Assembly: GCF_016765675.1 (NCBI RefSeq)
Contig: NZ_JAESWB010000247.1
Span: 62,001-126,000, forward strand
DNA length: 64,000 nucleotides
Direction: 5' to 3'
Origin: Neobacillus paridis
GTDB taxonomy: Bacteria > Bacillota > Bacilli > Bacillales > Cytobacillaceae
Positions 1 to 64,000 of the stretch are shown one piece after another. The translations under genes were made by a program, and so were the position numbers. The notes beneath the pieces were generated by a model. It was not told the DNA's origin, ran no database searches, and saw only the letters and a program-made list of their open reading frames with translations. Within the stretch, counting starts at the first letter, position 1. Every line of letters begins with the position of its first letter.

Positions 1-1
1 A

Positions 2-2122
2 GAGGAGTTTCTAACAGATCTGAAAACAAAAGCTCCAAGACTTTCAAAGATTCATAATATTATTGTGGAAGATAGCGAGCTAAAAAGTGCCGAGGCCTTT
101 TCTATTATTGAAAGTGATCGGCATGGTACATCAATGCTTGTCATTCCGATTGATTCGGCCGTTTGTGACGATTGCTTGAGAGAAATGAATGACCCGGAGG
201 ATTTTCGTTACCAATACCCCTTCATCAACTGTACCCAGTGCGGACCGCGATATACGATTATCGATGAATTACCTTATGACAGACCGTATACTTCAATGGG
301 TGGCTTCCCCATGTGTGATGATTGCCGGAAGGAATATGAGGATCCAACAAACCGCCGTCATCATGCACAGCCGATTGCCTGTCCAAAATGCGGCCCAAAA
401 GTAACTTTACTCGATTCAAATGGGCAGGTATATGAAGCAGAGAATTCGATAGAGGTTACCATCAGGTTATTAAAAGCAGGAAAAATTATCGCCATCAAAG
501 GGATTGGCGGCTATCATCTGAGCTGTGATGCCCGGAATGAGCAAGCAGTTGCTACCCTACGCAAAAGAAAAAATCGGCCCAATCGGCCTTTGGCAGTCAT
601 GGCTGCATCAATTGCTGCCGCGAAGGAATTTGCGGAAATAAGTCAATCAGAAACAGACCTGCTGAGGAGTCCGGAGGCACCAATAGTGATTTTGAAAAAA
701 AATCGCCGGTATCCATTGGCCGAAAGTGTTGCCAAGGGAATGCGCACGATTGGTGTAATGTTACCCTATTCACCTTTACATTACTTATTATTTGCTGACC
801 CTGAATTATCCTGCCTAGTGATGACCAGTGCCAATCCATCTGGCCTGCCAATCCTTTATCGTGATGATGAAGTATTTCAGTATCTCTCCGGGATTGCCGA
901 TTTCTATCTCGTTCATAATCGGGAAATTCTGCATCCTGTCGATGATTCAGTTGTTCAACTCAATAATGGAAAGCTTGATTTCTTCAGGCGTTCTCGGGGC
1001 TATGTACCAGATCCATTTACAACGGAACAAGATGTTACCGGTATCGTTGGATTTGGAGGTCAGCAAAAAACAACCTTTACAATCGGCAGAAATGAACAAA
1101 TTTTTATTGGACCACATATTGGCGACCTGGAAAATATCGAAACAATTAACCATTATCGCCACGAATTGGACCACCTGTTGAAGTGGATTGATATTCCTAA
1201 GACCACCGCTGTTATTGATGCCCATCCGGGTTATCAAGTACGGAATGTAGTAAAGGAATATGATTTTTCAGAAGTCGTGGAAGTTCAGCATCATCATGCG
1301 CATATGGCGGCATGTATCGAAGAACACCATATTCCCGGGAGAGCATTTGGAATTATCCTGGATGGTACAGGATACGGTCCTGACGGTAATATTTGGGGGT
1401 TTGAAATTCTTTATGGCGATGCGGCTCAATATGAACGCATGGCTCATTTATGCTATACACCACTCCCCGGAGGAGAGAAGTGTATTCTGGAACCATGGCG
1501 AAATGCTGCGGCGATGTTGATTCAGTTACTCGGTGAAGATGGTGTCAGACTCGCCCAAACCATTTTTTCTGATAAAGAGAGAGAAATAAATGTGTTAAAA
1601 AAGCTGATCGAGCACAATTTGAATACCGTCTATGCCGGTACCTGCGGCAGGTTGTTCGATGCGGTTAGCGCGATTTGTGGTGTGACAAAGGTATCTAGCT
1701 ATGATGGCGAGGCAGCCATTCAGTTAGCGGAACTTGTCGATGAAAATAACAACTTTGAACCATATTCATTTGATTTGCAAAAAGAAAAAATGATGATGAT
1801 TAATTTTTCATCAATGTTAAAAGAACTTGCCGACGATGTTATTAAGAAAAAGCAAATATCATTGATTAGCGGAAGGTTCCACGAAACTGTGGTACAGGCG
1901 ATTGTATTAACGATGGATGAATTACTGATGAAAAACCCATCTGCGGAAAAGAACGTTGTATTATCCGGTGGCAGCTTTCATAACCGTTATTTGAGAAAAC
2001 GGATCACTAATGAACTACAGGCAAGAGGCTTTCAAGTTTTTGTTCCTGAAAGTATACCATGTAATGATGGTGGCTTATCATACGGTCAATTAGCTGTTGC
2101 CGCGGCGAAACGGAGGTCATAA
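2..2122 (+). CDS. hypF: HypF, carbamoyltransferase for [NiFe]-hydrogenase maturation (5' partial)
   Basis: HypF makes the carbamoyl group, from carbamoyl phosphate and ATP, that becomes the cyanide ligands of the [NiFe] centre. The reading frame is open from base 2 with no start, so the N-terminal acylphosphatase domain lies mostly upstream; the GTG at 65 is internal. Visible parts in order: paired zinc-finger motifs (CDDC with CTQC, then CDDC with CPKC), a YrdC-like domain (KGIGGYHL region), and a C-terminal Kae1-like domain with the metal-binding HHHAH motif near 1288-1305. It ends 2 bases before hypC, in an operon hypF-C-D-E. Family assignment is certain; the gene is cut by the window edge and not damaged. 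Confidence 0.95.
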   Translation, partial: EEFLTDLKTKAPRLSKIHNIIVEDSELKSAEAFSIIESDRHGTSMLVIPIDSAVCDDCLREMNDPEDFRYQYPFINCTQCGPRYTIIDELPYDRPYTSMGGFPMCDDCRKEYEDPTNRRHHAQPIACPKCGPKVTLLDSNGQVYEAENSIEVTIRLLKAGKIIAIKGIGGYHLSCDARNEQAVATLRKRKNRPNRPLAVMAASIAAAKEFAEISQSETDLLRSPEAPIVILKKNRRYPLAESVAKGMRTIGVMLPYSPLHYLLFADPELSCLVMTSANPSGLPILYRDDEVFQYLSGIADFYLVHNREILHPVDDSVVQLNNGKLDFFRRSRGYVPDPFTTEQDVTGIVGFGGQQKTTFTIGRNEQIFIGPHIGDLENIETINHYRHELDHLLKWIDIPKTTAVIDAHPGYQVRNVVKEYDFSEVVEVQHHHAHMAACIEEHHIPGRAFGIILDGTGYGPDGNIWGFEILYGDAAQYERMAHLCYTPLPGGEKCILEPWRNAAAMLIQLLGEDGVRLAQTIFSDKEREINVLKKLIEHNLNTVYAGTCGRLFDAVSAICGVTKVSSYDGEAAIQLAELVDENNNFEPYSFDLQKEKMMMINFSSMLKELADDVIKKKQISLISGRFHETVVQAIVLTMDELLMKNPSAEKNVVLSGGSFHNRYLRKRITNELQARGFQVFVPESIPCNDGGLSYGQLAVAAAKRRS

Positions 2123-2124
2123 AC

Positions 2125-2358
2125 ATGTGTGTTGGCGTACCCGCAAAGGTTATAAAAAAAGAAGAGTACAGTGCATTGGTCGATGTATTAGGATCACAGA
2201 CAACTGTTGGAATTATTTTTGTTCCGGAAGTTGAAATTGGCGATTATGTGATTGTCCATGCTGGTCAGGCCATGAGTATTGTCGAAGAAGAATATGCACG
2301 CCAAAGTGTCGAGGAGTGGAAGAAACTTGTCAATGCTCGAAATCCTGAAACAGTCTAG
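2125..2358 (+). CDS. hypC: HypC/HybG/HupF-type hydrogenase maturation chaperone
   Basis: Small chaperone (77 aa) that with HypD carries the Fe(CN)2CO unit to the hydrogenase large subunit. It begins MCVGVPAKV; the essential family Cys is residue 2, which fixes the ATG start. A GGAGGT ribosome binding site ends 8 bases before it, inside the end of hypF. Length fits the family (70-90 aa). Its 3' end overlaps the probable hypD start by 26 bases, implying translational coupling. Confidence 0.95.
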   Translation: MCVGVPAKVIKKEEYSALVDVLGSQTTVGIIFVPEVEIGDYVIVHAGQAMSIVEEEYARQSVEEWKKLVNARNPETV

Positions 2359-3445
2359 TAATCCTGAAATTTGCAAACCGCTGGTTGATGCCGTCATTCA
2401 AAAAGCTGTGGAGTTTCGGCAAAAGTTTGGCCGCAAGCCTGCTTTCATGGAGGTATGCGGTTCCCATACGATGGCGTTGGCACGTACAGGTGTAAAGCAA
2501 TCGTTGAAGGATTATGTTCAGTTAATTTCCGGACCGGGCTGCCCTGTCTGTGTCACCGACCAGCGCTCAATCGACGCGATGATTGCCCTTGCTGAAGGGG
2601 ACAATCGCATCATTTGCACGTTTGGTGATATGATGCGGGTGCCGGGCTCTAACAGAACATTGCTGGATTCCAAGATTGCCGGTAAGGACATCCGGGTTTT
2701 GTATTCGCCTGTCGATGCCGTAAAGGTTGCCAAAGATAATCCAGATAAAGAGGTCATTTTCCTTGGGGTCGGATTTGAGACCACCATCCCAATATTAACA
2801 CTAATGGTTGGGGAAGCGGAAAAACTTAGGCTGGATAATTTTTCAATTTGGATGACGACAAAGCTTGTTGAACCAGTATTGCGGTATTTATTAGAGGCAG
2901 GTGAGGTTCAGCTGGACGGTTTTCTCCTTCCTGGGCACGTTTCGATTGTCTTGGGTGAGGATGCCTATCAATATTTGGTTACCGAATACAATATTTCCGG
3001 TGTCATAACTGGATTTGAGCCGGCAGAGCTGCTCTCGGGAATCTATAAATTGATCGATTTGGCGATCAATGGTCAGGCTTCCATCCTCAATAATCATCCT
3101 GCCGTTGTACGAAAAGCAGGAAATCAAGTAATCCACCAGTGGCTGGAAAAATACTTGACCGAATGTGATGAAGCTTGGCGCGGAATGGGCGTAATTCCCA
3201 GAAGCGGTTTAGACCTTAAACCCGAGTACGACAAGTATAATGCCAAGAAAAGGTTTACGGTAGAAGTCGGGGAGCCGAAGAAGACGAAATGTCGTTGTGG
3301 TGAGGTTATAAGAGGTTTAATTTCCCCAAATGAATGTCCTTTGTTTGGAAAAGCCTGCCATCCCATGAACCCAATTGGACCATGTATGGTCTCGGCAGAA
3401 GGAAGCTGTGCCGCTTATTATCAATACATGAGGGAGAGCTTTTGA
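2333..3445 (+). CDS. hypD: HypD, Fe-(CN)2CO scaffold for hydrogenase maturation
   Basis: HypD is the iron-sulfur scaffold on which the Fe(CN)2CO cofactor is built. I chose the ATG at 2333 (370 aa, usual family size); a longer frame from 2279 would lie wholly inside hypC. Family motifs are present: VCGSHT (Cys42), GPGCPVC (Cys70, Cys73), and a C-terminal cysteine cluster (CRCGE, NECPLFGKACHP, GPC) for the [4Fe-4S] centre. The stop codon overlaps the hypE start (TGATG at 3443-3447). Function is from family knowledge. Confidence 0.95.
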   Translation: MLEILKQSSNPEICKPLVDAVIQKAVEFRQKFGRKPAFMEVCGSHTMALARTGVKQSLKDYVQLISGPGCPVCVTDQRSIDAMIALAEGDNRIICTFGDMMRVPGSNRTLLDSKIAGKDIRVLYSPVDAVKVAKDNPDKEVIFLGVGFETTIPILTLMVGEAEKLRLDNFSIWMTTKLVEPVLRYLLEAGEVQLDGFLLPGHVSIVLGEDAYQYLVTEYNISGVITGFEPAELLSGIYKLIDLAINGQASILNNHPAVVRKAGNQVIHQWLEKYLTECDEAWRGMGVIPRSGLDLKPEYDKYNAKKRFTVEVGEPKKTKCRCGEVIRGLISPNECPLFGKACHPMNPIGPCMVSAEGSCAAYYQYMRESF

Positions 3446-4446
3446 TGGAAACATATATTAGTTTAGCGCATGGTGACGGCGGTGAGTTGAGCCATCGGTT
3501 AATTCGTGATATTTTTGTTTCGGCTTTTGGTGATAAAAATGCTGTTATGTTTGATGCTGCAGCAATTACGATGGCCACTCATAAAATTGCCGTGACTACT
3601 GACTCGTTTGTAATAAAACCAATCTTTTTCCCAGGCGGTTCTATTGGTAAATTGGCAGTGGCGGGAACAGTCAATGATCTTGCCGTAAGCGGAGCCAAGC
3701 CGGCATACTTGACATGTGGGTTTGTGATTGAAGAAGGATTTCCCATTTCTAATCTAAAAAAAATTGTCACTGATATGGCGAATGAAGCAAAAAAATCAGG
3801 TGTAACCATTGTAGCTGGTGACACAAAGGTGGTAGAACGCGGTAGCGCCGATGGCGTTTACATTAATACAACTGGTATCGGTGTCTATCAACCTGAGATT
3901 GGCTGTAGTTTGGAGTTTGCCGAGGGGGATGCTGTTATCGTCTCAGGCACAATCGGTGATCACGGAATAGCTGTGCTCACTGCCAGAGGGGAATTGGGGA
4001 TTACAGCCCCGGTAAATAGTGATTGTGCATCGTTAAATAATATGCTTGAAGCGATTCTTAAGGATACCAGCGGTATAAAGATTATGCGCGATCCCACAAG
4101 AGGAGGGCTTGCCACGACGCTGGTTGAAATCGCCGAAGATTTCCAATTAACGATTAACATACAGGAGACGGCTATTCCTGTAAAAGCTGAAGTTCACGGG
4201 GTTTGTGATTTATTAGGTTATGACCCGCTATACTTAGCTAATGAGGGGAAAGCAATTATCATTGTTTCCGCTAAAGAAAAAGATAAAGTCGTTGAGATCC
4301 TGCGAAAATTTCCTGAGGGAAAAGATGCAGCAATCATCGGCTCCATTAGCAGTAAGGAAAAAGGCCGGTTGCTATTGGAAACACCGCTTGGCGCCAAACG
4401 ATTATTGACGAGACTTTCAGGTACAATGTTTCCGAGAATTTGCTAA
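3445..4446 (+). CDS. hypE: HypE, carbamoyl dehydratase of hydrogenase maturation
   Basis: HypE dehydrates the thiocarboxamide that HypF places on its C-terminal cysteine, giving thiocyanate passed to the HypCD complex. The 333-aa protein has the PurM/SelD-like fold signature (GDGG near residue 11) and ends PRIC, so the acceptor Cys is the last residue as required. Start ATG 3445 overlaps the hypD stop and has a GGGAGAG ribosome site; a longer frame from 3334 runs through hypD and is rejected. Last gene of the visible hyp operon. hypA and hypB are not in the window. Confidence 0.95.
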   Translation: METYISLAHGDGGELSHRLIRDIFVSAFGDKNAVMFDAAAITMATHKIAVTTDSFVIKPIFFPGGSIGKLAVAGTVNDLAVSGAKPAYLTCGFVIEEGFPISNLKKIVTDMANEAKKSGVTIVAGDTKVVERGSADGVYINTTGIGVYQPEIGCSLEFAEGDAVIVSGTIGDHGIAVLTARGELGITAPVNSDCASLNNMLEAILKDTSGIKIMRDPTRGGLATTLVEIAEDFQLTINIQETAIPVKAEVHGVCDLLGYDPLYLANEGKAIIIVSAKEKDKVVEILRKFPEGKDAAIIGSISSKEKGRLLLETPLGAKRLLTRLSGTMFPRIC

Positions 4447-4465
4447 CATATCATGCTGTCCAAAT

Positions 4466-4550
4466 GGTGTCGGGCATCACTAACTTCCTATCTTGCAGGA
4501 ATTTGTCACGATTTTGACTGCTAGATAGGATGTTGTGGCGGCTTGACACC
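4466..4550. repeat. Imperfect palindromic element between hypE and degV
   Basis: The outer arms GGTGTC (4466-4471) and GACACC (4545-4550) are inverted, and so are the inner arms TCCTATCT (4486-4493) and AGATAGGA (4523-4530). RNA from either strand could fold into one long, interrupted hairpin. No U-run follows closely, so it is not a clean intrinsic terminator. It occupies most of the 235-base hypE-degV gap. Such intergenic palindromes are often members of dispersed repeat families, but no second copy was noticed in this window. Confidence 0.5.
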
Positions 4551-4681
4551 TTGCTTTTTGACAACTCCTGATCAATGAGGGGACCGGCAAAGAATTCAAT
4601 GTTTTTTTATCTTTAAATAGTTGTTTCCTTCATTAGCTGAAACCTGTATAATCAAGGGAGTAATAGTTGGGAAGTGAATGT

Positions 4682-5524
4682 ATGAGCAAAATAAAAATTG
4701 TAACCGATTCAACAATGGATATGCCGGAAGAACTTGTTAAAAAGCTGGGAGTCGAAGTTGTCCCCTTGGCAATTACGATAAATGGTGAAACATATTTAGA
4801 CCGTGTAGAATTAAATCCAGTTGATTTTATTAAAAATATGAGCCTCTCCAGGGAGCTGCCGAAAAGCTCACAGCCATCAGCAGGTGCTTTTCTCGAAACC
4901 TATGACCGTCTTGGAAGAGAAGGGTATGAAGTCCTTTCTATCCATATGACCGGAAAAATGAGCGGTACCGTCCGATCAGCGGAAAGTGCGGCCAAGATGA
5001 CAGAAACGAAAGTAACCGTGGTGGATTCTAAATTTATCTCAAAAGCTCTATCCTTCCAGGTAAAAGAAGCTGCAGAAATGGCGAATCAAGGAAAAAGCAT
5101 GGCGGAAATTCTTGAAAGACTTGAAATGGTACGTGAACATACTAAATTGTACATCATGGTGGATACACTAGAGAACCTGGTAAAAGGCGGCCGGATTGGT
5201 AAGGGGAAAGCTTTTATTGGATCGCTTCTCAATATTAAACCAATTGCTTCACTCGAAGGGGCGGAATATACACCGGTCACTAAGGTACGCAGTTATTCAC
5301 AAGTCGTTAAATTTATGGCCAAACAGTTTGCCGAGGATGTAAAAGGCAAAACCATCCGCGGTGTCGGTATTGCCCATGCTGAAGCACATGATCTTGCTGT
5401 AAAGATTAAGGAAAGTATAATTGAAATGACCGGATTCGGAAATATCGAAATAGATTATACAAATCCAACGATCAGTACCCACACTGGACGCGGAGCGCTA
5501 GCATTAATGTATTATTTTGAATAA
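4682..5524 (+). CDS. DegV family fatty-acid-binding protein
   Basis: DegV proteins bind a long-chain fatty acid; in Firmicutes some act as FakB subunits handing fatty acids to the FakA kinase. The protein (280 aa from ATG 4682) starts with the family signature IKIVTDSTMD and has the central lipid-site pattern HMTGKMSGT, plus the conserved C-terminal GRGALAL. A GGGAAGTGA ribosome site precedes the chosen ATG; the upstream start at 4667 would have none. A TATAAT box lies at about 4647. No fakA is nearby, so the specific partner is unknown. Confidence 0.9.
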   Translation: MSKIKIVTDSTMDMPEELVKKLGVEVVPLAITINGETYLDRVELNPVDFIKNMSLSRELPKSSQPSAGAFLETYDRLGREGYEVLSIHMTGKMSGTVRSAESAAKMTETKVTVVDSKFISKALSFQVKEAAEMANQGKSMAEILERLEMVREHTKLYIMVDTLENLVKGGRIGKGKAFIGSLLNIKPIASLEGAEYTPVTKVRSYSQVVKFMAKQFAEDVKGKTIRGVGIAHAEAHDLAVKIKESIIEMTGFGNIEIDYTNPTISTHTGRGALALMYYFE

Positions 5525-5616
5525 CGGAACAAAAAGCGCAAGCGTTGGAGCTGGGTTCAAATAACCATGTCCAAGTTATCCACAGCTAATAAATTTTATA
5601 ATTTCCTTAACGAAAA

Positions 5617-5648
5617 AAATAGGATGGTCCTTGTGCTCCATCCTATTT
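5617..5648 (-). terminator. Intrinsic terminator of the MBL-fold gene
   Basis: The stem ATAGGATGG/CCATCCTAT is followed on the minus strand by a T-run (A-run at 5613-5619 on plus). It overlaps the last codons of the minus-strand hydrolase and may also stop degV transcripts coming from the other side. Confidence 0.75.
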
Positions 5649-6533
5649 AGATTTTACCAGATCTAGAGTGGTTTCAGGTAACGTAAGCCCAAGCCGTAAC
5701 AGGTGCTTGCGAATTCCAATTCGCTCCCAAGTCCTGTAGATAGCATTATTCAGATTCTTCTTTGGATAAAATATGCCAATATTGCTCAACTCTTCAAAAG
5801 TTAACCCTTGGCGGACATAGCGTTCGATCATTTCATCACGGCGGTCAATAATGGCAAGATATCTTTCCATTGATTTCTGAAACTCTTGTTTAGAAAATAT
5901 CCCTTTTTGATGTCCGGTAATATAAGTGTCGGCATCGAGTGAAAGCAGACGTTTTCCCGAGGCAACAAAAGCGTCAATATCGCCATCAGTTCCGTTATAC
6001 CACGGCCCAAATGAAGTCATATCATAATCACTGCAGAATACAACACCCCATTCAGGAAAGTACGGACAAGCTAGACCACTTGTATGGCCGGGGGTATGCA
6101 GAAAAGAAACTTTTACACCTTCAAAAACGTATTCCGTTTCGTATTCATAGGTTCCGGTAATTCCAGTAAGATTTTGGATCATTTCCTGTGGCAGTGATTT
6201 TTTCCATCGTTCAATACCTAGAGTCCCCCACTCTTGATAAATTCCGTTGACACGGGCAACCCCTTCCACCGTTCGTGTTATGTCAAATTCGATTGGATTT
6301 ATCCACTTTTCAGTATCAGGAAACAAATGGTTATGGGTTGTGTGATCGGGGTGGTAGTGTGTATTAATAATTAATCCAATCCCCTTTTCCTGATTAAGAT
6401 TTAATAGCGTTTTAGCTTCCGCTCCGCTGTCGATTAAGACCTTTTCCCCACTGTCAATAAATAGACTTCTTGAATAAGGTACTTTGCTGTGGTTTGGACC
6501 TTCCAAAATGATGATTGGGCCGATGCGTTCCAT
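5643..6533 (-). CDS. MBL-fold metallo-hydrolase
   Basis: Metallo-beta-lactamase-fold hydrolase of 296 aa. The zinc motif THYHPDH lies near residues 57-63 and further ligands are visible in HTPGHTSG and in the CSDYD segment. The C-terminal third is helical and ends in a putative winged-helix-like region (QGLTFEELSNIG). The ATG at 6533 has a GGAGGTGATC-type ribosome site immediately upstream. It is convergent with degV and divergent from the SCO gene. The substrate cannot be told from sequence; glyoxalase-II-like or lactonase-like activity is possible. Confidence 0.85.
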   Translation of the reverse strand: MERIGPIIILEGPNHSKVPYSRSLFIDSGEKVLIDSGAEAKTLLNLNQEKGIGLIINTHYHPDHTTHNHLFPDTEKWINPIEFDITRTVEGVARVNGIYQEWGTLGIERWKKSLPQEMIQNLTGITGTYEYETEYVFEGVKVSFLHTPGHTSGLACPYFPEWGVVFCSDYDMTSFGPWYNGTDGDIDAFVASGKRLLSLDADTYITGHQKGIFSKQEFQKSMERYLAIIDRRDEMIERYVRQGLTFEELSNIGIFYPKKNLNNAIYRTWERIGIRKHLLRLGLTLPETTLDLVKSK

Positions 6534-6720
6534 TAATGATCACCTCCGGATGATTGGTAATATGAATGAGTACTCATTCATATTACCATACATAATAGTA
6601 TTCTAACAAACTTTTTTTCTTCGACAGTTTCGGAGCTGAATCTATGTTTTTCCTTTCTTCTTTTGTCAATCTTTGTTACACTATTCACGGGAACATATGA
6701 AGAGGTTAGTAGGTGATGAG

Positions 6721-7299
6721 GTGAAAATTAGATCTATTGCGATATTTTTGGTCATTTTGACACTTCTATTATCTGCTTGTGGGAAAAAGGAGATTAAAAA
6801 TGCGGTTGACTGGCCTGTCAAGGATTTTAAGGCAACCACCCAGGCGGATAAATCTTTTGGTCTAAATGATTTAAAAGGAAAAGTATGGGTTGCTGATTTT
6901 ATTTTTACAAGCTGTATCGATGTCTGTCCGCCGATGACTGCGAATATGGCAAAGTTGCAAAAGATGGTCAAGGATGAAGGTTTGAAAAATGTGGAATTTG
7001 TCTCTTTCAGTGTGGATCCAACTGTTGATTCACCTGACAAGTTAACTAAGTATGCCAACCAATTTAAAGTTGATTTAAACAATTGGACATTTTTAACAGG
7101 CTACTCTCAAGATTTTATTGAAAAATATGCGTCAAAAACCTTCAAAACTTATGTCAAGAAGCCTGAAAAAGCTGACCAGGTAATCCATCAAACGTATATA
7201 TATTTGGTTGATAAAGAAGGTCATATTAGAAAATCCTATAACGGGTTTAAAGATGTTCCGTTTGATGAAATGATTAATGATATTAAAATATTACAATAG
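6721..7299 (+). CDS. ypmQ: SCO1/SenC family copper-handling lipoprotein, YpmQ-like
   Basis: Thioredoxin-fold protein that delivers copper to, or keeps reduced, the CuA centre of cytochrome oxidase. The 192-aa product has a lipoprotein signal peptide ending LLSAC, so it is anchored outside the membrane. The copper motif SCIDVCPP (CxxxC) and the distal His in VIHQTYIYLVD are both present. I chose GTG 6721, preceded by AGGTGATGAG, over upstream starts that would add a non-signal N-terminus. It is followed by ypmR and ypmS homologues as in B. subtilis. A second SCO gene lies at 59478-60080. Confidence 0.9.
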   Translation: MKIRSIAIFLVILTLLLSACGKKEIKNAVDWPVKDFKATTQADKSFGLNDLKGKVWVADFIFTSCIDVCPPMTANMAKLQKMVKDEGLKNVEFVSFSVDPTVDSPDKLTKYANQFKVDLNNWTFLTGYSQDFIEKYASKTFKTYVKKPEKADQVIHQTYIYLVDKEGHIRKSYNGFKDVPFDEMINDIKILQ

Positions 7300-7324
7300 A
7301 CCATTTTACGGGTCTATTTTTTTT
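7298..7324 (+). terminator. Intrinsic terminator after ypmQ-like gene
   Basis: Stem TAGACC/GGTCTA with a 7-base spacer followed by a run of eight T residues. Confidence 0.8.
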
Positions 7325-7413
7325 CAAAGGAATAGGATATAGTACAGAAGATTCTGAATGAATAAAGCCGTGATATAATGAATGAAGATAGTTTAGAAGG
7401 AAGGTGAAAAAGC

Positions 7414-8238
7414 ATGAAAAAAATCTTCACCCCTTTAATTCTCTCTGCGAGTGTATTGGTCTCCTGCAGCGATTCGAACGACCTGATGATGCAGCCGGAA
7501 AAGAAGACAGCGATCCAAGTATTTGAACCTATTCCTGCCGATTTTAAGCCGCGAAATTTAACGGTGTTATCCGCAGGCGATTCCTTAACCCAAGGTGTTG
7601 GTGATAGTACAGGAAAGGGCGGTTATTTACCGTACTTAGAAACGATGCTGGAAAAAGAGAAGGGAATACATGAAGTAGATTTCTATAATTATGGTGTAAA
7701 AGGCAATCGGACGACACAACTGTTAAAGAGATTAAAATCACCGGCAATGAAAGAAGTAATACAGAAAGCTGATTTGGTGATTTTGACGATTGGTGGAAAT
7801 GATATTATGAAGGTGGTACGAGATCATTTTACCAACTTGCAGGTTTCCGATTTTATGGCAGCAAAAGAAACATATCGGGACCATTTAAACCAAATTATGC
7901 AGACCATCGTTGAAGAAAATCCGAATACTTCAATTATTTTAGTGGGGATGTATAATCCATTTTCAAAATGGTTTTCCTATATAAAGGAAATGGATGAAAT
8001 TGTTTCAGAGTGGAATCAAACCGGGCAGTCTGTCATCGTTCAATATCCAAATGCTTACTTCGTCGGAATTGACGATCTATTTGTCAATACCAATGAGGAT
8101 CTATTGTACACAGATCATTTTCACCCGAACGATAAAGGATATGAATTAATTGCCCAGAGATTGAATATTGCTTTAGGAGACAAAGTAATTCCAGACCTGG
8201 AGAAGAAGACATTAACGGTAAGTACAGAGGAGCATTAG
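7414..8238 (+). CDS. ypmR: SGNH/GDSL-type hydrolase lipoprotein, YpmR-like
   Basis: Secreted esterase/lipase-family protein (274 aa) with a lipoprotein signal ending LVSC. SGNH blocks are complete: GDSLTQG (nucleophile Ser, block I), the conserved Gly/Asn region including IGGND (block III), and DHFHPN (block V with catalytic Asp and His). ATG 7414 has an AAGGTGAAA ribosome site. It lies 7 bases before the ypmS homologue, so the two are probably co-transcribed. Natural substrate unknown. Confidence 0.9.
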   Translation: MKKIFTPLILSASVLVSCSDSNDLMMQPEKKTAIQVFEPIPADFKPRNLTVLSAGDSLTQGVGDSTGKGGYLPYLETMLEKEKGIHEVDFYNYGVKGNRTTQLLKRLKSPAMKEVIQKADLVILTIGGNDIMKVVRDHFTNLQVSDFMAAKETYRDHLNQIMQTIVEENPNTSIILVGMYNPFSKWFSYIKEMDEIVSEWNQTGQSVIVQYPNAYFVGIDDLFVNTNEDLLYTDHFHPNDKGYELIAQRLNIALGDKVIPDLEKKTLTVSTEEH

Positions 8239-8245
8239 AATTCTT

Positions 8246-8824
8246 ATGAAAAACAAATGGAAAATGGGATTCCTTATTTTGTTAGGAATCGACCTTTTGT
8301 TCGCAATTATTATATTATCGCTTGTCATGGCACCTTCTAAGGATATTGAGCGAGAAATAGCCAAACACCCTGTAGGAGAGCATGTCTCCTTTCATGTGAA
8401 ATCCAATAAGTATGATTTAAATAAGCTGATTAATCATTATTTGGATGAAGAAGCCGCTGATTCGCCGATCCATTATCGTGTTGTATTGGCAGATGAAGTA
8501 GAATTGTACGGTAAAATCTCCATTTTTAGTGAAGAGATCAATATGAAATTAACCTTTAAACCGAAAGCCTTGAAGAATGGCGACTTGGTTCTGAGACAGG
8601 AATCCATGTCACTTGGCGATTTACCGCTGCCAAACTCTTATGTGTTAAAGTTTATCAGCGAAAACTATAAGCTGCCAAAAGGAGTTCAGATTCGTCCAAA
8701 AGATGAATTGGTCTATGTTAATATGCAGCAATTAAAGCTGAAGAGTGACTTGAAAATAAAAGCAGAGCAATTTGATCTAAAAAACGATAACATTGCTTTC
8801 ACGATTTTAGTTCCGGTAAAATAG
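8246..8824 (+). CDS. ypmS: YpmS family membrane-anchored protein (DUF2140)
   Basis: A 192-aa protein with a single N-terminal membrane helix (residues about 7-27) followed by an extracytoplasmic beta-rich domain. The region LPLPNSYVLKFI and the C-terminal repeat of LKIKAEQFDLKNDNI match what I recall of the YpmS family. Function is unknown. It follows ypmR by 7 bases and is closed by a strong terminator, so it ends this operon. Confidence 0.85.
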   Translation: MKNKWKMGFLILLGIDLLFAIIILSLVMAPSKDIEREIAKHPVGEHVSFHVKSNKYDLNKLINHYLDEEAADSPIHYRVVLADEVELYGKISIFSEEINMKLTFKPKALKNGDLVLRQESMSLGDLPLPNSYVLKFISENYKLPKGVQIRPKDELVYVNMQQLKLKSDLKIKAEQFDLKNDNIAFTILVPVK

Positions 8825-8854
8825 TGCTCTTTCTATACTCAATGTAAGTAAAAA

Positions 8855-8878
8855 AACCGCTTTGAGCGGTTTTTTTTA
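8855..8878 (+). terminator. Intrinsic terminator after ypmS
   Basis: Perfect stem AACCGCT/AGCGGTT with a TTG loop and a T8 run. Confidence 0.9.
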
Positions 8879-8993
8879 ATCTATATTTTTCATGATTGTC
8901 CCAAATATAATATAGGCAGATGCACATGCAGGTCAAGCACCTACTTCATAAAGTAACAGGGAAAAGACACAATTTTTAGAGGAGTGAATGCGA

Positions 8994-9155
8994 ATGTATG
9001 GATTCGGCGGATACGGCGGTTATGGATTTGATGGCTGCTGTGGCTATGGATATCCGGCAGTGGGTGGCGGATTTGGCTTTGGTTTTGGCGGCTTTGCGCT
9101 AATCGTGGTGTTATTTATCCTGTTAATCATCATTGGCGCAAGCTGGGCCTATTAA
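8994..9155 (+). CDS. YjcZ family glycine-rich membrane peptide
   Basis: A 53-aa peptide with an N-terminal Gly/Tyr/Phe-rich half ([10 protein letters not shown] start) and a single C-terminal membrane helix ending IIIGASWAY. This is the typical YjcZ/sporulation-peptide layout seen in many Bacillaceae, and these genes are usually expressed during sporulation. Ribosome site AGAGGAGTG lies 8 bases before ATG 8994; an ATG six bases upstream is too close to it. Followed by its own terminator. Assigned by composition and architecture. Confidence 0.85.
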
Positions 9156-9167
9156 TGGATAAAAAGA

Positions 9168-9197
9168 GGCTGACTCCGGAATGAGTCAGCCATTTTT
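9168..9197. terminator. Bidirectional terminator between YjcZ peptide and K+ channel
   Basis: GGCTGACTC/GAGTCAGCC stem with T5 on plus and T5 on minus; serves both converging genes. Confidence 0.9.
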
Positions 9198-9254
9198 GTT
9201 TTGGTGGGTGTTTTTATTGGATGAGAAACATGGAAATGCCAGTCGTACCGTCTT

Positions 9255-10616
9255 TTAACCAATAATAATTTTTTCTTTTGGATAATGGAAAGTTTCCGTG
9301 CTGCCTTTACCTCTTAGCAATGATAAGCAGGTAACAATACCGACCCTGCCAATAAACATTAAGATAATGATCAATACCTTTCCGAAAGAAGAAAGTTTCG
9401 GCGTTAGTCCCAGTGATAATCCGTTCGTACCAAAGGCAGAGGACACTTCAAAGATGACCTCGATGATCGTTCCTTGTTCAGTCATCGATAGAATGAAAAT
9501 GGATACTAAACATAAAAAGGCACCAGTTGTCATGACAATAAAAGATTTCAATACATCTTCAGCTTTAAGTTCACGTTTAAAAATTTTAATCGAACCTTTT
9601 CCCTGGGCATAAAAAACAATCGCTAAAATTACAATCGCAAATGTTGTTGTTCTAATGCCGCCGCTGGCGCTGCTTGGTGATCCGCCAATGAACATCAGGA
9701 AGGACATGAATACCTGGTTACTCGGGGTAAATTCATTGACATCAGTCGTCGCCAGTCCGGCACTCTTAGAGGTAACCGAATGAAATAATGAATAAAAAAT
9801 GGAATCAAACCAGCCTCTATCAACAAAAAAATGCTGCAAATCCAATAGATAAATGAAAATCGCACCAATAATAGTAATCACAACAAAGGTTAAAGTAGTT
9901 AACTTCGTAAATAAAGTAAAATGAAATTTCTTTTTATCCTTGTAGGTGATAAAAAATTCATATACCTCCATGATGACCGGAAAGCCGATTGCCCCGAAAA
10001 TAATTAATAACATGACGATGGTTTGAACAAAGTAGTCATTATGAAATGGAATTAATGATTCTCCTGTTATATCAAAACCGGCATTTGTCGCCGCACTAAT
10101 GGCCGCAAAAAAGCCATGTTTAAAGGCAGTAGAGACATTTCCGTAGTATTTGAGAAAGCAAATTCCTAAAATAATTCCGCCAATTATTTCAAATGAAATA
10201 AAAATGATAAAAATTCTTTTTGCCAGCTGTACTAAACCAGATAAATTGGATTGATTCTGATCAATCATAAGGAGCTGTCTTTCTTTTAAGCCTACCTTTT
10301 TTCCAATCATGACCCAAAGGAAGGTGCTTAAGGACATCACACCCAGTCCGCCTAATTGCAAAATTAAGCAAAGCAGCAAAATTCCGAAATTGTTAAAGGT
10401 ATCTTTGATGGAAACGACACTCAGGCCGGTCACACTAACAGCGCTCGCGGCAGTAAACATCGCATCAATAAATGATAACTTCGCATTGGGCCGCAACGCG
10501 AATGGTATTTTTAGGATCAGGGTAGAAAAAATTAATGCTGATAAATAGAAAATGACAATTAATTGAAAAGCCGATAATTCTTTTGTTTTCATTTGAAATT
10601 TTTTAAATGCACTCAT
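9255..10616 (-). CDS. Ktr-type potassium transporter channel subunit (KtrB/KtrD)
   Basis: Integral membrane K+/Na+-dependent channel subunit of 453 aa from ATG 10616. The four M1-P-M2 repeats carry the selectivity-filter segments SVTGLSV, ATNAGFD, SKSAGLAT and GTNGLSLG. The upstream ATG at 10634 has no ribosome site. Usually partnered by a cytoplasmic RCK subunit (KtrA or KtrC), which is not adjacent; B. subtilis ktrD is likewise alone, so KtrD is the likelier label. No c-di-AMP riboswitch was recognised upstream. Confidence 0.92.
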   Translation of the reverse strand: MSAFKKFQMKTKELSAFQLIVIFYLSALIFSTLILKIPFALRPNAKLSFIDAMFTAASAVSVTGLSVVSIKDTFNNFGILLLCLILQLGGLGVMSLSTFLWVMIGKKVGLKERQLLMIDQNQSNLSGLVQLAKRIFIIFISFEIIGGIILGICFLKYYGNVSTAFKHGFFAAISAATNAGFDITGESLIPFHNDYFVQTIVMLLIIFGAIGFPVIMEVYEFFITYKDKKKFHFTLFTKLTTLTFVVITIIGAIFIYLLDLQHFFVDRGWFDSIFYSLFHSVTSKSAGLATTDVNEFTPSNQVFMSFLMFIGGSPSSASGGIRTTTFAIVILAIVFYAQGKGSIKIFKRELKAEDVLKSFIVMTTGAFLCLVSIFILSMTEQGTIIEVIFEVSSAFGTNGLSLGLTPKLSSFGKVLIIILMFIGRVGIVTCLSLLRGKGSTETFHYPKEKIIIG

Positions 10617-10707
10617 ACTCCATTCATTCCTCATAATTTCTATGTATTAATCTATAATACCATAGCGATTGTGAAAGGTTGGAATTAAAAATTAAATTTT
10701 TCTAACA

Positions 10708-10738
10708 AAAGGAACAGAAGCAGGTTTGTTCCTTTTTT
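10708..10738 (+). terminator. Terminator-like hairpin upstream of the beta-lysine cluster
   Basis: AAAGGAACA/TGTTCCTTT stem followed by T6 on plus. It stands in the divergent gap between the K+ channel and the aminotransferase with no gene ending into it, so it may shield the cluster from stray transcription or end an unseen small RNA. Confidence 0.55.
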
Positions 10739-10771
10739 CTTTATAAAGACGAAAGAAATAAATAGTTAACT

Positions 10772-10779
10772 CATACAAT
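10772..10779 (+). promoter_or_regulatory. Candidate SigE -10 element (CATACAAT)
   Basis: CATACAAT is an exact match to the mother-cell sigma factor SigE -10 consensus (CATACANT) and lies 42 bases before the aminotransferase start. The A/T-rich stretch near 10751-10760 sits where a -35 element would be, but it is a weak match. B. subtilis yodT-led operon is, to my knowledge, SigE-controlled, which supports the reading. Confidence 0.5.
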
Positions 10780-10820
10780 TTTAACAGGGTTTTACTTATG
10801 TAAAAAGGAAGTGGAGACAG

Positions 10821-12173
10821 ATGCAGCGCTCTTTTTTAATAAAACCAATCTTGGACGAGGTTTATCCGGTCATTGATTATGGGAAAGGCGTTTATTTAGT
10901 TGATCTTGCTGGACAAAAATATTTGGATGCCGCCTCTGGAGCGGTTACAGCCAACATTGGTCATGGTGTCAGCGACATTATCGAGGCGATGAATGAACAA
11001 GCAAAAAAGGTTTCCTTTGTTTATCGTTCTCAATTTACCAGTGAGCCAGCTGAAAATTTAGCAAAAAAAATCGCCAATCTGACTCCGGGCGACCTTAACT
11101 GGAGCTTTTTCGTGAACAGCGGCTCAGAAGCAACAGAAACGGCAATGAAAATCGCGATTCAATATTGGCAGGAAAAGGGGATTCACACAAAAGTGAAAGT
11201 ACTGTCTCGCTGGGTCAGCTACCATGGAATTACACTGGGGGCACTTTCTATGTCAGGCCATACTGGCAGAAGGGCACGCTTTGTTCCACTCCTTGAGGAT
11301 TTTCCAGTCATTAACCCTCCCTATTGCTACCGCTGCCCCTACCAGCTTGAAGCACCAGCCTGTCAATACGCCTGTGCACACGAGCTGGAAGCGGCGATTC
11401 GTAGGATTGGAGCGGATCAGATCGCAGCATTTATTGCTGAGCCGGTAATTGGTGCTGCGGGTGGGGCAATTTCTCCGCCCAAGGATTATTTAAAAGTGAT
11501 TCAAAAAATTTGTGAGGATCATGACATCCTCTTTATTGCCGATGAAGTAATGACCGGCTTTGGGCGGACAGGAACGATGCTGGCCTGTGAGCATTGGGAA
11601 GTGATACCTGATATTGTTACCCTGGGTAAGGGGATGGGGGCAGGGTATGCACCGATTGCCGCAGCAGTTGCCAGTGAAAGGGTGATGGAACCCATTTTGG
11701 CTGGATCAAAATTAGTGATGAGCGGGCATACTTTAAGCGCTAACCCGCAGTCATGTGCAATTGCCTTAGCTGTTCTCGAATATCTCGAAAAATACAAGAT
11801 TATAAGTCAAGTAGAGGCTAAAGGTGATTTCTTAAGACAAAGGCTTGAAAAGTTACAGAACCAATTTTCGTTTATTGGCGATATCCGTGGTAAAGGATTG
11901 CTGCTTGGGATCGAATTTGTCGTGGATCGGACGTCTAAAACACCATTCCCACGTAAAGCGGTAGTTACCCAAAAGTTGGTAGATCTTGCGAAGGAAAAGG
12001 GCTTAATTGTATATCCCGCCGGTTCGGGTATTGACGGTGTGAATGGAGACGCGATTATCATTGCTCCCCCATTAACGATTACAGAAAAGGAGCTAGACGA
12101 ACTTGTTGGTTTATTGCATGAAACATTTACTGCTTTTCAAAACGCTCTTGGTGAGACGGCTGGTGTTTTTTAA
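10821..12173 (+). CDS. yodT: Class III (PLP) aminotransferase, YodT-like
   Basis: PLP-dependent omega-amino-group aminotransferase of 450 aa. Key residues: GSEATE phosphate-binding segment at 101-106, Asp241 in IADEV and Lys270 in TLGKGM for the Schiff base. A cysteine-rich insert (Cys169, 172, 181, 185) follows the first domain. In the cluster it would transaminate (acetyl-)beta-lysine to a 3-oxo acid; this role is inferred from its neighbours. ATG 10821 has an AAGGAAGTGGAG ribosome site, and the stop overlaps the next start by one base. Confidence 0.9.
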   Translation: MQRSFLIKPILDEVYPVIDYGKGVYLVDLAGQKYLDAASGAVTANIGHGVSDIIEAMNEQAKKVSFVYRSQFTSEPAENLAKKIANLTPGDLNWSFFVNSGSEATETAMKIAIQYWQEKGIHTKVKVLSRWVSYHGITLGALSMSGHTGRRARFVPLLEDFPVINPPYCYRCPYQLEAPACQYACAHELEAAIRRIGADQIAAFIAEPVIGAAGGAISPPKDYLKVIQKICEDHDILFIADEVMTGFGRTGTMLACEHWEVIPDIVTLGKGMGAGYAPIAAAVASERVMEPILAGSKLVMSGHTLSANPQSCAIALAVLEYLEKYKIISQVEAKGDFLRQRLEKLQNQFSFIGDIRGKGLLLGIEFVVDRTSKTPFPRKAVVTQKLVDLAKEKGLIVYPAGSGIDGVNGDAIIIAPPLTITEKELDELVGLLHETFTAFQNALGETAGVF

Positions 12174-12865
12174 TGAATAATAAGTTCGGAAAAATAACGA
12201 CGTTAGAGCATGTTCTTAGATTTTTTCAAGATGGGATGACTTTAATGTTCGGCGGCTTTGGCGGGGTTGGCTCACCGCCGACCATTATCGCTGGTATTTT
12301 GGAAAAGGGAGTCCGAAACCTCACCTTAATTGGTAATGATACAGGCTTTCCGGATATCGGTATTGGTAAGCTGGTCAGCCGGGGCCGGGCAGTAAAAGTA
12401 ATTGCTTCTCACATTGGTTCCAACCCTTTTGCCGGGAAAATGATGCATGAGGGAAGTCTGGAGGTTGAATTTTCACCGCAGGGAATTTTAGCTGAAAGAA
12501 TCCGTGCTGGCGGTGTTGGTCTCCCGGGCATTCTCTCGGATATTGGCTTTGATAATGAAGTCGTAACCAAAGGCAAACCAATGATTTCTCTTAATGGTAA
12601 GGAATATGTCGTGGAAACGGCTTTAACTGCCGAAGTATCAATCGTGTTTGCAAAAAAAGCGGATGAATTTGGCAACTTAATTTATGACAAAAGTGCTCGC
12701 AATACTAATCCACTAGTAGCAATGGCGGGCAAGATCACGATAGTCGAAGCAGAGGAAATTGTACCGCTTGGCAGCCTTGATCCTGAAGAAATTATTACCC
12801 CCGGCGTCTTTGTCGACTATGTAATTCCATCTAAGGGGGTGAATTGGAAATGGGCATGGGAATAG
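12173..12865 (+). CDS. yodS: 3-oxoacid CoA-transferase subunit A, YodS-like
   Basis: Alpha subunit (230 aa) of a family I CoA-transferase, which moves CoA from an acyl-CoA to a 3-oxo acid. The N-terminal glycine-rich stretch FGGFGGVGSP is characteristic. Start ATG overlaps the yodT stop (TAATG) and its own end overlaps the beta subunit by 16 bases, so the two subunits are translated together. Substrate is probably the oxo acid made from beta-lysine; this is inferred. Confidence 0.9.
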   Translation: MNNKFGKITTLEHVLRFFQDGMTLMFGGFGGVGSPPTIIAGILEKGVRNLTLIGNDTGFPDIGIGKLVSRGRAVKVIASHIGSNPFAGKMMHEGSLEVEFSPQGILAERIRAGGVGLPGILSDIGFDNEVVTKGKPMISLNGKEYVVETALTAEVSIVFAKKADEFGNLIYDKSARNTNPLVAMAGKITIVEAEEIVPLGSLDPEEIITPGVFVDYVIPSKGVNWKWAWE

Positions 12866-13515
12866 ATACCCGCAATAAATTAGCGAGGCGTGCAGCAGAG
12901 GAAATTCGGCATGGAATGGTTGTCAACTTAGGAATCGGCATCCCATCGCTTGTTCCCAACCATTTACCAAAAGATATAACCGTCATGTTTCATGCTGAAA
13001 ACGGAATTACGGGAATGGGTCCAAGCCCAAACAAAGGAGAAGAGGATGAGAATCTTTGTAATGCTGGCGGGTTTCCGGTCACCTTAACTCCAGGAGGTTC
13101 TTATTGTGACAGTGCCACTGCTTTTGCGATGATTCGTAAGGGGATAGTTGATATTACCATTTTGGGCTCGCTTGAAGTCAGCGAAAAAGGGGATTTAGCA
13201 AATTGGATTGTACCCGGGAAAAAGGTGCCGGGGATGGGCGGGGCCATGGAACTGGCCCAAAAAGCAAAAAAGGTGATTGTTCTGATGAATCATTGTGACA
13301 AAAAGGGATACCCGAAAATTGTCGAGCAGTGTACCCTGCCGTTAACATCCAGTCGTTGTGTTGATCTGATTATTACCGATCTGGCAGTTTTTCATGTATC
13401 GGACCAGGGCCTGTTGTTGGCAGAGATGTTTGCACCATATGATGTTACTCAAGTACTTAGCAAAACGGGTTGTCGAGTTCAAATGGCAAAGGAGATCCGT
13501 AAAATAAGCTATTAA
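12850..13515 (+). CDS. yodR: 3-oxoacid CoA-transferase subunit B, YodR-like
   Basis: Beta subunit (221 aa) of the same CoA-transferase. It carries the catalytic glutamate in the ENG motif (Glu50, HAENGITGMG). The ATG at 12850 is about 8 bases after AAGGGGGTGA; the TTG at 12844 is too close to it. Overlap with subunit A indicates coupled synthesis of equal amounts. Sixteen bases separate it from the next start. Confidence 0.9.
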   Translation: MGMGIDTRNKLARRAAEEIRHGMVVNLGIGIPSLVPNHLPKDITVMFHAENGITGMGPSPNKGEEDENLCNAGGFPVTLTPGGSYCDSATAFAMIRKGIVDITILGSLEVSEKGDLANWIVPGKKVPGMGGAMELAQKAKKVIVLMNHCDKKGYPKIVEQCTLPLTSSRCVDLIITDLAVFHVSDQGLLLAEMFAPYDVTQVLSKTGCRVQMAKEIRKISY

Positions 13516-13530
13516 ACGAGGAGGTTGGAA

Positions 13531-14805
13531 ATGCCAAACCCAGCAAATAAAATCAGAAATTGGCTGAAGGAAAACCGTGTTGCCGGGGTCCATTTGGTGC
13601 AGAAAATGGTTCAAGAAAACAGTACAAGAGGAAATGAAAGTGGTACCCAGGCAGTGGTGATCGAAAAGTGCCGTCAACTCGGCTTATTACTCGATATTTG
13701 GGAAATTGGCGATAATGAGCTGAAAAATCATCCCGCCTATTTTTGTGACCGTGAGAGCTTTGAAGGAAACCCTAATCTGGTGGCAGTTTTAAAAGGCACA
13801 GGCGGTGGAAAATCAATGATCTTAAATGGACATATTGATATTGTTCCGGTTGGTGATGAAGCAAGCTGGACATATGACCCGTTTAGCGGCCATATTGAAG
13901 AGGGCAAGCTGTATGGCAGAGGAGCAACGGATATGAAAGGCGGGAATGCTGCTCTTTTATTAGCGATCGAAGCAATTATCGCATCTGGCATCAAGCTAAA
14001 GGGAGATATCATTTTTCAAAGTGTAATAGAAGAAGAGAGCGGTGGAGCCGGGACATTGGCTGCTGTTTTAAGAGGTTATCAAGCGGATGGGGCAATTATT
14101 CCTGAACCAACCAATATGAAAATTTTTCCAAGACAACAGGGATCGATGTGGTTTAGAATCACAGTACCTGGTAAGGCTGCACATGGTGGGACCCGATATG
14201 AGGGGATCAGTGCGATTGAAAAATCTGTCCAGGTGATCCAAGGGCTACAACAATTAGAAAAACGTCGCAATGAAAGAATCGAGGATCCCCTGTATAAAGG
14301 CATCCCCATTCCCATCCCGATTAATATTGGGAAAATCTCAAGCGGTGAATGGCCCTCGTCAGTTCCCGACACGGCCATTATCGAAGGAAGGATGGGGATA
14401 GCCCCAGGAGAAACAATGGAATCAGCGCAGTTTGAAATGGAAACTTGTCTCAAAGAATTAAACGAACAAGATGCTTGGCTACGGGAAAATCCGTTGAAGT
14501 TAGAATGGTTTGGCGCCAGATGGCTGCCGGGCAGCTTGGAGAGTGACCATCCTTTGATGATTAACCTTATCGATAGTTTTAAAGAAATTACCGGAGAAGC
14601 ACCTGTGATTGAAGCAAGCCCATGGGGAACGGACGGCGGTATTTTATCAAATGTTGGCGATACACCGGTTGTCGTTTTTGGACCGGGTGTCACCAAGGTG
14701 GCCCATGATGCAAATGAATATATTGTCCTCGAAGAAATGTTTACAGCCAGTGAAGTGATTGCCTTGACACTTTTAAAATGGTGTGGGATACAGGGAAATG
14801 ATTAA
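13531..14805 (+). CDS. yodQ: M20/ArgE-DapE family amidohydrolase, YodQ-like
   Basis: Zinc peptidase-family deacylase of 424 aa. Metal ligands are visible in GHIDIVPVG (His, Asp), [10 protein letters not shown] (bridging Asp), IEEESGGAG (catalytic and ligand Glu) and near the C-terminus ([10 protein letters not shown]). It would remove an acyl group from an acetylated amino acid, fitting late removal of the acetyl group added by AblB. ATG 13531 is chosen over TTG 13525 because GAGGAGG is spaced correctly. A terminator follows. Confidence 0.9.
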
Positions 14806-14886
14806 ACCTATTTTTCACTCATTAGGAAGGAATTACCGATACCAATGCAGAAACTAAACAAGATTAGTAAGAAAGGACAAATAGGA

Positions 14887-14919
14887 AATGTCTGGCGTGA
14901 TTCATCGCCAGGCATTTTT
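14887..14919 (+). terminator. Intrinsic terminator between yodQ and ablB
   Basis: Stem ATGTCTGGCG/CGCCAGGCAT (one mismatch) then T5. It separates the aminotransferase-deacylase operon from ablB. Confidence 0.75.
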
Positions 14920-14964
14920 CTCTGGCAACTGAGTTTGATAGAAAAGTTGGAAGGAGCGAACCAA

Positions 14965-15819
14965 ATGAATCAATTGGCCAGAACAGATCGTTTACAGGAA
15001 ATCAATTTTTACCTTGAGGTGTGCAGTGATCCATTTAATCGGCGTGTTCGTGTTGATGACTATCGTGGAAATATACAGGATCTAGTAAATAAAGCTGAGG
15101 AACTGGTTCATCAACAACAGGTGGAAAAGTTGATAATCAAAGGGCGTTCCGAAGATGCACATGCCTTTTTCGAGCGAGGGTTTCAGCCTGAGGCGATCGT
15201 GGACCGCTATTTTCATGGTTCGGATGCCTGGTTTTTTTCGAAATTTTATACAGCAGAACGAAAAAAGAATGATCATTGGGTGGCCGAGGATGGAATCATT
15301 CACAGTGTTTATCAATTGGCCGCTTCTGGACGAAGAGCACTTCCGCCAAAAGAATATGAACTGAAAAAGGCGGGAAAAAATAGTGCCGAAAAGCTGGCAG
15401 AATTATACCAGAACGTATTTCAAATTTATCCAACTCCTTTACATGATCCGGAATATGTAAAAAAAACCATGGACGCCGGGACAGTCTACTATGCCTTTTT
15501 TTATCAGGGGAAAATTGTTAGCGCCGCTTCTGCTGAAATCAATCTGTTTTATAAAAATGCTGAATTAACGGATTGTGCCACACTAACGGAGCACAGAAAA
15601 TACGGCTTGATGAAGCTGCTATTGCAGGAACTGGAACAAGAACTGAAGCAGAGGGGGATATTTTGTGCTTATTCAATTGCCAGGGCACAGTCTTTCGGAA
15701 TGAACGCCGTCCTTTATCAGCTCGGCTTTAAGTATCGCGGGCGGCTTAAGAATAATGTCTTTATTTATGACAAACTTGAAAATATGAATATGTGGGTAAA
15801 GAATCTGGCAAATTGCTGA
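14965..15819 (+). CDS. ablB: Beta-lysine N6-acetyltransferase, AblB/YodP-like
   Basis: GNAT-fold enzyme (284 aa) that acetylates the epsilon-amino group of beta-lysine. The product, N-epsilon-acetyl-beta-lysine, is a compatible solute in some organisms and here may be a degradation intermediate. The C-terminal GNAT half includes the acetyl-CoA loop around TEHRKYGLMKLLL. ATG 14965 has a GAAGGAG ribosome site; the frame extends to 14845 but that part crosses the terminator and lacks a binding site. Its partner kamA is two genes downstream. Confidence 0.88.
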   Translation: MNQLARTDRLQEINFYLEVCSDPFNRRVRVDDYRGNIQDLVNKAEELVHQQQVEKLIIKGRSEDAHAFFERGFQPEAIVDRYFHGSDAWFFSKFYTAERKKNDHWVAEDGIIHSVYQLAASGRRALPPKEYELKKAGKNSAEKLAELYQNVFQIYPTPLHDPEYVKKTMDAGTVYYAFFYQGKIVSAASAEINLFYKNAELTDCATLTEHRKYGLMKLLLQELEQELKQRGIFCAYSIARAQSFGMNAVLYQLGFKYRGRLKNNVFIYDKLENMNMWVKNLANC

Positions 15820-15883
15820 GATTTTGGCTGTACCCGCCTATTTTTCGGCACCTAACAAATCTGAAGAAGGTAGGTGAATAGGG

Positions 15884-17278
15884 ATGGGGGAACTTACCGT
15901 CCTCACCCAAGAGGTACTTGCGGCCATTCTAAAGAGTATTGATGAAGGTATCCATGTCGTCAATACGGAGGGGAGGACGATTTTCTATAATGAAGTAGCT
16001 GCCAGGCATGATGGGATGGATATAAAAGAAGTTCAGGGCAAACACTTATTAAAGGTATTTCCCTCACTTACGGAGGAATCAAGCACATTATTAAAGGTGA
16101 TTAGAACGGGGAAACCAATCTACAATCAAACTCAGGTATATGTCAATGTACATGGAACCAGAATCGATACCATTAATACTACCTTACCGATCTTTCTCGG
16201 CGAAGAAATTATTGGTGCGGTGGAAATTGCTAAGGACTATTCGAGAATGAAGCTGCTGGCGGAGCGATTGCTGGATTTACAAAAGGGACTGAAAAAAAGC
16301 AGCAAGAAAAAGGTATGGAAACAAGTAAAATATTCGTTCCAAGATTTAAAAACAGTTAATCCTCAGTTCATCAATATGAAAGTGGAAGCCAGCAAACTGG
16401 CAAAATCTGATTCTCCAATACTGGTCTATGGAGAGTCCGGCACGGGGAAGGAGTTATTTGTTCAAGGGATTCATCAGGAATCGCTTCGTGCCGGCGGTCC
16501 TTTTATCGCCCAGAATTGTGCAGCGATACCGGAAACCTTGCTGGAAAGCATTCTTTTTGGGACGGCAAAAGGGAGTTATACAGGTGCAGTTGACCGTAAG
16601 GGATTATTTGAACTGGCAGATGGGGGAACCCTGTTTCTCGATGAACTGCATGCGATGCCAATTGAACTGCAGGCTAAATTACTTCGCGTATTGGAAGACG
16701 GGATTGTTAGAAGAGTTGGGGGAGCGGAAAATATCATGGTCAATGTCCGGGTGATCGCTGCGGTAAATCTCCATCCTAACAAGGCCTTAAAAGAACAAAA
16801 GCTCCGTTCAGACCTATATTATCGTCTTAATGTATTTTCCTTTGCATTACTTCCCTTAAGGGAGCGAAAAGAGGATATCCCCTATCTAACCGATTATTTT
16901 ATTCAGCTATTTAATAAGAAGTTAGGCAAAGAAGTCAAAGGAATAGAGAAAAAATTGGAAGTGTTTTTCAACAAGTATCATTGGCCAGGGAATGTTCGCG
17001 AATTAAAACATACGATTGAATATATGATGAACATTTGCGAGGAAGAAATATTAACCTATGCGCGCCTTCCATTAATCTTGAAGCAGCCGCTGACTCCGGC
17101 ACAAAGGAACAGTGAACAAACGGAGGATCTTTCATTAAGGAAAAATATTGACAATCTGGAGAGAAACTTGATCTTGAAAGCGTTGGAGAAAACGGATGGT
17201 AACATTAATCAAGCGGCCAAACTTTTGGAGATTCCAAGACAAACTTTACAATATAAACTGAAAAAAATACCGCTTTAA
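15884..17278 (+). CDS. PAS-domain sigma-54-dependent transcription activator
   Basis: RocR/PrdR-type enhancer-binding protein of 464 aa. N-terminal PAS sensor (about residues 8-120), AAA+ domain with Walker A GESGTGKE (183-190), the sigma-54 contact loop in the variant form GSYTGA (230-235), Walker B at 249-255, and a C-terminal Fis-type helix-turn-helix (NINQAAKLLEIPRQTLQYKL). It sits directly before a sigma-54 promoter driving kamA, so kamA is the obvious target. The inducer is unknown; lysine or beta-lysine would be logical. Confidence 0.92.
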   Translation: MGELTVLTQEVLAAILKSIDEGIHVVNTEGRTIFYNEVAARHDGMDIKEVQGKHLLKVFPSLTEESSTLLKVIRTGKPIYNQTQVYVNVHGTRIDTINTTLPIFLGEEIIGAVEIAKDYSRMKLLAERLLDLQKGLKKSSKKKVWKQVKYSFQDLKTVNPQFINMKVEASKLAKSDSPILVYGESGTGKELFVQGIHQESLRAGGPFIAQNCAAIPETLLESILFGTAKGSYTGAVDRKGLFELADGGTLFLDELHAMPIELQAKLLRVLEDGIVRRVGGAENIMVNVRVIAAVNLHPNKALKEQKLRSDLYYRLNVFSFALLPLRERKEDIPYLTDYFIQLFNKKLGKEVKGIEKKLEVFFNKYHWPGNVRELKHTIEYMMNICEEEILTYARLPLILKQPLTPAQRNSEQTEDLSLRKNIDNLERNLILKALEKTDGNINQAAKLLEIPRQTLQYKLKKIPL

Positions 17279-17279
17279 G

Positions 17280-17305
17280 GTGCCGGATCCCCGGCATCTT
17301 TTTTT
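17280..17305 (+). terminator. Terminator after the sigma-54 activator
   Basis: GTGCCGG/CCGGCAT stem with a 4-base loop and a T7 run. Confidence 0.85.
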
Positions 17306-17358
17306 GATTCACCAGCTAATAAATCGGTATTTCCTTTTTATTACTATCTTCAGAAAAG

Positions 17359-17374
17359 TGGCATGATTCTTGCA
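17359..17374 (+). promoter_or_regulatory. Sigma-54 (-24/-12) promoter of kamA
   Basis: TGGCAT-N5-TTGCA matches the SigL consensus TGGCAC-N5-TTGC with correct spacing. It lies 42 bases before kamA and 80 bases after the sigma-54 activator gene. Confidence 0.85.
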
Positions 17375-17415
17375 TATTTAATACATAGAGCAGGAAAAGG
17401 GAGGAATTATTGACG

Positions 17416-18837
17416 ATGAAACCATTTTTATATAAGCCAACAAGGCATTGGAAAGAAATTGAGTTGTGGAAAGACGTCACTGATGAGCAATGGAATGATT
17501 GGATCTGGCAGTTAACAAATACGATCCGAACACTGGATGATTTAAAGAAAGTGATCAATCTTACACCTGATGAAGAGGAAGGTGTCAGAATCTCGACTAA
17601 AACGATCCCCCTTAATATTACACCATATTACGCATCCCTAATGAATCCTGATGATCCGCGCTGTCCCATTCGGATGCAGTCAGTCCCGATATCAAAAGAA
17701 ATATATAAGACCAAATACGACCTTGAGGATCCGTTATATGAAGATGAGGATTCGCCAACACCAGGCTTGACCCACCGCTATCCGGATCGGGTACTGTTTT
17801 TAGTGACCAATCAATGTTCGATGTATTGCCGCTATTGTACGAGAAGGCGTTTCTCCGGCCAGATTGGCATGGGCGTACCTAAAAAACAGTTGGATGCAGC
17901 GATCCATTATATTCGCCAAACCCCCCAGGTAAGAGATGTCTTGATTTCCGGCGGAGACGGGCTTTTAATCAATGATAATATTTTGGAATATATTTTAAAG
18001 AATTTACGAGAAATTGATCATGTTGAAATTATTCGCATCGGTACCCGTGCACCGGTCGTATTCCCGCAAAGAATTACTGAAAACCTCTGCAACATATTGA
18101 AAAAGTATCATCCCATTTGGCTGAATACCCATTTCAACACCTCGATCGAAATTACTGAAGACTCAAAACGAGCCTGCGAAATGCTTGCCAATGCCGGTGT
18201 ACCGGTTGGCAATCAGTCAGTCATCCTTGCCGGGATAAATGACAGTTTGCCAATTATGAAAAAGTTAATGCATGACCTCGTGAAAATCCGTGTCCGCCCA
18301 TATTATATCTACCAATGTGACTTGTCAGAAGGAATCGGTCATTTCCGGGCACCTGTGTCAAAAGGTCTTGAAATTATTGAAGGTCTTCGCGGGCACACCA
18401 GCGGCTATGCGGTACCAACCTTTGTTGTGGACGCTCCTGGGGGTGGAGGAAAGATTGCTCTGCAGCCGAATTACCTTATCTCACAAAGCCCGGAAAAGGT
18501 GGTTCTGCGCAATTTTGAAGGGGTGATCACTTCCTATCCGGAGCCTGAAAATTATATTCCTGGAAGAGCAGACGACTATTTTAAAGAAATTTATCCGGAC
18601 ATCGATGAGAAAAAATCGCTTACCGGGATCGCTGGGATTATGAACGACGAACATTTCAATCTCGTTCCCGAGGATTTATCAAGGATTAACCGTCGTCAAG
18701 CCTACAACCAGAATCCCGAGCACACGACGCTTAAAGATAGACGCGGCAAACGAGACGAATTAAAAGAAAAGAAATATCAAGCATTATTGCAAAAAGAAAA
18801 GCAAACTGAGGCCGAAGCCGAGCAAGTAAAGGAATAG
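17416..18837 (+). CDS. kamA: L-lysine 2,3-aminomutase
   Basis: Radical SAM, PLP-dependent enzyme (473 aa) that isomerises L-lysine to L-beta-lysine. The [4Fe-4S]/SAM motif is CSMYCRYC (Cys134, 138, 141); the PLP-lysine region is GGGGKIAL. ATG 17416 gives the N-terminus typical of Bacillus KamA; a TTG at 17410 is a possible alternative. The last ~40 residues are a charged, probably flexible tail. Transcribed from the sigma-54 promoter just upstream; yokU follows after 12 bases. Confidence 0.95.
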   Translation: MKPFLYKPTRHWKEIELWKDVTDEQWNDWIWQLTNTIRTLDDLKKVINLTPDEEEGVRISTKTIPLNITPYYASLMNPDDPRCPIRMQSVPISKEIYKTKYDLEDPLYEDEDSPTPGLTHRYPDRVLFLVTNQCSMYCRYCTRRRFSGQIGMGVPKKQLDAAIHYIRQTPQVRDVLISGGDGLLINDNILEYILKNLREIDHVEIIRIGTRAPVVFPQRITENLCNILKKYHPIWLNTHFNTSIEITEDSKRACEMLANAGVPVGNQSVILAGINDSLPIMKKLMHDLVKIRVRPYYIYQCDLSEGIGHFRAPVSKGLEIIEGLRGHTSGYAVPTFVVDAPGGGGKIALQPNYLISQSPEKVVLRNFEGVITSYPEPENYIPGRADDYFKEIYPDIDEKKSLTGIAGIMNDEHFNLVPEDLSRINRRQAYNQNPEHTTLKDRRGKRDELKEKKYQALLQKEKQTEAEAEQVKE

Positions 18838-18849
18838 GAGGCAGCAAAA

Positions 18850-19134
18850 ATGACAACCGTTTGTCAGTGGTGCAATAGCACAAAAATTGAACAAATCAGC
18901 GATTCTGTTTTCTGGGAGCTGCCTGACGGTACAAGAGCGATTGAAATAACCAATACCCCGACAATTTCTTGTTTAGATTGCTCAATGGTTTATCAGAGTG
19001 AGACAATTGTAAAAGAAATCGAAAATCAATTATTTTTGATAGATTGTAAACAAATTGGTAATGTAATTAGCTTTGATAAGTTGATGCAAATTCCAAGGTT
19101 ATTGAAGCGGAACTACTTTGATTTTACCTCGTAA
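18850..19134 (+). CDS. yokU: YokU family zinc-ribbon protein
   Basis: A 94-aa protein with two CxxC pairs (CQWC near the N-terminus and CLDC in the middle) that probably bind zinc. It is the usual companion downstream of kamA in Bacillus. Ribosome site AGGAGG is spaced 7 bases from the ATG. The molecular role is not known. Confidence 0.85.
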   Translation: MTTVCQWCNSTKIEQISDSVFWELPDGTRAIEITNTPTISCLDCSMVYQSETIVKEIENQLFLIDCKQIGNVISFDKLMQIPRLLKRNYFDFTS

Positions 19135-19163
19135 AGTAGCAGTCTGGGGCTCCAGGCTGCTTT
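19132..19163 (+). terminator. Terminator of the kamA-yokU unit
   Basis: AAAGTAGCAG.CTGG/CCAG.CTGCTTT stem followed by an A/T-rich tail rather than a clean T-run. Confidence 0.6.
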
Positions 19164-19248
19164 ATATATTTTACTGGACGGAGCAGGCTGAGGTGATTTA
19201 TAGTATAAAAATATAGAGTGAAAGCGAATTTGCAAAGAAGGGGCCTAT

Positions 19249-19479
19249 ATGAGAAAATCTTTCTACCATTTTTTAATGAAATATCGACACCCATCACCCG
19301 CTGACGACATAGGTAAATTTGCCAATGATGCTTATTTGGACCATAGCTTTCCGAAACAATCCGATGATTATCAAGAACTTTCGGCTTACCTCGAATTGAA
19401 TGGTCATTATTTACCGTCCATGTCTGTATTTGATAAAGCATGGGAATTATTTGTTATATCAACAGAAAATCAAAGCTGA
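19249..19479 (+). CDS. yozE: YozE family SAM-like domain protein
   Basis: A 76-aa helical protein beginning MRKSFYHFLMKYRHP with the phrase FANDAYLDHSFPKQS, characteristic of the YozE/UPF0346 family. It is a small cytoplasmic fold related to sterile-alpha-motif domains; function unknown. AAGAAGGGG precedes the ATG. It keeps the B. subtilis neighbourhood order (kamA, yokU, yozE, yozD, deoD). Confidence 0.9.
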   Translation: MRKSFYHFLMKYRHPSPADDIGKFANDAYLDHSFPKQSDDYQELSAYLELNGHYLPSMSVFDKAWELFVISTENQS

Positions 19480-19609
19480 TCTTGTTCTTTCGCTTCTGCA
19501 ACTAGAGGCGATTTTTTCATTTTAAAATGGAAAATGCGCGTTTAATTTATCTTCCGCATATACTATGGTAATTAAAATTACGGTTCTTCATTTGAGGGGA
19601 TGGGAGGAA

Positions 19610-20302
19610 ATGACACAGCGAAAAAAACCGAAGTATAAGATTGGCGACACGGTGGTCATTACAATATACGGTACAGTTGGGAAAATCACTGATATCAAAT
19701 GGCTGGATGGTCATTATGTGTATGAAGTGAATAAAAGTCATGGACTATTTATGGAATCAACTTTAGAGTTGCTTTCAGAATTTGAGGGAACGGTTAGGGA
19801 ACAAGAACAAATTGATATTGAGTATAAGTTTTTTATCGGTGATTTGGTTCAGGTTAGCGGATATGGTGCTGATTTGTTTAAAGTTGTCGGCTTCCGTACG
19901 GAAATTTGGCGATACAAGGAGGACGCTTGGGAGGATGTCATTTATGAGCTTTCAAGAATAAGTGACGGAGAGTGGCTTGAAGCTGGAGAAGAGGAATTAA
20001 CTCTTGTTGCCGATGCCGAAAGTGCTGAAACATTCATTCAAAAGCTTGGACTTCTCTATTTAGTCAATAAGGAAGAGAAATCATTGAAAAACCAGCAGTT
20101 GCAAAATATCCTTAGAAAAGCGGAACTTGAAGAGATCGCTAAAAAGAAAGAGAAAAAGGAGTTTATTGATCATCTTCTTGATTTATATAATGATTATCGA
20201 ATTTTATATGAATTATTTCATGATCAAGAATACTACCAGGTTATGCGGGTAATTTTAAGAAAATTGGAAAATTTGGCCGGTAATGGCATGAAGAAGCCTT
20301 GA
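19610..20302 (+). CDS. Conserved hypothetical protein, YodN-like position
   Basis: A 230-aa cytoplasmic protein. The first ~150 residues are beta-rich with two KOW/SH3-like segments (YKIGDTVVITIYGTVGKI, and FIGDLVQVSGYGADLFKVVG); the last ~70 are helical and charged. ATG 19610 is chosen for its GGGAGG site; the longer frame from 19565 has none. Position between yozE and yozD matches B. subtilis yodN, but I did not confirm homology. Function unknown. Confidence 0.75.
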   Translation: MTQRKKPKYKIGDTVVITIYGTVGKITDIKWLDGHYVYEVNKSHGLFMESTLELLSEFEGTVREQEQIDIEYKFFIGDLVQVSGYGADLFKVVGFRTEIWRYKEDAWEDVIYELSRISDGEWLEAGEEELTLVADAESAETFIQKLGLLYLVNKEEKSLKNQQLQNILRKAELEEIAKKKEKKEFIDHLLDLYNDYRILYELFHDQEYYQVMRVILRKLENLAGNGMKKP

Positions 20303-20336
20303 CACTCATACATTCTGAAAAAGGGGGTCGATATTT

Positions 20337-20510
20337 TTGAGAGAAATCGAAGTATTTATCGATACAGAAGAGATTGCCGAATTCTTTTTTCATGAGCTGA
20401 TGAAAAGGGGATACGTCCCTAGTGAGGAAGAATTAGAGGAAATTGCAGACATTACCTTCGAATATTTAATTGAAAAAAGTATTATTGATGAAGAAGTGAA
20501 TGAGGAATAA
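20337..20510 (+). CDS. yozD: YozD family small acidic protein
   Basis: A 57-aa acidic, helical protein starting with TTG at 20337, preceded by AAGGGGGTC. The sequence MREIEVFIDTEEIAEFFFHE and the motif RGYVPSEEELEEIAD are typical of YozD. Function unknown; likely cytoplasmic. The TTG start makes it easy for gene finders to miss. Confidence 0.85.
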   Translation: MREIEVFIDTEEIAEFFFHELMKRGYVPSEEELEEIADITFEYLIEKSIIDEEVNEE

Positions 20511-20555
20511 GCTGCTTTTTCATAACATATAGATTTTACCAAGTGAAATATATGC

Positions 20556-20586
20556 AAAACCTAAGGAAATAGCTCCTTAGGTTTTT
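20556..20586 (+). terminator. Terminator after yozD
   Basis: AAACCTAAGGA/TCCTTAGGTTT with a 6-base loop and T5. Confidence 0.85.
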
Positions 20587-20614
20587 GTCGTTTAGAAAAT
20601 TATAAAATTTATTA

Positions 20615-20743
20615 CTATCTTTTTCTTCCTCCTGTAGCCTGATGTTCTTTCGCGTGTGCTTCATGTTCAGCAACAATCGCTTCAGCAGGAATATGATTAT
20701 TTTTCTTAGGTGCATTAATTCGTGCCCGGTGTTTTTTTCCCAT
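20615..20743 (-). CDS. Small basic protein of unknown function
   Basis: A 42-aa, Lys/Arg/His-rich peptide starting MGKKHRARINAPKKNNHIP and ending GGRKR, with an AEHEAHAKEHQ helix in the middle. The AGGAGGT ribosome site is 9 bases before the ATG at 20743, so it is very probably translated. Size, charge and lineage context suggest a small spore or nucleic-acid-binding protein, but I do not recognise the family. Convergent with yozD. Confidence 0.7.
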   Translation of the reverse strand: MGKKHRARINAPKKNNHIPAEAIVAEHEAHAKEHQATGGRKR

Positions 20744-20933
20744 GTTTCGTTTACCTCCTGTTGAATGCTTATTATCAATTATTTTGACATCATGGATCAG
20801 CAACAAGCATATTTAGTTTCCCACAGTTATGAAATTTCATTCTACTACCCATTATCGATTTTCATTGGAAAATGATTTATGTTATATTGACTATGAACAT
20901 AAGTTATTCGTAGATAGATGAGGAGGAGCATTT

Positions 20934-21638
20934 ATGAGCATACATATTGGTGCAAAGGAAAATGAAATCGCCGATGCAGTCTTATTGCCTGGAGACCCGC
21001 TTCGGGCAAAATATATTGCCGAAACATTTTTAGAAGGGGCAACCTGCTATAATGAAGTTCGAAACATGTTTGGCTTCACTGGAACTTATAAGGGAAAACG
21101 GGTCTCTGTTCAAGGGACGGGAATGGGAGTCCCATCAATTTCGATTTATGTAAACGAATTAATGCAGAGCTACAATGTACAAACGCTAATTCGTGTCGGC
21201 ACTTGCGGGGCGATTCAGAAGGATGTGAAGGTACGCGACGTGATATTAGCCATGACGAGCTCAACTGATTCAAATATGAATCGACTGACGTTCGGAAATA
21301 TTGACTACGCCCCTGCCGCAAATTTTGAGCTTCTGAAAAAGGCGTACGATGCAGGAATCGAAAAAGGGCTTAATTTAAAAGTCGGAAGTGTATTCACTGC
21401 AGATTCTTTCTATAATGATAATGCTGATTTAGAAAAGTGGGCCAAATACCAAATTCTTGCGATAGAAATGGAAACGGCGGCATTATACACATTGGCTGCC
21501 AAATTCAACCGGAAAGCTTTATCCGTCCTTACCGTCAGTGACCATATTCTAACCGGAGAAGAAACAACTGCGGAAGAAAGACAGACCACTTTTGATGATA
21601 TGATTGAAGTCGCCTTGGAAGCGGCAACTAAAGAATAA
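20934..21638 (+). CDS. deoD: Purine-nucleoside phosphorylase DeoD
   Basis: Trimeric/hexameric purine nucleoside phosphorylase (234 aa) that splits (deoxy)inosine/adenosine with phosphate in purine salvage. Family features: [10 protein letters not shown] at residues 20-29, the active-site stretch [15 protein letters not shown], and the catalytic Asp in VSDH near residue 204. ATG with GGAGGAG site. Monocistronic by its terminator. Confidence 0.96.
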
Positions 21639-21649
21639 GCCTTGCCCAT

Positions 21650-21677
21650 ACCTCTTCGTAAAGAAGAGGTGTTTTTT
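21650..21677 (+). terminator. Terminator after deoD
   Basis: ACCTCTTC/GAAGAGGT stem, 5-base loop, T6. Confidence 0.9.
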
Positions 21678-21786
21678 AATTAAATTCTTTGTTAATTTTA
21701 TTAAAAAGATGTTATTCTAAACATTAAGAGTTCATTTTTTAGCATATTTAAATGCTTTATCTTAGTATGTTTAATTTTTATGGTTG

Positions 21787-23283
21787 ATGAAAGTGGTGAA
21801 GGCTTTGGAAGAAGAGAAAAAGGAAAATGAAAAAGTTGATCAAGAGCGTGTTGCTGATAATAAATCGGGATATATTCGCTTGAAAAAATTCCATTTTGTG
21901 ATGCTGCTGTTTTTAGTTGTATTTTTATCTGTAGGAATTACTGCTGTGGCCCTCTCATTTGGCGGGGAAAAAGTGGTCACGGTTGGAAACGAACGTACTG
22001 AATTTAACAAACTGTATAGTACTTTTGATACCATAAAGAATAAGTATTATACCAAGGTCAATGATCAGAAACTGATTAACGGTGCAATTAATGGGATGGT
22101 CCAAGCACTTGATGATCCATATTCTGATTATATGAACAAGGATGAAGCTAAGAGCTTTCAAAGTACAATATCCTCTTCATTTGAAGGGATCGGAGCTGAA
22201 ATTCAAGAAAAGGATGGCCATATCGTCATTGTTTCTCCGATTAAAGGTTCTCCAGCGGAAAAGGCAGGTTTAAAGCCAAATGATATTGTTTTATCAGTGG
22301 ATGGCAAAACCCTTCAAGGAATGAATTCAACTCAAGCAGTCATGTTGATCCGCGGCAAAAAAGGGACAAAGGTGGAACTGTCGATTAAACGTCCGGGTAT
22401 CGAAAATCCAATTTCTGTCCCGATCGTTCGCGACGAGATTCCGATTGAAACGGTATATGGAGAAATGGTGGATGACAAAATAGCTAAGGTTCAAATTACC
22501 AGCTTTTCAAGTAATACTGCGAAAGAACTTGTGACTACCTTAAATGATTTACAGAAAAAAGGGATGAAAGGCCTGGTGTTGGATCTAAGGCAAAACCCTG
22601 GTGGATTATTAGACCAAGCAGTTAATATCGCTAGCATGTTTGTTCCTAAAGGGAAAGTGATTGTGAAGGAAGAAGACCGAAATGGAAAAATTACCGAGAT
22701 TCCATCACAAAATGCCGGAAATCCTAATCTTCCTTTAGTCGTCCTAATTGATAAAGGAAGTGCCAGCGCATCAGAAATACTGGCTGCCGCTGTTAAAGAA
22801 TCTGCTGGCATTCCGCTTGTAGGAGAAAAGTCATTTGGGAAGGGTACCGTTCAAACGACAACAGCCTTCAAAGATGGCTCAAATATTAAATATACGATTG
22901 CCAAATGGCTCACTCCAAATGGTAATTGGATTCATAAAAAAGGGATTGAACCGGATGTTACCGTAACGTTGCCAAACTACGCGACATTGCCGATTATTGA
23001 CCCGGATAAAGTATTATCTAAGTCCAAGGCAGGAACAAATGTGCAAACCGCGCAAAAGATGTTAAAGGCGGTTGGCTATAATCCAGGTCGTGTCGACGGG
23101 TTCTTTGATGAAAAAACAAAAGAAGCTGTTATCTCCTTCCAAAAGGCTAATAAATTGAAAGCGGACGGGGTGTTAAAAGGCGACACGACATTGAAGCTCA
23201 TGGAGCAATTAAGAGAAAAAATTGTTAAAAATGATACCCAGCTGAAAAAAGCTGTCGAGGTTTTGAAGCAAAGAATGAAATAA
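21787..23283 (+). CDS. ctpA: S41 carboxyl-terminal processing protease, CtpA/CtpB type
   Basis: Membrane-anchored serine protease (about 498 aa). Order: cytoplasmic N-tail, one membrane helix (about residues 38-60), PDZ domain around SPIKGSPAEKAGL, catalytic S41 domain with Ser in GSASASE and Lys in SFGKGT, and a C-terminal peptidoglycan-binding domain (TAQKMLKAVGYNPGRVDG). In spore formers such proteases act in signalling (CtpB cleaves SpoIVFA). The start is uncertain: no strong ribosome site precedes ATG 21787; TTG 21784 and GTG 21796 are alternatives. Position after deoD resembles B. subtilis ctpA. Confidence 0.9.
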   Translation: MKVVKALEEEKKENEKVDQERVADNKSGYIRLKKFHFVMLLFLVVFLSVGITAVALSFGGEKVVTVGNERTEFNKLYSTFDTIKNKYYTKVNDQKLINGAINGMVQALDDPYSDYMNKDEAKSFQSTISSSFEGIGAEIQEKDGHIVIVSPIKGSPAEKAGLKPNDIVLSVDGKTLQGMNSTQAVMLIRGKKGTKVELSIKRPGIENPISVPIVRDEIPIETVYGEMVDDKIAKVQITSFSSNTAKELVTTLNDLQKKGMKGLVLDLRQNPGGLLDQAVNIASMFVPKGKVIVKEEDRNGKITEIPSQNAGNPNLPLVVLIDKGSASASEILAAAVKESAGIPLVGEKSFGKGTVQTTTAFKDGSNIKYTIAKWLTPNGNWIHKKGIEPDVTVTLPNYATLPIIDPDKVLSKSKAGTNVQTAQKMLKAVGYNPGRVDGFFDEKTKEAVISFQKANKLKADGVLKGDTTLKLMEQLREKIVKNDTQLKKAVEVLKQRMK

Positions 23284-23297
23284 AAAATGAATATAGC

Positions 23298-23327
23298 AAA
23301 AAGCGGATGGGACTTCATCCGCTTTTT
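23298..23327 (+). terminator. Terminator after ctpA
   Basis: AAAAGCGGATG/CATCCGCTTTTT hairpin with T5. Confidence 0.9.
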
Positions 23328-23410
23328 CCAATTCACAGCGAAAATAATGAATGATTAATTCCCCTTCAGGTAATTCTTTAAATGTTAAGATAAAAAGAAG
23401 GAGGAAATTA

Positions 23411-24226
23411 ATGAAGAAAACAGTAATGATCATGATCTTTCTGCATTTCCTTCTAAGCGGTGCTGGGGATGCGGCAGGACATATCAGTTTTCAGATTGAA
23501 ATGCCCGATTGGAAAGATGTTAACCAGATCCTCCCGAAATATTCAAAGTTTACTGTCCTGGACATCGAAACTGGGAAAAAATTTAAAGTCCAAAGACGTG
23601 CTGGAAGCCACCATGCTGACGTTCAACCATTAACCGTAAGAGACACAAGTATTATGAAAGATATTTATGGCGGCCGGTGGAGTTGGAAAAGAAGGGCGAT
23701 CATTGTCATTCATAAAGATCGCTGGATTGCCGCTTCGATGCATGGAATGCCGCATGGGGCCGGCGCGTTGAAAAATAATTTCCCCGGTCATTTTTGTATT
23801 CATTTCTATGGAAGCACCACGCATCGAACAAATTCCATGGATTTATCACACATGCTTATGACATTGAAAGCAGCCGGAAAATTAAATGATTACCTGGCGA
23901 AGGCTAATCCTTATGATGTTATTTACGCATATTTTACGGCGATTAAACAGCAGGATGAAAAAATTGTCTCGAAAATCTCCCTCCAAAAAGTGAATTGGCA
24001 GCCAATCTTACCATTGATCGAAAATGTAGCAATATCGCGCATGGAGTATCTGCCTGCTGAGGATTTAGCCGAAGAAATCAGTTTGGACATTCCGGTCGAA
24101 GTAGAGTGGTTTAATAAAACTGGCAAACATGTTTTTAATGGTGAATTACATGTAATTCGTTTTTCACCTCAGGATGGTTGGAAAGTGGATTCACTTCATT
24201 TCTTGAAGGAAAATAATTTAAAATAA
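23411..24226 (+). CDS. Secreted protein with a possible L,D-transpeptidase-like site
   Basis: A 271-aa protein with a cleavable signal peptide (residues 1-22). The conserved core has a GSHHAD motif (His67, His68, Asp70), then DIYGGRWSWKRRA, and GHFCIHFYGS (His127, Cys129, His131). The last resembles the Cys-containing signature of YkuD-type L,D-transpeptidases, but the usual Arg after the Cys is His here, so enzyme activity is only a hypothesis. The C-terminal ~100 residues form a separate mixed domain. GGAGGAAATTA precedes ATG 23411. Likely a cell-wall or cortex protein. Confidence 0.65.
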   Translation: MKKTVMIMIFLHFLLSGAGDAAGHISFQIEMPDWKDVNQILPKYSKFTVLDIETGKKFKVQRRAGSHHADVQPLTVRDTSIMKDIYGGRWSWKRRAIIVIHKDRWIAASMHGMPHGAGALKNNFPGHFCIHFYGSTTHRTNSMDLSHMLMTLKAAGKLNDYLAKANPYDVIYAYFTAIKQQDEKIVSKISLQKVNWQPILPLIENVAISRMEYLPAEDLAEEISLDIPVEVEWFNKTGKHVFNGELHVIRFSPQDGWKVDSLHFLKENNLK

Positions 24227-24230
24227 ATGA

Positions 24231-24269
24231 AACACCTTTATTAATAGCGTATATTAACAAAGGTGTTTT
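24231..24269. terminator. Bidirectional terminator
   Basis: AACACCTTT/AAAGGTGTT with a 19-base loop, T-run on plus; lies between two converging genes. Confidence 0.75.
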
Positions 24270-24274
24270 CTCTT

Positions 24275-24520
24275 TCAATTTTGCTGTTCACCAAATTTTA
24301 TAAAGGTTAGTTCATCTTCAATCAATCCGCATGAACCGCATTGAATTCGATACTCGGGACCGTTGTAAGGGTGGTGAAAGGGTTCTAGTTCATTTTCACT
24401 GTATTCTTTGATGATCACCCCTGTTTGCGGATCAAGCTTCACTGCTTGTGAAACTTGTTGAATAATATTAAAGCGGCTGCGGTTTGTTTTACAATTTGGA
24501 CATCGATATGGGGTAGGCAT
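24275..24520 (-). CDS. Small zinc-ribbon protein
   Basis: An 81-aa protein with two CxxC pairs: [11 protein letters not shown] at the N-terminus and CGSCGLIED near the C-terminus, making a split zinc ribbon with a ~45-residue insertion. GGAAGGAGAG precedes the ATG. No function is known to me; it could bind zinc or nucleic acid. Confidence 0.75.
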
Positions 24521-24624
24521 ATGTCTCTCCTTCCATCCAATTTTAAGACTATTTTCTACAATTAAAGAAGGAAATATGTAACAAAATTTATCCGACAGAA
24601 GAGGAAGTTTTATTTAAAAACATG

Positions 24625-24646
24625 AAAAGACAGCAATCATGCTGTC
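24625..24646 (-). terminator. Terminator of the GerPF/Hsp20 operon
   Basis: GACAGCA/TGCTGTC with a 4-base loop and TTTT on the minus strand. It overlaps the last codons of the preceding gene. Confidence 0.6.
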
Positions 24647-24819
24647 CCTCTAGCCTCGGGGATCTTTTTTCCCAGTTTTTCTTTTATCTTTTGCTGAATT
24701 TGCTTGCTAAAATCCCCTTCATATGTGGTTCCGATATTTAATGTTCCTGATAATTCATGAATCCCTATTTTGCCAAAATTATTAGTAAAACAAACGTTTT
24801 TAAAGACCTTTTTTTTCAC
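24637..24819 (-). CDS. Short 'NNFG-LGI-LNIG' protein, module A
   Basis: A 60-aa protein from GTG 24819, whose start overlaps the stop of the Hsp20 gene (GTGA), so translation is coupled. The core TNNFGKIGIHELSGTLNIG is shared with the C-terminal part of the 135-aa protein at 56508-56915 (NNNFGQLGIKELKGKLNIG). Here the N-terminal ~70 residues of the longer form are absent. The family is unknown to me; the repeated link with Hsp20 and GerPF-like genes suggests a spore-surface component. Confidence 0.7.
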   Translation of the reverse strand: MKKKVFKNVCFTNNFGKIGIHELSGTLNIGTTYEGDFSKQIQQKIKEKLGKKIPEARGTA

Positions 24820-25304
24820 CTTTGATCAACCTCCTGATCTGGACGATTGGGCTCGAAGTTAATTGGGATTGTTTCCATTTCTTCCTGGTTTATTGGCATA
24901 GCGATATATAATATCCCGTTGCGAAATTCTGTTCTGACTTTTTCTAGTAGGATTGGAAACGGAAGTGGTATTTCCTTTTTAAAAGACCGATTGGCGCGTT
25001 CTTTTAAGAAATACTTTCGTCCATGTGTAAACGAGTTAAATTCACCGCTAATAGTAAGCATTTGTTCTTGAATGGACAACTTCATATTTTCCTTCGTCAT
25101 TCCTGGGAGTTCGACTTCGGCCATTAAGTACTGGTCCGTTTCAAACAGATCGCATTTTGGAAAAAAATCAGTAACGGATGTAAAGGGGTTACCATTCAAG
25201 GGAGAAGCGGATTTTTGTGAGGAATCAAAAATCGAATTCCAAAAGGTTTCTGATTGGAAATGTTGTGCCGCTTCCATCCACTTTCTTAATTTATCAATCT
25301 CCAT
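24816..25304 (-). CDS. Hsp20/alpha-crystallin-like spore protein, module A
   Basis: A 162-aa small-heat-shock-like protein. Helical N-terminus (MEIDKLRKWMEAAQHFQ) followed by an alpha-crystallin domain with the VELPGMTKENMKLS segment and FRNGILYIAMP near the end. It has the same length and clear sequence kinship to the protein at 55932-56420. ATG 25304 follows GGGAGTGATT. Comparable B. subtilis proteins, CotM and CotP, are coat components. Coat location here is inferred. Confidence 0.8.
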   Translation of the reverse strand: MEIDKLRKWMEAAQHFQSETFWNSIFDSSQKSASPLNGNPFTSVTDFFPKCDLFETDQYLMAEVELPGMTKENMKLSIQEQMLTISGEFNSFTHGRKYFLKERANRSFKKEIPLPFPILLEKVRTEFRNGILYIAMPINQEEMETIPINFEPNRPDQEVDQR

Positions 25305-25379
25305 CAAATCACTCCCGGTAATAAATAGACCGATATTTAATCTTATTAAGGGAAAGGCAAAACATTCGAATAAAAATGA

Positions 25380-25856
25380 TTACATAATTTCTGTAACATC
25401 AATTTGCGAGAATTGCATATCAATATTTTTAGGGATTTTTACTTCCAAAATACCATCCTTGTAGTTTGCGGCTGCTCCTTTCTTTTTTACGATGGCCGGA
25501 AGGGTAATCGTATGTTTATCATCATGTTCCGGAATATGTTCTAAAATCAATTGGTTTGATGTATGATAAAGGCGAAGCTTCTTTAACCAATCTTCATCCT
25601 TAATCGAGATTCTGACAAAGACGTAATCATGTGTTTCAAAAGCGGAGGAATTCAAATTTCCGCTAGAGGCGGGTTGCTGAGACGGAGAGGTTTGAAAGCC
25701 GTTTAATATATCCATTGGGTTCATCATTCCCCTCATATTTGCGGGAAACACTTTCCCAATTATATCTTGGACATATTTATCTATTTCCTCGGGTTTCATT
25801 TTTTGCACTGAATCCTTTAGGTCTTTGTTAAAAGGGAATATATTCCACGGGAACAT
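25380..25856 (-). CDS. Divergent Hsp20-like protein
   Basis: A 158-aa protein beginning MFPWNIFPFNKD. The C-terminal ~90 residues look like an alpha-crystallin domain (THDYVFVRISI, LILEHIPEHDDKHTITLP, YKDGILEVKIPK). ATG 25856 is chosen because GAAAGG is correctly spaced; an in-frame ATG at 25865 overlaps it. More divergent than the other two Hsp20-like proteins. Part of a five-gene minus-strand operon, 27 bases after the GerPF-like gene. Confidence 0.75.
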   Translation of the reverse strand: MFPWNIFPFNKDLKDSVQKMKPEEIDKYVQDIIGKVFPANMRGMMNPMDILNGFQTSPSQQPASSGNLNSSAFETHDYVFVRISIKDEDWLKKLRLYHTSNQLILEHIPEHDDKHTITLPAIVKKKGAAANYKDGILEVKIPKNIDMQFSQIDVTEIM

Positions 25857-25883
25857 TTGTTTCATCCTTTCGCATGTAAGTCA

Positions 25884-26126
25884 TTAAATTTGATTTAAAT
25901 TTGGTAAAGAAGGGTTGGCAATTTGATCCAGTTCACTGACATCAAAGTCAATATAATTATTGATATGACCGGAAGTCGCCGGGGAAAGGTCGCCAAAAGC
26001 CATATTGGTACCAATTAACTTTGTGTTTGAAGTATGAGAGTTTTGCACAATCGGTCCGAAATCAATATTTCCGTTATTATTAATGGCATTGGTTTTAATA
26101 TTAAAAATATTTATTTGAAAGGGCAT
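25884..26126 (-). CDS. GerPA/GerPF-like spore protein 2
   Basis: An 80-aa protein with the GerPA/GerPF pattern: hydrophobic INIFNIKTNAINNNGNIDFG at the start, then Ser/Asn-rich polar middle and an acidic C-terminus. GerP proteins influence coat permeability to germinants in Bacillus. Unlike a true gerP operon (six genes, gerPA-PF), only two such genes occur here, mixed with Hsp20-like genes. Confidence 0.75.
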   Translation of the reverse strand: MPFQINIFNIKTNAINNNGNIDFGPIVQNSHTSNTKLIGTNMAFGDLSPATSGHINNYIDFDVSELDQIANPSLPNLNQI

Positions 26127-26150
26127 GTTATGTTTCAGTCCTTTTATTTG

Positions 26151-26393
26151 TTATATGGGATTTGAGTAAACATTCGATGGATTAGCAACATCTCCCATAT
26201 CATTTACGTCCGGATCAATAAAGACGTTTTCCATGGCCGCATTAGGCGGAGCAAAATCACCGTATGAGGTATTTTCACCCTGTGATTTTGTAAGGGCTGA
26301 ATGAGCATTATGAAGTGCTTCTCCGATGTTGACAGACCCATTGTTGGCTACACTATTAATTTTAAAACTGAAAATGTTAATGATCGTCTGCAT
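26151..26393 (-). CDS. GerPA/GerPF-like spore protein 1 (operon head)
   Basis: An 80-aa paralogue of the next gene: INIFSFKINSVANNGSVNIGEALHN start, polar middle (TSYGDFAPPNAAMEN) and acidic tail. AAAGGATG ribosome site upstream. A SigK-like promoter candidate lies 28-56 bases before the start. First gene of the minus-strand operon GerPF-like, GerPF-like, Hsp20-like, Hsp20, NNFG. Confidence 0.75.
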   Translation of the reverse strand: MQTIINIFSFKINSVANNGSVNIGEALHNAHSALTKSQGENTSYGDFAPPNAAMENVFIDPDVNDMGDVANPSNVYSNPI

Positions 26394-26420
26394 TCTGCCA
26401 CATCCTTTTCTTTTATATCA

Positions 26421-26449
26421 CATCCTATGCAAGCAAAGGCCCATTCGTT
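26421..26449 (-). promoter_or_regulatory. Candidate SigK promoter of spore module A
   Basis: On the minus strand, AAC at about 26449-26447 is followed 17 bases later by GCATAGGATG (26430-26421), close to the SigK pattern AC-N16/17-CATANNNTA with one mismatch at the last base. Confidence 0.35.
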
Positions 26450-26565
26450 ATTAATTCTTTATTTTAGCGATATGCGGCAAAAGGCTTACAAAAGAATTTG
26501 CATTATGAATGGAATGTTTTTAACATAAAAATAACGAGTGAAATTAAAGATTGGAGAGGTATTAT

Positions 26566-27336
26566 TTGAACAAGAAGACTGCTTTGATAACAGGGGGAGC
26601 TTCTGGAATTGGAAAAAAAACAGCGATCCATCTTGCTGAAAAAGGGTATCAAATTGTTATCAATTACCGAAATAGTAAATTAGAAGCCATTTCTTTGGCG
26701 AACCATGTAAATCAATGTTATGGTACAAGCGCTATTGCTGTTCAAGGGGATGTCGCTTATCAGGAAGATTGTGAGCGAATGGTAAAAGAGACACTTTCTG
26801 TTTATGATTCCATCGATATATTAATCCATAATGCTGGTCCTTACATTCATGAGCGAAAGAAAATGACCGAATATTCCTTTGAAGAATGGAATTACTTGTT
26901 AAATGGAAATCTAACTGCTGTATTTAATTTATCAAAATTGATTATTCCGTTGATGCGTCAACAAAAATGGGGCCGAATCATTACCATGGGTTTTGATCGT
27001 GTTGAATCTTCTCCAGGATGGATGCACCGCTCTGCTTTTGCTTCTGCAAAGGCGGGACTTGCGTCACTTACAAGAACGATTGCTCTGGAGGAAGCTGGGT
27101 ATGGGATTACGGCCAATATGGTTTCTCCCGGAGATATTACAGACGATTGGAAGGAAAAATCGATTCAAGAATCAAAGAATGAAACAGCTGGAAGGAACTC
27201 TCTTCGGAGGGAGGGAACAGGGGAGGATATAGCCCGAGTTATTGGATTTTTAATTGATGAGCAATCTGATTTTATTACCGGCAGTATCATTCCGGTTACC
27301 GGCGGTTTGGATATATTGGGTAAAGCCTTAAAATAA
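26566..27336 (+). CDS. SDR-fold protein lacking the catalytic Ser/Tyr
   Basis: Short-chain dehydrogenase/reductase fold, 256 aa. The cofactor motif TGGASGIG (9-16), HNAG (88-91) and NxxxVF are intact. At the active site the usual YxxxK is FASAK (Phe158, Lys162), and the preceding Ser position reads MGFDR (no Ser). Start is the TTG at 26566 after GGAGAGG; the frame beginning at 26551 is that ribosome site itself. Overall resembles FabG/FolM-type reductases, but with these substitutions it may be catalytically altered or a binding protein. Confidence 0.85.
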   Translation: MNKKTALITGGASGIGKKTAIHLAEKGYQIVINYRNSKLEAISLANHVNQCYGTSAIAVQGDVAYQEDCERMVKETLSVYDSIDILIHNAGPYIHERKKMTEYSFEEWNYLLNGNLTAVFNLSKLIIPLMRQQKWGRIITMGFDRVESSPGWMHRSAFASAKAGLASLTRTIALEEAGYGITANMVSPGDITDDWKEKSIQESKNETAGRNSLRREGTGEDIARVIGFLIDEQSDFITGSIIPVTGGLDILGKALK

Positions 27337-27373
27337 TAGATGCTGTCTTTTTTGAACACTTGAACGAAACACG

Positions 27374-27403
27374 AAAAAAGCAATCGGATTACCGATTGCT
27401 TTT
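27374..27403. terminator. Bidirectional terminator
   Basis: AAAAGCAATCGG/CCGATTGCTTTT hairpin between the SDR gene and the converging GNAT gene. Confidence 0.85.
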
Positions 27404-27959
27404 ATGCTTCCAATAAATGAGAATTGGATTGCTGTAAGCCATTCCGCAGTAAATAGAATGTATACAAATCCTTGGGAATTTCATATAAATCGTATACGGT
27501 CTCATTCGCATTTAATTGATTATATAGCGTCTTACGGCTTTCATTCACCTGAATCACAAAGGGAAGTTTCTCAGCTGCTTTTTTCGACCGAATATTAACC
27601 TTGCGGATTCGCATATAAACTGTTTCAATTCCTAATTCATAAAATAATTCTTGAAAGAAGCTGTCTTTGGCCAGACGATTATAACCCTTGCCATGGAACG
27701 GTTTTCCCAGCCAAGTTCCCAAAAATCCTGACTGATTTTCAATATCATACAAGCTGATGGTACCAATGGGTGCTCCCCATTCATCTAAAATGGTTCGGGA
27801 GATTAATTCCCCACGTTCCTCTGCTTCAATTGTTTGTTTGGTTATAAATAAAAATTCATCATATGAAGCTGCCTTTTGGCGAACATAAGGGAAGACATCA
27901 GGATGCGTCATTAGTTCATACAATACATTGCAATCTTGCAGCTCACGTTTCTTAAGCAT
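27402..27959 (-). CDS. GNAT family N-acetyltransferase (RimJ/RimL-like)
   Basis: A 185-aa acetyltransferase of the protein-N-terminal type (RimJ/RimL-like), with the acetyl-CoA-binding segment LGKPFHGKGYNRLAK and VNIRSKKAAEKL near the C-terminus. The ATG at 27959 has a GGAGGG ribosome site. The frame stays open upstream to 28094, but that part codes through a tRNA-like element and lacks a binding site, so it is leader. Substrate unknown; some relatives modify ribosomal proteins. Confidence 0.88.
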   Translation of the reverse strand: MLKKRELQDCNVLYELMTHPDVFPYVRQKAASYDEFLFITKQTIEAEERGELISRTILDEWGAPIGTISLYDIENQSGFLGTWLGKPFHGKGYNRLAKDSFFQELFYELGIETVYMRIRKVNIRSKKAAEKLPFVIQVNESRKTLYNQLNANETVYDLYEIPKDLYTFYLLRNGLQQSNSHLLEA

Positions 27960-28012
27960 GCGAATCCCTCCAGTTAGGGCATTCCGCTCCCCCGATAGAC
28001 AGCGGCCACCCT

Positions 28013-28047
28013 CGAAATTTTTTATAAAAGTAACGTAAAAAATTTCG
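28013..28047 (-). other. Strong hairpin in the GNAT leader
   Basis: A perfect 12-base inverted repeat (CGAAATTTTTTA and its complement) with an 11-base loop. The upper arm overlaps the 3' acceptor-like bases of the adjoining tRNA-like element. Confidence 0.6.
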
Positions 28048-28108
28048 GGGTGGGAATCGAACCCACTAGAACCAGTAAACTGGTGGCGCACCATTTGCCT
28101 TCCCTATT
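28043..28108 (-). pseudogene. tRNA-like element (degenerate tRNA)
   Basis: Read on the minus strand: a D-arm-like GGC-AAATGGTGC-GCC (28099-28085), an ACCAG/CTGGT stem with only a 4-base TTTA loop where a 7-base anticodon loop should be (28084-28071), and a perfect T-arm GTGGG-TTCGATT-CCCAC (28066-28050), followed by CCCGAAA. The 5' acceptor strand matches poorly. It has tRNA order and a canonical T-loop but no usable anticodon, so it is a tRNA relic or a tRNA-mimicking leader of the GNAT gene. Confidence 0.5.
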
Positions 28109-28437
28109 TCATTTTTTGTTATACCAATATAAGTTTGTAAAACCCCCAAATGGTGTTAGAAAAGTTTTATCTAGAGTATAATACATGAAAAAAAGCAAAA
28201 AGAAAATAGATTTTTTTGGCGAATTACCGAAAAAAATTATTCCATATTTCTACAGATTTCTACACCTCGGTATAAATGAATTTCTGTAAATACCTTTCTA
28301 AATCATAAAATAGTATTTTTTCCATTTTATCAGCATCTGTGCCTTAATAAAAGCAGAAATTTAGATGAAACATTCAGCAAGCTAATACGTAAATAATAGG
28401 GTAAGGAATTATTAAAATCCCAATGGGGGGAATTCAG
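28109..28437. other. A/T-rich intergenic region
   Basis: About 330 bases without a confident gene. A TATAAT box at 28176 lies just before a 34-codon plus-strand frame (28184-28288, MKKSKKKIDFFGELPKK start, Lys-rich then aromatic), but no ribosome binding site precedes it, so I do not call it a gene. No other structure was recognised. Confidence 0.5.
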
Positions 28438-28761
28438 ATGGCGAACAGTGATGAAAGAATGCTTGCGGCACTCATGTATGTTCTAAGTTTTTTTGCACCA
28501 ATTCTTGGTCCGCTAATCATTTGGTTAATTAAGCGGGAGGAGTCGTCGTTTATTGATTACCACGGAAAAGAATATTTTAACTTTTTTATTTCCTACACTG
28601 TTTATTGTTTTATTAGCGGTATATTGGTCATTATCTTGATTGGTTTTGTAGCACTGGCGGTGCTGGGAATAATGGCCTTTGTCTTTACGATCATTGCAGC
28701 AATCAAAGCATATGAGGGATATGAATATCGTTTCCCGTTGATTTTCAGGTTAATAAAATAA
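28438..28761 (+). CDS. DUF4870 domain membrane protein
   Basis: A 107-aa protein with three hydrophobic helices. It opens with the family pattern DERMLAALMYVLSFFAPILGPLI, followed by FIDYHGKEYFNFFIS and the conserved C-terminal AIKAYEGYEYRFP. This is the DUF4870/Tic20-like layout. ATG 28438 follows a GGGGGG ribosome site; earlier in-frame starts overlap that site. Function unknown; integral membrane. Confidence 0.88.
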   Translation: MANSDERMLAALMYVLSFFAPILGPLIIWLIKREESSFIDYHGKEYFNFFISYTVYCFISGILVIILIGFVALAVLGIMAFVFTIIAAIKAYEGYEYRFPLIFRLIK

Positions 28762-28770
28762 TTCGTTCTT

Positions 28771-28802
28771 AAAGAAGAGGTCTCTAAATGACTCTTCTTT
28801 TT
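28771..28802 (+). terminator. Terminator after DUF4870 gene
   Basis: AAAGAAGAG/CTCTTCTTT stem and T5. Confidence 0.8.
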
Positions 28803-28882
28803 CTACGGAAATTCTTCTATCATTTTTTATTGCTGTTTTAAATAAACTAGTAATAGAGGATTTGACAAGGAGTTTTTTCCGT

Positions 28883-29674
28883 ATGAAAATAAACGACTAT
28901 TACCAAGATGTTGCCCAGTTGAACTTAAATGGCAGTATTGCCGCATTATTACCGAATGTGTTTTTGATCGCTTTCAATTTGGCATTATTTCATAATCATA
29001 AAATTTTTATCTTAGCGGTTCCTTTTTTTCTTTACAGCTTTTTTTGCTTTCAACTCTATCTTTTTCGCAAACAACAGGCACTACGTATTAATAGAAACAT
29101 GACTGAATTAAGACTTGAAAGAAAAAACAATTCGTTGCTGTCAGCTAGATATTTGTTGGTACTATATTCTAATTCCCAAAATTCCAGGGTCTTATTCTAC
29201 TATCCGGATGGACATTTGGCAGGAAGTATCAAGCGATACCGTTCGACAGGTCTGCGCCCGATTCGCTTTTCAAAAATATATGTCCTCTATGATGAAGATC
29301 ATGGGGCAATTGCCTGCTACCGGGTCAAAGGGAAAAAAACGATGAAAATTGAAGTATACGATAAAGATAAAAGCTATTTAGGCTGCTTGCTGAAAACTAA
29401 GCAAAATTGGTGGAATAATAGAGAGGAATTATTTAATGGGGAAGGAAAATATTTTGGCGAGGTAGCGGGTTCCAAGCTATTTATGGACGAAAAAATAATT
29501 GATTCGAACGACAGGCAAGTTAGTCGGTTGCGCAGAGGCTGGATGCCCGTTGAATGGAGCCCGATATTTCCGGAACCGAATACACCTGTTCTTTCATTCA
29601 GCGGGAATCAATCTGCCCAAGAGAAACTTCTTGGAATGACGATATTAATTAATGAGTATTTCCTTGAGCGCTAG
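28883..29674 (+). CDS. Hypothetical protein, possibly tubby-C/LURP-one-like
   Basis: A 263-aa protein with two hydrophobic helices near residues 20-65 followed by a beta-rich domain containing repeated short strand-turn patterns (YYPDGHLAGSIKRY, YDKDKSYLGCLLKT, NGEGKYFGEVAGSK). That pattern resembles membrane-linked tubby-like (LURP-one) domains, which is a guess from layout. ATG 28883 has an AAGGAG site; the TTG at 28862 does not. No functional clue from neighbours. Confidence 0.65.
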   Translation: MKINDYYQDVAQLNLNGSIAALLPNVFLIAFNLALFHNHKIFILAVPFFLYSFFCFQLYLFRKQQALRINRNMTELRLERKNNSLLSARYLLVLYSNSQNSRVLFYYPDGHLAGSIKRYRSTGLRPIRFSKIYVLYDEDHGAIACYRVKGKKTMKIEVYDKDKSYLGCLLKTKQNWWNNREELFNGEGKYFGEVAGSKLFMDEKIIDSNDRQVSRLRRGWMPVEWSPIFPEPNTPVLSFSGNQSAQEKLLGMTILINEYFLER

Positions 29675-29738
29675 AAGTTCCCCTGAACAATATTGTTTGA
29701 TATGATAATGGTATTATTTTGTTGCGGGGGTTTTATAA

Positions 29739-30713
29739 GTGGAAATAAATGTGATTAAAGGCCATGGTTCTGGCAATGATTTTTTATTAATTGATGAAAT
29801 GACGAATGATTACACCTTTACGGAAGCGGAAAGGGCAGAACTTGCCAGGCTATTATGCAATAGAGAAACGGAATTAGGTGCAGATGGAATTCTATTTGTG
29901 TTAAAGAGTGACCGGGCTGATGGAAGAATGCGCATTTTTAATGCTGATGGCTCGGAGGCTTCGATGTGCGGGAATGGACTGCGGCTGGTGGCACGTTACC
30001 TTTGTGAATTGCTGGGAAAAAATGAAGCGGTTGTGGAGACAATGAAGGCCGACTTAAAAGTAAGAAAGCAGGCGGAGATTTTTCCCGAGGTCCATACTTA
30101 CCAAGTGGAAATTTCACCAGTGTTATTTAGCCTAAATGCACTGCCGCTGCAGTTAAATAAACCAACCTTATTCAATGAGAAAATTCCTCAGTTGTCAGAA
30201 AAATTAAGATTTACTGCTTTAGCAGTCCCCAATCCCCATTTAATCGCGATCGTTGATGTAGAGACACTGCAAACGGATATTCAACAACAGCTTAGCGAAA
30301 AGGTTAATGGCCCCAATGAACTATTTCCGGATGGTGTTAATGTCAGCTTTGTCAAGCCGCTTGGAGCGGGGGCCATTTATGTAAGAACGTTTGAACGAGG
30401 AGTCGGTTTCACGAATGCTTGCGGAACAGCAATGTCTGCTTCATCTTTAGTTACCTGCATGCAGGGATTAAATGAATATGAATCTTTAATCGACGTTTAT
30501 AATAATGGCGGTAAGGTCCAATGTGTTGTCCATCAAATCGGTCAAGAGTATCAAATTGATTTAATTGGCAATGCCACCTATCTTTACAAAGCGTCGGTAA
30601 CCACCGATTTATCCGCAGGCTCCTTTGTTGTTACAGATAAAAATTATTTCGCGGAGCAGTCTGTCTATGAAAGGCTTCAGGCAGAAGTACAGCAATTTTT
30701 AACGATAAAGTGA
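29739..30713 (+). CDS. dapF: Diaminopimelate epimerase
   Basis: Converts LL- to meso-diaminopimelate for lysine and peptidoglycan synthesis. Both catalytic thiols are present: MCGNG (Cys about 77) and ACGTAM (Cys about 230). GTG start at 29739 after GCGGGGGT. At 324 aa it is longer than the usual ~280 aa; extra residues lie mostly at the C-terminus (after NATYLYKAS), which may be lineage-specific. It stands alone between two terminators. Confidence 0.92.
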   Translation: MEINVIKGHGSGNDFLLIDEMTNDYTFTEAERAELARLLCNRETELGADGILFVLKSDRADGRMRIFNADGSEASMCGNGLRLVARYLCELLGKNEAVVETMKADLKVRKQAEIFPEVHTYQVEISPVLFSLNALPLQLNKPTLFNEKIPQLSEKLRFTALAVPNPHLIAIVDVETLQTDIQQQLSEKVNGPNELFPDGVNVSFVKPLGAGAIYVRTFERGVGFTNACGTAMSASSLVTCMQGLNEYESLIDVYNNGGKVQCVVHQIGQEYQIDLIGNATYLYKASVTTDLSAGSFVVTDKNYFAEQSVYERLQAEVQQFLTIK

Positions 30714-30762
30714 AACTTCCATCAGTGGCGGTCTTACTGCTTGTTAAGGCGAAATAAAAATG

Positions 30763-30792
30763 AAAGGATAAGGGGATGCTTATCCTTTTTTT
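30763..30792. terminator. Terminator between dapF and ligD
   Basis: AAAGGATAAG/CTTATCCTTT hairpin with T7 on plus; overlaps the ligD stop codon. Confidence 0.85.
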
Positions 30793-32624
30793 GTGGCCCT
30801 TTGTTTTAACACTTCCAGGATCGGGGCAAAGGGCTGAATTTCTTTGGCTTTGAAATAATTTTTGAAAGGGTCTCCCAGTTTTTTTAGGCGGATTAAGGCA
30901 TTCTCCATTGTAAAAACGTTTGGATCAAGCTGCTCATTCACTTCCTCCCAAAACAATGGGGTGGCAGCCCCGCCATGTTCATTGCCTCGTAAAGAATAGG
31001 GTGCAATGATCGTTTTTCCTTCTCCGTGTTGCACATAGTCGACATAAAGCCTGCCGCCGCGCTGTTTTTTCATTCTTTCAATCGTAAAAGAATCTGAATC
31101 TTTCGAAACTAAATATTCAGCGATAAAGCGGGTAAACAGCCTTGTGTCAGCAAACGTAAATTTACCTTCCGGCAGCGGCAGATATATCTGCAGCCCCTTG
31201 TTTCCGGAAGTTTTAATAAAGCTGATTAAATGAAACTGATCCAGGACTTCTTTAATTAATACCGCTGCTTTGACCGCCATAGGGAAATCTTCCTTTGAAG
31301 GAGGATCCAAATCGAAAACAATTTCACTCGGTCCCCGGCTGTAGATGGTGTGAAACGAGACATGAAATTCGATTGCCAGTTGGTTTCCCAGCCAAATGAG
31401 CGTTTTCAGGTTATTGCACAAGATATACTTAATTTCATCTACCTTATGGGTTTCAACAAAATCGGGTGCATAATCGGGACAGTTTTTTTGATAAAAGGCT
31501 TCACCGAACATGCCGTGGGGAAAGCGAATCACTGTCAATAAGCGATTTGTTAGAAACGGCAGCATATAAGGGGAGACTGCCCGCAAATAAAGGATATAAT
31601 CTGCTTTTTGAATGGTAAGCTTGTCCCAGAGTGGCTTGTCTGGATGAGTAATTTCTAAATCCTCAGGTAAATTTTTTTGCCTAAAAATAAATTTTTCGTA
31701 TGTGCAATTCTTAGGTTCGAGATCAAATCGAAAACGGTCAAAATGCGGCTCACGCAGTTGAAAATCATAAAGCTCTAAATATTTTATTTCAAGGCAGATG
31801 GCGGGCTCAACATAAATAAATTGTTGATCTTCGCTGGTCGTATTTTGTTTGATAATCTGTTCCAGTGCCTGTTTCTCCTCCGGCTTAAAACCGAACAGCA
31901 CCTGACCAATCTCGTGAATTTGCTTGCCTTTGTATACCGATACGAAAAAATAACCATTTGTTTTATCATAGGAAGTAACAAAGCAGCTGACGTATTTCCA
32001 ATTTTTATACTTTAACCATTGTAATGAACGTTTACCCTCCTCCCATGGGCTCTGGTCATTTTTGGCAACGATCCCCTCGCTGTCGAATAAAACAACTTTC
32101 TCCCATAATTCCTGAAAATGATCATAAGCGGTTACCAGCTGAAGCAGCTGGTCATTGGCAGGATCAGGATTTAAATCAAACTCCAGCAATTTAAATAAAT
32201 GCAACAGTTCTTGTTTTCTTTCCTTAAAAGAGAGAGAGTATAGTGGTTTCCCTGACAATTTCAGAAGATCAAAAACCATCAGGCGGCAAGGGGCATTTTT
32301 GGCTTGCTCCACCATTTTTTTAACAGATTTAAGCCGTCCACGCAGTTGAATCGCCGAAAAATTGGCTTTAAAAGGATTCTCTAGTGAAACCAGTTCCCCA
32401 TCGAGCTGCAGGGGTAAAAATGGTTTAAATGCTGCTTCCTTTTTTAATAAAAACTGCTTGATTTCTGGAAACTGCGGCAATAATGTTTTTCCATTTCGAC
32501 TGGTTAATTCAATCCCGTTTGCATCCCAGTCTAATATAGCCCGAAAACCATCATATTTTACTTCATATACCCAGCCGGGACGGACTGGCTGCTCGAAAGT
32601 AAGGGTAGGAAGCATAGGTTTCAT
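30780..32624 (-). CDS. ligD: ATP-dependent DNA ligase D (ligase-polymerase)
   Basis: Bacterial NHEJ enzyme (614 aa). The N-terminal ligase domain carries the nucleotidyl-lysine in VKYDGFR (Lys23) and an OB-fold region; the C-terminal half is the LigD primase/polymerase domain beginning at THPDKPLWD with the metal motif FDLDPP. There is no 3'-phosphoesterase domain; this two-domain order is typical of Bacillus LigD. ATG has AAGGGGAAATG upstream. Divergent from ku with a 126-base shared promoter region. Bacillus LigD/Ku protect spores from double-strand breaks. Confidence 0.95.
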   Translation of the reverse strand: MKPMLPTLTFEQPVRPGWVYEVKYDGFRAILDWDANGIELTSRNGKTLLPQFPEIKQFLLKKEAAFKPFLPLQLDGELVSLENPFKANFSAIQLRGRLKSVKKMVEQAKNAPCRLMVFDLLKLSGKPLYSLSFKERKQELLHLFKLLEFDLNPDPANDQLLQLVTAYDHFQELWEKVVLFDSEGIVAKNDQSPWEEGKRSLQWLKYKNWKYVSCFVTSYDKTNGYFFVSVYKGKQIHEIGQVLFGFKPEEKQALEQIIKQNTTSEDQQFIYVEPAICLEIKYLELYDFQLREPHFDRFRFDLEPKNCTYEKFIFRQKNLPEDLEITHPDKPLWDKLTIQKADYILYLRAVSPYMLPFLTNRLLTVIRFPHGMFGEAFYQKNCPDYAPDFVETHKVDEIKYILCNNLKTLIWLGNQLAIEFHVSFHTIYSRGPSEIVFDLDPPSKEDFPMAVKAAVLIKEVLDQFHLISFIKTSGNKGLQIYLPLPEGKFTFADTRLFTRFIAEYLVSKDSDSFTIERMKKQRGGRLYVDYVQHGEGKTIIAPYSLRGNEHGGAATPLFWEEVNEQLDPNVFTMENALIRLKKLGDPFKNYFKAKEIQPFAPILEVLKQRATKKG

Positions 32625-32750
32625 AAAAGCATTTCCCCTTTTTCCTTACTTTGTGTTAAACGGCCAAACTTCATTCTTTACCAGAAGTTTTTATGTATTC
32701 GCGGCCTTTAGAATCACACACTAAAATTAAAAAGAATGGAGAAAGATGAG

Positions 32751-33584
32751 ATGCACACAATGTGGAAAGGCAGCATCAGCTTTGGACTCGTCAATATTCC
32801 CATTAAGCTGCATGCAGCAACAGAGGACAAGGATATAAAATTGAGAACCCTGCATAATAAATGCCATGCCCCAATTAAATATGAAAAAGTTTGTTCAGTT
32901 TGCGAAGAGGAAGTAAAACCGGAGAATATTGTCAAGGCTTACGAATATACAAAAGGAAAATTCGTCCTTCTTGATCAGGAAGAACTGGAAAAGTTAGCAA
33001 AGGAAAATGAAGATAAAGCGGTTGAAATTATAGATTTTGTCAAAATGGAAGAAATCGACCCGATCTACTTCAATCACAGTTATTATATGTCACCCAATGA
33101 TGGCGGCAGCAAGGCTTATTCCTTACTGCGCAAAGCTTTGGAGGAAACACAAAAAGTTGGTCTCGCTAAAATCATGATCCGCTCCAAGGAACAGTTAGCA
33201 GTAATACGGGTATATGATAATACCTTGATAATGGAAACGATCCATTATCCGGATGAGGTCCGAAAAACAGGTGATGTTCCCAATGTTCCAACGGATGATA
33301 AGGTAACGAAGAAAGAACTGGAAACAGCTATTTTGTTGATCGACCAGTTAACAACAGAATTTCAGCCGGAGAAATATACCGATGAATACCGGACAGCACT
33401 ATTGGAATTAATCGAATCAAAACGCCAAGGTAAAGAAACGGTTACGGCGGAAGCGAAGGAACCGGCTGCTTCCAATGTGACGGATTTAATGGCAGCATTG
33501 CAAGCATCGATTGACCGGACGAAACCAAAGAAGGCTGCAGCAACAAAGAAAAAAACTACTGTTAAAGTCAAGAAAGAAGCATAG
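32751..33584 (+). CDS. ku: Ku-like DNA end-binding protein
   Basis: Homodimeric Ku that binds double-strand ends and recruits LigD. The protein (277 aa) starts MHTMWKGSISFGLVNIP, the hallmark of the family, with the Ku ring segment KYEKVCSVCEEEV containing a CxxC, and a Lys/Ala-rich C-terminal tail (TKPKKAAATKKK) for DNA contacts. The ATG at 32751 after GGAGAAAGATGAG is preferred to 32736. Head-to-head with ligD. Confidence 0.95.
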   Translation: MHTMWKGSISFGLVNIPIKLHAATEDKDIKLRTLHNKCHAPIKYEKVCSVCEEEVKPENIVKAYEYTKGKFVLLDQEELEKLAKENEDKAVEIIDFVKMEEIDPIYFNHSYYMSPNDGGSKAYSLLRKALEETQKVGLAKIMIRSKEQLAVIRVYDNTLIMETIHYPDEVRKTGDVPNVPTDDKVTKKELETAILLIDQLTTEFQPEKYTDEYRTALLELIESKRQGKETVTAEAKEPAASNVTDLMAALQASIDRTKPKKAAATKKKTTVKVKKEA

Positions 33585-33620
33585 GTTCTAAAGAATTTAC
33601 AAATCTTAGAAACTAATCTA

Positions 33621-33647
33621 TAGCAGGGAAGTTCCCTGCTATTTTTT
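33621..33647 (+). terminator. Terminator after ku
   Basis: AGCAGGGAA/TTCCCTGCT stem then T6. Confidence 0.9.
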
Positions 33648-33718
33648 AGCTAAAAGAAAAGGATAAATTCAACTACGCTTCATGAACCATCCTTATGGGC
33701 TCACCAGTCGGGGAGTTT

Positions 33719-34003
33719 TTATTTATTAATATTCTCCTTGCAGTATTGAAGAACTTCCTCTTCTTCGTCATCTTCTAGGGCAAAGTCGAATACCTTTTCA
33801 CTTTCCTTTTCATAAAAATGATAATTGGATATTTTTGCTTCATGGTTGTCAACGGCCAATAGGACGCGTAAACCAACCCCTTTTTCCGAATAAAGTTCAT
33901 CGTCTTCATCTATGTCAAGATCCAAAAAAAATTCATAACGGTCACCTGAAAGCAGACCGAAAGGATCTTCTAATTTTTCTACTGTATGTCCAATGATCTC
34001 CAT
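33719..34003 (-). CDS. DUF6509-type small acidic protein
   Basis: A 94-aa strongly acidic protein starting MEIIGHTVEKLEDPFGLLSGDRYEF, with DLDIDEDDELYSE and a poly-acidic DDEEEE stretch near the end. I match it from memory to a Bacillaceae family of unknown function (DUF6509). AAAAGGAGGATCC is a strong ribosome site 3-8 bases before the ATG. Cytoplasmic. Confidence 0.75.
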   Translation of the reverse strand: MEIIGHTVEKLEDPFGLLSGDRYEFFLDLDIDEDDELYSEKGVGLRVLLAVDNHEAKISNYHFYEKESEKVFDFALEDDEEEEVLQYCKENINK

Positions 34004-34080
34004 ATGGATCCTCCTTTTGCATTATTTTAATGTTGTTCTTTGATATTATACATTTTTACCGGCTAAAGCAAAATAAACGT

Positions 34081-34104
34081 AAAAACGCCAGAATTCTCTG
34101 GCGT
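34081..34104 (-). terminator. Terminator of the tRNA-Gly/tRNA-Ser unit
   Basis: ACGCCAGA/TCTGGCGT stem, 4-base loop, T5 on minus. Confidence 0.85.
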
Positions 34105-34122
34105 AGATTGTTTATGTATCGA

Positions 34123-34214
34123 TGGCGGAGAAGGTGAGATTCGAACTCACGCGACGGTTACCCGCCCTAACGCATTTCGAGTGCGCCCCCTTATAACCAC
34201 TTGGGTACTTCTCC
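34123..34214 (-). tRNA. tRNA-Ser (CGA)
   Basis: Complete tRNA with a long variable arm. Acceptor GGAGAAG pairs with CTTCTCC, discriminator G, encoded CCA. The anticodon loop CTCGAAA gives anticodon CGA (reads UCG). The T-arm GTGAG-TTCGAAT-CTCAC is perfect. Transcribed after tRNA-Gly with 11 bases between them. Confidence 0.95.
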
Positions 34215-34225
34215 AAAGGATAAAA

Positions 34226-34299
34226 TGGAGCGGGTGAGGGGAATCGAACCCCCGCCGTCAGCTTGGGAAGCTGAAATTCTACCATTAAACCACACCCGC
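34226..34299 (-). tRNA. tRNA-Gly (CCC)
   Basis: Complete tRNA; acceptor GCGGGTG/CACCCGC, discriminator T, CCA encoded. The anticodon arm TCAGC-TTCCCAA-GCTGA gives CCC, reading the GGG codon. T-arm CGGGG-TTCGATT-CCCCT (one G-T pair). First of the two-tRNA minus-strand unit. Confidence 0.95.
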
Positions 34300-34486
34300 A
34301 TAGGAACAATTAAGACAATTGATATTATAGCATAATAATTTCAAATATGGTAGAGGAAATTTATTTTTATTTCAATTTTTTAAGGAAAAGTTCATACCTG
34401 CAAGCTTACTGTATGCAGGATGCGATTTCCAGGCCTTAAAGGATTAAATTAGTATGGTAAAAGCTCGGCTATGGTGCAACATGAAA

Positions 34487-34512
34487 GAGCTGAGGGTCCA
34501 CTCAGCTCTTGC
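34487..34512 (-). terminator. Terminator of the MFS gene
   Basis: AGAGCTGAG/CTCAGCTCT stem, 6-base loop, TTT on minus; overlaps the final codons. Confidence 0.65.
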
Positions 34513-35797
34513 TATAATTATTTTCTTTAGCTTGCGGTTTGATGGCCAGCAAAGTAACGACCGCTGCTAACATACTAAGACCGCTCATGATGATAAAGAT
34601 CCAATGGTTGGCGTATTTCATTAACAAAGCAATAATTGGTGGACCAGCGGCCACTCCAATAAACCGCATGGAAGAATAAAAAGAGGTGATGGTTCCCCTT
34701 TCCTTTTTTTCTACTCCATCAGTAATTAAGGAATCGAGACAAGGAAGACCAATACCGATTCCCACACCGCTAATTAAAAACATGGTGATCATATACCATA
34801 GTTTTATGGAAAACCATAAGGCCGCAATTGAAAGGGCGGCAGCGATTATTCCACCGAAGGTTAACCATTTCATTAAAATCTTATTTTTTTTAATCACCTT
34901 TCCACTGATAAAGGAGGATAAACAAAGAGCACCAAGGGGAAGAGCCAGGAAAATCCCCTTTTTAACATCCTTTATCCCATACTTTGTTTCAAACACCTCA
35001 GAAAGGTAAAAAAGAATTCCAAACAGCACAAGCATTAGGATACCGCCAATAAAAAAAATTGCATAAAGCCAGCGACCATGTTGTTTAAAGGTTTTCTTCA
35101 CACCACTGAAGAAAGCTTTAAACGGTATTGGCTTTTCCTTGCCTTTGGGAGATTTTACAAGCAACGCCACCATTAAAATCGAGACTGCGCAAAAGATTGG
35201 AAAAGATAAGAAAGGTAAAAACCAAATAAATCCTGCTAGAATAGCCCCAAAAATTGGGCTTAATACCTTACCAAAGGTGTTGGAAGTTTCAATTAGCCCC
35301 AAACAGGTACTGACATCATCCTCATTCTTAAACATGTCGCCGACCAACGGAAGGACGATCGGAAAAGCCCCGGCAGCTCCTACACCCTGCAGCGCCCTGC
35401 CAGCTAAAATAATCCAATAGGCCGACTCAAGTTTCCATGCTGCCCAACCGGAAATAAGACCGCCAATCCCGGCAATAAACAAACTTGGGATAATCACCTT
35501 TTTTCTGCCGATATGATCAGATAAATAGCCGGCAATTGGGATTAATACAATCGCTACTATAGAATACACCGTAATAACCATACTCGACTGAAATGCTGAA
35601 ATCGATAATTCTTTTTCCATCCTAGGCAGTACAGGTATTAACATGGAGTTTCCCAATGTCATCACTAAAGGGATAGAAGATAACGATAAAATTGCCCATT
35701 TTTGCTTGGAAATCTCACTAGAACCATTTTGCTTGGATTGGGACTTTTTGCTTTTGGCTGCCCGGGGGTTCGTCCATAATTGTTCAATATGTTCCAT
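34502..35797 (-). CDS. MFS transporter, drug/proton-antiporter type
   Basis: A 431-aa major facilitator with a ~30-residue polar N-tail and 12 predicted membrane helices. The loop 2-3 signature GYLSDHIGRKKVI and the motif GRALQGVGAAGAFPIVLP of helices 4-5 are typical of proton-driven exporters (DHA1 group). Substrate cannot be assigned; relatives export drugs or siderophores. It is transcribed away from the trp operon promoter, with which it shares the intergenic region. Probable ATG 35797 preceded by GGGATAGGGAGAC. Confidence 0.88.
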   Translation of the reverse strand: MEHIEQLWTNPRAAKSKKSQSKQNGSSEISKQKWAILSLSSIPLVMTLGNSMLIPVLPRMEKELSISAFQSSMVITVYSIVAIVLIPIAGYLSDHIGRKKVIIPSLFIAGIGGLISGWAAWKLESAYWIILAGRALQGVGAAGAFPIVLPLVGDMFKNEDDVSTCLGLIETSNTFGKVLSPIFGAILAGFIWFLPFLSFPIFCAVSILMVALLVKSPKGKEKPIPFKAFFSGVKKTFKQHGRWLYAIFFIGGILMLVLFGILFYLSEVFETKYGIKDVKKGIFLALPLGALCLSSFISGKVIKKNKILMKWLTFGGIIAAALSIAALWFSIKLWYMITMFLISGVGIGIGLPCLDSLITDGVEKKERGTITSFYSSMRFIGVAAGPPIIALLMKYANHWIFIIMSGLSMLAAVVTLLAIKPQAKENNYSKS

Positions 35798-35928
35798 TGT
35801 CTCCCTATCCCGCCTTCAAAGTATTTGGTATTGTTTAATATTTGCTTATATCGAAAAAAAAACTGTGGTAGAAAAATCCTCTTGGGGAATATTAATTTTG
35901 TACTTTTTGAATTTTTCCGAAAAACATC

Positions 35929-35957
35929 TTGACAGTAGAAATGGAATTTATTATGAT
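35929..35957 (+). promoter_or_regulatory. SigA promoter of the trp operon
   Basis: TTGACA (35929-35934), 17-base spacer, TATGAT (35952-35957): near-consensus. Transcription would begin around 35964, about 50 bases before the T-box stem I. Confidence 0.85.
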
Positions 35958-36014
35958 AATCATCAATTACACAGTTATTTTGGCGATGATGAAGAAGAGT
36001 AACCTTTACAATTT

Positions 36015-36246
36015 CTTTAGAGAGCTGATGGATGGTGCAAATCAGTGAAAAAGTATCGGTGAATGGACTTCTGAGCCTCCAAACCGAACGATCTCTTGAT
36101 TCAGTAGGCTTTGGCGAAAATCTCGTCGTTACAAGAGAACGCATTAAGTATTTTTTGCTTGATGCTGGTAAAGTGAGCTAATTTTAGCTAATGAAGGTGG
36201 CACCACGGGTCTTCCGTCCTTTTTTGGATAGAAGACCCTTTTTGTT
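36015..36246 (+). promoter_or_regulatory. T-box riboswitch 1 (tRNA-Trp), full length
   Basis: Leader that binds uncharged tRNA to prevent termination. Stem I starts near 36021 (AGAGAGCTGATGGATGGTG, with k-turn-like and AG-bulge features). The specifier codon is TGG (36064-36066, within GAATGGACTT), i.e. tryptophan. The T-box AAGGTGGCACCACGG lies at 36193-36208. The terminator is GGGTCTTC (36207-36214)/GAAGACCC (36231-36238) plus T5. The T-box competes with the left terminator arm, as in known T-boxes. Confidence 0.92.
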
Positions 36247-36249
36247 TTA

Positions 36250-36372
36250 TCTTCGATTTAGCTCATTAAAAGAGGGAGCAGAATCATCTGCTTCAATTGA
36301 GGTGGCACCGCGGGTCTACGATTCGTCCTCTATATTCATAACACCTGTTGTGGATATAGAGGGCGATTTTTT
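36250..36372 (+). promoter_or_regulatory. Partial second T-box (antiterminator/terminator only)
   Basis: A second T-box sequence GAGGTGGCACCGCGGG (36299-36314) and a second terminator, CCTCTATAT/ATATAGAGG (36327-36361) with a T6 run, follow the first by only ~60 bases. That leaves no room for a full stem I, so this is an added decision element without its own codon-reading domain. It lies about 80 bases upstream of trpE. Confidence 0.85.
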
Positions 36373-36451
36373 ATTTTAGCTTCAGCGGCCAGCGCCTCAT
36401 GGATGATCAAGCTGCAATTGCTTTCCGAGTTGAGAAGAGAGGAGACGAGAA

Positions 36452-37843
36452 ATGACAACCAAAACAGACTTTATGGTGAAAGAGATTAGTGGAGATTTGC
36501 TTACCCCAATCTCAATTTTACAAAAAATCAGCGGGGGGAAAAAATTTTTGCTGGAAAGCTCAAATAAATTTAATCAATCCGGTCGATATTCCTTTATTGG
36601 AGCAGATCCGGCAATTGAGCTGATTTCATTTGGAAAAATTAATACAATTATTCGAACCAATGGCCAAAAAAGGACGCTTCAAGGAAACCCATTAGATATT
36701 TTAAACGATGTTCTTCCTTCCAGGGATTTGGATGATCTCCCTTTTCCATTCATTGGCGGGGCTGTCGGCTATGTCGGCTACGACATTGTCAGGCAGTATG
36801 AAGAGATTGGCCATGAGTATTCAAACAGCCTTGAAATGCCTGATGTTCATTTAATGTTTTATGAGGAGGTCATTGTTTACGATCATCTTGAAGAAAAGGT
36901 ATATATTTGTGGAATCCCTTTAGAGCATGGAGATCTTGATTTGGTTCGAGAGAAGATGGGCAAGAGAGAAGTCGAACTGAAAAAAACATATCATTTTGCC
37001 GAGGAAGAGCCTTTCTCGTTCTCAGGTTTTCAATCCGAGACAACGAAGGAAGCTTTTATCCACAATGTCGAGACTGCCAAAGAACATATCTTCGCAGGTG
37101 ATATTTTTCAAGTAGTGCTGTCAAGGAGAATGAGGTCAGAATTCCAAGGCTCGCCGTTATCGCTTTATCGGAAGCATCGCACCCATAATCCAACACCCTA
37201 TATGTTTTATATCGATTTTGACAACTATACGGTGATAGGCTCCTCGCCGGAGAGCTTGATAAAAACAAGGGGTAAAACAGTCATTGCCAACCCCATTGCC
37301 GGGACAAGAAAAAGAGGAAAAACAAACCTCGAAGATTTAGCGCTTGAGAAAGAATTGCTGGCTGATGAAAAAGAGCTGGCTGAGCATAAAATGCTTGTTG
37401 ACCTTGGTAGGAATGATCTTGGAAAGGTTTGTGAATTTGGCTCAGTTAAGGTAGAAAAATACATGGCAGTTGAAAAATTCCGCCACGTCATGCATCTTGT
37501 TTCCGAGGTTAGCGGCCAGCTCCGTTCCGATCAAACTCCACTTGCGGCACTTGCTGCCTGCCTCCCTGCCGGAACGGTTTCCGGTGCCCCAAAGGTGCGG
37601 GCAATGGAAATTATTAATACATTAGAAAAATCAAAGCGTGGACTTTATTCCGGGGCCATTGGTTATGTATCCGCAAATGGAAATATCGATTTTGCCCTGG
37701 CAATTCGGACAATGATTTTGAAAGAAGGCTGTGCTTACATCCAAGCTGGTGCAGGAATTGTGCATGACTCCGATCCCGAGTCAGAATACGAAGAAACAGC
37801 CAACAAACTAAAATCGTTTCTCGAGGGGAGGGAGGTACAATGA
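36452..37843 (+). CDS. trpE: Anthranilate synthase component I
   Basis: Chorismate-using subunit (463 aa) that forms anthranilate with ammonia supplied by TrpG. The N-terminal feedback site shows LLESS (residues 33-37), a tryptophan-binding element; the catalytic half has the chorismate-binding signatures IAGTRKRG, DLGRNDLG and GAGIVHDSDPESEYEET. AGAGAGGAGACG precedes the ATG. First gene of trpEGDCFBA; its end overlaps trpG by 4 bases. Confidence 0.95.
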   Translation: MTTKTDFMVKEISGDLLTPISILQKISGGKKFLLESSNKFNQSGRYSFIGADPAIELISFGKINTIIRTNGQKRTLQGNPLDILNDVLPSRDLDDLPFPFIGGAVGYVGYDIVRQYEEIGHEYSNSLEMPDVHLMFYEEVIVYDHLEEKVYICGIPLEHGDLDLVREKMGKREVELKKTYHFAEEEPFSFSGFQSETTKEAFIHNVETAKEHIFAGDIFQVVLSRRMRSEFQGSPLSLYRKHRTHNPTPYMFYIDFDNYTVIGSSPESLIKTRGKTVIANPIAGTRKRGKTNLEDLALEKELLADEKELAEHKMLVDLGRNDLGKVCEFGSVKVEKYMAVEKFRHVMHLVSEVSGQLRSDQTPLAALAACLPAGTVSGAPKVRAMEIINTLEKSKRGLYSGAIGYVSANGNIDFALAIRTMILKEGCAYIQAGAGIVHDSDPESEYEETANKLKSFLEGREVQ

Positions 37844-38451
37844 TTTTATTAATCGATAATTTTGACTCCTTTACCTTTAACCTTTATCAATATTTGGGGG
37901 AAATGGGCGAAGAGGTGGCAGTCTATCGCAATAATCAATTAACGATTAAAGATATCCTCCGGTTGAATCCGAAAGCAATCATTCTATCACCAGGACCTGG
38001 CCGGCCTGAGGATGCCGGGATTTGTATGGAAGTAATTCAAACCTTTTATCAAGAAATTCCGATTTTAGGTATTTGCCTGGGGCATCAAGCAATCGGAGCT
38101 GCATTCGGAGGGGAAATCAGAACAGCGCGCACGATTAAGCACGGAAAAACATCGTTTATCAGCCATAACAGCAATGATATTTTTGCATACCTTACCTCTC
38201 CTTTGGAAGTGATGCGGTATCATTCACTTTCCATTGATCATGACAGCCTGCCGCTAGAGCTTGAATGTGTGGCACATTCGCTGGACGATAACGAAATTAT
38301 GGCAATTAAGCATAGCGATTATCCTGTCTATGGGTTACAATTCCACCCAGAATCAATTGGAACCCCAACAGGAATGCAAATATTAAAAAATTTTTTAGCA
38401 GAGATAGAAAGGAAGAGACGAGATGAAGAGTTATTTACTCCAGTTAGCTGA
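37840..38451 (+). CDS. trpG: Anthranilate synthase component II (glutamine amidotransferase)
   Basis: Class I glutaminase subunit (203 aa) feeding NH3 to TrpE, possibly also to PabB for folate. Triad: Cys in GICLGHQ (about residue 79), with His/Glu in QFHPES near 168-170. Start overlaps the trpE stop (ATGA). In B. subtilis this function is in the folate operon, whereas here it is inside the trp operon. Confidence 0.95.
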   Translation: MILLIDNFDSFTFNLYQYLGEMGEEVAVYRNNQLTIKDILRLNPKAIILSPGPGRPEDAGICMEVIQTFYQEIPILGICLGHQAIGAAFGGEIRTARTIKHGKTSFISHNSNDIFAYLTSPLEVMRYHSLSIDHDSLPLELECVAHSLDDNEIMAIKHSDYPVYGLQFHPESIGTPTGMQILKNFLAEIERKRRDEELFTPVS

Positions 38452-39448
38452 GCGTAGATCTTTTTCGGAAAAACAAATGCGGGAAGCAGTTGATTCTATT
38501 TTAGGTGAAGAAGTATCCGAATCCGAAATTGCTGCCTTTTTAATGGGGTTGAAATCAAAAGGAGAGACTGTTGATGAAATTGTTGGCATTACAAAGGCAT
38601 TAAAAGGCAACACATTGCCATTTAGGAAGAAGTTTAACGGTGTGCTTGATAATTGCGGTACTGGCGGTGATGGTTCCTCCAGCTTTAATGTCAGTACTAC
38701 TTCAGCATTTGTCCTTGCTGGTGCCGGCATTCCTGTTGCTAAGCATGGGAATAGAAGTGTTTCCAGCAAAACGGGTAGTGCTGATGTTTTGGAGGAATTA
38801 GGAGTGAATTTAAACCTCTCTCCTGAAGCGATTGAAGAAATGATTGAAGAAATTGGTATTGCCTTTTTATTTGCACCACATGTTCATCCAAGACTAAAAA
38901 AGGTGACGGTGGTCAGAAGGGCGCTTAAAATCCCTACTATTTTTAACTTTATCGGTCCGCTGACAAATCCAATTGACCTTGATTTTCAACTGCTAGGTGT
39001 ATACCGTCGAGATTTGGTAACGATGTTTGCCGAGGTGCTAAAGCAGTTAGGTAGAAAAAGAGCGGTTGTTTTGAATGGGGCTGGTTTCATGGATGAAGCC
39101 TCCCTGCAGGGGGAAAACCATCTGACTATTCTAGATAACGGGGTTATGACAAGTCAGATCATTACCCCCGAAGGAGTTAATCTGCCGCAATATGCTAACA
39201 GTGCGATTAAAGGCGGCGACGCAAAAGAAAATGCACAGATCTTAATAAATGTCTTAAAAGGGGAAAAAGGGGCATATCGTGATACGGTCCTGCTAAATGC
39301 CGGTATTGGTATTTTTACAGCAGGAAAAGCTGATACCATTGAGGCAGGGATCAGAAAAGCCGCAGAAATTATTGACTCAGGAGCAGCATATGAAAAATTA
39401 GCTACTTTAGTGGAAAAATCCAAAGGCTTGCAAAGAGAGGCAATTTAA
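38423..39448 (+). CDS. trpD: Anthranilate phosphoribosyltransferase
   Basis: Transfers phosphoribose from PRPP to anthranilate (341 aa). Family motifs GTGGDG (PRPP binding), NVSTTSAFVLAGAG and KHGNRSVSSKTGSAD are intact. ATG 38423 with GAAGAGACGAG upstream; starts 29 bases inside trpG, so translation is coupled. Next gene begins one base after the stop. Confidence 0.95.
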   Translation: MKSYLLQLAERRSFSEKQMREAVDSILGEEVSESEIAAFLMGLKSKGETVDEIVGITKALKGNTLPFRKKFNGVLDNCGTGGDGSSSFNVSTTSAFVLAGAGIPVAKHGNRSVSSKTGSADVLEELGVNLNLSPEAIEEMIEEIGIAFLFAPHVHPRLKKVTVVRRALKIPTIFNFIGPLTNPIDLDFQLLGVYRRDLVTMFAEVLKQLGRKRAVVLNGAGFMDEASLQGENHLTILDNGVMTSQIITPEGVNLPQYANSAIKGGDAKENAQILINVLKGEKGAYRDTVLLNAGIGIFTAGKADTIEAGIRKAAEIIDSGAAYEKLATLVEKSKGLQREAI

Positions 39449-39449
39449 A

Positions 39450-40238
39450 ATGGGAACGATTTTAGACCAAATTATTGAACAAAAGAAGCGAGAAGTAGTG
39501 CATCTTCGCGAACAAAAAAATAAATTTCCGGAATCTCATTATCAAAAAAGATCATTCGTTGCCAAATTGCAAAACGCCGAGGAACTGGCAATAATCGCTG
39601 AATTCAAACGGGCCTCTCCATCTAAGGGAATCATTAATAGTAACGCGGAACCGGCTGAACAGGCAAAAATTTATGAAAAAAATGGGGCCGGTGCGATCTC
39701 AGTGTTAACCGATCAAACTTTTTTTAAAGGATCTTTTGCTGACCTGAGTGCCGTTCGTGAATCAGTAAATTTGCCGATTCTATGCAAGGACTTCATCATT
39801 GACAGGCTGCAAATTGACCGGGCCAAGGGGTTTGGAGCGGATCTTGTATTGTTAATCGTTGCCGCTTTAAAGGAAAAAGAGTTACAGGAATTATACAAGT
39901 ATGCGATAGACATGGGGCTGGAAGTTTTAATGGAGGTGCATGACCTGGCTGAGCTGGAAACAGCACTTGACACAGGGGCAAAACTGATTGGGATTAATAA
40001 CCGTAATTTAAAAACCTTTAACGTATCCCTTGAAGTGACAGAAAAATTAGCACCAATTGTAAAAAGTTCGGGGGCTTTTTTAATCAGCGAAAGCGGCCTG
40101 CACCAGCCAGCGGATGTCAAACGGGTAAGAAATGCTGGTGCAAATGGGATTTTAGTTGGTGAAGCGCTTATGAAAAGTTCAAACCTCCAGCAACAGTTTA
40201 ATGATTTTAGACTGCCGTTAGCAGAAGGTGCAAAGTGA
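39450..40238 (+). CDS. trpC: Indole-3-glycerol-phosphate synthase
   Basis: TIM-barrel enzyme (262 aa) closing the indole ring. Catalytic-region motifs AEFKRASPSKG (Lys), LCKDFIID (Lys) and GINNRNLKTF are present, with the phosphate site SESGL and ANGILVGEALM. Stop TGATG overlaps the trpF start. Confidence 0.95.
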   Translation: MGTILDQIIEQKKREVVHLREQKNKFPESHYQKRSFVAKLQNAEELAIIAEFKRASPSKGIINSNAEPAEQAKIYEKNGAGAISVLTDQTFFKGSFADLSAVRESVNLPILCKDFIIDRLQIDRAKGFGADLVLLIVAALKEKELQELYKYAIDMGLEVLMEVHDLAELETALDTGAKLIGINNRNLKTFNVSLEVTEKLAPIVKSSGAFLISESGLHQPADVKRVRNAGANGILVGEALMKSSNLQQQFNDFRLPLAEGAK

Positions 40239-40846
40239 TGAAGGTAAAAATTTGCGGAATAACCGATGTAAATACAGCAGTTAAAGCAGTTGAATATGGT
40301 GCCGACGCAATTGGATTTGTCTTTGCTGAAAGCAAGCGAAGAATTACGGAAAAGCCGGCCCGAGAAATTGTAGAACATCTTCCACCAGAGGTTTATAAGG
40401 TTGGCGTATTTGTAAATGAAACAGCTGAAGAAATCGAAAGGATTGCCTCCTATGTCGGACTGACACATATTCAATTGCATGGGGATGAGGACGCTGAATT
40501 TTGTCAATCGCTTACTTTTCCAGTAATTAAAGCAATTAGCTTCCAGAGCAATGAGCATTTAGCCGAAGTAAGCCGTTTTCCAGCTGCCTATATTTTATTG
40601 GATGGACCTAAAGGAAAATACCGTGGAGGAAATGGTACAGCATTTGACTGGAATCAAGTAAATATTAGCCTGCTTAAGAGCAAAAAGGTAATTCTTGCCG
40701 GTGGGTTACAGGCAAATAATGTTGAAAATGCCGTGAGCATCATCAAGCCATTTATGGTCGATGTCAGTTCCGGAGTGGAAACAGATGGTGTAAAGGATCT
40801 CGAAAAAATCAAGGCATTTATTAAAAAGGCAAAAGGGATTTGCTAG
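40238..40846 (+). CDS. trpF: Phosphoribosylanthranilate isomerase
   Basis: TIM-barrel isomerase (202 aa) between the TrpD and TrpC reactions. MKVKICGIT (catalytic Cys7) and the conserved QLHGDE and DVSSGVE motifs are visible. ATG 40238 overlaps the trpC stop by one base; the GTG at 40235 is an unlikely alternative. A ribosome site for trpB lies at its end. Confidence 0.95.
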
Positions 40847-40857
40847 GAGGAGAAAAA

Positions 40858-42063
40858 ATGACTGCATATACACTGCCAAATGAAACAGGCCATTTCGGCA
40901 TGTTTGGAGGGAAATTTGTCCCGGAAACGTTAATGAAGGCGATTATCGAATTAACTGATGCCTACGAAGCGGTAAAACAGGATCCAGAATTTTATGCGGA
41001 AATAAAACATCTATCAAAAGATTATGTGGGCCGGGAAACGCCGTTATATTTTGCTGAAAATCTGACGAACTATGCAGGCGGCGCCAATATTTTCTTGAAG
41101 CGGGAGGATTTAAATCATACAGGCGCCCATAAAATTAACAATGCGATTGGTCAGGCACTTCTTGCCGTCCGCATGGGCAAAAAGAAGATTGTTGCCGAAA
41201 CAGGTGCCGGACAGCACGGTGTAGCGACTGCAACAGTCTGTGCATTGTTAAATTTGGATTGCATTATTTTTATGGGAGCGGAAGATATCAAACGCCAGGC
41301 GCTGAATGTATTCCGAATGGAATTGTTAGGAGCGAAAGTCGTCAGTGTTACTTCCGGAAGTGCCACATTAAAGGACGCCGTTAATGAAGCGTTGAGATAC
41401 TGGGTGGCAAATGTTGAGGATACCCATTATTTACTGGGCTCCGTAACGGGTCCGCACCCGTTTCCAATGATTGTAAGGGATTTTCAAAGTGTCATTGGAA
41501 AGGAGACAAAAGAACAATTTTTCACACGCTATAAAACACTTCCTGATGCAGTTGTGGCATGCATCGGCGGCGGCAGCAATGCGATGGGAATGTTCTATCC
41601 GTTTATCGAAGAGAAAAAAGTTGCATTATATGGAGTTGAAGCTGCCGGCAAGGGGATTGAAACTCCTTACCACGCAGCATCGCTGACAAAAGGAAAACCT
41701 GGTGTTCTGCACGGTGCGTTAATGTATCTATTACAGAATCAGGATGGGCAGATTCAGGAAGCTCACTCGGTATCTGCAGGACTTGATTATCCTGGGGTGG
41801 GACCGGAACACAGCTATTTAAAGGAAATCGGCCGTGCTCATTATCATTCGATTACGGACCAGGAAGCCTTGGATGCTTTTCAATTATTATCAAAGCTTGA
41901 AGGAATAATCCCGGCGTTGGAAAGTTCCCACGCAGTCGCCTTTGCCCTTAAACTGGCGCGGCAAATAGGAGCTTCCCAAAATCTCGTTGTCTGTTTATCA
42001 GGGCGGGGCGACAAGGATGTTGATGCTGTAAGAGCAAGGCTTAAAGGGGGAGACATAGGATGA
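40858..42063 (+). CDS. trpB: Tryptophan synthase beta chain
   Basis: PLP enzyme (401 aa) condensing indole with serine. PLP-lysine is in [10 protein letters not shown], and the phosphate loop is [17 protein letters not shown] is a strong ribosome site before ATG 40858. Ends overlapping trpA by 4 bases (ATGA), the normal coupling for the alpha2beta2 complex. Confidence 0.96.
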
Positions 42064-42845
42064 ACCGGATCGAACAAACCTTTCAATTATTAAAAGAACA
42101 TGACACAAAAGCTATTGTCCCTTATATAATGGCCGGAGACGGCGGACTTGACTGCTTGACAGAGAGACTGGAGATGCTGGAGAAATTTGGTGCGGCTGCT
42201 ATTGAAGTTGGAGTCCCTTTTTCCGATCCGGTTGCCGATGGCCCTACGATTCAAGCAGCCGGAATTAGAGCCCTAAACAACGGAACTACCTTAAAGGAGA
42301 TTGTTGCGGAGCTCACGAAAGCGAGAAGAACCATCAAGATTCCACTTATCATAATGACTTATCTTAATCCGGTCTATGCCTACGGGATTAGTAGTTTTGT
42401 TGAAGATATTCAAAAAGCCGGGGTGGATGGTTGTATTATTCCGGATATGCCGGTTGAGGAAGAGGAAATGATTGCGCCTCTGCTTGAAGCTGCTGGGACT
42501 GAGCTGATTCGTCTGGTGACCCTGACCACACCGCTTGACCGGGTCAAACAGATAGCCGCAAAAGGCAGAGGATTTCTTTATACAGTTACGGTTAAAGGAA
42601 TTACTGGAACAAGAAATGAATTCGATAAGGAATTGCTTAGCTTTTTACAAGCAGTTAAGGAAGTTAGTCCGATTCCCGTGTTAGCTGGCTTTGGAATTTC
42701 TAATCATGAACAAATGCAGACAATTACCAAATACTGTGACGGTGTGGTCATCGGCAGTAAGATTGTTGATCTCTTGGCAGAAAATAATTTTGCCGAGTTG
42801 GCAGACTTAATGTCCATTTTTAAACTAAAGTCCAATCTGATATAA
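42060..42845 (+). CDS. trpA: Tryptophan synthase alpha chain
   Basis: TIM-barrel subunit (261 aa) splitting indole-3-glycerol phosphate and channelling indole to TrpB. Catalytic Glu in [12 protein letters not shown] and Asp in [11 protein letters not shown] are present, as is GFGIS near the phosphate site. Last gene of the operon, followed within a few bases by a terminator. Confidence 0.96.
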
Positions 42846-42850
42846 ACGGT

Positions 42851-42883
42851 GGGTCCTTCCTTTTTAGGGGAAGGGCCCTTTTC
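42851..42883 (+). terminator. trp operon terminator
   Basis: GGGTCCTTCC/GGAAGGGCCC stem then TTTTC. The remaining ~200 bases up to mnmH hold only A/T-rich sequence with no recognised element. Confidence 0.85.
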
Positions 42884-43088
42884 TGTTGTTTCGCTAAATA
42901 AAAAATCCTGTCGAATCCAATCAGCCCCTTACCTCACCTTGATCGCTTTAACAATCTCCTTTATAATTAATTTTGACTGCGAATGAGAAGCCTTAGCTTT
43001 GCTGACACTTTACTTAAACTTCCATAAAGGAAGTTTTGTTTATTTTTATGATATTATGATCAAGGACTAATTATAGGAGCGGTGTTTC

Positions 43089-44159
43089 ATGAAGGAGATT
43101 ACAGTTGAAGAGCTTTCTACACTTGAGAAGCCGATTTTCATTGATATACGCTCCCCTATCGAGTTTCAAGACGGTTCAATACCGGGTGCGATTAATGTTC
43201 CCTTATTTTCAAATGAAGAACGTCAGGAAATAGGGACGATCTATAAGCATGTGGGGCAAGCTGCTGCAAAGTGGCGGGCTATGGAACTGGTATCACCCAA
43301 AATTCCTAACATGCTCCAAGAGATTAAATCCCATACTGATAAGGGAGAAGTAGTGGTTTATTGCTGGCGCGGCGGGATGCGCAGTAAAGCGGTGGTGACA
43401 TTTTTAGAATTTGCCGGTATTTATGCCTGGCGCTTAGTTGGAGGTTATAAAGCATTTAGGCACTATATTCTCGAACAAATACCCTCTATGATTCCAAATA
43501 AGGCAGTCGTTTTACATGGAATGACGGGCGTTGGAAAAACGGAGATATTAAAGATTTTAAAAAGAAAGGGCTATCCAGTCTTGGACTTGGAAGAAATGGC
43601 GGGGCATAGAGGCTCGATTTTTGGAACGATAGGCCTTGGGGAAGGAAACAACCAAAAAACGTTTGATTCTCTTTTATTTAAGGGATTACTGGATTTACAA
43701 GGAGCTGACTATTTTCTTGTGGAGGCAGAGAGTAAACGGATTGGAAAAGCGGTTCAGCCTGAGAAATTAATGGATGTTAAGTTTACTGGTCTTAACCTGT
43801 TCATTCATTCACCGCTGGAACAAAGGGTGAAGCATTTGGTTTCTGAATATGTCCGTCCCTATGAACATCAGTCATGGTATCATGAAAAAATATCATTAGG
43901 AATGGATCGGGTTTTGAAACGGATCAAAGATATTGAAATTAAAAATCGGTTATCTGAAGCATTGGCTGAGCATAATTATGAAGCGATGATTCCGATTTTG
44001 CTAGAATTTTATTACGATCCGCGATATGACTATGCAAGATTAGATTATCAAAATGAATTTATTGATATCTATGCTGAAAATTATCAGGATGCAGCAGAAA
44101 AAATTGCCGATAAATTGGATGAGCTATCATTCAAGCCTGTCTTGGCGGTAAGTAATTAA
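43089..44159 (+). CDS. mnmH: tRNA 2-selenouridine synthase
   Basis: SelU/YbbB: replaces S2 of 2-thiouridine at the tRNA wobble base with selenium (via geranylated intermediate), using selenophosphate. N-terminal rhodanese domain with catalytic Cys in VVYCWRGGMRSKA (about residue 97), then a P-loop domain GMTGVGKTE for the geranyl step. Length 356 aa is typical. GGAGCGGTG before ATG 43089. selD is not in the window; the paralogous HypE at 3445 is a hydrogenase protein and not a substitute. Confidence 0.93.
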   Translation: MKEITVEELSTLEKPIFIDIRSPIEFQDGSIPGAINVPLFSNEERQEIGTIYKHVGQAAAKWRAMELVSPKIPNMLQEIKSHTDKGEVVVYCWRGGMRSKAVVTFLEFAGIYAWRLVGGYKAFRHYILEQIPSMIPNKAVVLHGMTGVGKTEILKILKRKGYPVLDLEEMAGHRGSIFGTIGLGEGNNQKTFDSLLFKGLLDLQGADYFLVEAESKRIGKAVQPEKLMDVKFTGLNLFIHSPLEQRVKHLVSEYVRPYEHQSWYHEKISLGMDRVLKRIKDIEIKNRLSEALAEHNYEAMIPILLEFYYDPRYDYARLDYQNEFIDIYAENYQDAAEKIADKLDELSFKPVLAVSN

Positions 44160-44224
44160 CATTGCCCATGTATTTCTAATTGTCCAAGGATACGGAAAGA
44201 TTGTTATTCGAAGGGTAGATAAAA

Positions 44225-44253
44225 AACCGCTGAAAAACTTTCAGCGGTTTTTA
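44225..44253. terminator. Bidirectional terminator (mnmH/sda)
   Basis: AACCGCTGAAA/TTTCAGCGGTT stem with T5 on plus and T6 on minus. Confidence 0.9.
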
Positions 44254-44259
44254 AAATTG

Positions 44260-44394
44260 TTAACGATTGACAATGGGCTTTAAGCCTCGTCGTTCAATTT
44301 CATCCTTTAAAATTTTTATCCATTCCTTTTCCTTTCCAGATTTTAATGCATCCCGATACGAAACAATCAACTGCTCGTTACTCATAATTTTCAA
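44260..44394 (-). CDS. sda: Sda-like sporulation histidine-kinase inhibitor
   Basis: A 44-aa peptide, MKIMSNEQLIVSYRDAL start and ILKDEIERRGL in the second helix, matching the two-helix hairpin of Sda, which binds sporulation kinases and blocks phosphorylation when DNA replication is disturbed. Start is TTG 44394: GGAGGG lies 10 bases upstream, whereas the internal ATG 44385 is 19 away. The TTG gives the known N-terminal alignment (M-x-x-[LM]-S-[DN]-E-x-L-I). Small size and TTG start make it easily missed. Confidence 0.85.
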   Translation of the reverse strand: MKIMSNEQLIVSYRDALKSGKEKEWIKILKDEIERRGLKPIVNR

Positions 44395-44603
44395 TTTTAG
44401 AATGCCCTCCTTGGAAATTGGATTGAATATTCAGTTTTTATCATTGTAATGTTTTATTGCCTGTTTGAGAACCCATGTGGAGCATTTTTCACAAATTTGT
44501 CAGTATTTTTCTTGAGAGACCTGATATTTTTCTGTTGTTGCACTGAAAGAGTCATTTTGTTTATACTTGTAATGGAATCAGGAGAGAAAGGACGGTGGCA
44601 GCA

Positions 44604-44807
44604 TTGATTCATTTAACTTGGCACGATCGTGAAGCAATTAAAAAAGTAAAATGCGTTCATACGAATGCAAAAAAATATGTTGTCGATCAAGTTTTAACTG
44701 TTGGAAAAGTCTATGAGGTAAAAAATGAAACCGAAGAATTTTATTATATTATTGATAATTCCGGAAAAGTTGGCGGTTTCTATAAGGATTATTTTCAAGA
44801 AGTTTAA
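44604..44807 (+). CDS. DUF6501-type small protein
   Basis: A 67-aa protein beginning MIHLTWHDREAIKKVKCVHT, with the conserved KVYEVKNETEEFYYIIDNSGKVGGFYKDYF. I assign it from memory to a Bacillaceae family of unknown function (DUF6501), seemingly a small beta-barrel. Start TTG 44604 or GTG 44595; AAAGGA is upstream. The ~200 bases before it hold an A/T-rich promoter region. Confidence 0.75.
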   Translation: MIHLTWHDREAIKKVKCVHTNAKKYVVDQVLTVGKVYEVKNETEEFYYIIDNSGKVGGFYKDYFQEV

Positions 44808-44811
44808 CATG

Positions 44812-44843
44812 AAAATGCCCGGCCTATTGGTACCGGGCATTTT
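44812..44843. terminator. Bidirectional terminator
   Basis: AAAATGCCCGG/CCGGGCATTTT hairpin between converging genes. Confidence 0.9.
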
Positions 44844-44854
44844 ATATGGGGTTA

Positions 44855-45436
44855 TTAACGTGCATCTGGGAAAACTCTGCGGATCGTATCGGTAAATTCA
44901 TTAAAAAAGCCGGAAATGGGTCTGCCGTTACGGATATCATCAGCATAGTTATTAAAGCGGTCGTATAGATCAGGATTTACCGAAACATAAACATGGTCAA
45001 TATCCGGGTCAACCGATTTTACGGCCCGGGATATTCGATTTTCTATTTTGGAGGTAAGTCCATTTTTTGCTGTTCGGGCTAACTTTGCAGCAACGTAGGC
45101 ATTATTTTCAGTCACAATGACGTTAGCGCGATCTACATCTGCTAGGTCGGCCACTTTCCTGGCCGCATCATCGGCCACACGCATTTTATCGGAACGATTA
45201 TCATTCGTATCATTGATTAAATCATTGTTCCGGCGATTGGCATTAAGATCCGTCTGATTGTCACTGACATCTACTCCCGAAATTGCCGGCCCGCCTTGAT
45301 TTGGTGGATTATAATTGACTCTCGTCGGTTGGTTTCCATTTCGGGTTGCAACATCATCATCGACATTATTTCTTGCACAACCTGTTAGATAAAGGCTAAA
45401 GATCACTGCTGAGATTAGAATTAATCTTTTTTTCAA
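44855..45436 (-). CDS. YhcN/YlaJ family sporulation lipoprotein
   Basis: A 193-aa lipoprotein (signal ending LYLTGC, Cys about residue 19). After an Asn/Asp-rich linker (NDTNDNRSDKM) comes the YhcN/YlaJ domain with DDAARKVADLADVDRANVIVTENNAYVAA and VYVSVNPD. Relatives are expressed in the forespore and located in the inner spore membrane; this is family knowledge. AAAAAAGGAGTG precedes the ATG. Divergent from crcB. Confidence 0.9.
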   Translation of the reverse strand: MKKRLILISAVIFSLYLTGCARNNVDDDVATRNGNQPTRVNYNPPNQGGPAISGVDVSDNQTDLNANRRNNDLINDTNDNRSDKMRVADDAARKVADLADVDRANVIVTENNAYVAAKLARTAKNGLTSKIENRISRAVKSVDPDIDHVYVSVNPDLYDRFNNYADDIRNGRPISGFFNEFTDTIRRVFPDAR

Positions 45437-45568
45437 TTTGTGTTCACTCCTTTTTTAGTTGTACATATTTAGCTTTCCGTCTAGAATAAAATCTATCCAC
45501 AAGAATAAATGGAAAATTCATGGATAAAGGTAAACGAATATATATTTTTGGACATTGGAGTGTTTATG

Positions 45569-45940
45569 ATGGTTTATTTATTTATTGGGATTGGCGGAAT
45601 GATCGGTAGTATTTTGCGCTATTTACTTTCCCACATTATTCCGCAAATATGGGGGGGAGATTTTCCTTGGGGAACACTAATCATTAATCTTTCAGGCTCT
45701 TTTTTTCTTGGTTGGATTACCAATAAATTGGTGGTTCTAAAGAAATTACCTCCACAGCTGTTAACGGCATTAACAACTGGAGTGGTCGGATCTTATACAA
45801 CCTTTTCCACCTTCTGCCTGGAAACTGTTCAGCTAATGGAAGCGGGAAAGTATTATCTTTCATTGCTGTACATAGTGCTCAGCCTGATGGGTGGATTGCT
45901 GTTCGTCCGCATTGGCTTAGAAATAGCCGAAAATAATTGA
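45569..45940 (+). CDS. crcB1: Fluoride channel subunit CrcB/Fluc 1
   Basis: Four-helix membrane protein (123 aa) exporting fluoride. Family motifs: GGMIGSILRYLLS, the pore Asn in TLIINLSGSFFLGW, and TTFSTFCLE. Paired with a second crcB 17 bases downstream, consistent with an antiparallel heterodimer. Start is ATG 45569 or the neighbouring ATG 45566, after TTGGAG. No fluoride riboswitch was recognised upstream. Confidence 0.93.
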   Translation: MVYLFIGIGGMIGSILRYLLSHIIPQIWGGDFPWGTLIINLSGSFFLGWITNKLVVLKKLPPQLLTALTTGVVGSYTTFSTFCLETVQLMEAGKYYLSLLYIVLSLMGGLLFVRIGLEIAENN

Positions 45941-45957
45941 AGGGAGCTGAATACTTG

Positions 45958-46311
45958 ATGACAGAAATTCTTTATGTTGCAATTGGCGGCTTCTTCGGCG
46001 CAATCCTTCGTTATGCGATCAGCAATCTGCTAAGGAGAAAAAACGGATTTCCTTTAGGAACGTTAGTGGTGAATTTATTAGGAGCATTTTTATTAGGGCT
46101 GCTGGCCGGTTTGGGTATTCATGGGTCCCAATATACACTTCTTGGTGTTGGGTTTATGGGCGCTTTTACCACCTTTTCTACCTTCATGCTTGAATCCGAA
46201 CAACTAAAGAAGACCGGCAAAAACAAGTTTTTCTATGTTTACATGGCCTGTAGTTTGCTACTGGGGATTGGTTTATTATCTTTCGGACTTTTTATCGGAT
46301 CAATAATGTAA
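45958..46311 (+). CDS. crcB2: Fluoride channel subunit CrcB/Fluc 2
   Basis: Second small subunit (117 aa): GGFFGAILRYAIS, TLVVNLLGAFLLG and TTFSTFMLE motifs mirror those of the first. AGGGAGCTGA ribosome site before ATG 45958; the longer frame from 45937 overlaps crcB1 and lacks a site. Closed by a bidirectional terminator shared with yidC. Confidence 0.93.
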   Translation: MTEILYVAIGGFFGAILRYAISNLLRRKNGFPLGTLVVNLLGAFLLGLLAGLGIHGSQYTLLGVGFMGAFTTFSTFMLESEQLKKTGKNKFFYVYMACSLLLGIGLLSFGLFIGSIM

Positions 46312-46313
46312 AA

Positions 46314-46347
46314 ACAAGAAGCACCGTTGCCGATGCTTCTTGTTTTG
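46314..46347. terminator. Bidirectional terminator (crcB2/yidC)
   Basis: ACAAGAAGCA/TGCTTCTTGT stem with TTTTG. Confidence 0.85.
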
Positions 46348-46349
46348 TA

Positions 46350-47135
46350 TTATTTATCTGCTTGCGGTACATTTTGTTTATTGTGATAAAGCCGATGACT
46401 AATGAACGTTTGAATGGTTAAGAAAGTACCCCCTACCACCCAATAAAGCGGCAGGGCAGCCGGTGCATTTAATGAGACCATAACAATCATTATTGGTGAT
46501 ATCAGCCCCATAAATTTCATTTGGTTCTGCTGTTCTTTCGTCATAGTCGATTGAGATACCCTAAATTGGAAGTAGTACACAAGTCCGGCAATGGCGGTAA
46601 GAACGATATCGGGGTGTCCCAGACTAAACCATAAGAATTTATGGGTAGCAATTTCATTTGAACTACGAATTGCATAATAGAAAGCTGTTAAAATCGGCAT
46701 TTGAATTAAAATTGGCAGACAGCCCATATTAAGCGGATTCACTCCATGCTTTTGATAAAGCCCCATCATTTCCGCTTGCAGCTCCTGCTTCTTCTGCGGG
46801 TCTTTTTCCAGCTTCATTTTCTTTTGGATAGCATCCATTTCCGGCTTTAAGGCTTCCATTTTAACCTTCATGTTCATTTGATTCTTATATTGTTTTAACA
46901 TTAATGGCATTAAAGCAAATCTGATGACCAGCGTGACGATAATAATCGCCAGTCCATAGTTTCCATTAAACAGATTAGCCGTTGATTTTATAATCAGCGA
47001 AAATGGTTCGACAAAATAATGATGAAAAAATCCTGTATTATTTCCGCCTTTTGGCTGTGACGAACAGGCTGATAGTAACACAGTTGTGGTCATTAAAAGA
47101 ACGATTGTAATAAGTGATGATTTTAGTTTTTTCAT
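46350..47135 (-). CDS. yidC: YidC/Oxa1 membrane insertase (YqjG/YidC2-like)
   Basis: Lipoprotein-type insertase of 261 aa (signal ending LLSAC, mature Cys about residue 24). Five membrane helices follow, with the substrate-groove Arg in TLVIRFALMPLM. It inserts membrane proteins alone or with Sec. Its ribosome site GGAGGAAATA is trapped in an 11-bp stem with codons of the upstream arrest-peptide gene, as B. subtilis yqjG is controlled by MifM. This makes it the inducible second insertase rather than the constitutive SpoIIIJ copy. Confidence 0.93.
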   Translation of the reverse strand: MKKLKSSLITIVLLMTTTVLLSACSSQPKGGNNTGFFHHYFVEPFSLIIKSTANLFNGNYGLAIIIVTLVIRFALMPLMLKQYKNQMNMKVKMEALKPEMDAIQKKMKLEKDPQKKQELQAEMMGLYQKHGVNPLNMGCLPILIQMPILTAFYYAIRSSNEIATHKFLWFSLGHPDIVLTAIAGLVYYFQFRVSQSTMTKEQQNQMKFMGLISPIMIVMVSLNAPAALPLYWVVGGTFLTIQTFISHRLYHNKQNVPQADK

Positions 47136-47186
47136 ATTTCCTCCTGAAAATGTTGGTTTAATTAGTAAGCAATAAGGAGGGAAATA
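47135..47186 (-). promoter_or_regulatory. Ribosome-site-sequestering hairpin of yidC
   Basis: On the minus strand TATTTCCCTCCT (47186-47175, inside the upstream gene) pairs with AGGAGGAAATA (47145-47135, the yidC Shine-Dalgarno through its start A): 11 base pairs with one bulged C and a 29-base loop. A ribosome paused just upstream would open the left arm and free the yidC site. Confidence 0.85.
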
Positions 47187-47455
47187 GGTTCTTCAGAATC
47201 ATCCTGAGGGCATTCTTTTCTGCGAATATATTTAATGATGCGAATAAGAATAATACTCCCATTAAAGCTGCTTGTTTTGTTGAAAAAAAATAATGGCCGG
47301 ATAATTTTTGTATTTTTCGCATATGAGGTATTTCCATTTAAAGTGTACTCAACACTCCACGTCCAAAGGTGTTTTAGAACGAGACCCAAGTAGATACTAA
47401 GATATAGGGCATTAAGGGTGTTTACATCAGAGTGATCGATGAGTATCTGAAACAA
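47162..47455 (-). CDS. mifM: MifM-like regulatory arrest peptide upstream of yidC
   Basis: A 97-codon gene starting with TTG 47455 behind a strong GAGGTGAT site (spacing 8). N-terminal hydrophobic segment NALYLSIYLGLVLKHLW (about residues 15-31) would engage the membrane. The C-terminus RIIKYIRRKECPQDDSEEP (72-90) resembles, from memory, the MifM stall region (R-I-x-x-W-I-R-K followed ~10 residues later by acidic D-E-E-D). It ends 26 bases before yidC and its PISLL codons form the arm masking the yidC ribosome site. Size (MifM is ~95 aa), position and RNA structure agree. Confidence 0.8.
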   Translation of the reverse strand: MFQILIDHSDVNTLNALYLSIYLGLVLKHLWTWSVEYTLNGNTSYAKNTKIIRPLFFFNKTSSFNGSIILIRIIKYIRRKECPQDDSEEPISLLIAY

Positions 47456-47549
47456 AAATTATCACCTCACTAGATAAGCGCAGGGCGCTGGACAAATTTT
47501 AAGCCAATGATAAGAGTATATAGGAGATTAAAAAAATAATCAATTTAAA

Positions 47550-47582
47550 AAGGACACCAATTTCGAAGGAAATTAGTGTCCG
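47550..47582 (-). terminator. Terminator after pflA
   Basis: GGACACTAATTTCC/GAAATTGGTGTCC-type stem with T5 on minus, overlapping the pflA stop. Confidence 0.8.
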
Positions 47583-48322
47583 ACCGGTTTCACCCAATGT
47601 GCAGTAAGCAAATGTTCCGCAAATTTCACTTGTTCTTCAGTTGGTGGTTCCACATGATTTAATGGATAATCATATCCAAGTGTCTCCCATTTATATACTC
47701 CAAGTTTATGGTAGGGGAGGATTTCAATTTTATCGACATTATGAAGTGAACCAATAAATTCACCCAATTGTTTTAAGTCATCAGGATCATCAGTAACGGT
47801 TGGAACAAGAACATGGCGGACCCAAATTGGCAGATTACGATCTGACAGAAATTTGGCAAACTCCAAAATGTGATCATTCGCCATTCCGGTTAGCTGAATA
47901 TGTTTTTTCCGGTTTATATGCTTTAAATCAAGCAAGATTAAGTCTGTATAGTGCAGGAGCTCCTCGATCTGCTGGATGAAAAGCTTTGAATGGGAAAAGC
48001 AGCCGCCTGATGAATCAATTGTAGTATGAATCCCTAACTTTTTACATTCTTTGAAAAGCTCAATAAGAAACGGTATTTGTAATAGTGGCTCTCCGCCTGT
48101 AACGGTAATCCCTCCGCCTGATGCTTCAATAAAAGGGAGGTAGGATGATAAATCCTCAATGATTTCAGCCACAGACATTTGTTTTCCGGTACCAATTTCC
48201 CATGTATCGGCGTTATGGCAAAATTGGCAACGCAACAGGCAGCCTTGAGTAAAAACGACATAGCGGATACCGGGCCCATCGACAGTTCCAAATGTCTCAA
48301 TGGAATGAATATTTCCGTCCAT
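47573..48322 (-). CDS. pflA: Pyruvate formate-lyase-activating enzyme
   Basis: Radical SAM enzyme (249 aa) that installs the glycyl radical on PflB. The cluster motif is CLLRCQFC near residue 30, followed by the GGGITVTGGEPLLQ SAM-binding region. ATG 48322 is chosen because AAGGGAGAT is 7 bases upstream; an in-frame start at 48352 has none. Follows pflB with an intervening hairpin, so it may be made in lower amount. Confidence 0.95.
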   Translation of the reverse strand: MDGNIHSIETFGTVDGPGIRYVVFTQGCLLRCQFCHNADTWEIGTGKQMSVAEIIEDLSSYLPFIEASGGGITVTGGEPLLQIPFLIELFKECKKLGIHTTIDSSGGCFSHSKLFIQQIEELLHYTDLILLDLKHINRKKHIQLTGMANDHILEFAKFLSDRNLPIWVRHVLVPTVTDDPDDLKQLGEFIGSLHNVDKIEILPYHKLGVYKWETLGYDYPLNHVEPPTEEQVKFAEHLLTAHWVKPVGH

Positions 48323-48404
48323 ATGATGATCTCCCTTCATTCTAATTGCCAAGCCATTGATAATAATGAAAGTAACAAGGTGAAATTAATTCTCAACAAA
48401 AAGT

Positions 48405-48446
48405 AAAAGTGTGGGGAAGGGGTTAAATCCTTCCCCAGACACTTTT
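48405..48446 (-). terminator. Strong hairpin between pflB and pflA
   Basis: AAAGTGT.GGGGAAGG/CCTTCCCC..ACACTTT stem with a TTTT tract on minus. It sits in the middle of the operon and would allow only partial read-through into pflA. Confidence 0.8.
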
Positions 48447-48453
48447 GTGCCTA

Positions 48454-50733
48454 TTAATGAGCACCCGCAAGCTCTTTAACCGGTTCCTTAGCTGGTTCAG
48501 CAGCAGTAATACTTTCATGGAACGTACGATTGATGACATCAATTTGCTGTTCGCGAGTCAGTTTAATGAAGTTAACTGCATAACCAGATACCCGGATGGT
48601 TAATTGTGGATATAATTCCGGATGATCCATGGCATCTAATAAGGTATCACGGTTTAATACATTGACATTGAGATGATGTCCGCGTTTTGTCATATAACCA
48701 TCAAGCAAGGCGACGACATTTTTTACTTGTGTTTCATCTTCACGACCAAGTGCTTTCGGTGTGATCGTAAATGTATTAGAGATACCATCCAATGATGATT
48801 CATAAGGTAATTTTGCCACGGAAGTTAATGAGGCAAGAGCACCTTTGGAATCACGGCCATGCATTGGGTTTGCTCCTGGCGCAAATGGTTTACCTGCTTC
48901 ACGGCCATCTGGTGTTGCACCAGTTTTCTTACCGTAGACGACATTGGAAGTAATCGTTAAGACAGATTGTGTTGGAACAGCGCCACGGTATGTTTTGTGT
49001 TTTCTAATTTTGTTCATAATTTCTTTTACAAGATTAACCGCAATTTCGTCAACACGGTCGTCGTTATTGCCGTATTTAGGATAATCGCCCTCGATTTGAT
49101 AATCAACAACAAGGCCGTTTTCATCACGAATTGTTTTCACCTTTGCATATTTAATGGCACTCAGTGAGTCAGCAGCAACGGAAAGTCCAGCAATACCGCA
49201 AGCCATTGTCCGAAGAATTTCACGATCATGAAGCGCCATTTCAAGTCTTTCATAGCTGTATTTATCATGCATATAGTGAATCACATTTAATGTGTTGACA
49301 TATAGCTCACATAGCCAATCAAGCATATTATCATATTTTTGCATGACTTCGTTGTAATCCAAATACTCAGAGGTAATTGGCTGATAAGCAGGTCCAACTT
49401 GGGTTTTATATCTTTCATCAATCCCGCCGTTAATCGCATATAATAAGGCTTTCGCAATGTTGACCCGGGCACCGAAGAACTGCATTTGTTTACCGATTCT
49501 CATGGCTGATACGCAGCAGGCAATACCGTAATCATCGCCATAAATTTCCCGCATCATATCGTCATTTTCATATTGAATCGCACTTGATTTAATCGACATT
49601 TTGGCAGCATATTGTTTAAAGCCTTCAGGTAATTTGGTAGACCAAAGAATCGTTAAGTTTGGTTCTGGAGCTGGTCCTAAATTGTCCAATGTGTTTAAGA
49701 AACGGAAAGAGTTCTTTGTTACCAATGGACGTCCGTCAAGAGCCATCCCACCAATGGATTCAGTTACCCAAGTCGGGTCACCACTGTATAATTCGTTATA
49801 TTCAGGAGTTCTTGCAAATTTAACAAGACGCAGTTTCATAACAAAATGGTCAACAAGTTCCTGCGCTTCTTTTTCGGTTAGTGACCCATTACGCAAATCT
49901 CTTTCGATGTAAATATCCAAGAAAGTAGAGGTACGGCCTAGGCTCATGGCAGCACCATTTTGTTCTTTAATCGCAGCTAAGTAACCAAAGTATAGCCATT
50001 GAATCGCTTCTTTCGCATTCTTAGCAGGTTGTGAAATATCATAACCGTATGAAAGAGCCATTTGCTTTAATTCTTTAAGAGCGCGATATTGTTCGCTATA
50101 TTCTTCACGTTCACGAATCACATCATCAGTCATCGTGCGATCGCCAATATAGTTAAATTCTCTTTGCTTTTCTTTCATTAAAAAGTCAACACCGTATAGA
50201 GCAACACGACGATAGTCGCCAATAATCCGACCGCGTCCATAAGCATCAGGAAGACCAGTGATAACGCCGGCATGACGGGCTGCTCTCATTTCTGGAGTAT
50301 AGGCGTCGAATACCCCTTGGTTATGTGTTTTCCGCCAATCGGTGAAAATATGTTCAATTTCCGGATCTAATTCATAGCCGTATGATTCCAACGCGTTTTT
50401 CGCCATGCGGATTCCGCCAAAAGGCATCAACGAACGTTTAAACGGCTTATCAGTTTGAAAACCGACAATTTGTTCCAGCTCTTTATCTAAATATCCGGGT
50501 CCGTGTGAAGTAATAGTTGAAACAACTTTAGTGTCAGCATCTAAAACGCCGCCTGCTTCACGTTCCTTTTTCGATAACTCCATAACTTGTCCCCACAGTT
50601 TTGTTGTTGCTTTTGTAGGGCCCTCTAAGAAACTTTCATCACCTGTATATGGTGTGAAGTTTTTTAGAATAAAGTCACGCACATTCACTTCTTTTGTCCA
50701 AACACCGGTTTTGAAACCTTTCCATTGTTCCAT
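48454..50733 (-). CDS. pflB: Formate acetyltransferase (pyruvate formate-lyase)
   Basis: Anaerobic cleavage of pyruvate with CoA to acetyl-CoA and formate. The 759-aa protein has the catalytic cysteine pair in GIACCVSAM and the glycyl-radical site in RVSGYAVNF near the C-terminus. Length fits the family. The ATG at 50733 has AAGGGGTGA upstream. The ~250-base promoter region carries FNR-like half sites, an extended -10 and a perfect AACAATTGTT palindrome, in keeping with oxygen/redox control. Confidence 0.96.
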
Positions 50734-50780
50734 TTTAAGTCACCCCTTACAGAAATAAAGAATATAACAGTTATTCTTTT

Positions 50781-50850
50781 TTATCACAATTTAAGTATAA
50801 CAGATTTTTAATGTGAAACAATGAACAATTGTTAAGATATTGTGAAATCT
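50781..50850 (-). promoter_or_regulatory. Putative pfl promoter and redox-regulator sites
   Basis: On the minus strand: extended -10 TGTTATACT (hexamer 50799-50794), an FNR-like TGTTC-N6-TCACA (50827-50812, second half perfect), the perfect palindrome AACAATTGTT (50833-50824), and a further TTTCACA at 50847-50841. Which regulator binds (Fnr, Rex or ResD) cannot be decided from this. Confidence 0.35.
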
Positions 50851-50954
50851 TATTGTTTTAAAAATAAGTTACAAAATATATTAAAAGTGTTACATTAAAT
50901 ATAAAAATCTGTATTATAATCATTTGCAGAAATTAGCAACTGTTATATAAAACA

Positions 50955-50984
50955 AAAAGAACAGGAATCATCCCCTCCTGTTCT
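50955..50984 (-). terminator. Terminator of the cupredoxin gene
   Basis: AGAACAGGA/TCCTGTTCT stem, T5 on minus. Confidence 0.8.
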
Positions 50985-51435
50985 AATCAACAACAATATA
51001 GGCAATCATTGGGCCATTATGGTCTCTGGTTGAATGGGCCTCACAAATTAATCGATAGGTTCCTTCTTTATCAAATTGAAGAGGTACCACCGTCTCCTTT
51101 CCTTTCTGAACTGTCCCCTTAATGTCGGTTCCTTCGATATAAAAAGGGTGCTTTTCACCGTTTATCCCACTAATAAATAAATGTACTTTTTCACCTTTTT
51201 CTAAAGAGATTGTTCCCGGATCCCATCTGTAGGCCTCTAATTGCGTTCCGTTTTTTGTTGTTGTTTTGAATTCAGCAGTTACCATATGAATCTCGCGAAT
51301 ACCTTCATCGGCTGTCTGATTAAAAACAGCGGCATCGCCAGCCTTCATCATAAACCAGGCTAATATAGCGGTTAACATAATCCCGATCGCTAAGAAGAAG
51401 ACAAAGGTTTCCTTCTTAAATACTAGAAATTTCAT
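50983..51435 (-). CDS. Membrane-anchored cupredoxin-domain protein
   Basis: A 150-aa protein with an N-terminal membrane anchor (about residues 10-32) and an extracytoplasmic cupredoxin fold. Probable copper ligands: His in GEKHPFY and the Cys-x-x-His...Met set in LICEAHSTRDHNGPM. The pattern resembles CuA/nitrosocyanin-like single-domain proteins. Role may be electron transfer or copper supply in respiration. Two SCO copper-handling genes occur elsewhere in the window. Confidence 0.8.
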   Translation of the reverse strand: MKFLVFKKETFVFFLAIGIMLTAILAWFMMKAGDAAVFNQTADEGIREIHMVTAEFKTTTKNGTQLEAYRWDPGTISLEKGEKVHLFISGINGEKHPFYIEGTDIKGTVQKGKETVVPLQFDKEGTYRLICEAHSTRDHNGPMIAYIVVD

Positions 51436-51633
51436 TTCAAGTTCCTCCTTAAGAATTTGTCCTCATTCATTCATATGCCTGATAGGGTGGAAAACTTGTC
51501 TGCATTTTTTAATTTATTAATGCGGCCTGTAGGTTAAATGGGGATGAAGCGGTCAAAAATAATGCATATATATCTTTGTTTTTCTTGTCGAAACGTTTAT
51601 AGTAAAAACAGGAATATAAAATAGGTGGTTTTC

Positions 51634-54162
51634 TTGTTGGGCATAAAAAAAGAAAAGATAGTCAAAGTAATAAAGTTCATTTTTCCACTATTTTTGTTAA
51701 TACTCGCGGTTATTGAAATTAGAAAATTTACCGGGCATTTAAATGTTGAGTTACTTAAAAATGAATTAAATCAACTAAATGCCTGGGTCTTATTATTTAT
51801 TATAGCGATCACCTTTGGTGCAGTTTTGCCAATGATTTTATACGATGTGATTTTAGTAAGAGTCTTACAGATCAAAGTTCCTAAGAAGGAACTGTTGGAA
51901 CAATCGTTTATTGCCAATTCATTTTCTAATTTAATTGGCTTTGGCGGCCTGATAGGAGCCATGCTAAGAACATATTTTTTTCATAAGCTAGAGAACGATA
52001 AACGTAGATTGCTAAGTGTCATTGCTTCCGTGTCTTTTTTTTATTTAACCGGTATATCCGTTTTATCATGGGTTGTGACCATTTTTTATCGGCATTTTCC
52101 GCTATTTGTTGATATTAAATGGCTTTATTTTGCTGTTTTAGCTGTGAGTTTGTATTTACCGGTATTTATCATGATCCATTTGATCAATGCAAAGAAGAAT
52201 AACCAGTCACTTATATCCATTAATGCTGGAATGAAGCTGATCGCAGTTTCCATTGTCGAATGGTTTGCTGTGTTTATTGCGATTTACATCTTAAGCAATA
52301 TATTGGGTATTAGCATTCCAATGACAAAGCTATTTCCGGTATACATTAGCTCCGCTTGTGCAGGGATCATTAGTATGATTCCCGGGGGACTTGGCTCCTT
52401 TGATTTGGTTTTCATTTGGGGAATGCAGGATTTACATATTCCACAGGAAAAGGTTTTAGTTCTGCTCCTTTTATATCGGATAGGCTATTACTTTATTCCA
52501 TTTTTAGTAAGCTCTGTATTCTTTGTCAAATTATATTGGAAAAAATGGAATCAATCATGGAATGATTTGCCAAAGGCAATTGTTCAAGGGCTGAGTCACA
52601 TTATTCTGACGCTGCTCGTTTTTTCATCGGGATTAATCTTGCTTTTGTCAGCTAGTGTTCCGGGGATTATGTCCCGACTGAGAATGGCCCAAGAACTTTT
52701 GGCTTTCCCAATCATTAATGTTTCCCATCAGCTTTCCGTGGCGACCGGCTTTTTATTGCTGGGCTTATCACGGGGGATTGAGTATAGTGTCAAACGCACC
52801 TATGATGTAACAATGTTTGCTTTAATTCTAGCTGCATTATTTTCCATCTTTAAGGGGATCGACTATGAAGAAGCGATTTTTTTAATCATTGTTGCCCTGA
52901 TTCTCAGAATGTCCAAGGGACAGTTTTATCGAGAAAGCTACGTACTGACATGGGGAAAAACATTGTTTGACGTCTCGATCATTGTCATCATCACTTCCAT
53001 GTACTTGATAATCGGTTACCTTAATTTGCCAAGCGCGAAATTGGCGATGCCGGAAAAATTATTGCCATATGTTATTGTAGATTCCCATGATTTATTCACA
53101 AGCGCCTTCATTGGACTGCTGATCGCGTTTATGATTCTTTCTGCGGGTTATTTAATTAGTTTGCCAAAAAAGTGGGTATTTGAAAAATCAATCGATGTGG
53201 AAAAAGAAATTCTCGATCATTTTTATAAATACAAAGGAAAAGTATTATCCCATTTAATCCTGTTACATGATAAATTTATTTTTTGGAATAGCAAACGAAA
53301 TATTTTATTTTCGTTTCAACAGTATGCGGATAAATTGATTGTTCTTGGGGAACCTGTCGGGGAACAAGCGGAAATATCCAATGCCATAGCAGAATTTCAA
53401 GAAAAAGCCGATTTGTACGGCTATACTTTGGTATTTTATCAAGTTGGTGAAAAAATGCTGCCGCTTCTCCACAATCACGGTTTTGCTTTCTTTAAGCTTG
53501 GGGAGGAAGCTGTCATTGATTTAAAGGAATTCTCGCTCTCCGACGATAAATTGCAAAATTTACAGGCAATTGAAAATAAGTTCTCTCGTGATCAATATAC
53601 TTTCGAATTGCTGGAACCGCCATTTTCGGAAAAGCTTTTTCAGGAATTAAAGGAGATATCAATAGATTGGCTGCAGGGGAGGAAGGAAAAGGGCTTTTCA
53701 TTGGGATATTTTGATAAAAACTATTTGAATAAAGCACCAATTGCGATTGTTAGAGATAATAATTTACAAATTCTGGGGTTTGTGAGCATCATGTATGTTT
53801 ATGATCAGCAGACCATTTCAGTTGATTTGATGCGTTTCAAACATGATGTTAGACCCGGTACAGTTGATTTTCTCTTCCTTTCATTGATTGAGTGGGCGAA
53901 GAGCCAAGGCTATGAGCGTTTAAATTTGGGGATGGCGCCGTTAGCCAATGTGGGATTATCAAAATTTGCTTTCTTAAGTGAAAAAATCGCCTCGCAAATT
54001 TTTTTACATGGTCATTTAATTTATCATTTTGAAGAGTTAGAAGAATTTAAAGAAAAATATACAAATATTTGGAAACCAAAATATATAGCGTATCGTAAAA
54101 AATCATCACTTCCTTTTATAATGGCACAAATTTCGCTGTTGATATCGAAAAAAAGAGAATAG
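51634..54162 (+). CDS. mprF: MprF, lysylphosphatidylglycerol synthase/flippase
   Basis: Large bifunctional membrane protein (842 aa). N-terminal ~14 membrane helices form the flippase; after residue ~515 the cytoplasmic domain transfers lysine (or alanine) from aminoacyl-tRNA to phosphatidylglycerol (GNAT-like double fold, LGEPVG and DLMRFKHDVRPGTVDFLF signatures). This lowers surface negative charge and protects against cationic peptides. Start TTG 51634 after TAGGTGG; the upstream GTG 51625 lies inside that site. Monocistronic with its own terminator. Confidence 0.92.
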   Translation: MLGIKKEKIVKVIKFIFPLFLLILAVIEIRKFTGHLNVELLKNELNQLNAWVLLFIIAITFGAVLPMILYDVILVRVLQIKVPKKELLEQSFIANSFSNLIGFGGLIGAMLRTYFFHKLENDKRRLLSVIASVSFFYLTGISVLSWVVTIFYRHFPLFVDIKWLYFAVLAVSLYLPVFIMIHLINAKKNNQSLISINAGMKLIAVSIVEWFAVFIAIYILSNILGISIPMTKLFPVYISSACAGIISMIPGGLGSFDLVFIWGMQDLHIPQEKVLVLLLLYRIGYYFIPFLVSSVFFVKLYWKKWNQSWNDLPKAIVQGLSHIILTLLVFSSGLILLLSASVPGIMSRLRMAQELLAFPIINVSHQLSVATGFLLLGLSRGIEYSVKRTYDVTMFALILAALFSIFKGIDYEEAIFLIIVALILRMSKGQFYRESYVLTWGKTLFDVSIIVIITSMYLIIGYLNLPSAKLAMPEKLLPYVIVDSHDLFTSAFIGLLIAFMILSAGYLISLPKKWVFEKSIDVEKEILDHFYKYKGKVLSHLILLHDKFIFWNSKRNILFSFQQYADKLIVLGEPVGEQAEISNAIAEFQEKADLYGYTLVFYQVGEKMLPLLHNHGFAFFKLGEEAVIDLKEFSLSDDKLQNLQAIENKFSRDQYTFELLEPPFSEKLFQELKEISIDWLQGRKEKGFSLGYFDKNYLNKAPIAIVRDNNLQILGFVSIMYVYDQQTISVDLMRFKHDVRPGTVDFLFLSLIEWAKSQGYERLNLGMAPLANVGLSKFAFLSEKIASQIFLHGHLIYHFEELEEFKEKYTNIWKPKYIAYRKKSSLPFIMAQISLLISKKRE

Positions 54163-54172
54163 AAATGGCGAG

Positions 54173-54203
54173 AAACGGTAAGAAAACTGCTTACCGTTTT
54201 TTT
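54173..54203 (+). terminator. Terminator after mprF
   Basis: AAACGGTAAG/CTTACCGTTT stem, T7. Confidence 0.9.
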
Positions 54204-54293
54204 ATGATAAACTTTTTTTGGAAAAACTATTTTTTCTTATTAATAATCTGTTAAAATATATGAGGATTATAGTACTTATTAAGGGTGTTCATA

Positions 54294-55451
54294 TTGAGAA
54301 AATTTGTAGCAGGTTTTTCTTTCATTATTATGCTGTTTTCAATCCAAACGATCACATATGCTAAAAGTGATCCAAAATTGGCATTGAAAAGTGAGGCAGC
54401 CATTCTTTTAGACTCCGAAACAAACGCGGTTCTATACAGTAAAAATGCCGATAAAAAAATGTATCCGGCCAGTCTAACTAAAATTGCGACAGCCATATAT
54501 GCGATTGAAAAGGGCGATTTAAACAGTATTGCGACTGTAAGCGACAATGCCGTAAGACAGGACGGCACGAGAGTTTATTTAGTTGAGGGTGAAAAATTAC
54601 CGTTAATCAAATTGGTCCAAGGCATGCTGATCAATTCCGGAAATGATGCTGCGGTGGCCGTGGCCGAACAGGTAGATGGCAGTGTTAACCAATTTGCCAA
54701 AAATCTAAATGAATATCTAAAAACAACTATCGGTGTCCACCATACTCATTTTACAAATCCAAGTGGTTTATTTGACAAAAATCATTATACGACCGCCAGT
54801 GATATGGCCTTAATCACTAATTATGCAATAAAAAACCCTGTTTTTGCCAAGATTTTCGGGACGAAAAAAATTCATTGGGTAGGAAAGTCCTGGAATACAA
54901 ATATCCTTTCCCACCATAAGATGTTGATTGGTGAGTTCCCTTACAAAGGTATTACAGGTGGGAAAACGGGGTATACGACAGAATCAAAGCAAACTTTATC
55001 GACGACAGCGGATAATGGAAAAATAAAATTAACCGCAGTCGTCCTTAAATCTGATTTGAAACAAGATAAATATGTTGATACGGCGCATTTATTTAACTAT
55101 GGGTTTAAATTCTTTCGTGATCAAACGATAAAACAGGGAGAGAGATTCAAAAAGGCCTCTAAGGAATACCATTCTGACGGAGATATCCTTGTTACAGAAG
55201 ATATACGCGGGACAACCAAAGATTTAACTGATAGCGGGGCCCTTTTGATTAAAAACAAACAAGGAAAGGTTCTTCAAACGGTTCAATTAAAGCCATTGGA
55301 ATTAAAGCCGGCAGCAGCACCGAAAAAAGCTGTTGAACCAAAAGAAAATGAACAGCCGCGATTTGAATCAATGGCAATATTTGGATTAATGTTTATCGTT
55401 GCTGCTTTGATTGTTGCTGGGACTGTCAGGAAGCTTAGCAGAAAGTATTAG
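54294..55451 (+). CDS. D-alanyl-D-alanine carboxypeptidase, DacF/PBP5-type
   Basis: Penicillin-binding protein (385 aa) trimming pentapeptides in peptidoglycan. Signal peptide at the N-terminus; active-site motifs SLTK (Ser acylation), SGN and KTG (GGKTGYT) are all present. A C-terminal membrane helix (residues ~360-380, IFGLMFIVAALIVAG) anchors it from the C-terminus. TTG 54294 is preferred (AAGGG 8 bases before) to GTG 54285, which overlaps the site. Might be sporulation-linked given the next genes. Confidence 0.9.
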   Translation: MRKFVAGFSFIIMLFSIQTITYAKSDPKLALKSEAAILLDSETNAVLYSKNADKKMYPASLTKIATAIYAIEKGDLNSIATVSDNAVRQDGTRVYLVEGEKLPLIKLVQGMLINSGNDAAVAVAEQVDGSVNQFAKNLNEYLKTTIGVHHTHFTNPSGLFDKNHYTTASDMALITNYAIKNPVFAKIFGTKKIHWVGKSWNTNILSHHKMLIGEFPYKGITGGKTGYTTESKQTLSTTADNGKIKLTAVVLKSDLKQDKYVDTAHLFNYGFKFFRDQTIKQGERFKKASKEYHSDGDILVTEDIRGTTKDLTDSGALLIKNKQGKVLQTVQLKPLELKPAAAPKKAVEPKENEQPRFESMAIFGLMFIVAALIVAGTVRKLSRKY

Positions 55452-55458
55452 AAAGATG

Positions 55459-55501
55459 AAAAGGCGATGAAAAGGAACCAAACTTTTCATTGCCTTTTTT
55501 T
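55459..55501. terminator. Terminator between carboxypeptidase and GerPF-like gene
   Basis: AAAAGGCGATGAAAAG/CTTTTCATTGCCTTTT long stem, T7 on plus. Confidence 0.85.
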
Positions 55502-55503
55502 GG

Positions 55504-55770
55504 CTATTCCAAATCACAGTCCTGAATATTGGGCAGGGTGGATTCGAAGGAAGACGGTGAATCTATTTGGTCACGATCATCGACAAAACTTCTTGTGGCA
55601 AAAAAGTCACTTTGGTCACCAAAATTTTGCCCGTAGCCCTGATTTTTTTTATCGGAATTATGCCATTCTGCCAATAGATTTTGTCCAATATTGACAGCAG
55701 AGGCATTTTCAAAGGAATTAATTTTTATCATAAATATATTAATATTAATAAATGGAGCGGGAGTCGGCAT
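55504..55770 (-). CDS. GerPA/GerPF-like spore protein, module B
   Basis: An 88-aa protein, INIFMIKINSFENASAVNIGQNLL start, then Asn/Gly/Gln-rich middle (GYGQNFGDQSDFF) and acidic C-terminus, the same layout as the two proteins at 25884-26393. GGAGGAG site before ATG. It is divergent from the Hsp20-like gene 161 bases away. Upstream GCATATATTTTA on minus resembles a SigK -10, but no -35 partner was found. Confidence 0.75.
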   Translation of the reverse strand: MPTPAPFININIFMIKINSFENASAVNIGQNLLAEWHNSDKKNQGYGQNFGDQSDFFATRSFVDDRDQIDSPSSFESTLPNIQDCDLE

Positions 55771-55931
55771 GTCATCTCCTCCTTATCGTTGCTTAAAATA
55801 TATGCAGGGATCAGCTGTTTAAGAAATCTTAGGGTAAAAATTGGTTTAAATTAACTCAATCAAAAGTATGATGTAGTAATAGAAAAAATGAGTTCATTTT
55901 TTTAATGGATGGTTAGAGGGGGTAGAGCTGC

Positions 55932-56420
55932 ATGGATGTGGAGAAATTAAAGCAATGGCTCGATGTTGCCAAAAGTATGCAAGGGGGCGATTTCTGGGGC
56001 AATATATTTGACCAGGAGTTTGCCAAGCAATTTATCAACGAACAGCAGATGAAGGGCCCCTTTTCTAACACTAATCAACAAGCTTCCCGGGATGCAGGCT
56101 CTGCACGGACATTTCCGATCATTGATGTGCTTGAAGGAGAAGAAGAAGTAATCATCATTATTGAGCTGCCTGGTATATTAAAAGAAAATGTTGAACTAGG
56201 TTTGAACAACAATATTCTTACCGTAAAAGGCAAGGCTCTGCCGCTCCATCCACAATTAAAATTAAGCTATTCGGAAAGGTTTTATGGTGATTTTCAACGG
56301 CAGATCACATTGCCTGATTCCATTACTCCAAATGAAATAAGCGCTAAATTTTGGAACGGAGTTTTACTCGTTAGATATCCAAGGATGGTGGACAAGGGAG
56401 AAATGATTCCCATCGACTAA
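55932..56420 (+). CDS. Hsp20/alpha-crystallin-like spore protein, module B
   Basis: A 162-aa protein, identical in length to the module A protein and sharing the start pattern (MDVEKLKQWLDVAKSMQ versus MEIDKLRKWMEAAQHFQ, then FW..IFD). Alpha-crystallin region includes IELPGILKENVELGL and FWNGVLLVRYP. AGAGGGGGTAGAG ribosome site. Probably co-transcribed with the NNFG gene 87 bases downstream. Proposed coat-associated; not proven. Confidence 0.8.
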   Translation: MDVEKLKQWLDVAKSMQGGDFWGNIFDQEFAKQFINEQQMKGPFSNTNQQASRDAGSARTFPIIDVLEGEEEVIIIIELPGILKENVELGLNNNILTVKGKALPLHPQLKLSYSERFYGDFQRQITLPDSITPNEISAKFWNGVLLVRYPRMVDKGEMIPID

Positions 56421-56507
56421 AACGGATTAGATTTTCTTTCGTACATGTTCAGCTGATTTTCCCATATACATAAAGTAAGGGATTGAAAAGAGGAGCGTTC
56501 CGCGGAG

Positions 56508-56915
56508 ATGTCAATAAAAAATTTATTTTCCATATTTCACAAAAATGAACGTGAAAAGGAACTAATGAAAAAACTGACTTTACTTGACCTGAGTATCAAG
56601 GAACTAGAAACAGCTTTATTTGCTCTTCAAGCTCAATCTCAAGTAGACAAGACGAGCAAAACAACTGAACCTCCAATTATAATCGAGAAGATAAATATCG
56701 AAAAAATTATTTTGGATAAATACGAACTTAATAATAATTTTGGCCAGCTGGGAATTAAAGAACTAAAGGGGAAATTAAATATTGGTGCAACCTACGGTGC
56801 TGAATTTACACCACAGCTGGACGAGGAAGAAAAGAATTCGGAAATGAAACAGGAAAAAGTTGAGGCTGAAGAAACAAGCGGACCGAAAATTAATATCAAG
56901 GCAAAAAAAGACTAA
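56508..56915 (+). CDS. 'NNFG-LGI-LNIG' protein, module B
   Basis: A 135-aa protein. Residues ~1-60 form charged helices (KNEREKELMKKLTLLDLSIK, coiled-coil-like), then IIIEKINIEKIILDKYEL and the conserved core NNNFGQLGIKELKGKLNIG (about 76-94), with an acidic Glu/Lys tail. The core is shared with the 60-aa protein at 24637-24819. Family not recognised; only its repeated pairing with Hsp20-like and GerPF-like genes gives a clue. ATG 56508 with GAGGAGCG site. Confidence 0.7.
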   Translation: MSIKNLFSIFHKNEREKELMKKLTLLDLSIKELETALFALQAQSQVDKTSKTTEPPIIIEKINIEKIILDKYELNNNFGQLGIKELKGKLNIGATYGAEFTPQLDEEEKNSEMKQEKVEAEETSGPKINIKAKKD

Positions 56916-56934
56916 AGATGATCCTTTAGTCTTA
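56909..56934. terminator. Terminator between NNFG gene and UPF0180 gene
   Basis: GACTAAAG/CTTTAGTC stem with T7 on minus; overlaps the plus-strand stop. Confidence 0.75.
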
Positions 56935-56939
56935 AAAAA

Positions 56940-57182
56940 CTATTGAAGTCTGTTCTCTACCTCGCGGCAAACTTCATCTGCAGACATTCCTCTTGCTTCA
57001 ATTACCGGTGCTTTCGTGATTGTCTCTTGCATTCCCATTACGTTGGAATCCAAACCAGTGACGACACAGCAGTCCACATTACGGGCATCTGATTCCTGCT
57101 TTAATTCCACCACATCGTAACCCTTATCACGTAAAGCCCTTGTCACATTTGTCAGCGATTGTTCTACTCCAATCTTTGCCAT
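56940..57182 (-). CDS. UPF0180 (YkuS) family protein
   Basis: An 80-aa protein beginning MAKIGVEQSLTNVTRALRDKGYDVVELK, with the family phrase CCVVTGLDSNVMGMQ. Start ATG 57182 follows AGAGGAGGTG at 8 bases; the frame goes further up without a site. Small, soluble; function unknown. Confidence 0.88.
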   Translation of the reverse strand: MAKIGVEQSLTNVTRALRDKGYDVVELKQESDARNVDCCVVTGLDSNVMGMQETITKAPVIEARGMSADEVCREVENRLQ

Positions 57183-57298
57183 ATAAAACACCTCCTCTGA
57201 CCATTATCGTCCCTAATTTTTTCAAAAATATTCAAGTATATTTATTCGGGTATATTGGAACCATTTATTCCAAACGCTAAGTGTGGAGGTGTTTTGAA

Positions 57299-57439
57299 AT
57301 GGGAAAACAAAGTAAACGCAAAGCCGACCCGTCTACCATTGGGCTTGGTTCACCACAAGTAGAAGGGCAAGGGACGACGAATGGGGAAACAGGAATGAAA
57401 GAAGTATCTTCTGCGCGAAGAAAACAGAAACGATACTAA
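57299..57439 (+). CDS. YuzL-like small protein
   Basis: A 46-aa basic peptide, MGKQSKRKADPSTIGLGSPQ start, then VEGQGTTNGETG and ARRKQKRY at the end. The pattern (Lys/Arg-rich head, PST-G-SP-VEGQGTT core) is that of YuzL-family small proteins, probably made in the spore. GTGGAGGTG site 9 bases before the ATG. Too small for most automatic callers. Confidence 0.75.
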   Translation: MGKQSKRKADPSTIGLGSPQVEGQGTTNGETGMKEVSSARRKQKRY

Positions 57440-57455
57440 TTAAGCAGGCTGAAAA

Positions 57456-57480
57456 GGGCACCAACAGATCTGTGGTGCCC
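57456..57480 (-). terminator. Terminator of the ABC-F gene
   Basis: GGGCACCA/TGGTGCCC stem with TTTT on the minus strand. Confidence 0.75.
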
Positions 57481-57490
57481 CCTAAACAAA

Positions 57491-59110
<1,620 letters not shown>

Positions 59111-59287
59111 CTAAAACATCCTCCAAAAAAACATATTGCTTATCATTATACCATTTATAAAGGGGAAGGGCGAATAATTAAAAAAAGGGGAGCAAGGAAA
59201 TTTTCCAAAAAAATTTTTATGTTTTCACACTTTATTCATAATTTTGGTGTAAAATGAAACTAAGCAGTTTTAAAGAAGGTGAAGAGT

Positions 59288-59422
59288 GTGGCCAAGAAAC
59301 AACTAACGGAACTCGTAAACAAGTTAAAAAAGTCAGGAATTCAAGCGAGTTTAACAAAACCAAAGTCTAATTACCTTTTATCTTTACAACAGCTCAAAAA
59401 ATGTCCTTCATCTGTGAATTAA
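59288..59422 (+). CDS. Hypothetical 44-aa basic peptide
   Basis: A GTG-start frame with AAGGTGAAGAG 5 bases upstream encoding MAKKQLTELVNKLKKSGIQ, then LTKPKSNYLLSLQQLKK and ending CPSSVN. Lys-rich amphipathic helix; no known family. Supported by ribosome site and position before a terminator; otherwise weak. Confidence 0.5.
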   Translation: MAKKQLTELVNKLKKSGIQASLTKPKSNYLLSLQQLKKCPSSVN

Positions 59423-59439
59423 TAAGAGAATAGGTATAA

Positions 59440-59475
59440 AAAGCGATTAATCCCTAAGGACTAACCGCTTTTTTA
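59440..59475. terminator. Bidirectional terminator
   Basis: AAAAGCG-TTA-TCC/GGA-TAA-CGCTTTT imperfect stem and T6; between the small peptide and SCO gene. Confidence 0.7.
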
Positions 59476-59477
59476 TG

Positions 59478-60080
59478 TTATTCCAATTTGTCGATGATTT
59501 TATCATATACATCTTGTTGATTAAAGTCTTTTCCCATTGGAAATTTGGCAATAAATTTATTGTTTTTATCGACCAAATATGTAAAGGTGGTATGAACAAA
59601 TTGTCCATTTCCCGGGTCCTTGAACTGGAATTGCAAGGCATCGGTAATTTTTTTAAGTTTTTTCTGATCCGCCTTAATATTTTGCGGATCCCCAGTCAAA
59701 AATACCCAATGCTTTCCGTTTTCAATTCCAAAACCTTTCATGTATCGGGTTAATGCTTCGGGTGTATCGCGATAGGGGTCAATTGTAATCGTAATAAATT
59801 CAATATTCTTCCCAAATACCCCTTTTTTCTCAAGCTGCTGTTTTAAGCCGACCATTTTTTGTGTTGTCGTTGGACATACGTCCGGGCAATGAGTGTAAGC
59901 AAACTCAATCAGCTTTAATTTTGTTTTATCTTTACCAAATGTATATTGATCACCATTCTGATTGATCAGGGTAACATCTGATGGTATGGCTGCATTTGCG
60001 TCCCGAATAAGAAAAAATGAAATCCCGGCTGCAATTCCAAAGAAAATCGCCAGACCGCAAATAAGATAGATCTTTTTCAA
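59478..60080 (-). CDS. SCO1/SenC family protein, second copy
   Basis: A 200-aa SCO protein with an uncleaved or cleavable N-terminal membrane segment (no lipobox Cys, unlike the ypmQ-like copy). CxxxC copper motif is in YTHCPDVCPTT, the distal His in FVHTTFTYLVD. Delivers copper or reducing power to an oxidase. GGAGGGGAGACACTTG upstream of the ATG. Close to a hemerythrin-like gene and narG, which suggests specialisation for a particular respiratory enzyme. Confidence 0.92.
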   Translation of the reverse strand: MKKIYLICGLAIFFGIAAGISFFLIRDANAAIPSDVTLINQNGDQYTFGKDKTKLKLIEFAYTHCPDVCPTTTQKMVGLKQQLEKKGVFGKNIEFITITIDPYRDTPEALTRYMKGFGIENGKHWVFLTGDPQNIKADQKKLKKITDALQFQFKDPGNGQFVHTTFTYLVDKNNKFIAKFPMGKDFNQQDVYDKIIDKLE

Positions 60081-60204
60081 GTGTCTCCCCTCCTACTATA
60101 TAAGATAAAGAAATTTTTTGAAAAAAGATATGGATAATTTGTGAACAAGAATAAGAACTTAAAAAGAATAATAATTTGAAACTGAAAAAAGCTGCCTGTG
60201 TCAG

Positions 60205-60633
60205 TCAGCCTTTTTGCTCCACGAATAATTTACTCTCTTCTTCCATATTATGAATTTCAAACACGACCAGTAATGCATCGAAGCAACGGACAATTTCTTC
60301 CGTCAACTCTGAGGTTTCCCATCTGTGTTTTATCTGCTTAACAATTAATTCCAAGATTTCATGATCTCTTTTTAATTGAATAATCGTTTCCAACAGGTCC
60401 GGATTTTCAGCCAGCTTTTCTTCAAAAAAACCCTCCTCTTCTGACTGAGCATGGGCCAATGTCCTTGTTTCCCAATGTTCGAGTAATGCATCACATACCT
60501 CTTTTTGCTGCTGTTGTTTTTTATGATCCTTGAACAGCTCTTTTAGAACATTGGTCAATTCTCTTGCTTCTGTAAAAATACCGTCATGAATGGCATGGTG
60601 GGAATGTTTCTTTCTTAGTGATGGCCCGGTCAT
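60205..60633 (-). CDS. Hemerythrin-like HHE-domain protein
   Basis: A 142-aa helical protein with candidate di-iron ligands: SHHAIHDGI near residue 12, HWETRTLAHAQSEEEGFFEE, RDHEILEL, and IHNMEEESKLF at the C-terminus. HHE proteins bind O2 or NO or sense metals. AAAGGAGAATTG precedes ATG 60633; the frame continues to 60651 without a site. Divergent from narG, so may share redox control. A short hairpin at its end serves as terminator. Confidence 0.8.
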   Translation of the reverse strand: MTGPSLRKKHSHHAIHDGIFTEARELTNVLKELFKDHKKQQQQKEVCDALLEHWETRTLAHAQSEEEGFFEEKLAENPDLLETIIQLKRDHEILELIVKQIKHRWETSELTEEIVRCFDALLVVFEIHNMEEESKLFVEQKG

Positions 60634-60770
60634 GTCAATTCTCCTTTCCAATTTTTCTTTCTTCAGTCATTTCCAACCTATGGATTATTTAAAACAAACC
60701 TGAACTGAAAGAATAGATTTACAGTTAATGGATACATTACTAGATAAAAATGTTTAAAGAAGGTGAGAAT

Positions 60771-63700
60771 ATGGAACGAAAACGAGCCCCGCTTCTGAAA
60801 AAATTAAAATTCTTTGGGCAATCAAGGGATGTTGCCGCCCATGCAGTAATGAATCCTATCGATCGGAACTCCGAAAAAGTATATAGACGGCGGTGGCAGC
60901 ATGATAAAACGGTTAGAACAACGCATGGAGTTAATTGTACCGGCTCTTGCAGCTGGAAGGTTCACGTAAAAGATGGAATTATCGCTTGGGAAACCCAAGC
61001 TACCGATTATCCTTCAACGGGTCCTAATATGCCTGAGTATGAACCTCGTGGCTGCCCAAGAGGAGCGAGTTTCTCCTGGTATATTTATAGTCCGTTAAGA
61101 GTCCGTTATCCCTATGTTCGCGGCAGTTTATTAACGATGTGGCGAGAAGAGTTGGCGAAAACCAGTGATCCGGTTGCTGCATGGAAGGAAATTTCGGCTA
61201 ACCCCGAAAAAGCCAAAAAGTATAAACAGGCTCGTGGGAAGGGAGGATTTGTTCGCGCTTCATGGGAAGAGGTAAGTGAAATAATTTGTGCATCCCTTAT
61301 CTATTCGCTTCAAGAATTTGGTCCCGATCGAATTTTTGGATTTTCGCCGATTCCAGCAATGTCGATGGTCAGCTATGCCGGCGGTGGGCGTTTCCTATCC
61401 CTAATCGGAGGCTCATTGTTAAGCTTCTATGATTGGTATGCAGATCTCCCACCAGCATCACCACAGGTATGGGGGGAGCAAACGGATGTCCCGGAAAGCT
61501 CCGATTGGTTTAATTCATCCTACCTGCTAGTTTGGGGATCGAATATTCCCCAGACGCGATCACCTGATGCCCACTTTATGGTGGAAGCAAGATACCGTGG
61601 CACAAAAGTGGTGGCCGTCAGCCCTGATTATGCGGAATTTGTCAAATTCGCCGATAACTGGTTAAATTGTCAAGCGGGTATGGACGGGGCATTAGGCATG
61701 GCCATGACACATGTCATCTTAAAAGAATTTTATGTCGATAAACAAACAGATTATTTTACCGATTATGTCAAAAAATTCACTGATCTGCCTTTTCTCATCA
61801 AGTTAAAAAAACACGGCAATTCCTATATATCAAGCACATTCTTACGAGCAAGCGAACTTGATCCTACGATTACCAATGGGGAGTGGAAAACAGTTGTTTG
61901 GGACCAGATCATGAATAGGCCAGCATTCCCCAATGGGACGATTGGTCATAGATGGGAAGAGAATGGACAATGGAATCTTCATCTGAATGATTCAGAACAA
62001 AATATATCTGGGATCAATCCATTATTAACGCTGCTCGGGACTGAGGATGAGGCTGTACCGGTGGAGTTTCCGCATTTTGAAATGGAACAAAAGGAGACTT
62101 TTATCCGTGAGGTTCCTGTTAAGCGGATCCAGATGAATGGTCAATCTATTCTCGTTACGACCGTGTTTGATTTAATGCTCTCGAAAGTGGGTGTAACCAG
62201 AACAGGCTTAAAAGGAGACTTTCCTCAGGACTATAATGATCCCAAGCCATATACGCCTGCTTGGCAGGAAAGTTTAACGGGTGTTGACCGTAAACTTGCT
62301 GCACAAATTGCCCGTGAATTTGCCCAAAATGCGGTTGATTCTAACGGTCGTTCAATGGTGATCATGGGTTCGGGAATTAATCAATGGTACCATGCGGACG
62401 CTACCTATCGTACGATTCTTAATTTAGTAATGTTGACAGGATCACAAGGAGTAAATGGTGGGGGATGGGCCCACTATGTAGGTCAGGAAAAGGTACGTCC
62501 ATTAGAAGGATGGCAGACAATTGCCATGGCAAGAGATTGGGGCGGTCCGCCCAGGCTGCATGCAGCAACCCCATTTTTTTACTTTGTGACCGAGCAATGG
62601 AAATATGATGACCAGTCTATCGCCGACCAAGTATCACCGCTCGTAGATGCACCCCGTTATAAACATGCCGGTGATTATTATGCGTTAGGGACTAGACTTG
62701 GGTGGACACCAGCGTACCCGCAGTTTGATAAAAATTCTCTGAAACTTGTTGATAGCAGTAAACTATCCGATAAAGAAGAAATCATCCAGTCTATCGTTTC
62801 AGATATTAAACAAGGAAACACCAAGTTTGCGATTCAAAATCCTGAGGATCGAAAAACTTTTCCAAAGGTCATGTTTGTCTGGCGGGGCAATTTAATTGGA
62901 AGTTCTTCGAAAGGTCATGAATATTTTCTAAAGTATATGCTTGGCACACATAGTGGAAATCTTAGTGAACAGAATATTGAATTAGCAACGGAGGAAATTG
63001 AATGGAATGAGGAGCCCGTTGATGGAAAGCTTGATTTGATGATTAATCTCGATTTCCGTATGGCCGGGACTGGTTTGTACTCAGATATTGTTCTACCCAC
63101 CGCTACTTGGTATGAAAAATATGATATTAGCAGTACAGATTTACATCCATTTGTCCATCCGTTTAATCCGGCAATCGCACCTCCATGGGAATCAAAATCG
63201 GATTGGGACACGTTTAGATTACTGGCAAAAAAGTTCTCTGCGATGGCTGAAAAATATTTTCCTACTCCGGTCCAGGATGTTGTCGCGACACCGCTTTTGC
63301 ATGATTCACGTGATGAAATTTCCAAGGCGTGTTCATTTGGAGAAATTTCAGATTGGATAAATGGCCAAGCTGAGCCTGTTCCCGGTCAGAACTTCCCGCG
63401 TTTACATGTAGTAGAACGGGATTATCGCAAAGTGTACGAAAAGTTTATCTCGCTTGGGCCAGTCGTAAAGGAGCAAATCGGAGCAAAGGGTATTGGCTGG
63501 CAGGCAAAAGAAGAATATGAAAAATTGAAGAAACTTCTTGGCACCGCCAATAAAACCGAGTATAAAGACTGTCCAAGTCTATATACAGCAAGGGATGCAG
63601 CAGAAGCAATCCTCTCATTATCAAGTTCAACTAACGGCTCCCTCGCCATGAAGGCGTGGGCGGCATTGGAACGAAGGAGCGGACAAAAATTAGCTGACTT

Positions 63701-64000
63701 GGCAGAGGAGAGAGCAGAGGAACATCTTTCATTTAATGAAATAACCGCACAGCCGCGTCAAGTTATTTCTACCCCTGTGTTTAGCGGTACAGAAACTGGC
63801 GGACGCCGCTACTCGCCGTTTACCACTAATGTCGAGCGGCTGATTCCGTGGCGGACATTAACCGGTAGGCAGCACTTTTATTTAGATCATGAAATGATGC
63901 TTGAGTTTGGTGAGGAGCTTCCCATTTTTAAGGCGCCTCTTAAAAAAGCGGCGTTTCAAACAACAGATCGAAAACCTGATGGGATGGGCAAAGAGATAAA
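60771..64000 (+). CDS. narG: Respiratory nitrate reductase alpha subunit NarG (3' partial)
   Basis: Membrane-bound nitrate reductase catalytic subunit, reducing nitrate to nitrite with quinol electrons. The open frame runs off the window, giving 1076 of ~1220 residues. FS0 cluster ligands His52, Cys56, Cys60 and Cys95 are present (THGVNCTGSC and RGCPRG). The Mo-coordinating Asp lies in WYADLPPASPQ near residue 227. MGD-binding segments GSGINQWYH and FVWRGNLIGSS are also visible. AAGGTGAGA before ATG 60771. narH, narJ and narI would be expected downstream. Confidence 0.97.
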   Translation, partial: MERKRAPLLKKLKFFGQSRDVAAHAVMNPIDRNSEKVYRRRWQHDKTVRTTHGVNCTGSCSWKVHVKDGIIAWETQATDYPSTGPNMPEYEPRGCPRGASFSWYIYSPLRVRYPYVRGSLLTMWREELAKTSDPVAAWKEISANPEKAKKYKQARGKGGFVRASWEEVSEIICASLIYSLQEFGPDRIFGFSPIPAMSMVSYAGGGRFLSLIGGSLLSFYDWYADLPPASPQVWGEQTDVPESSDWFNSSYLLVWGSNIPQTRSPDAHFMVEARYRGTKVVAVSPDYAEFVKFADNWLNCQAGMDGALGMAMTHVILKEFYVDKQTDYFTDYVKKFTDLPFLIKLKKHGNSYISSTFLRASELDPTITNGEWKTVVWDQIMNRPAFPNGTIGHRWEENGQWNLHLNDSEQNISGINPLLTLLGTEDEAVPVEFPHFEMEQKETFIREVPVKRIQMNGQSILVTTVFDLMLSKVGVTRTGLKGDFPQDYNDPKPYTPAWQESLTGVDRKLAAQIAREFAQNAVDSNGRSMVIMGSGINQWYHADATYRTILNLVMLTGSQGVNGGGWAHYVGQEKVRPLEGWQTIAMARDWGGPPRLHAATPFFYFVTEQWKYDDQSIADQVSPLVDAPRYKHAGDYYALGTRLGWTPAYPQFDKNSLKLVDSSKLSDKEEIIQSIVSDIKQGNTKFAIQNPEDRKTFPKVMFVWRGNLIGSSSKGHEYFLKYMLGTHSGNLSEQNIELATEEIEWNEEPVDGKLDLMINLDFRMAGTGLYSDIVLPTATWYEKYDISSTDLHPFVHPFNPAIAPPWESKSDWDTFRLLAKKFSAMAEKYFPTPVQDVVATPLLHDSRDEISKACSFGEISDWINGQAEPVPGQNFPRLHVVERDYRKVYEKFISLGPVVKEQIGAKGIGWQAKEEYEKLKKLLGTANKTEYKDCPSLYTARDAAEAILSLSSSTNGSLAMKAWAALERRSGQKLADLAEERAEEHLSFNEITAQPRQVISTPVFSGTETGGRRYSPFTTNVERLIPWRTLTGRQHFYLDHEMMLEFGEELPIFKAPLKKAAFQTTDRKPDGMGKEI

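Follow-up and report, generated by a model that had tools for sequence, protein, structure and literature searches.

The closest described system is MifM of Bacillus subtilis, and leaders of this type have been catalogued in 592 Firmicutes genomes, as presented in PMC10987492. The residues R69, I70, W73, I74, M80 and N81, together with the DEED cluster, are described as important for MifM stalling in the account of PMC4423224. The same account ties two residues of the ribosomal protein uL22, F85 and M90, to MifM stalling, which M90 favors (PMC4423224). In the catalogue, as far as its account of MifM goes, the spacer between the transmembrane (TM) segment and the arrest region has a median of 54 residues, obtained by a TM predictor, and a strong negative charge within residues 70-100 serves to recognize the leaders (PMC10987492). 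According to the part of PMC7897499 that bears on this point, MifM carries no Pro at the A-site or at the P-site.

The locus described here lies on the minus strand of the window, that is, the whole stretch of 64,000 nucleotides analysed from Neobacillus paridis. It comprises a second yidC gene preceded by a short leader ORF. This leader is very likely of the mifM type: a shortage of insertase would stall the ribosome at an acidic cluster, leave the Shine-Dalgarno (SD) sequence of yidC2 free and allow YidC2 to be made. Its features are the following:

47552..47581, minus strand: terminator-like hairpin (13 pairs, then a run of T) belonging to the upstream gene (hairpin search)
47515..47543, minus strand: promoter-like site TTGATT-17-TATACT upstream of the leader, weak
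47461..47468, minus strand: leader ribosome-binding site GAGGTGAT, read in the sequence
47162..47455, minus strand: leader ORF (probable mifM type), TTG start, 97 codons; frame intact in 60/61 genus genomes, pN/pS 0.32 over codons 2-89
47348..47431, minus strand: hydrophobic (transmembrane) segment, codons ~9-36, with D7 and D10 on its N-terminal side (hydropathy scan)
47216..47242, minus strand: RIIKYIRRK, codons 72-80, putative mid-tunnel part of the arrest region (genus conservation)
47189..47203, minus strand: DDSEE acidic cluster, codons 85-89, predicted stall site (cluster end at 88/89 in 59/59)
47186..47188, minus strand: Pro, codon 90, after the acidic cluster (Pro in 57/58 at the alignment column)
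47175..47186, minus strand: left (anti-SD) arm of the stem, from the third base of codon 90 into codon 94, bulged base at 47179 (fold, SD pairing in the genus, third-base constancy)
47135..47145, minus strand: right arm of the stem, from the yidC2 SD AGGAGG (47140-47145) through the A of the ATG (fold, SD pairing in the genus)
46350..47135, minus strand: yidC2, 261 aa, 60KD_IMP family, the gene presumed to be regulated (Pfam PF02096, E 6.9e-45)

The preliminary description had reported an ORF of 97 codons with a TTG start and a ribosome site, ending 26 bases ahead of yidC, and all of this reads back in the sequence; the 26 nt between the leader stop and the yidC ATG (at 47135) are positions 47136-47161. 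The letters and the numbering that it gave for RIIKYIRRK (72-80) and DDSEE (85-89) are correct, and the stem that it drew on the yidC SD is recovered with 11 pairs and one bulged base by folding 47110-47200. Its reading of the locus as a MifM-type switch on yidC2 agrees with the points that a sequence can test, namely the frame, the TM spacing, the cluster, the SD, YidC1 and the Met90 of uL22. Among the genus leaders the start codon is TTG in 58/59 and GTG in 1/59, and GAGGTG stands ahead of the 59 leaders, with GGGGTG instead in one (L004). Promoter-like sites number 4 in the region against 5.6 expected from shuffles. The terminator-like hairpin would set the leader-yidC2 unit apart from the upstream gene. 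Convergent to yidC2, at 45509-46311 on the plus strand, the window holds two overlapping small membrane protein ORFs of 143 and 124 aa, a pair that we take by eye to resemble CrcB-type fluoride channels.

In the proposed course of events, the N-terminal hydrophobic segment of the leader would be a substrate of the YidC insertases. With enough YidC activity, the emerging chain would be inserted and pulled, and the ribosome would move beyond the acidic cluster. Subsequently the mRNA would re-fold, codons 90-94 would pair with the yidC2 SD and the gene would be repressed. When YidC activity is low, the chain from R72 to K80 together with D85-E89 would arrest the ribosome while the cluster lies close to the peptidyl transferase centre. 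A ribosome of the usual footprint with E89 in the P-site covers, by geometry, the left arm of the stem; so placed, the stalled ribosome would keep the SD free and YidC2 would be made. The stall, its exact codon, the release by insertion and the induction of YidC2 are what we infer from the sequences.

Two frames are open in this part of the window, the 97-aa leader and a 59-aa ORF with an ATG start (47158-47337) that ends 22 nt before yidC, and one might suspect that the leader frame is open by chance or is not the one that a real gene uses here. The relatives refute this alternative, which is left with practically no probability, by the conservation of the frame in the genus and by its pN/pS. 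In the alignment of 58 genus leaders (a further one was dropped for an unread base), pN/pS over codons 2-89 is 0.32 in the claimed frame; the remaining frames give 0.89 and 1.84, and purifying selection is seen only in the claimed one. The other two frames hold at least three and at least four stops over codons 2-89 in 58/58 leaders. An other-frame ORF of at least 35 aa ending near yidC is absent in 29 other genus loci; L014 and L019 hold other-frame ORFs of 36-42 aa that end about 100 nt ahead of yidC. Conservation of the frame in close relatives, on which the preliminary description had let its own reading depend, is thus borne out.

After codon 89, pN/pS rises to 0.82, so the peptide matters as far as the acidic cluster and hardly beyond it, which is what a chain read by the ribosome ahead of the synthesis of its tail should show. 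By segment, the values are 0.21-0.28 for the N-terminal tail and the TM segment, 0.43 for residues 38-66 and 0.24-0.29 for residues 67-89. The acidic and hydrophobic segment conserved at the N-terminus, together with the conserved Lys inside it, would also suit a functional small membrane protein in an ordinary operon, the hairpin being a weak tuner of expression. This is nevertheless very improbable, since both ends of the leader are strongly conserved and the middle is weaker, the last residue of the cluster is number 88 or 89 in 59/59 genus leaders, at a fixed distance to the SD, and the leader is not found at 11 YidC1-type genes.

The distances around the cluster also bear on the switch. 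In the 59 genus loci, 51-61 nt (median 55, sd 2.2) separate the cluster end from the yidC start, which the leader stop precedes by 8-36 nt (median 26, sd 7.2). In the 39 leaders outside the genus that have all points located (one was without), the values are 42-65 nt (median 54, sd 4.5) and -131 to 42 nt (median 27, sd 42), respectively. The cluster was defined by the best span of five residues closest to residue 85, and the yidC start was sought within about 105 nt, a search that very different layouts would escape. The spread of the stop outside the genus is wide because nine leaders continue past the yidC start, overlapping it by 35-131 nt. These nine run in another frame than yidC and retain the usual cluster-to-start distance, and in them a ribosome that did not stall would translate across the yidC start. 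By these distances it is the predicted stall point that is held in place, not the end of the ORF.

Simple translational coupling, in which passing leader ribosomes would open the hairpin with no peptide-specific stall, accords with the conserved hairpin on the yidC2 SD and with the 9/39 leaders outside the genus that overrun the yidC start, where elongating ribosomes would cross the SD. It leaves unexplained, however, the conservation of the peptide at 67-89 followed by the immediate loss of constraint, as well as the fixed cluster-to-SD distance alongside a floating stop codon, and it is considered improbable beside peptide-specific stalling.

For the MifM-type reading, a hydropathy scan shows a TM or localization signal near the N-terminus, with more than 30 residues after it. 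The best 19-residue span is 9-27 (mean 1.14) in the present leader, against a genus median of 17-35 (1.59). By the same scan, the distance from the end of this span to the cluster end has a genus median of 54 residues (range 54-62) and is 59 residues in B. subtilis MifM; the hydrophobic segment of the present leader is weaker than the genus median and lies 62 residues from the cluster end. The spacer values are similar to those published, and the identical medians of 54 should not be over-read. DDSEE at 85-89 supplies the negative charge within residues 70-100, judged by the position of the cluster.

A stem hiding the SD is predicted just downstream of the putative stall site. In the window alone its stability is ordinary (z -0.33; 72/200 shuffles as stable), so the case rests on the relatives. 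At least five of the six SD bases are predicted to pair with a partner starting 6-11 nt past the cluster in 58/59 genus loci, and the same geometry arises in 166/2360 shuffles (7%) of the intervening DNA, 40 per locus. The mean pairing probability of the SD is 0.95 in the genus against 0.78 in shuffles, and 0.90 against 0.66 outside the genus; at seven YidC1-type genes it is 0.22-0.82, with 0.82 at one. SD pairing as such is less telling than the geometry of the partner. In codons 91, 92 and 93 the third position hardly varies (T in 58/58, C in 55/58 and C in 54/58), and the Ser right after the cluster is encoded by TCC in 77/80 cases against 60/377 earlier in the leaders. This constancy of third bases and the TCC bias indicate that the tail is constrained as RNA.

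The letters of the arrest region depart from those of B. subtilis. The MifM chain of 3j9w reads, at residues 68-89, HRITTWIRKVFRMNSPVNDEED. The preliminary description had noted a Tyr in place of the Trp and DDSEE in place of DEED. The second of these differences holds and the first probably does not, its register being off by four. In the alignment of the leaders (A1), the Trp column of the other genera falls on R72, and four leaders outside the genus hold Trp and Tyr/Phe together, four residues apart, so Y76 belongs to a different column from the Trp. The R72 register also retains the 13-residue spacing to the first acidic residue, and the pairing of Y76 with Trp73 was judged wrong on both counts. 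Against R72, profiles of the genus alone or of genus plus family set RIVKYIRR on RITTWIRK, with a three-residue insertion in MifM, in agreement with the preliminary description. The ungapped register, with R72 at the Trp73 of MifM, is probably the better supported, short of proof.

With that register, W73 corresponds to R72, I74 to I73, M80 to R79, N81 to K80, R69 to residue 68 and I70 to I69. The extent of the difference had accordingly been understated, for R69, W73, M80 and N81 are all replaced and Pro90 is added. In terms of the strict motif RIxxWIxxxxxMNxxxxDEED, I70, I74 and the acidic cluster are retained and the other four residues replaced. Residue 68 is F, I, L, M or Y in the genus and residue 79 is R in 52/58 and K in 6/58; R72 is kept in 57/58, I73 in 56/58, and L70, R78 and K80 in 58/58 each. 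The conservation argues that the segment R72-K80 is under strong selection, with residues unlike those of B. subtilis. All 59 genus leaders are of this R/H type, and the 40 leaders outside the genus comprise 20 with W-x4-hydrophobic-basic, three of the R type (in sister genera) and 17 with neither. A third leader type, with K-I-P-S or close to it about 10 residues before the cluster, is seen in six leaders, for example QRKIPSKSDKSHSDDEE. Since four of the six required mid-tunnel residues are replaced, stalling on the B. subtilis ribosome is not assured. Column 90 is Pro in 57/58 genus leaders with all four Pro codons in use, which indicates selection on the amino acid; a Pro immediately past the last acidic residue occurs in 54/59 genus leaders against 1/40 outside.

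Comparison by profile gives a graded picture. The A1 profile matches the MifM of 3j9w colinearly over nearly the full length at E 2.1e-7, a value that depends on one near-MifM bridge sequence (L092); without it the match is 10 bits, with E 6.2 at database size or about 3.5e-5 as a single planned comparison. Profiles of the genus alone and of genus plus family give 9 and 6 bits, respectively, and MifM is not listed up to E 10 for a second profile (A2), built from 28 leaders of the genus and family plus one other. MifM was not among the matches of a PDB search with the single leader sequence. The leader has no Pfam or NCBIfam match, 27 leader members searched against both gave two odd matches in one member each, and Rfam gave nothing at gathering score. 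No match was found in plasmids (DNA search), phages (protein search) or viral contigs. Position, architecture, spacing and stem thus speak for membership of the group more strongly than the letters do, and the Neobacillus leader most likely belongs among the known MifM-type leaders.

The genome of the window (4.6 Mb in 424 contigs) has two YidC genes (PF02096). The other one, YidC1, lies between rnpA and jag (rnpA-yidC-jag; 114, 258 and 207 aa, gene names by eye), as the primary SpoIIIJ does; the separate YidC1 of the SpoIIIJ type that goes with a MifM-type leader is thus present. YidC2 was sought in 120 genomes, the own one included, and matched in all 120. The DNA upstream of the best YidC place was compared in 109/120 (30 loci and 79/80 further regions, the remaining one having been misplaced, with three follow-ups). 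Leaders were called by an automatic rule and by hand; 10 cases that the rule missed, where the ORF overlapped yidC or the yidC start was misplaced, were added by eye and a false one (L067) was removed. G028 and G081 were added by hand to the leader set. A short uORF in the same direction, right ahead of yidC2, is found here and at the same place, intact, in 60 of the 61 genomes of the genus, which is Neobacillus, such genomes being non-independent samples; the total with an intact leader is 101/120, own genome included. Named genomes with the leader are Bacillus renqingensis, Neobacillus mesonae, N. cucumis, N. terrae and one MAG (five loci).

The 19 genomes without an intact leader comprise 15 with a single YidC, one with the leader deleted (G034), one with it interrupted (G065), one in which none was seen (G111) and one unexamined (G099). 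The upstream DNA of six of the 15 single-YidC genomes was checked, with no leader in any, and the other nine were scored leaderless from the number of YidC genes alone. As a control, one rule, which asks for an acidic cluster in an open frame at 40-66 nt ahead of the start, found 0/11 at YidC1-type genes, which have an rnpA-like ORF upstream, or a YidD-like one in two cases (names by eye), and 98/98 at leader-bearing YidC2 loci, as expected of loci chosen by their leader.

Some loci depart from this arrangement. In G034 (L164; contig C44, ~3569, reverse strand), a Neobacillus, the leader, the stem and the yidC2 start are lost, and the leader ribosome site and first three codons are fused in frame to yidC2 from about residue 39. 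In G065 (L069), the N-terminal half of the leader and the C-terminal motif lie in different frames, possibly by a sequencing error. In G028 (L110), which is outside the counts of 59, the leader is intact and 61% identical to that of the window, and the yidC2 behind it is in pieces with stops. The single YidC gene detected in G082 is preceded by a MifM-type leader (L082), and may be a sole insertase under a switch of this type.

The ribosome itself can be compared at uL22, which in the own genome has F85 and M90. Position 90 was assigned in 116/120 genomes by DNA pattern, with Met in 101 and Gln in 15, and two more Met were added by reading; uL22 was not found in G056 and G061. The leader is absent or broken in 6/15 Gln90 against 11/100 Met90 genomes (115 genomes; p 0.0096, kinship ignored) and, within the family and among two-YidC genomes, in 2/5 against 0/64 (p 0.004, kinship ignored). 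Outside the family, two-YidC genomes give 0/6 against 1/26, that is, no association, kinship again being ignored. The association of Gln90 with leader loss is a weak lead. Both G034 and G065 have Gln90, and two other genomes with Gln90 (G014 and G026) retain a leader, with EDDEE in place of DDSEE.

A more specific reading, somewhat doubtful and put forward tentatively, is that the stall has been re-wired in Neobacillus. The Arg-rich R72-I-x-x-Y-I-R-R-K80 would replace the contacts of R69/I70, W73/I74 and M80/N81, and the cluster with Pro90 would concentrate the stall on a single site, with E89 in the P-site and Pro-tRNA in the A-site, rather than on four codons in a row; this stall would depend in its own way on the tip of uL22 and perhaps on EF-P as well. 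The literature consulted on MifM holds no account that was found of Pro90, of the R-type motif, of this extent of motif replacement or of the floating stop; the supplementary tables of PMC10987492, which possibly list such leaders, were outside that coverage. If stalling is true, the leader would be a natural variant of MifM in which most of the 'essential' mid-tunnel residues are changed and the geometry and logic are retained, and it would separate the parts that arrest needs (acidic residues at the peptidyl transferase centre, and spacing) from replaceable mid-tunnel contacts. The genus offers natural experiments, in the leader-deleted genome and in those with an altered uL22 position 90. 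The locus is ordinary in kind, yet it makes the drift of an arrest peptide with retained function directly testable.

Several other arrest leaders can be set beside this one. ApcA of the actinobacteria is not known to have an acidic cluster. It resembles the present leader in its place before a second yidC, as described in PMC7897499, and differs by its R-A-P-G motif (PMC10987492, in the part concerned). SecM and VemP share the principle that a protein handled by the machinery arrests the ribosome translating it and so exposes a downstream SD, as outlined in PMC10987492. They differ in that they monitor Sec and control secA or secDF2, with unrelated arrest sequences. CliM (uC_KYxIW) of the Clostridia is likewise an arrest leader ahead of yidC that monitors YidC, but belongs to another bacterial class and has a C-terminal K-Y-x-I-W motif, which its description contrasts with the acidic residues of MifM (PMC13183943, as far as that description goes). 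From B. subtilis MifM the present leader differs in keeping just two of the six required residues, I70 and I74, in having DDxEE and Pro90 where MifM has DEED and Ala90, and in a direct sequence similarity that is weak. On the other hand, it shares with MifM (the yidC2/yqjG leader) a uORF of about 95 codons ahead of the second yidC, an N-terminal hydrophobic segment and a C-terminal acidic cluster at about 85-89. It also shares a similar TM-to-arrest spacer, a separate YidC1, the M90 of uL22 and a yidC2 SD placed in a stem, which in MifM is opened by the stalled ribosome according to the accounts in PMC6037786 and PMC4423224.
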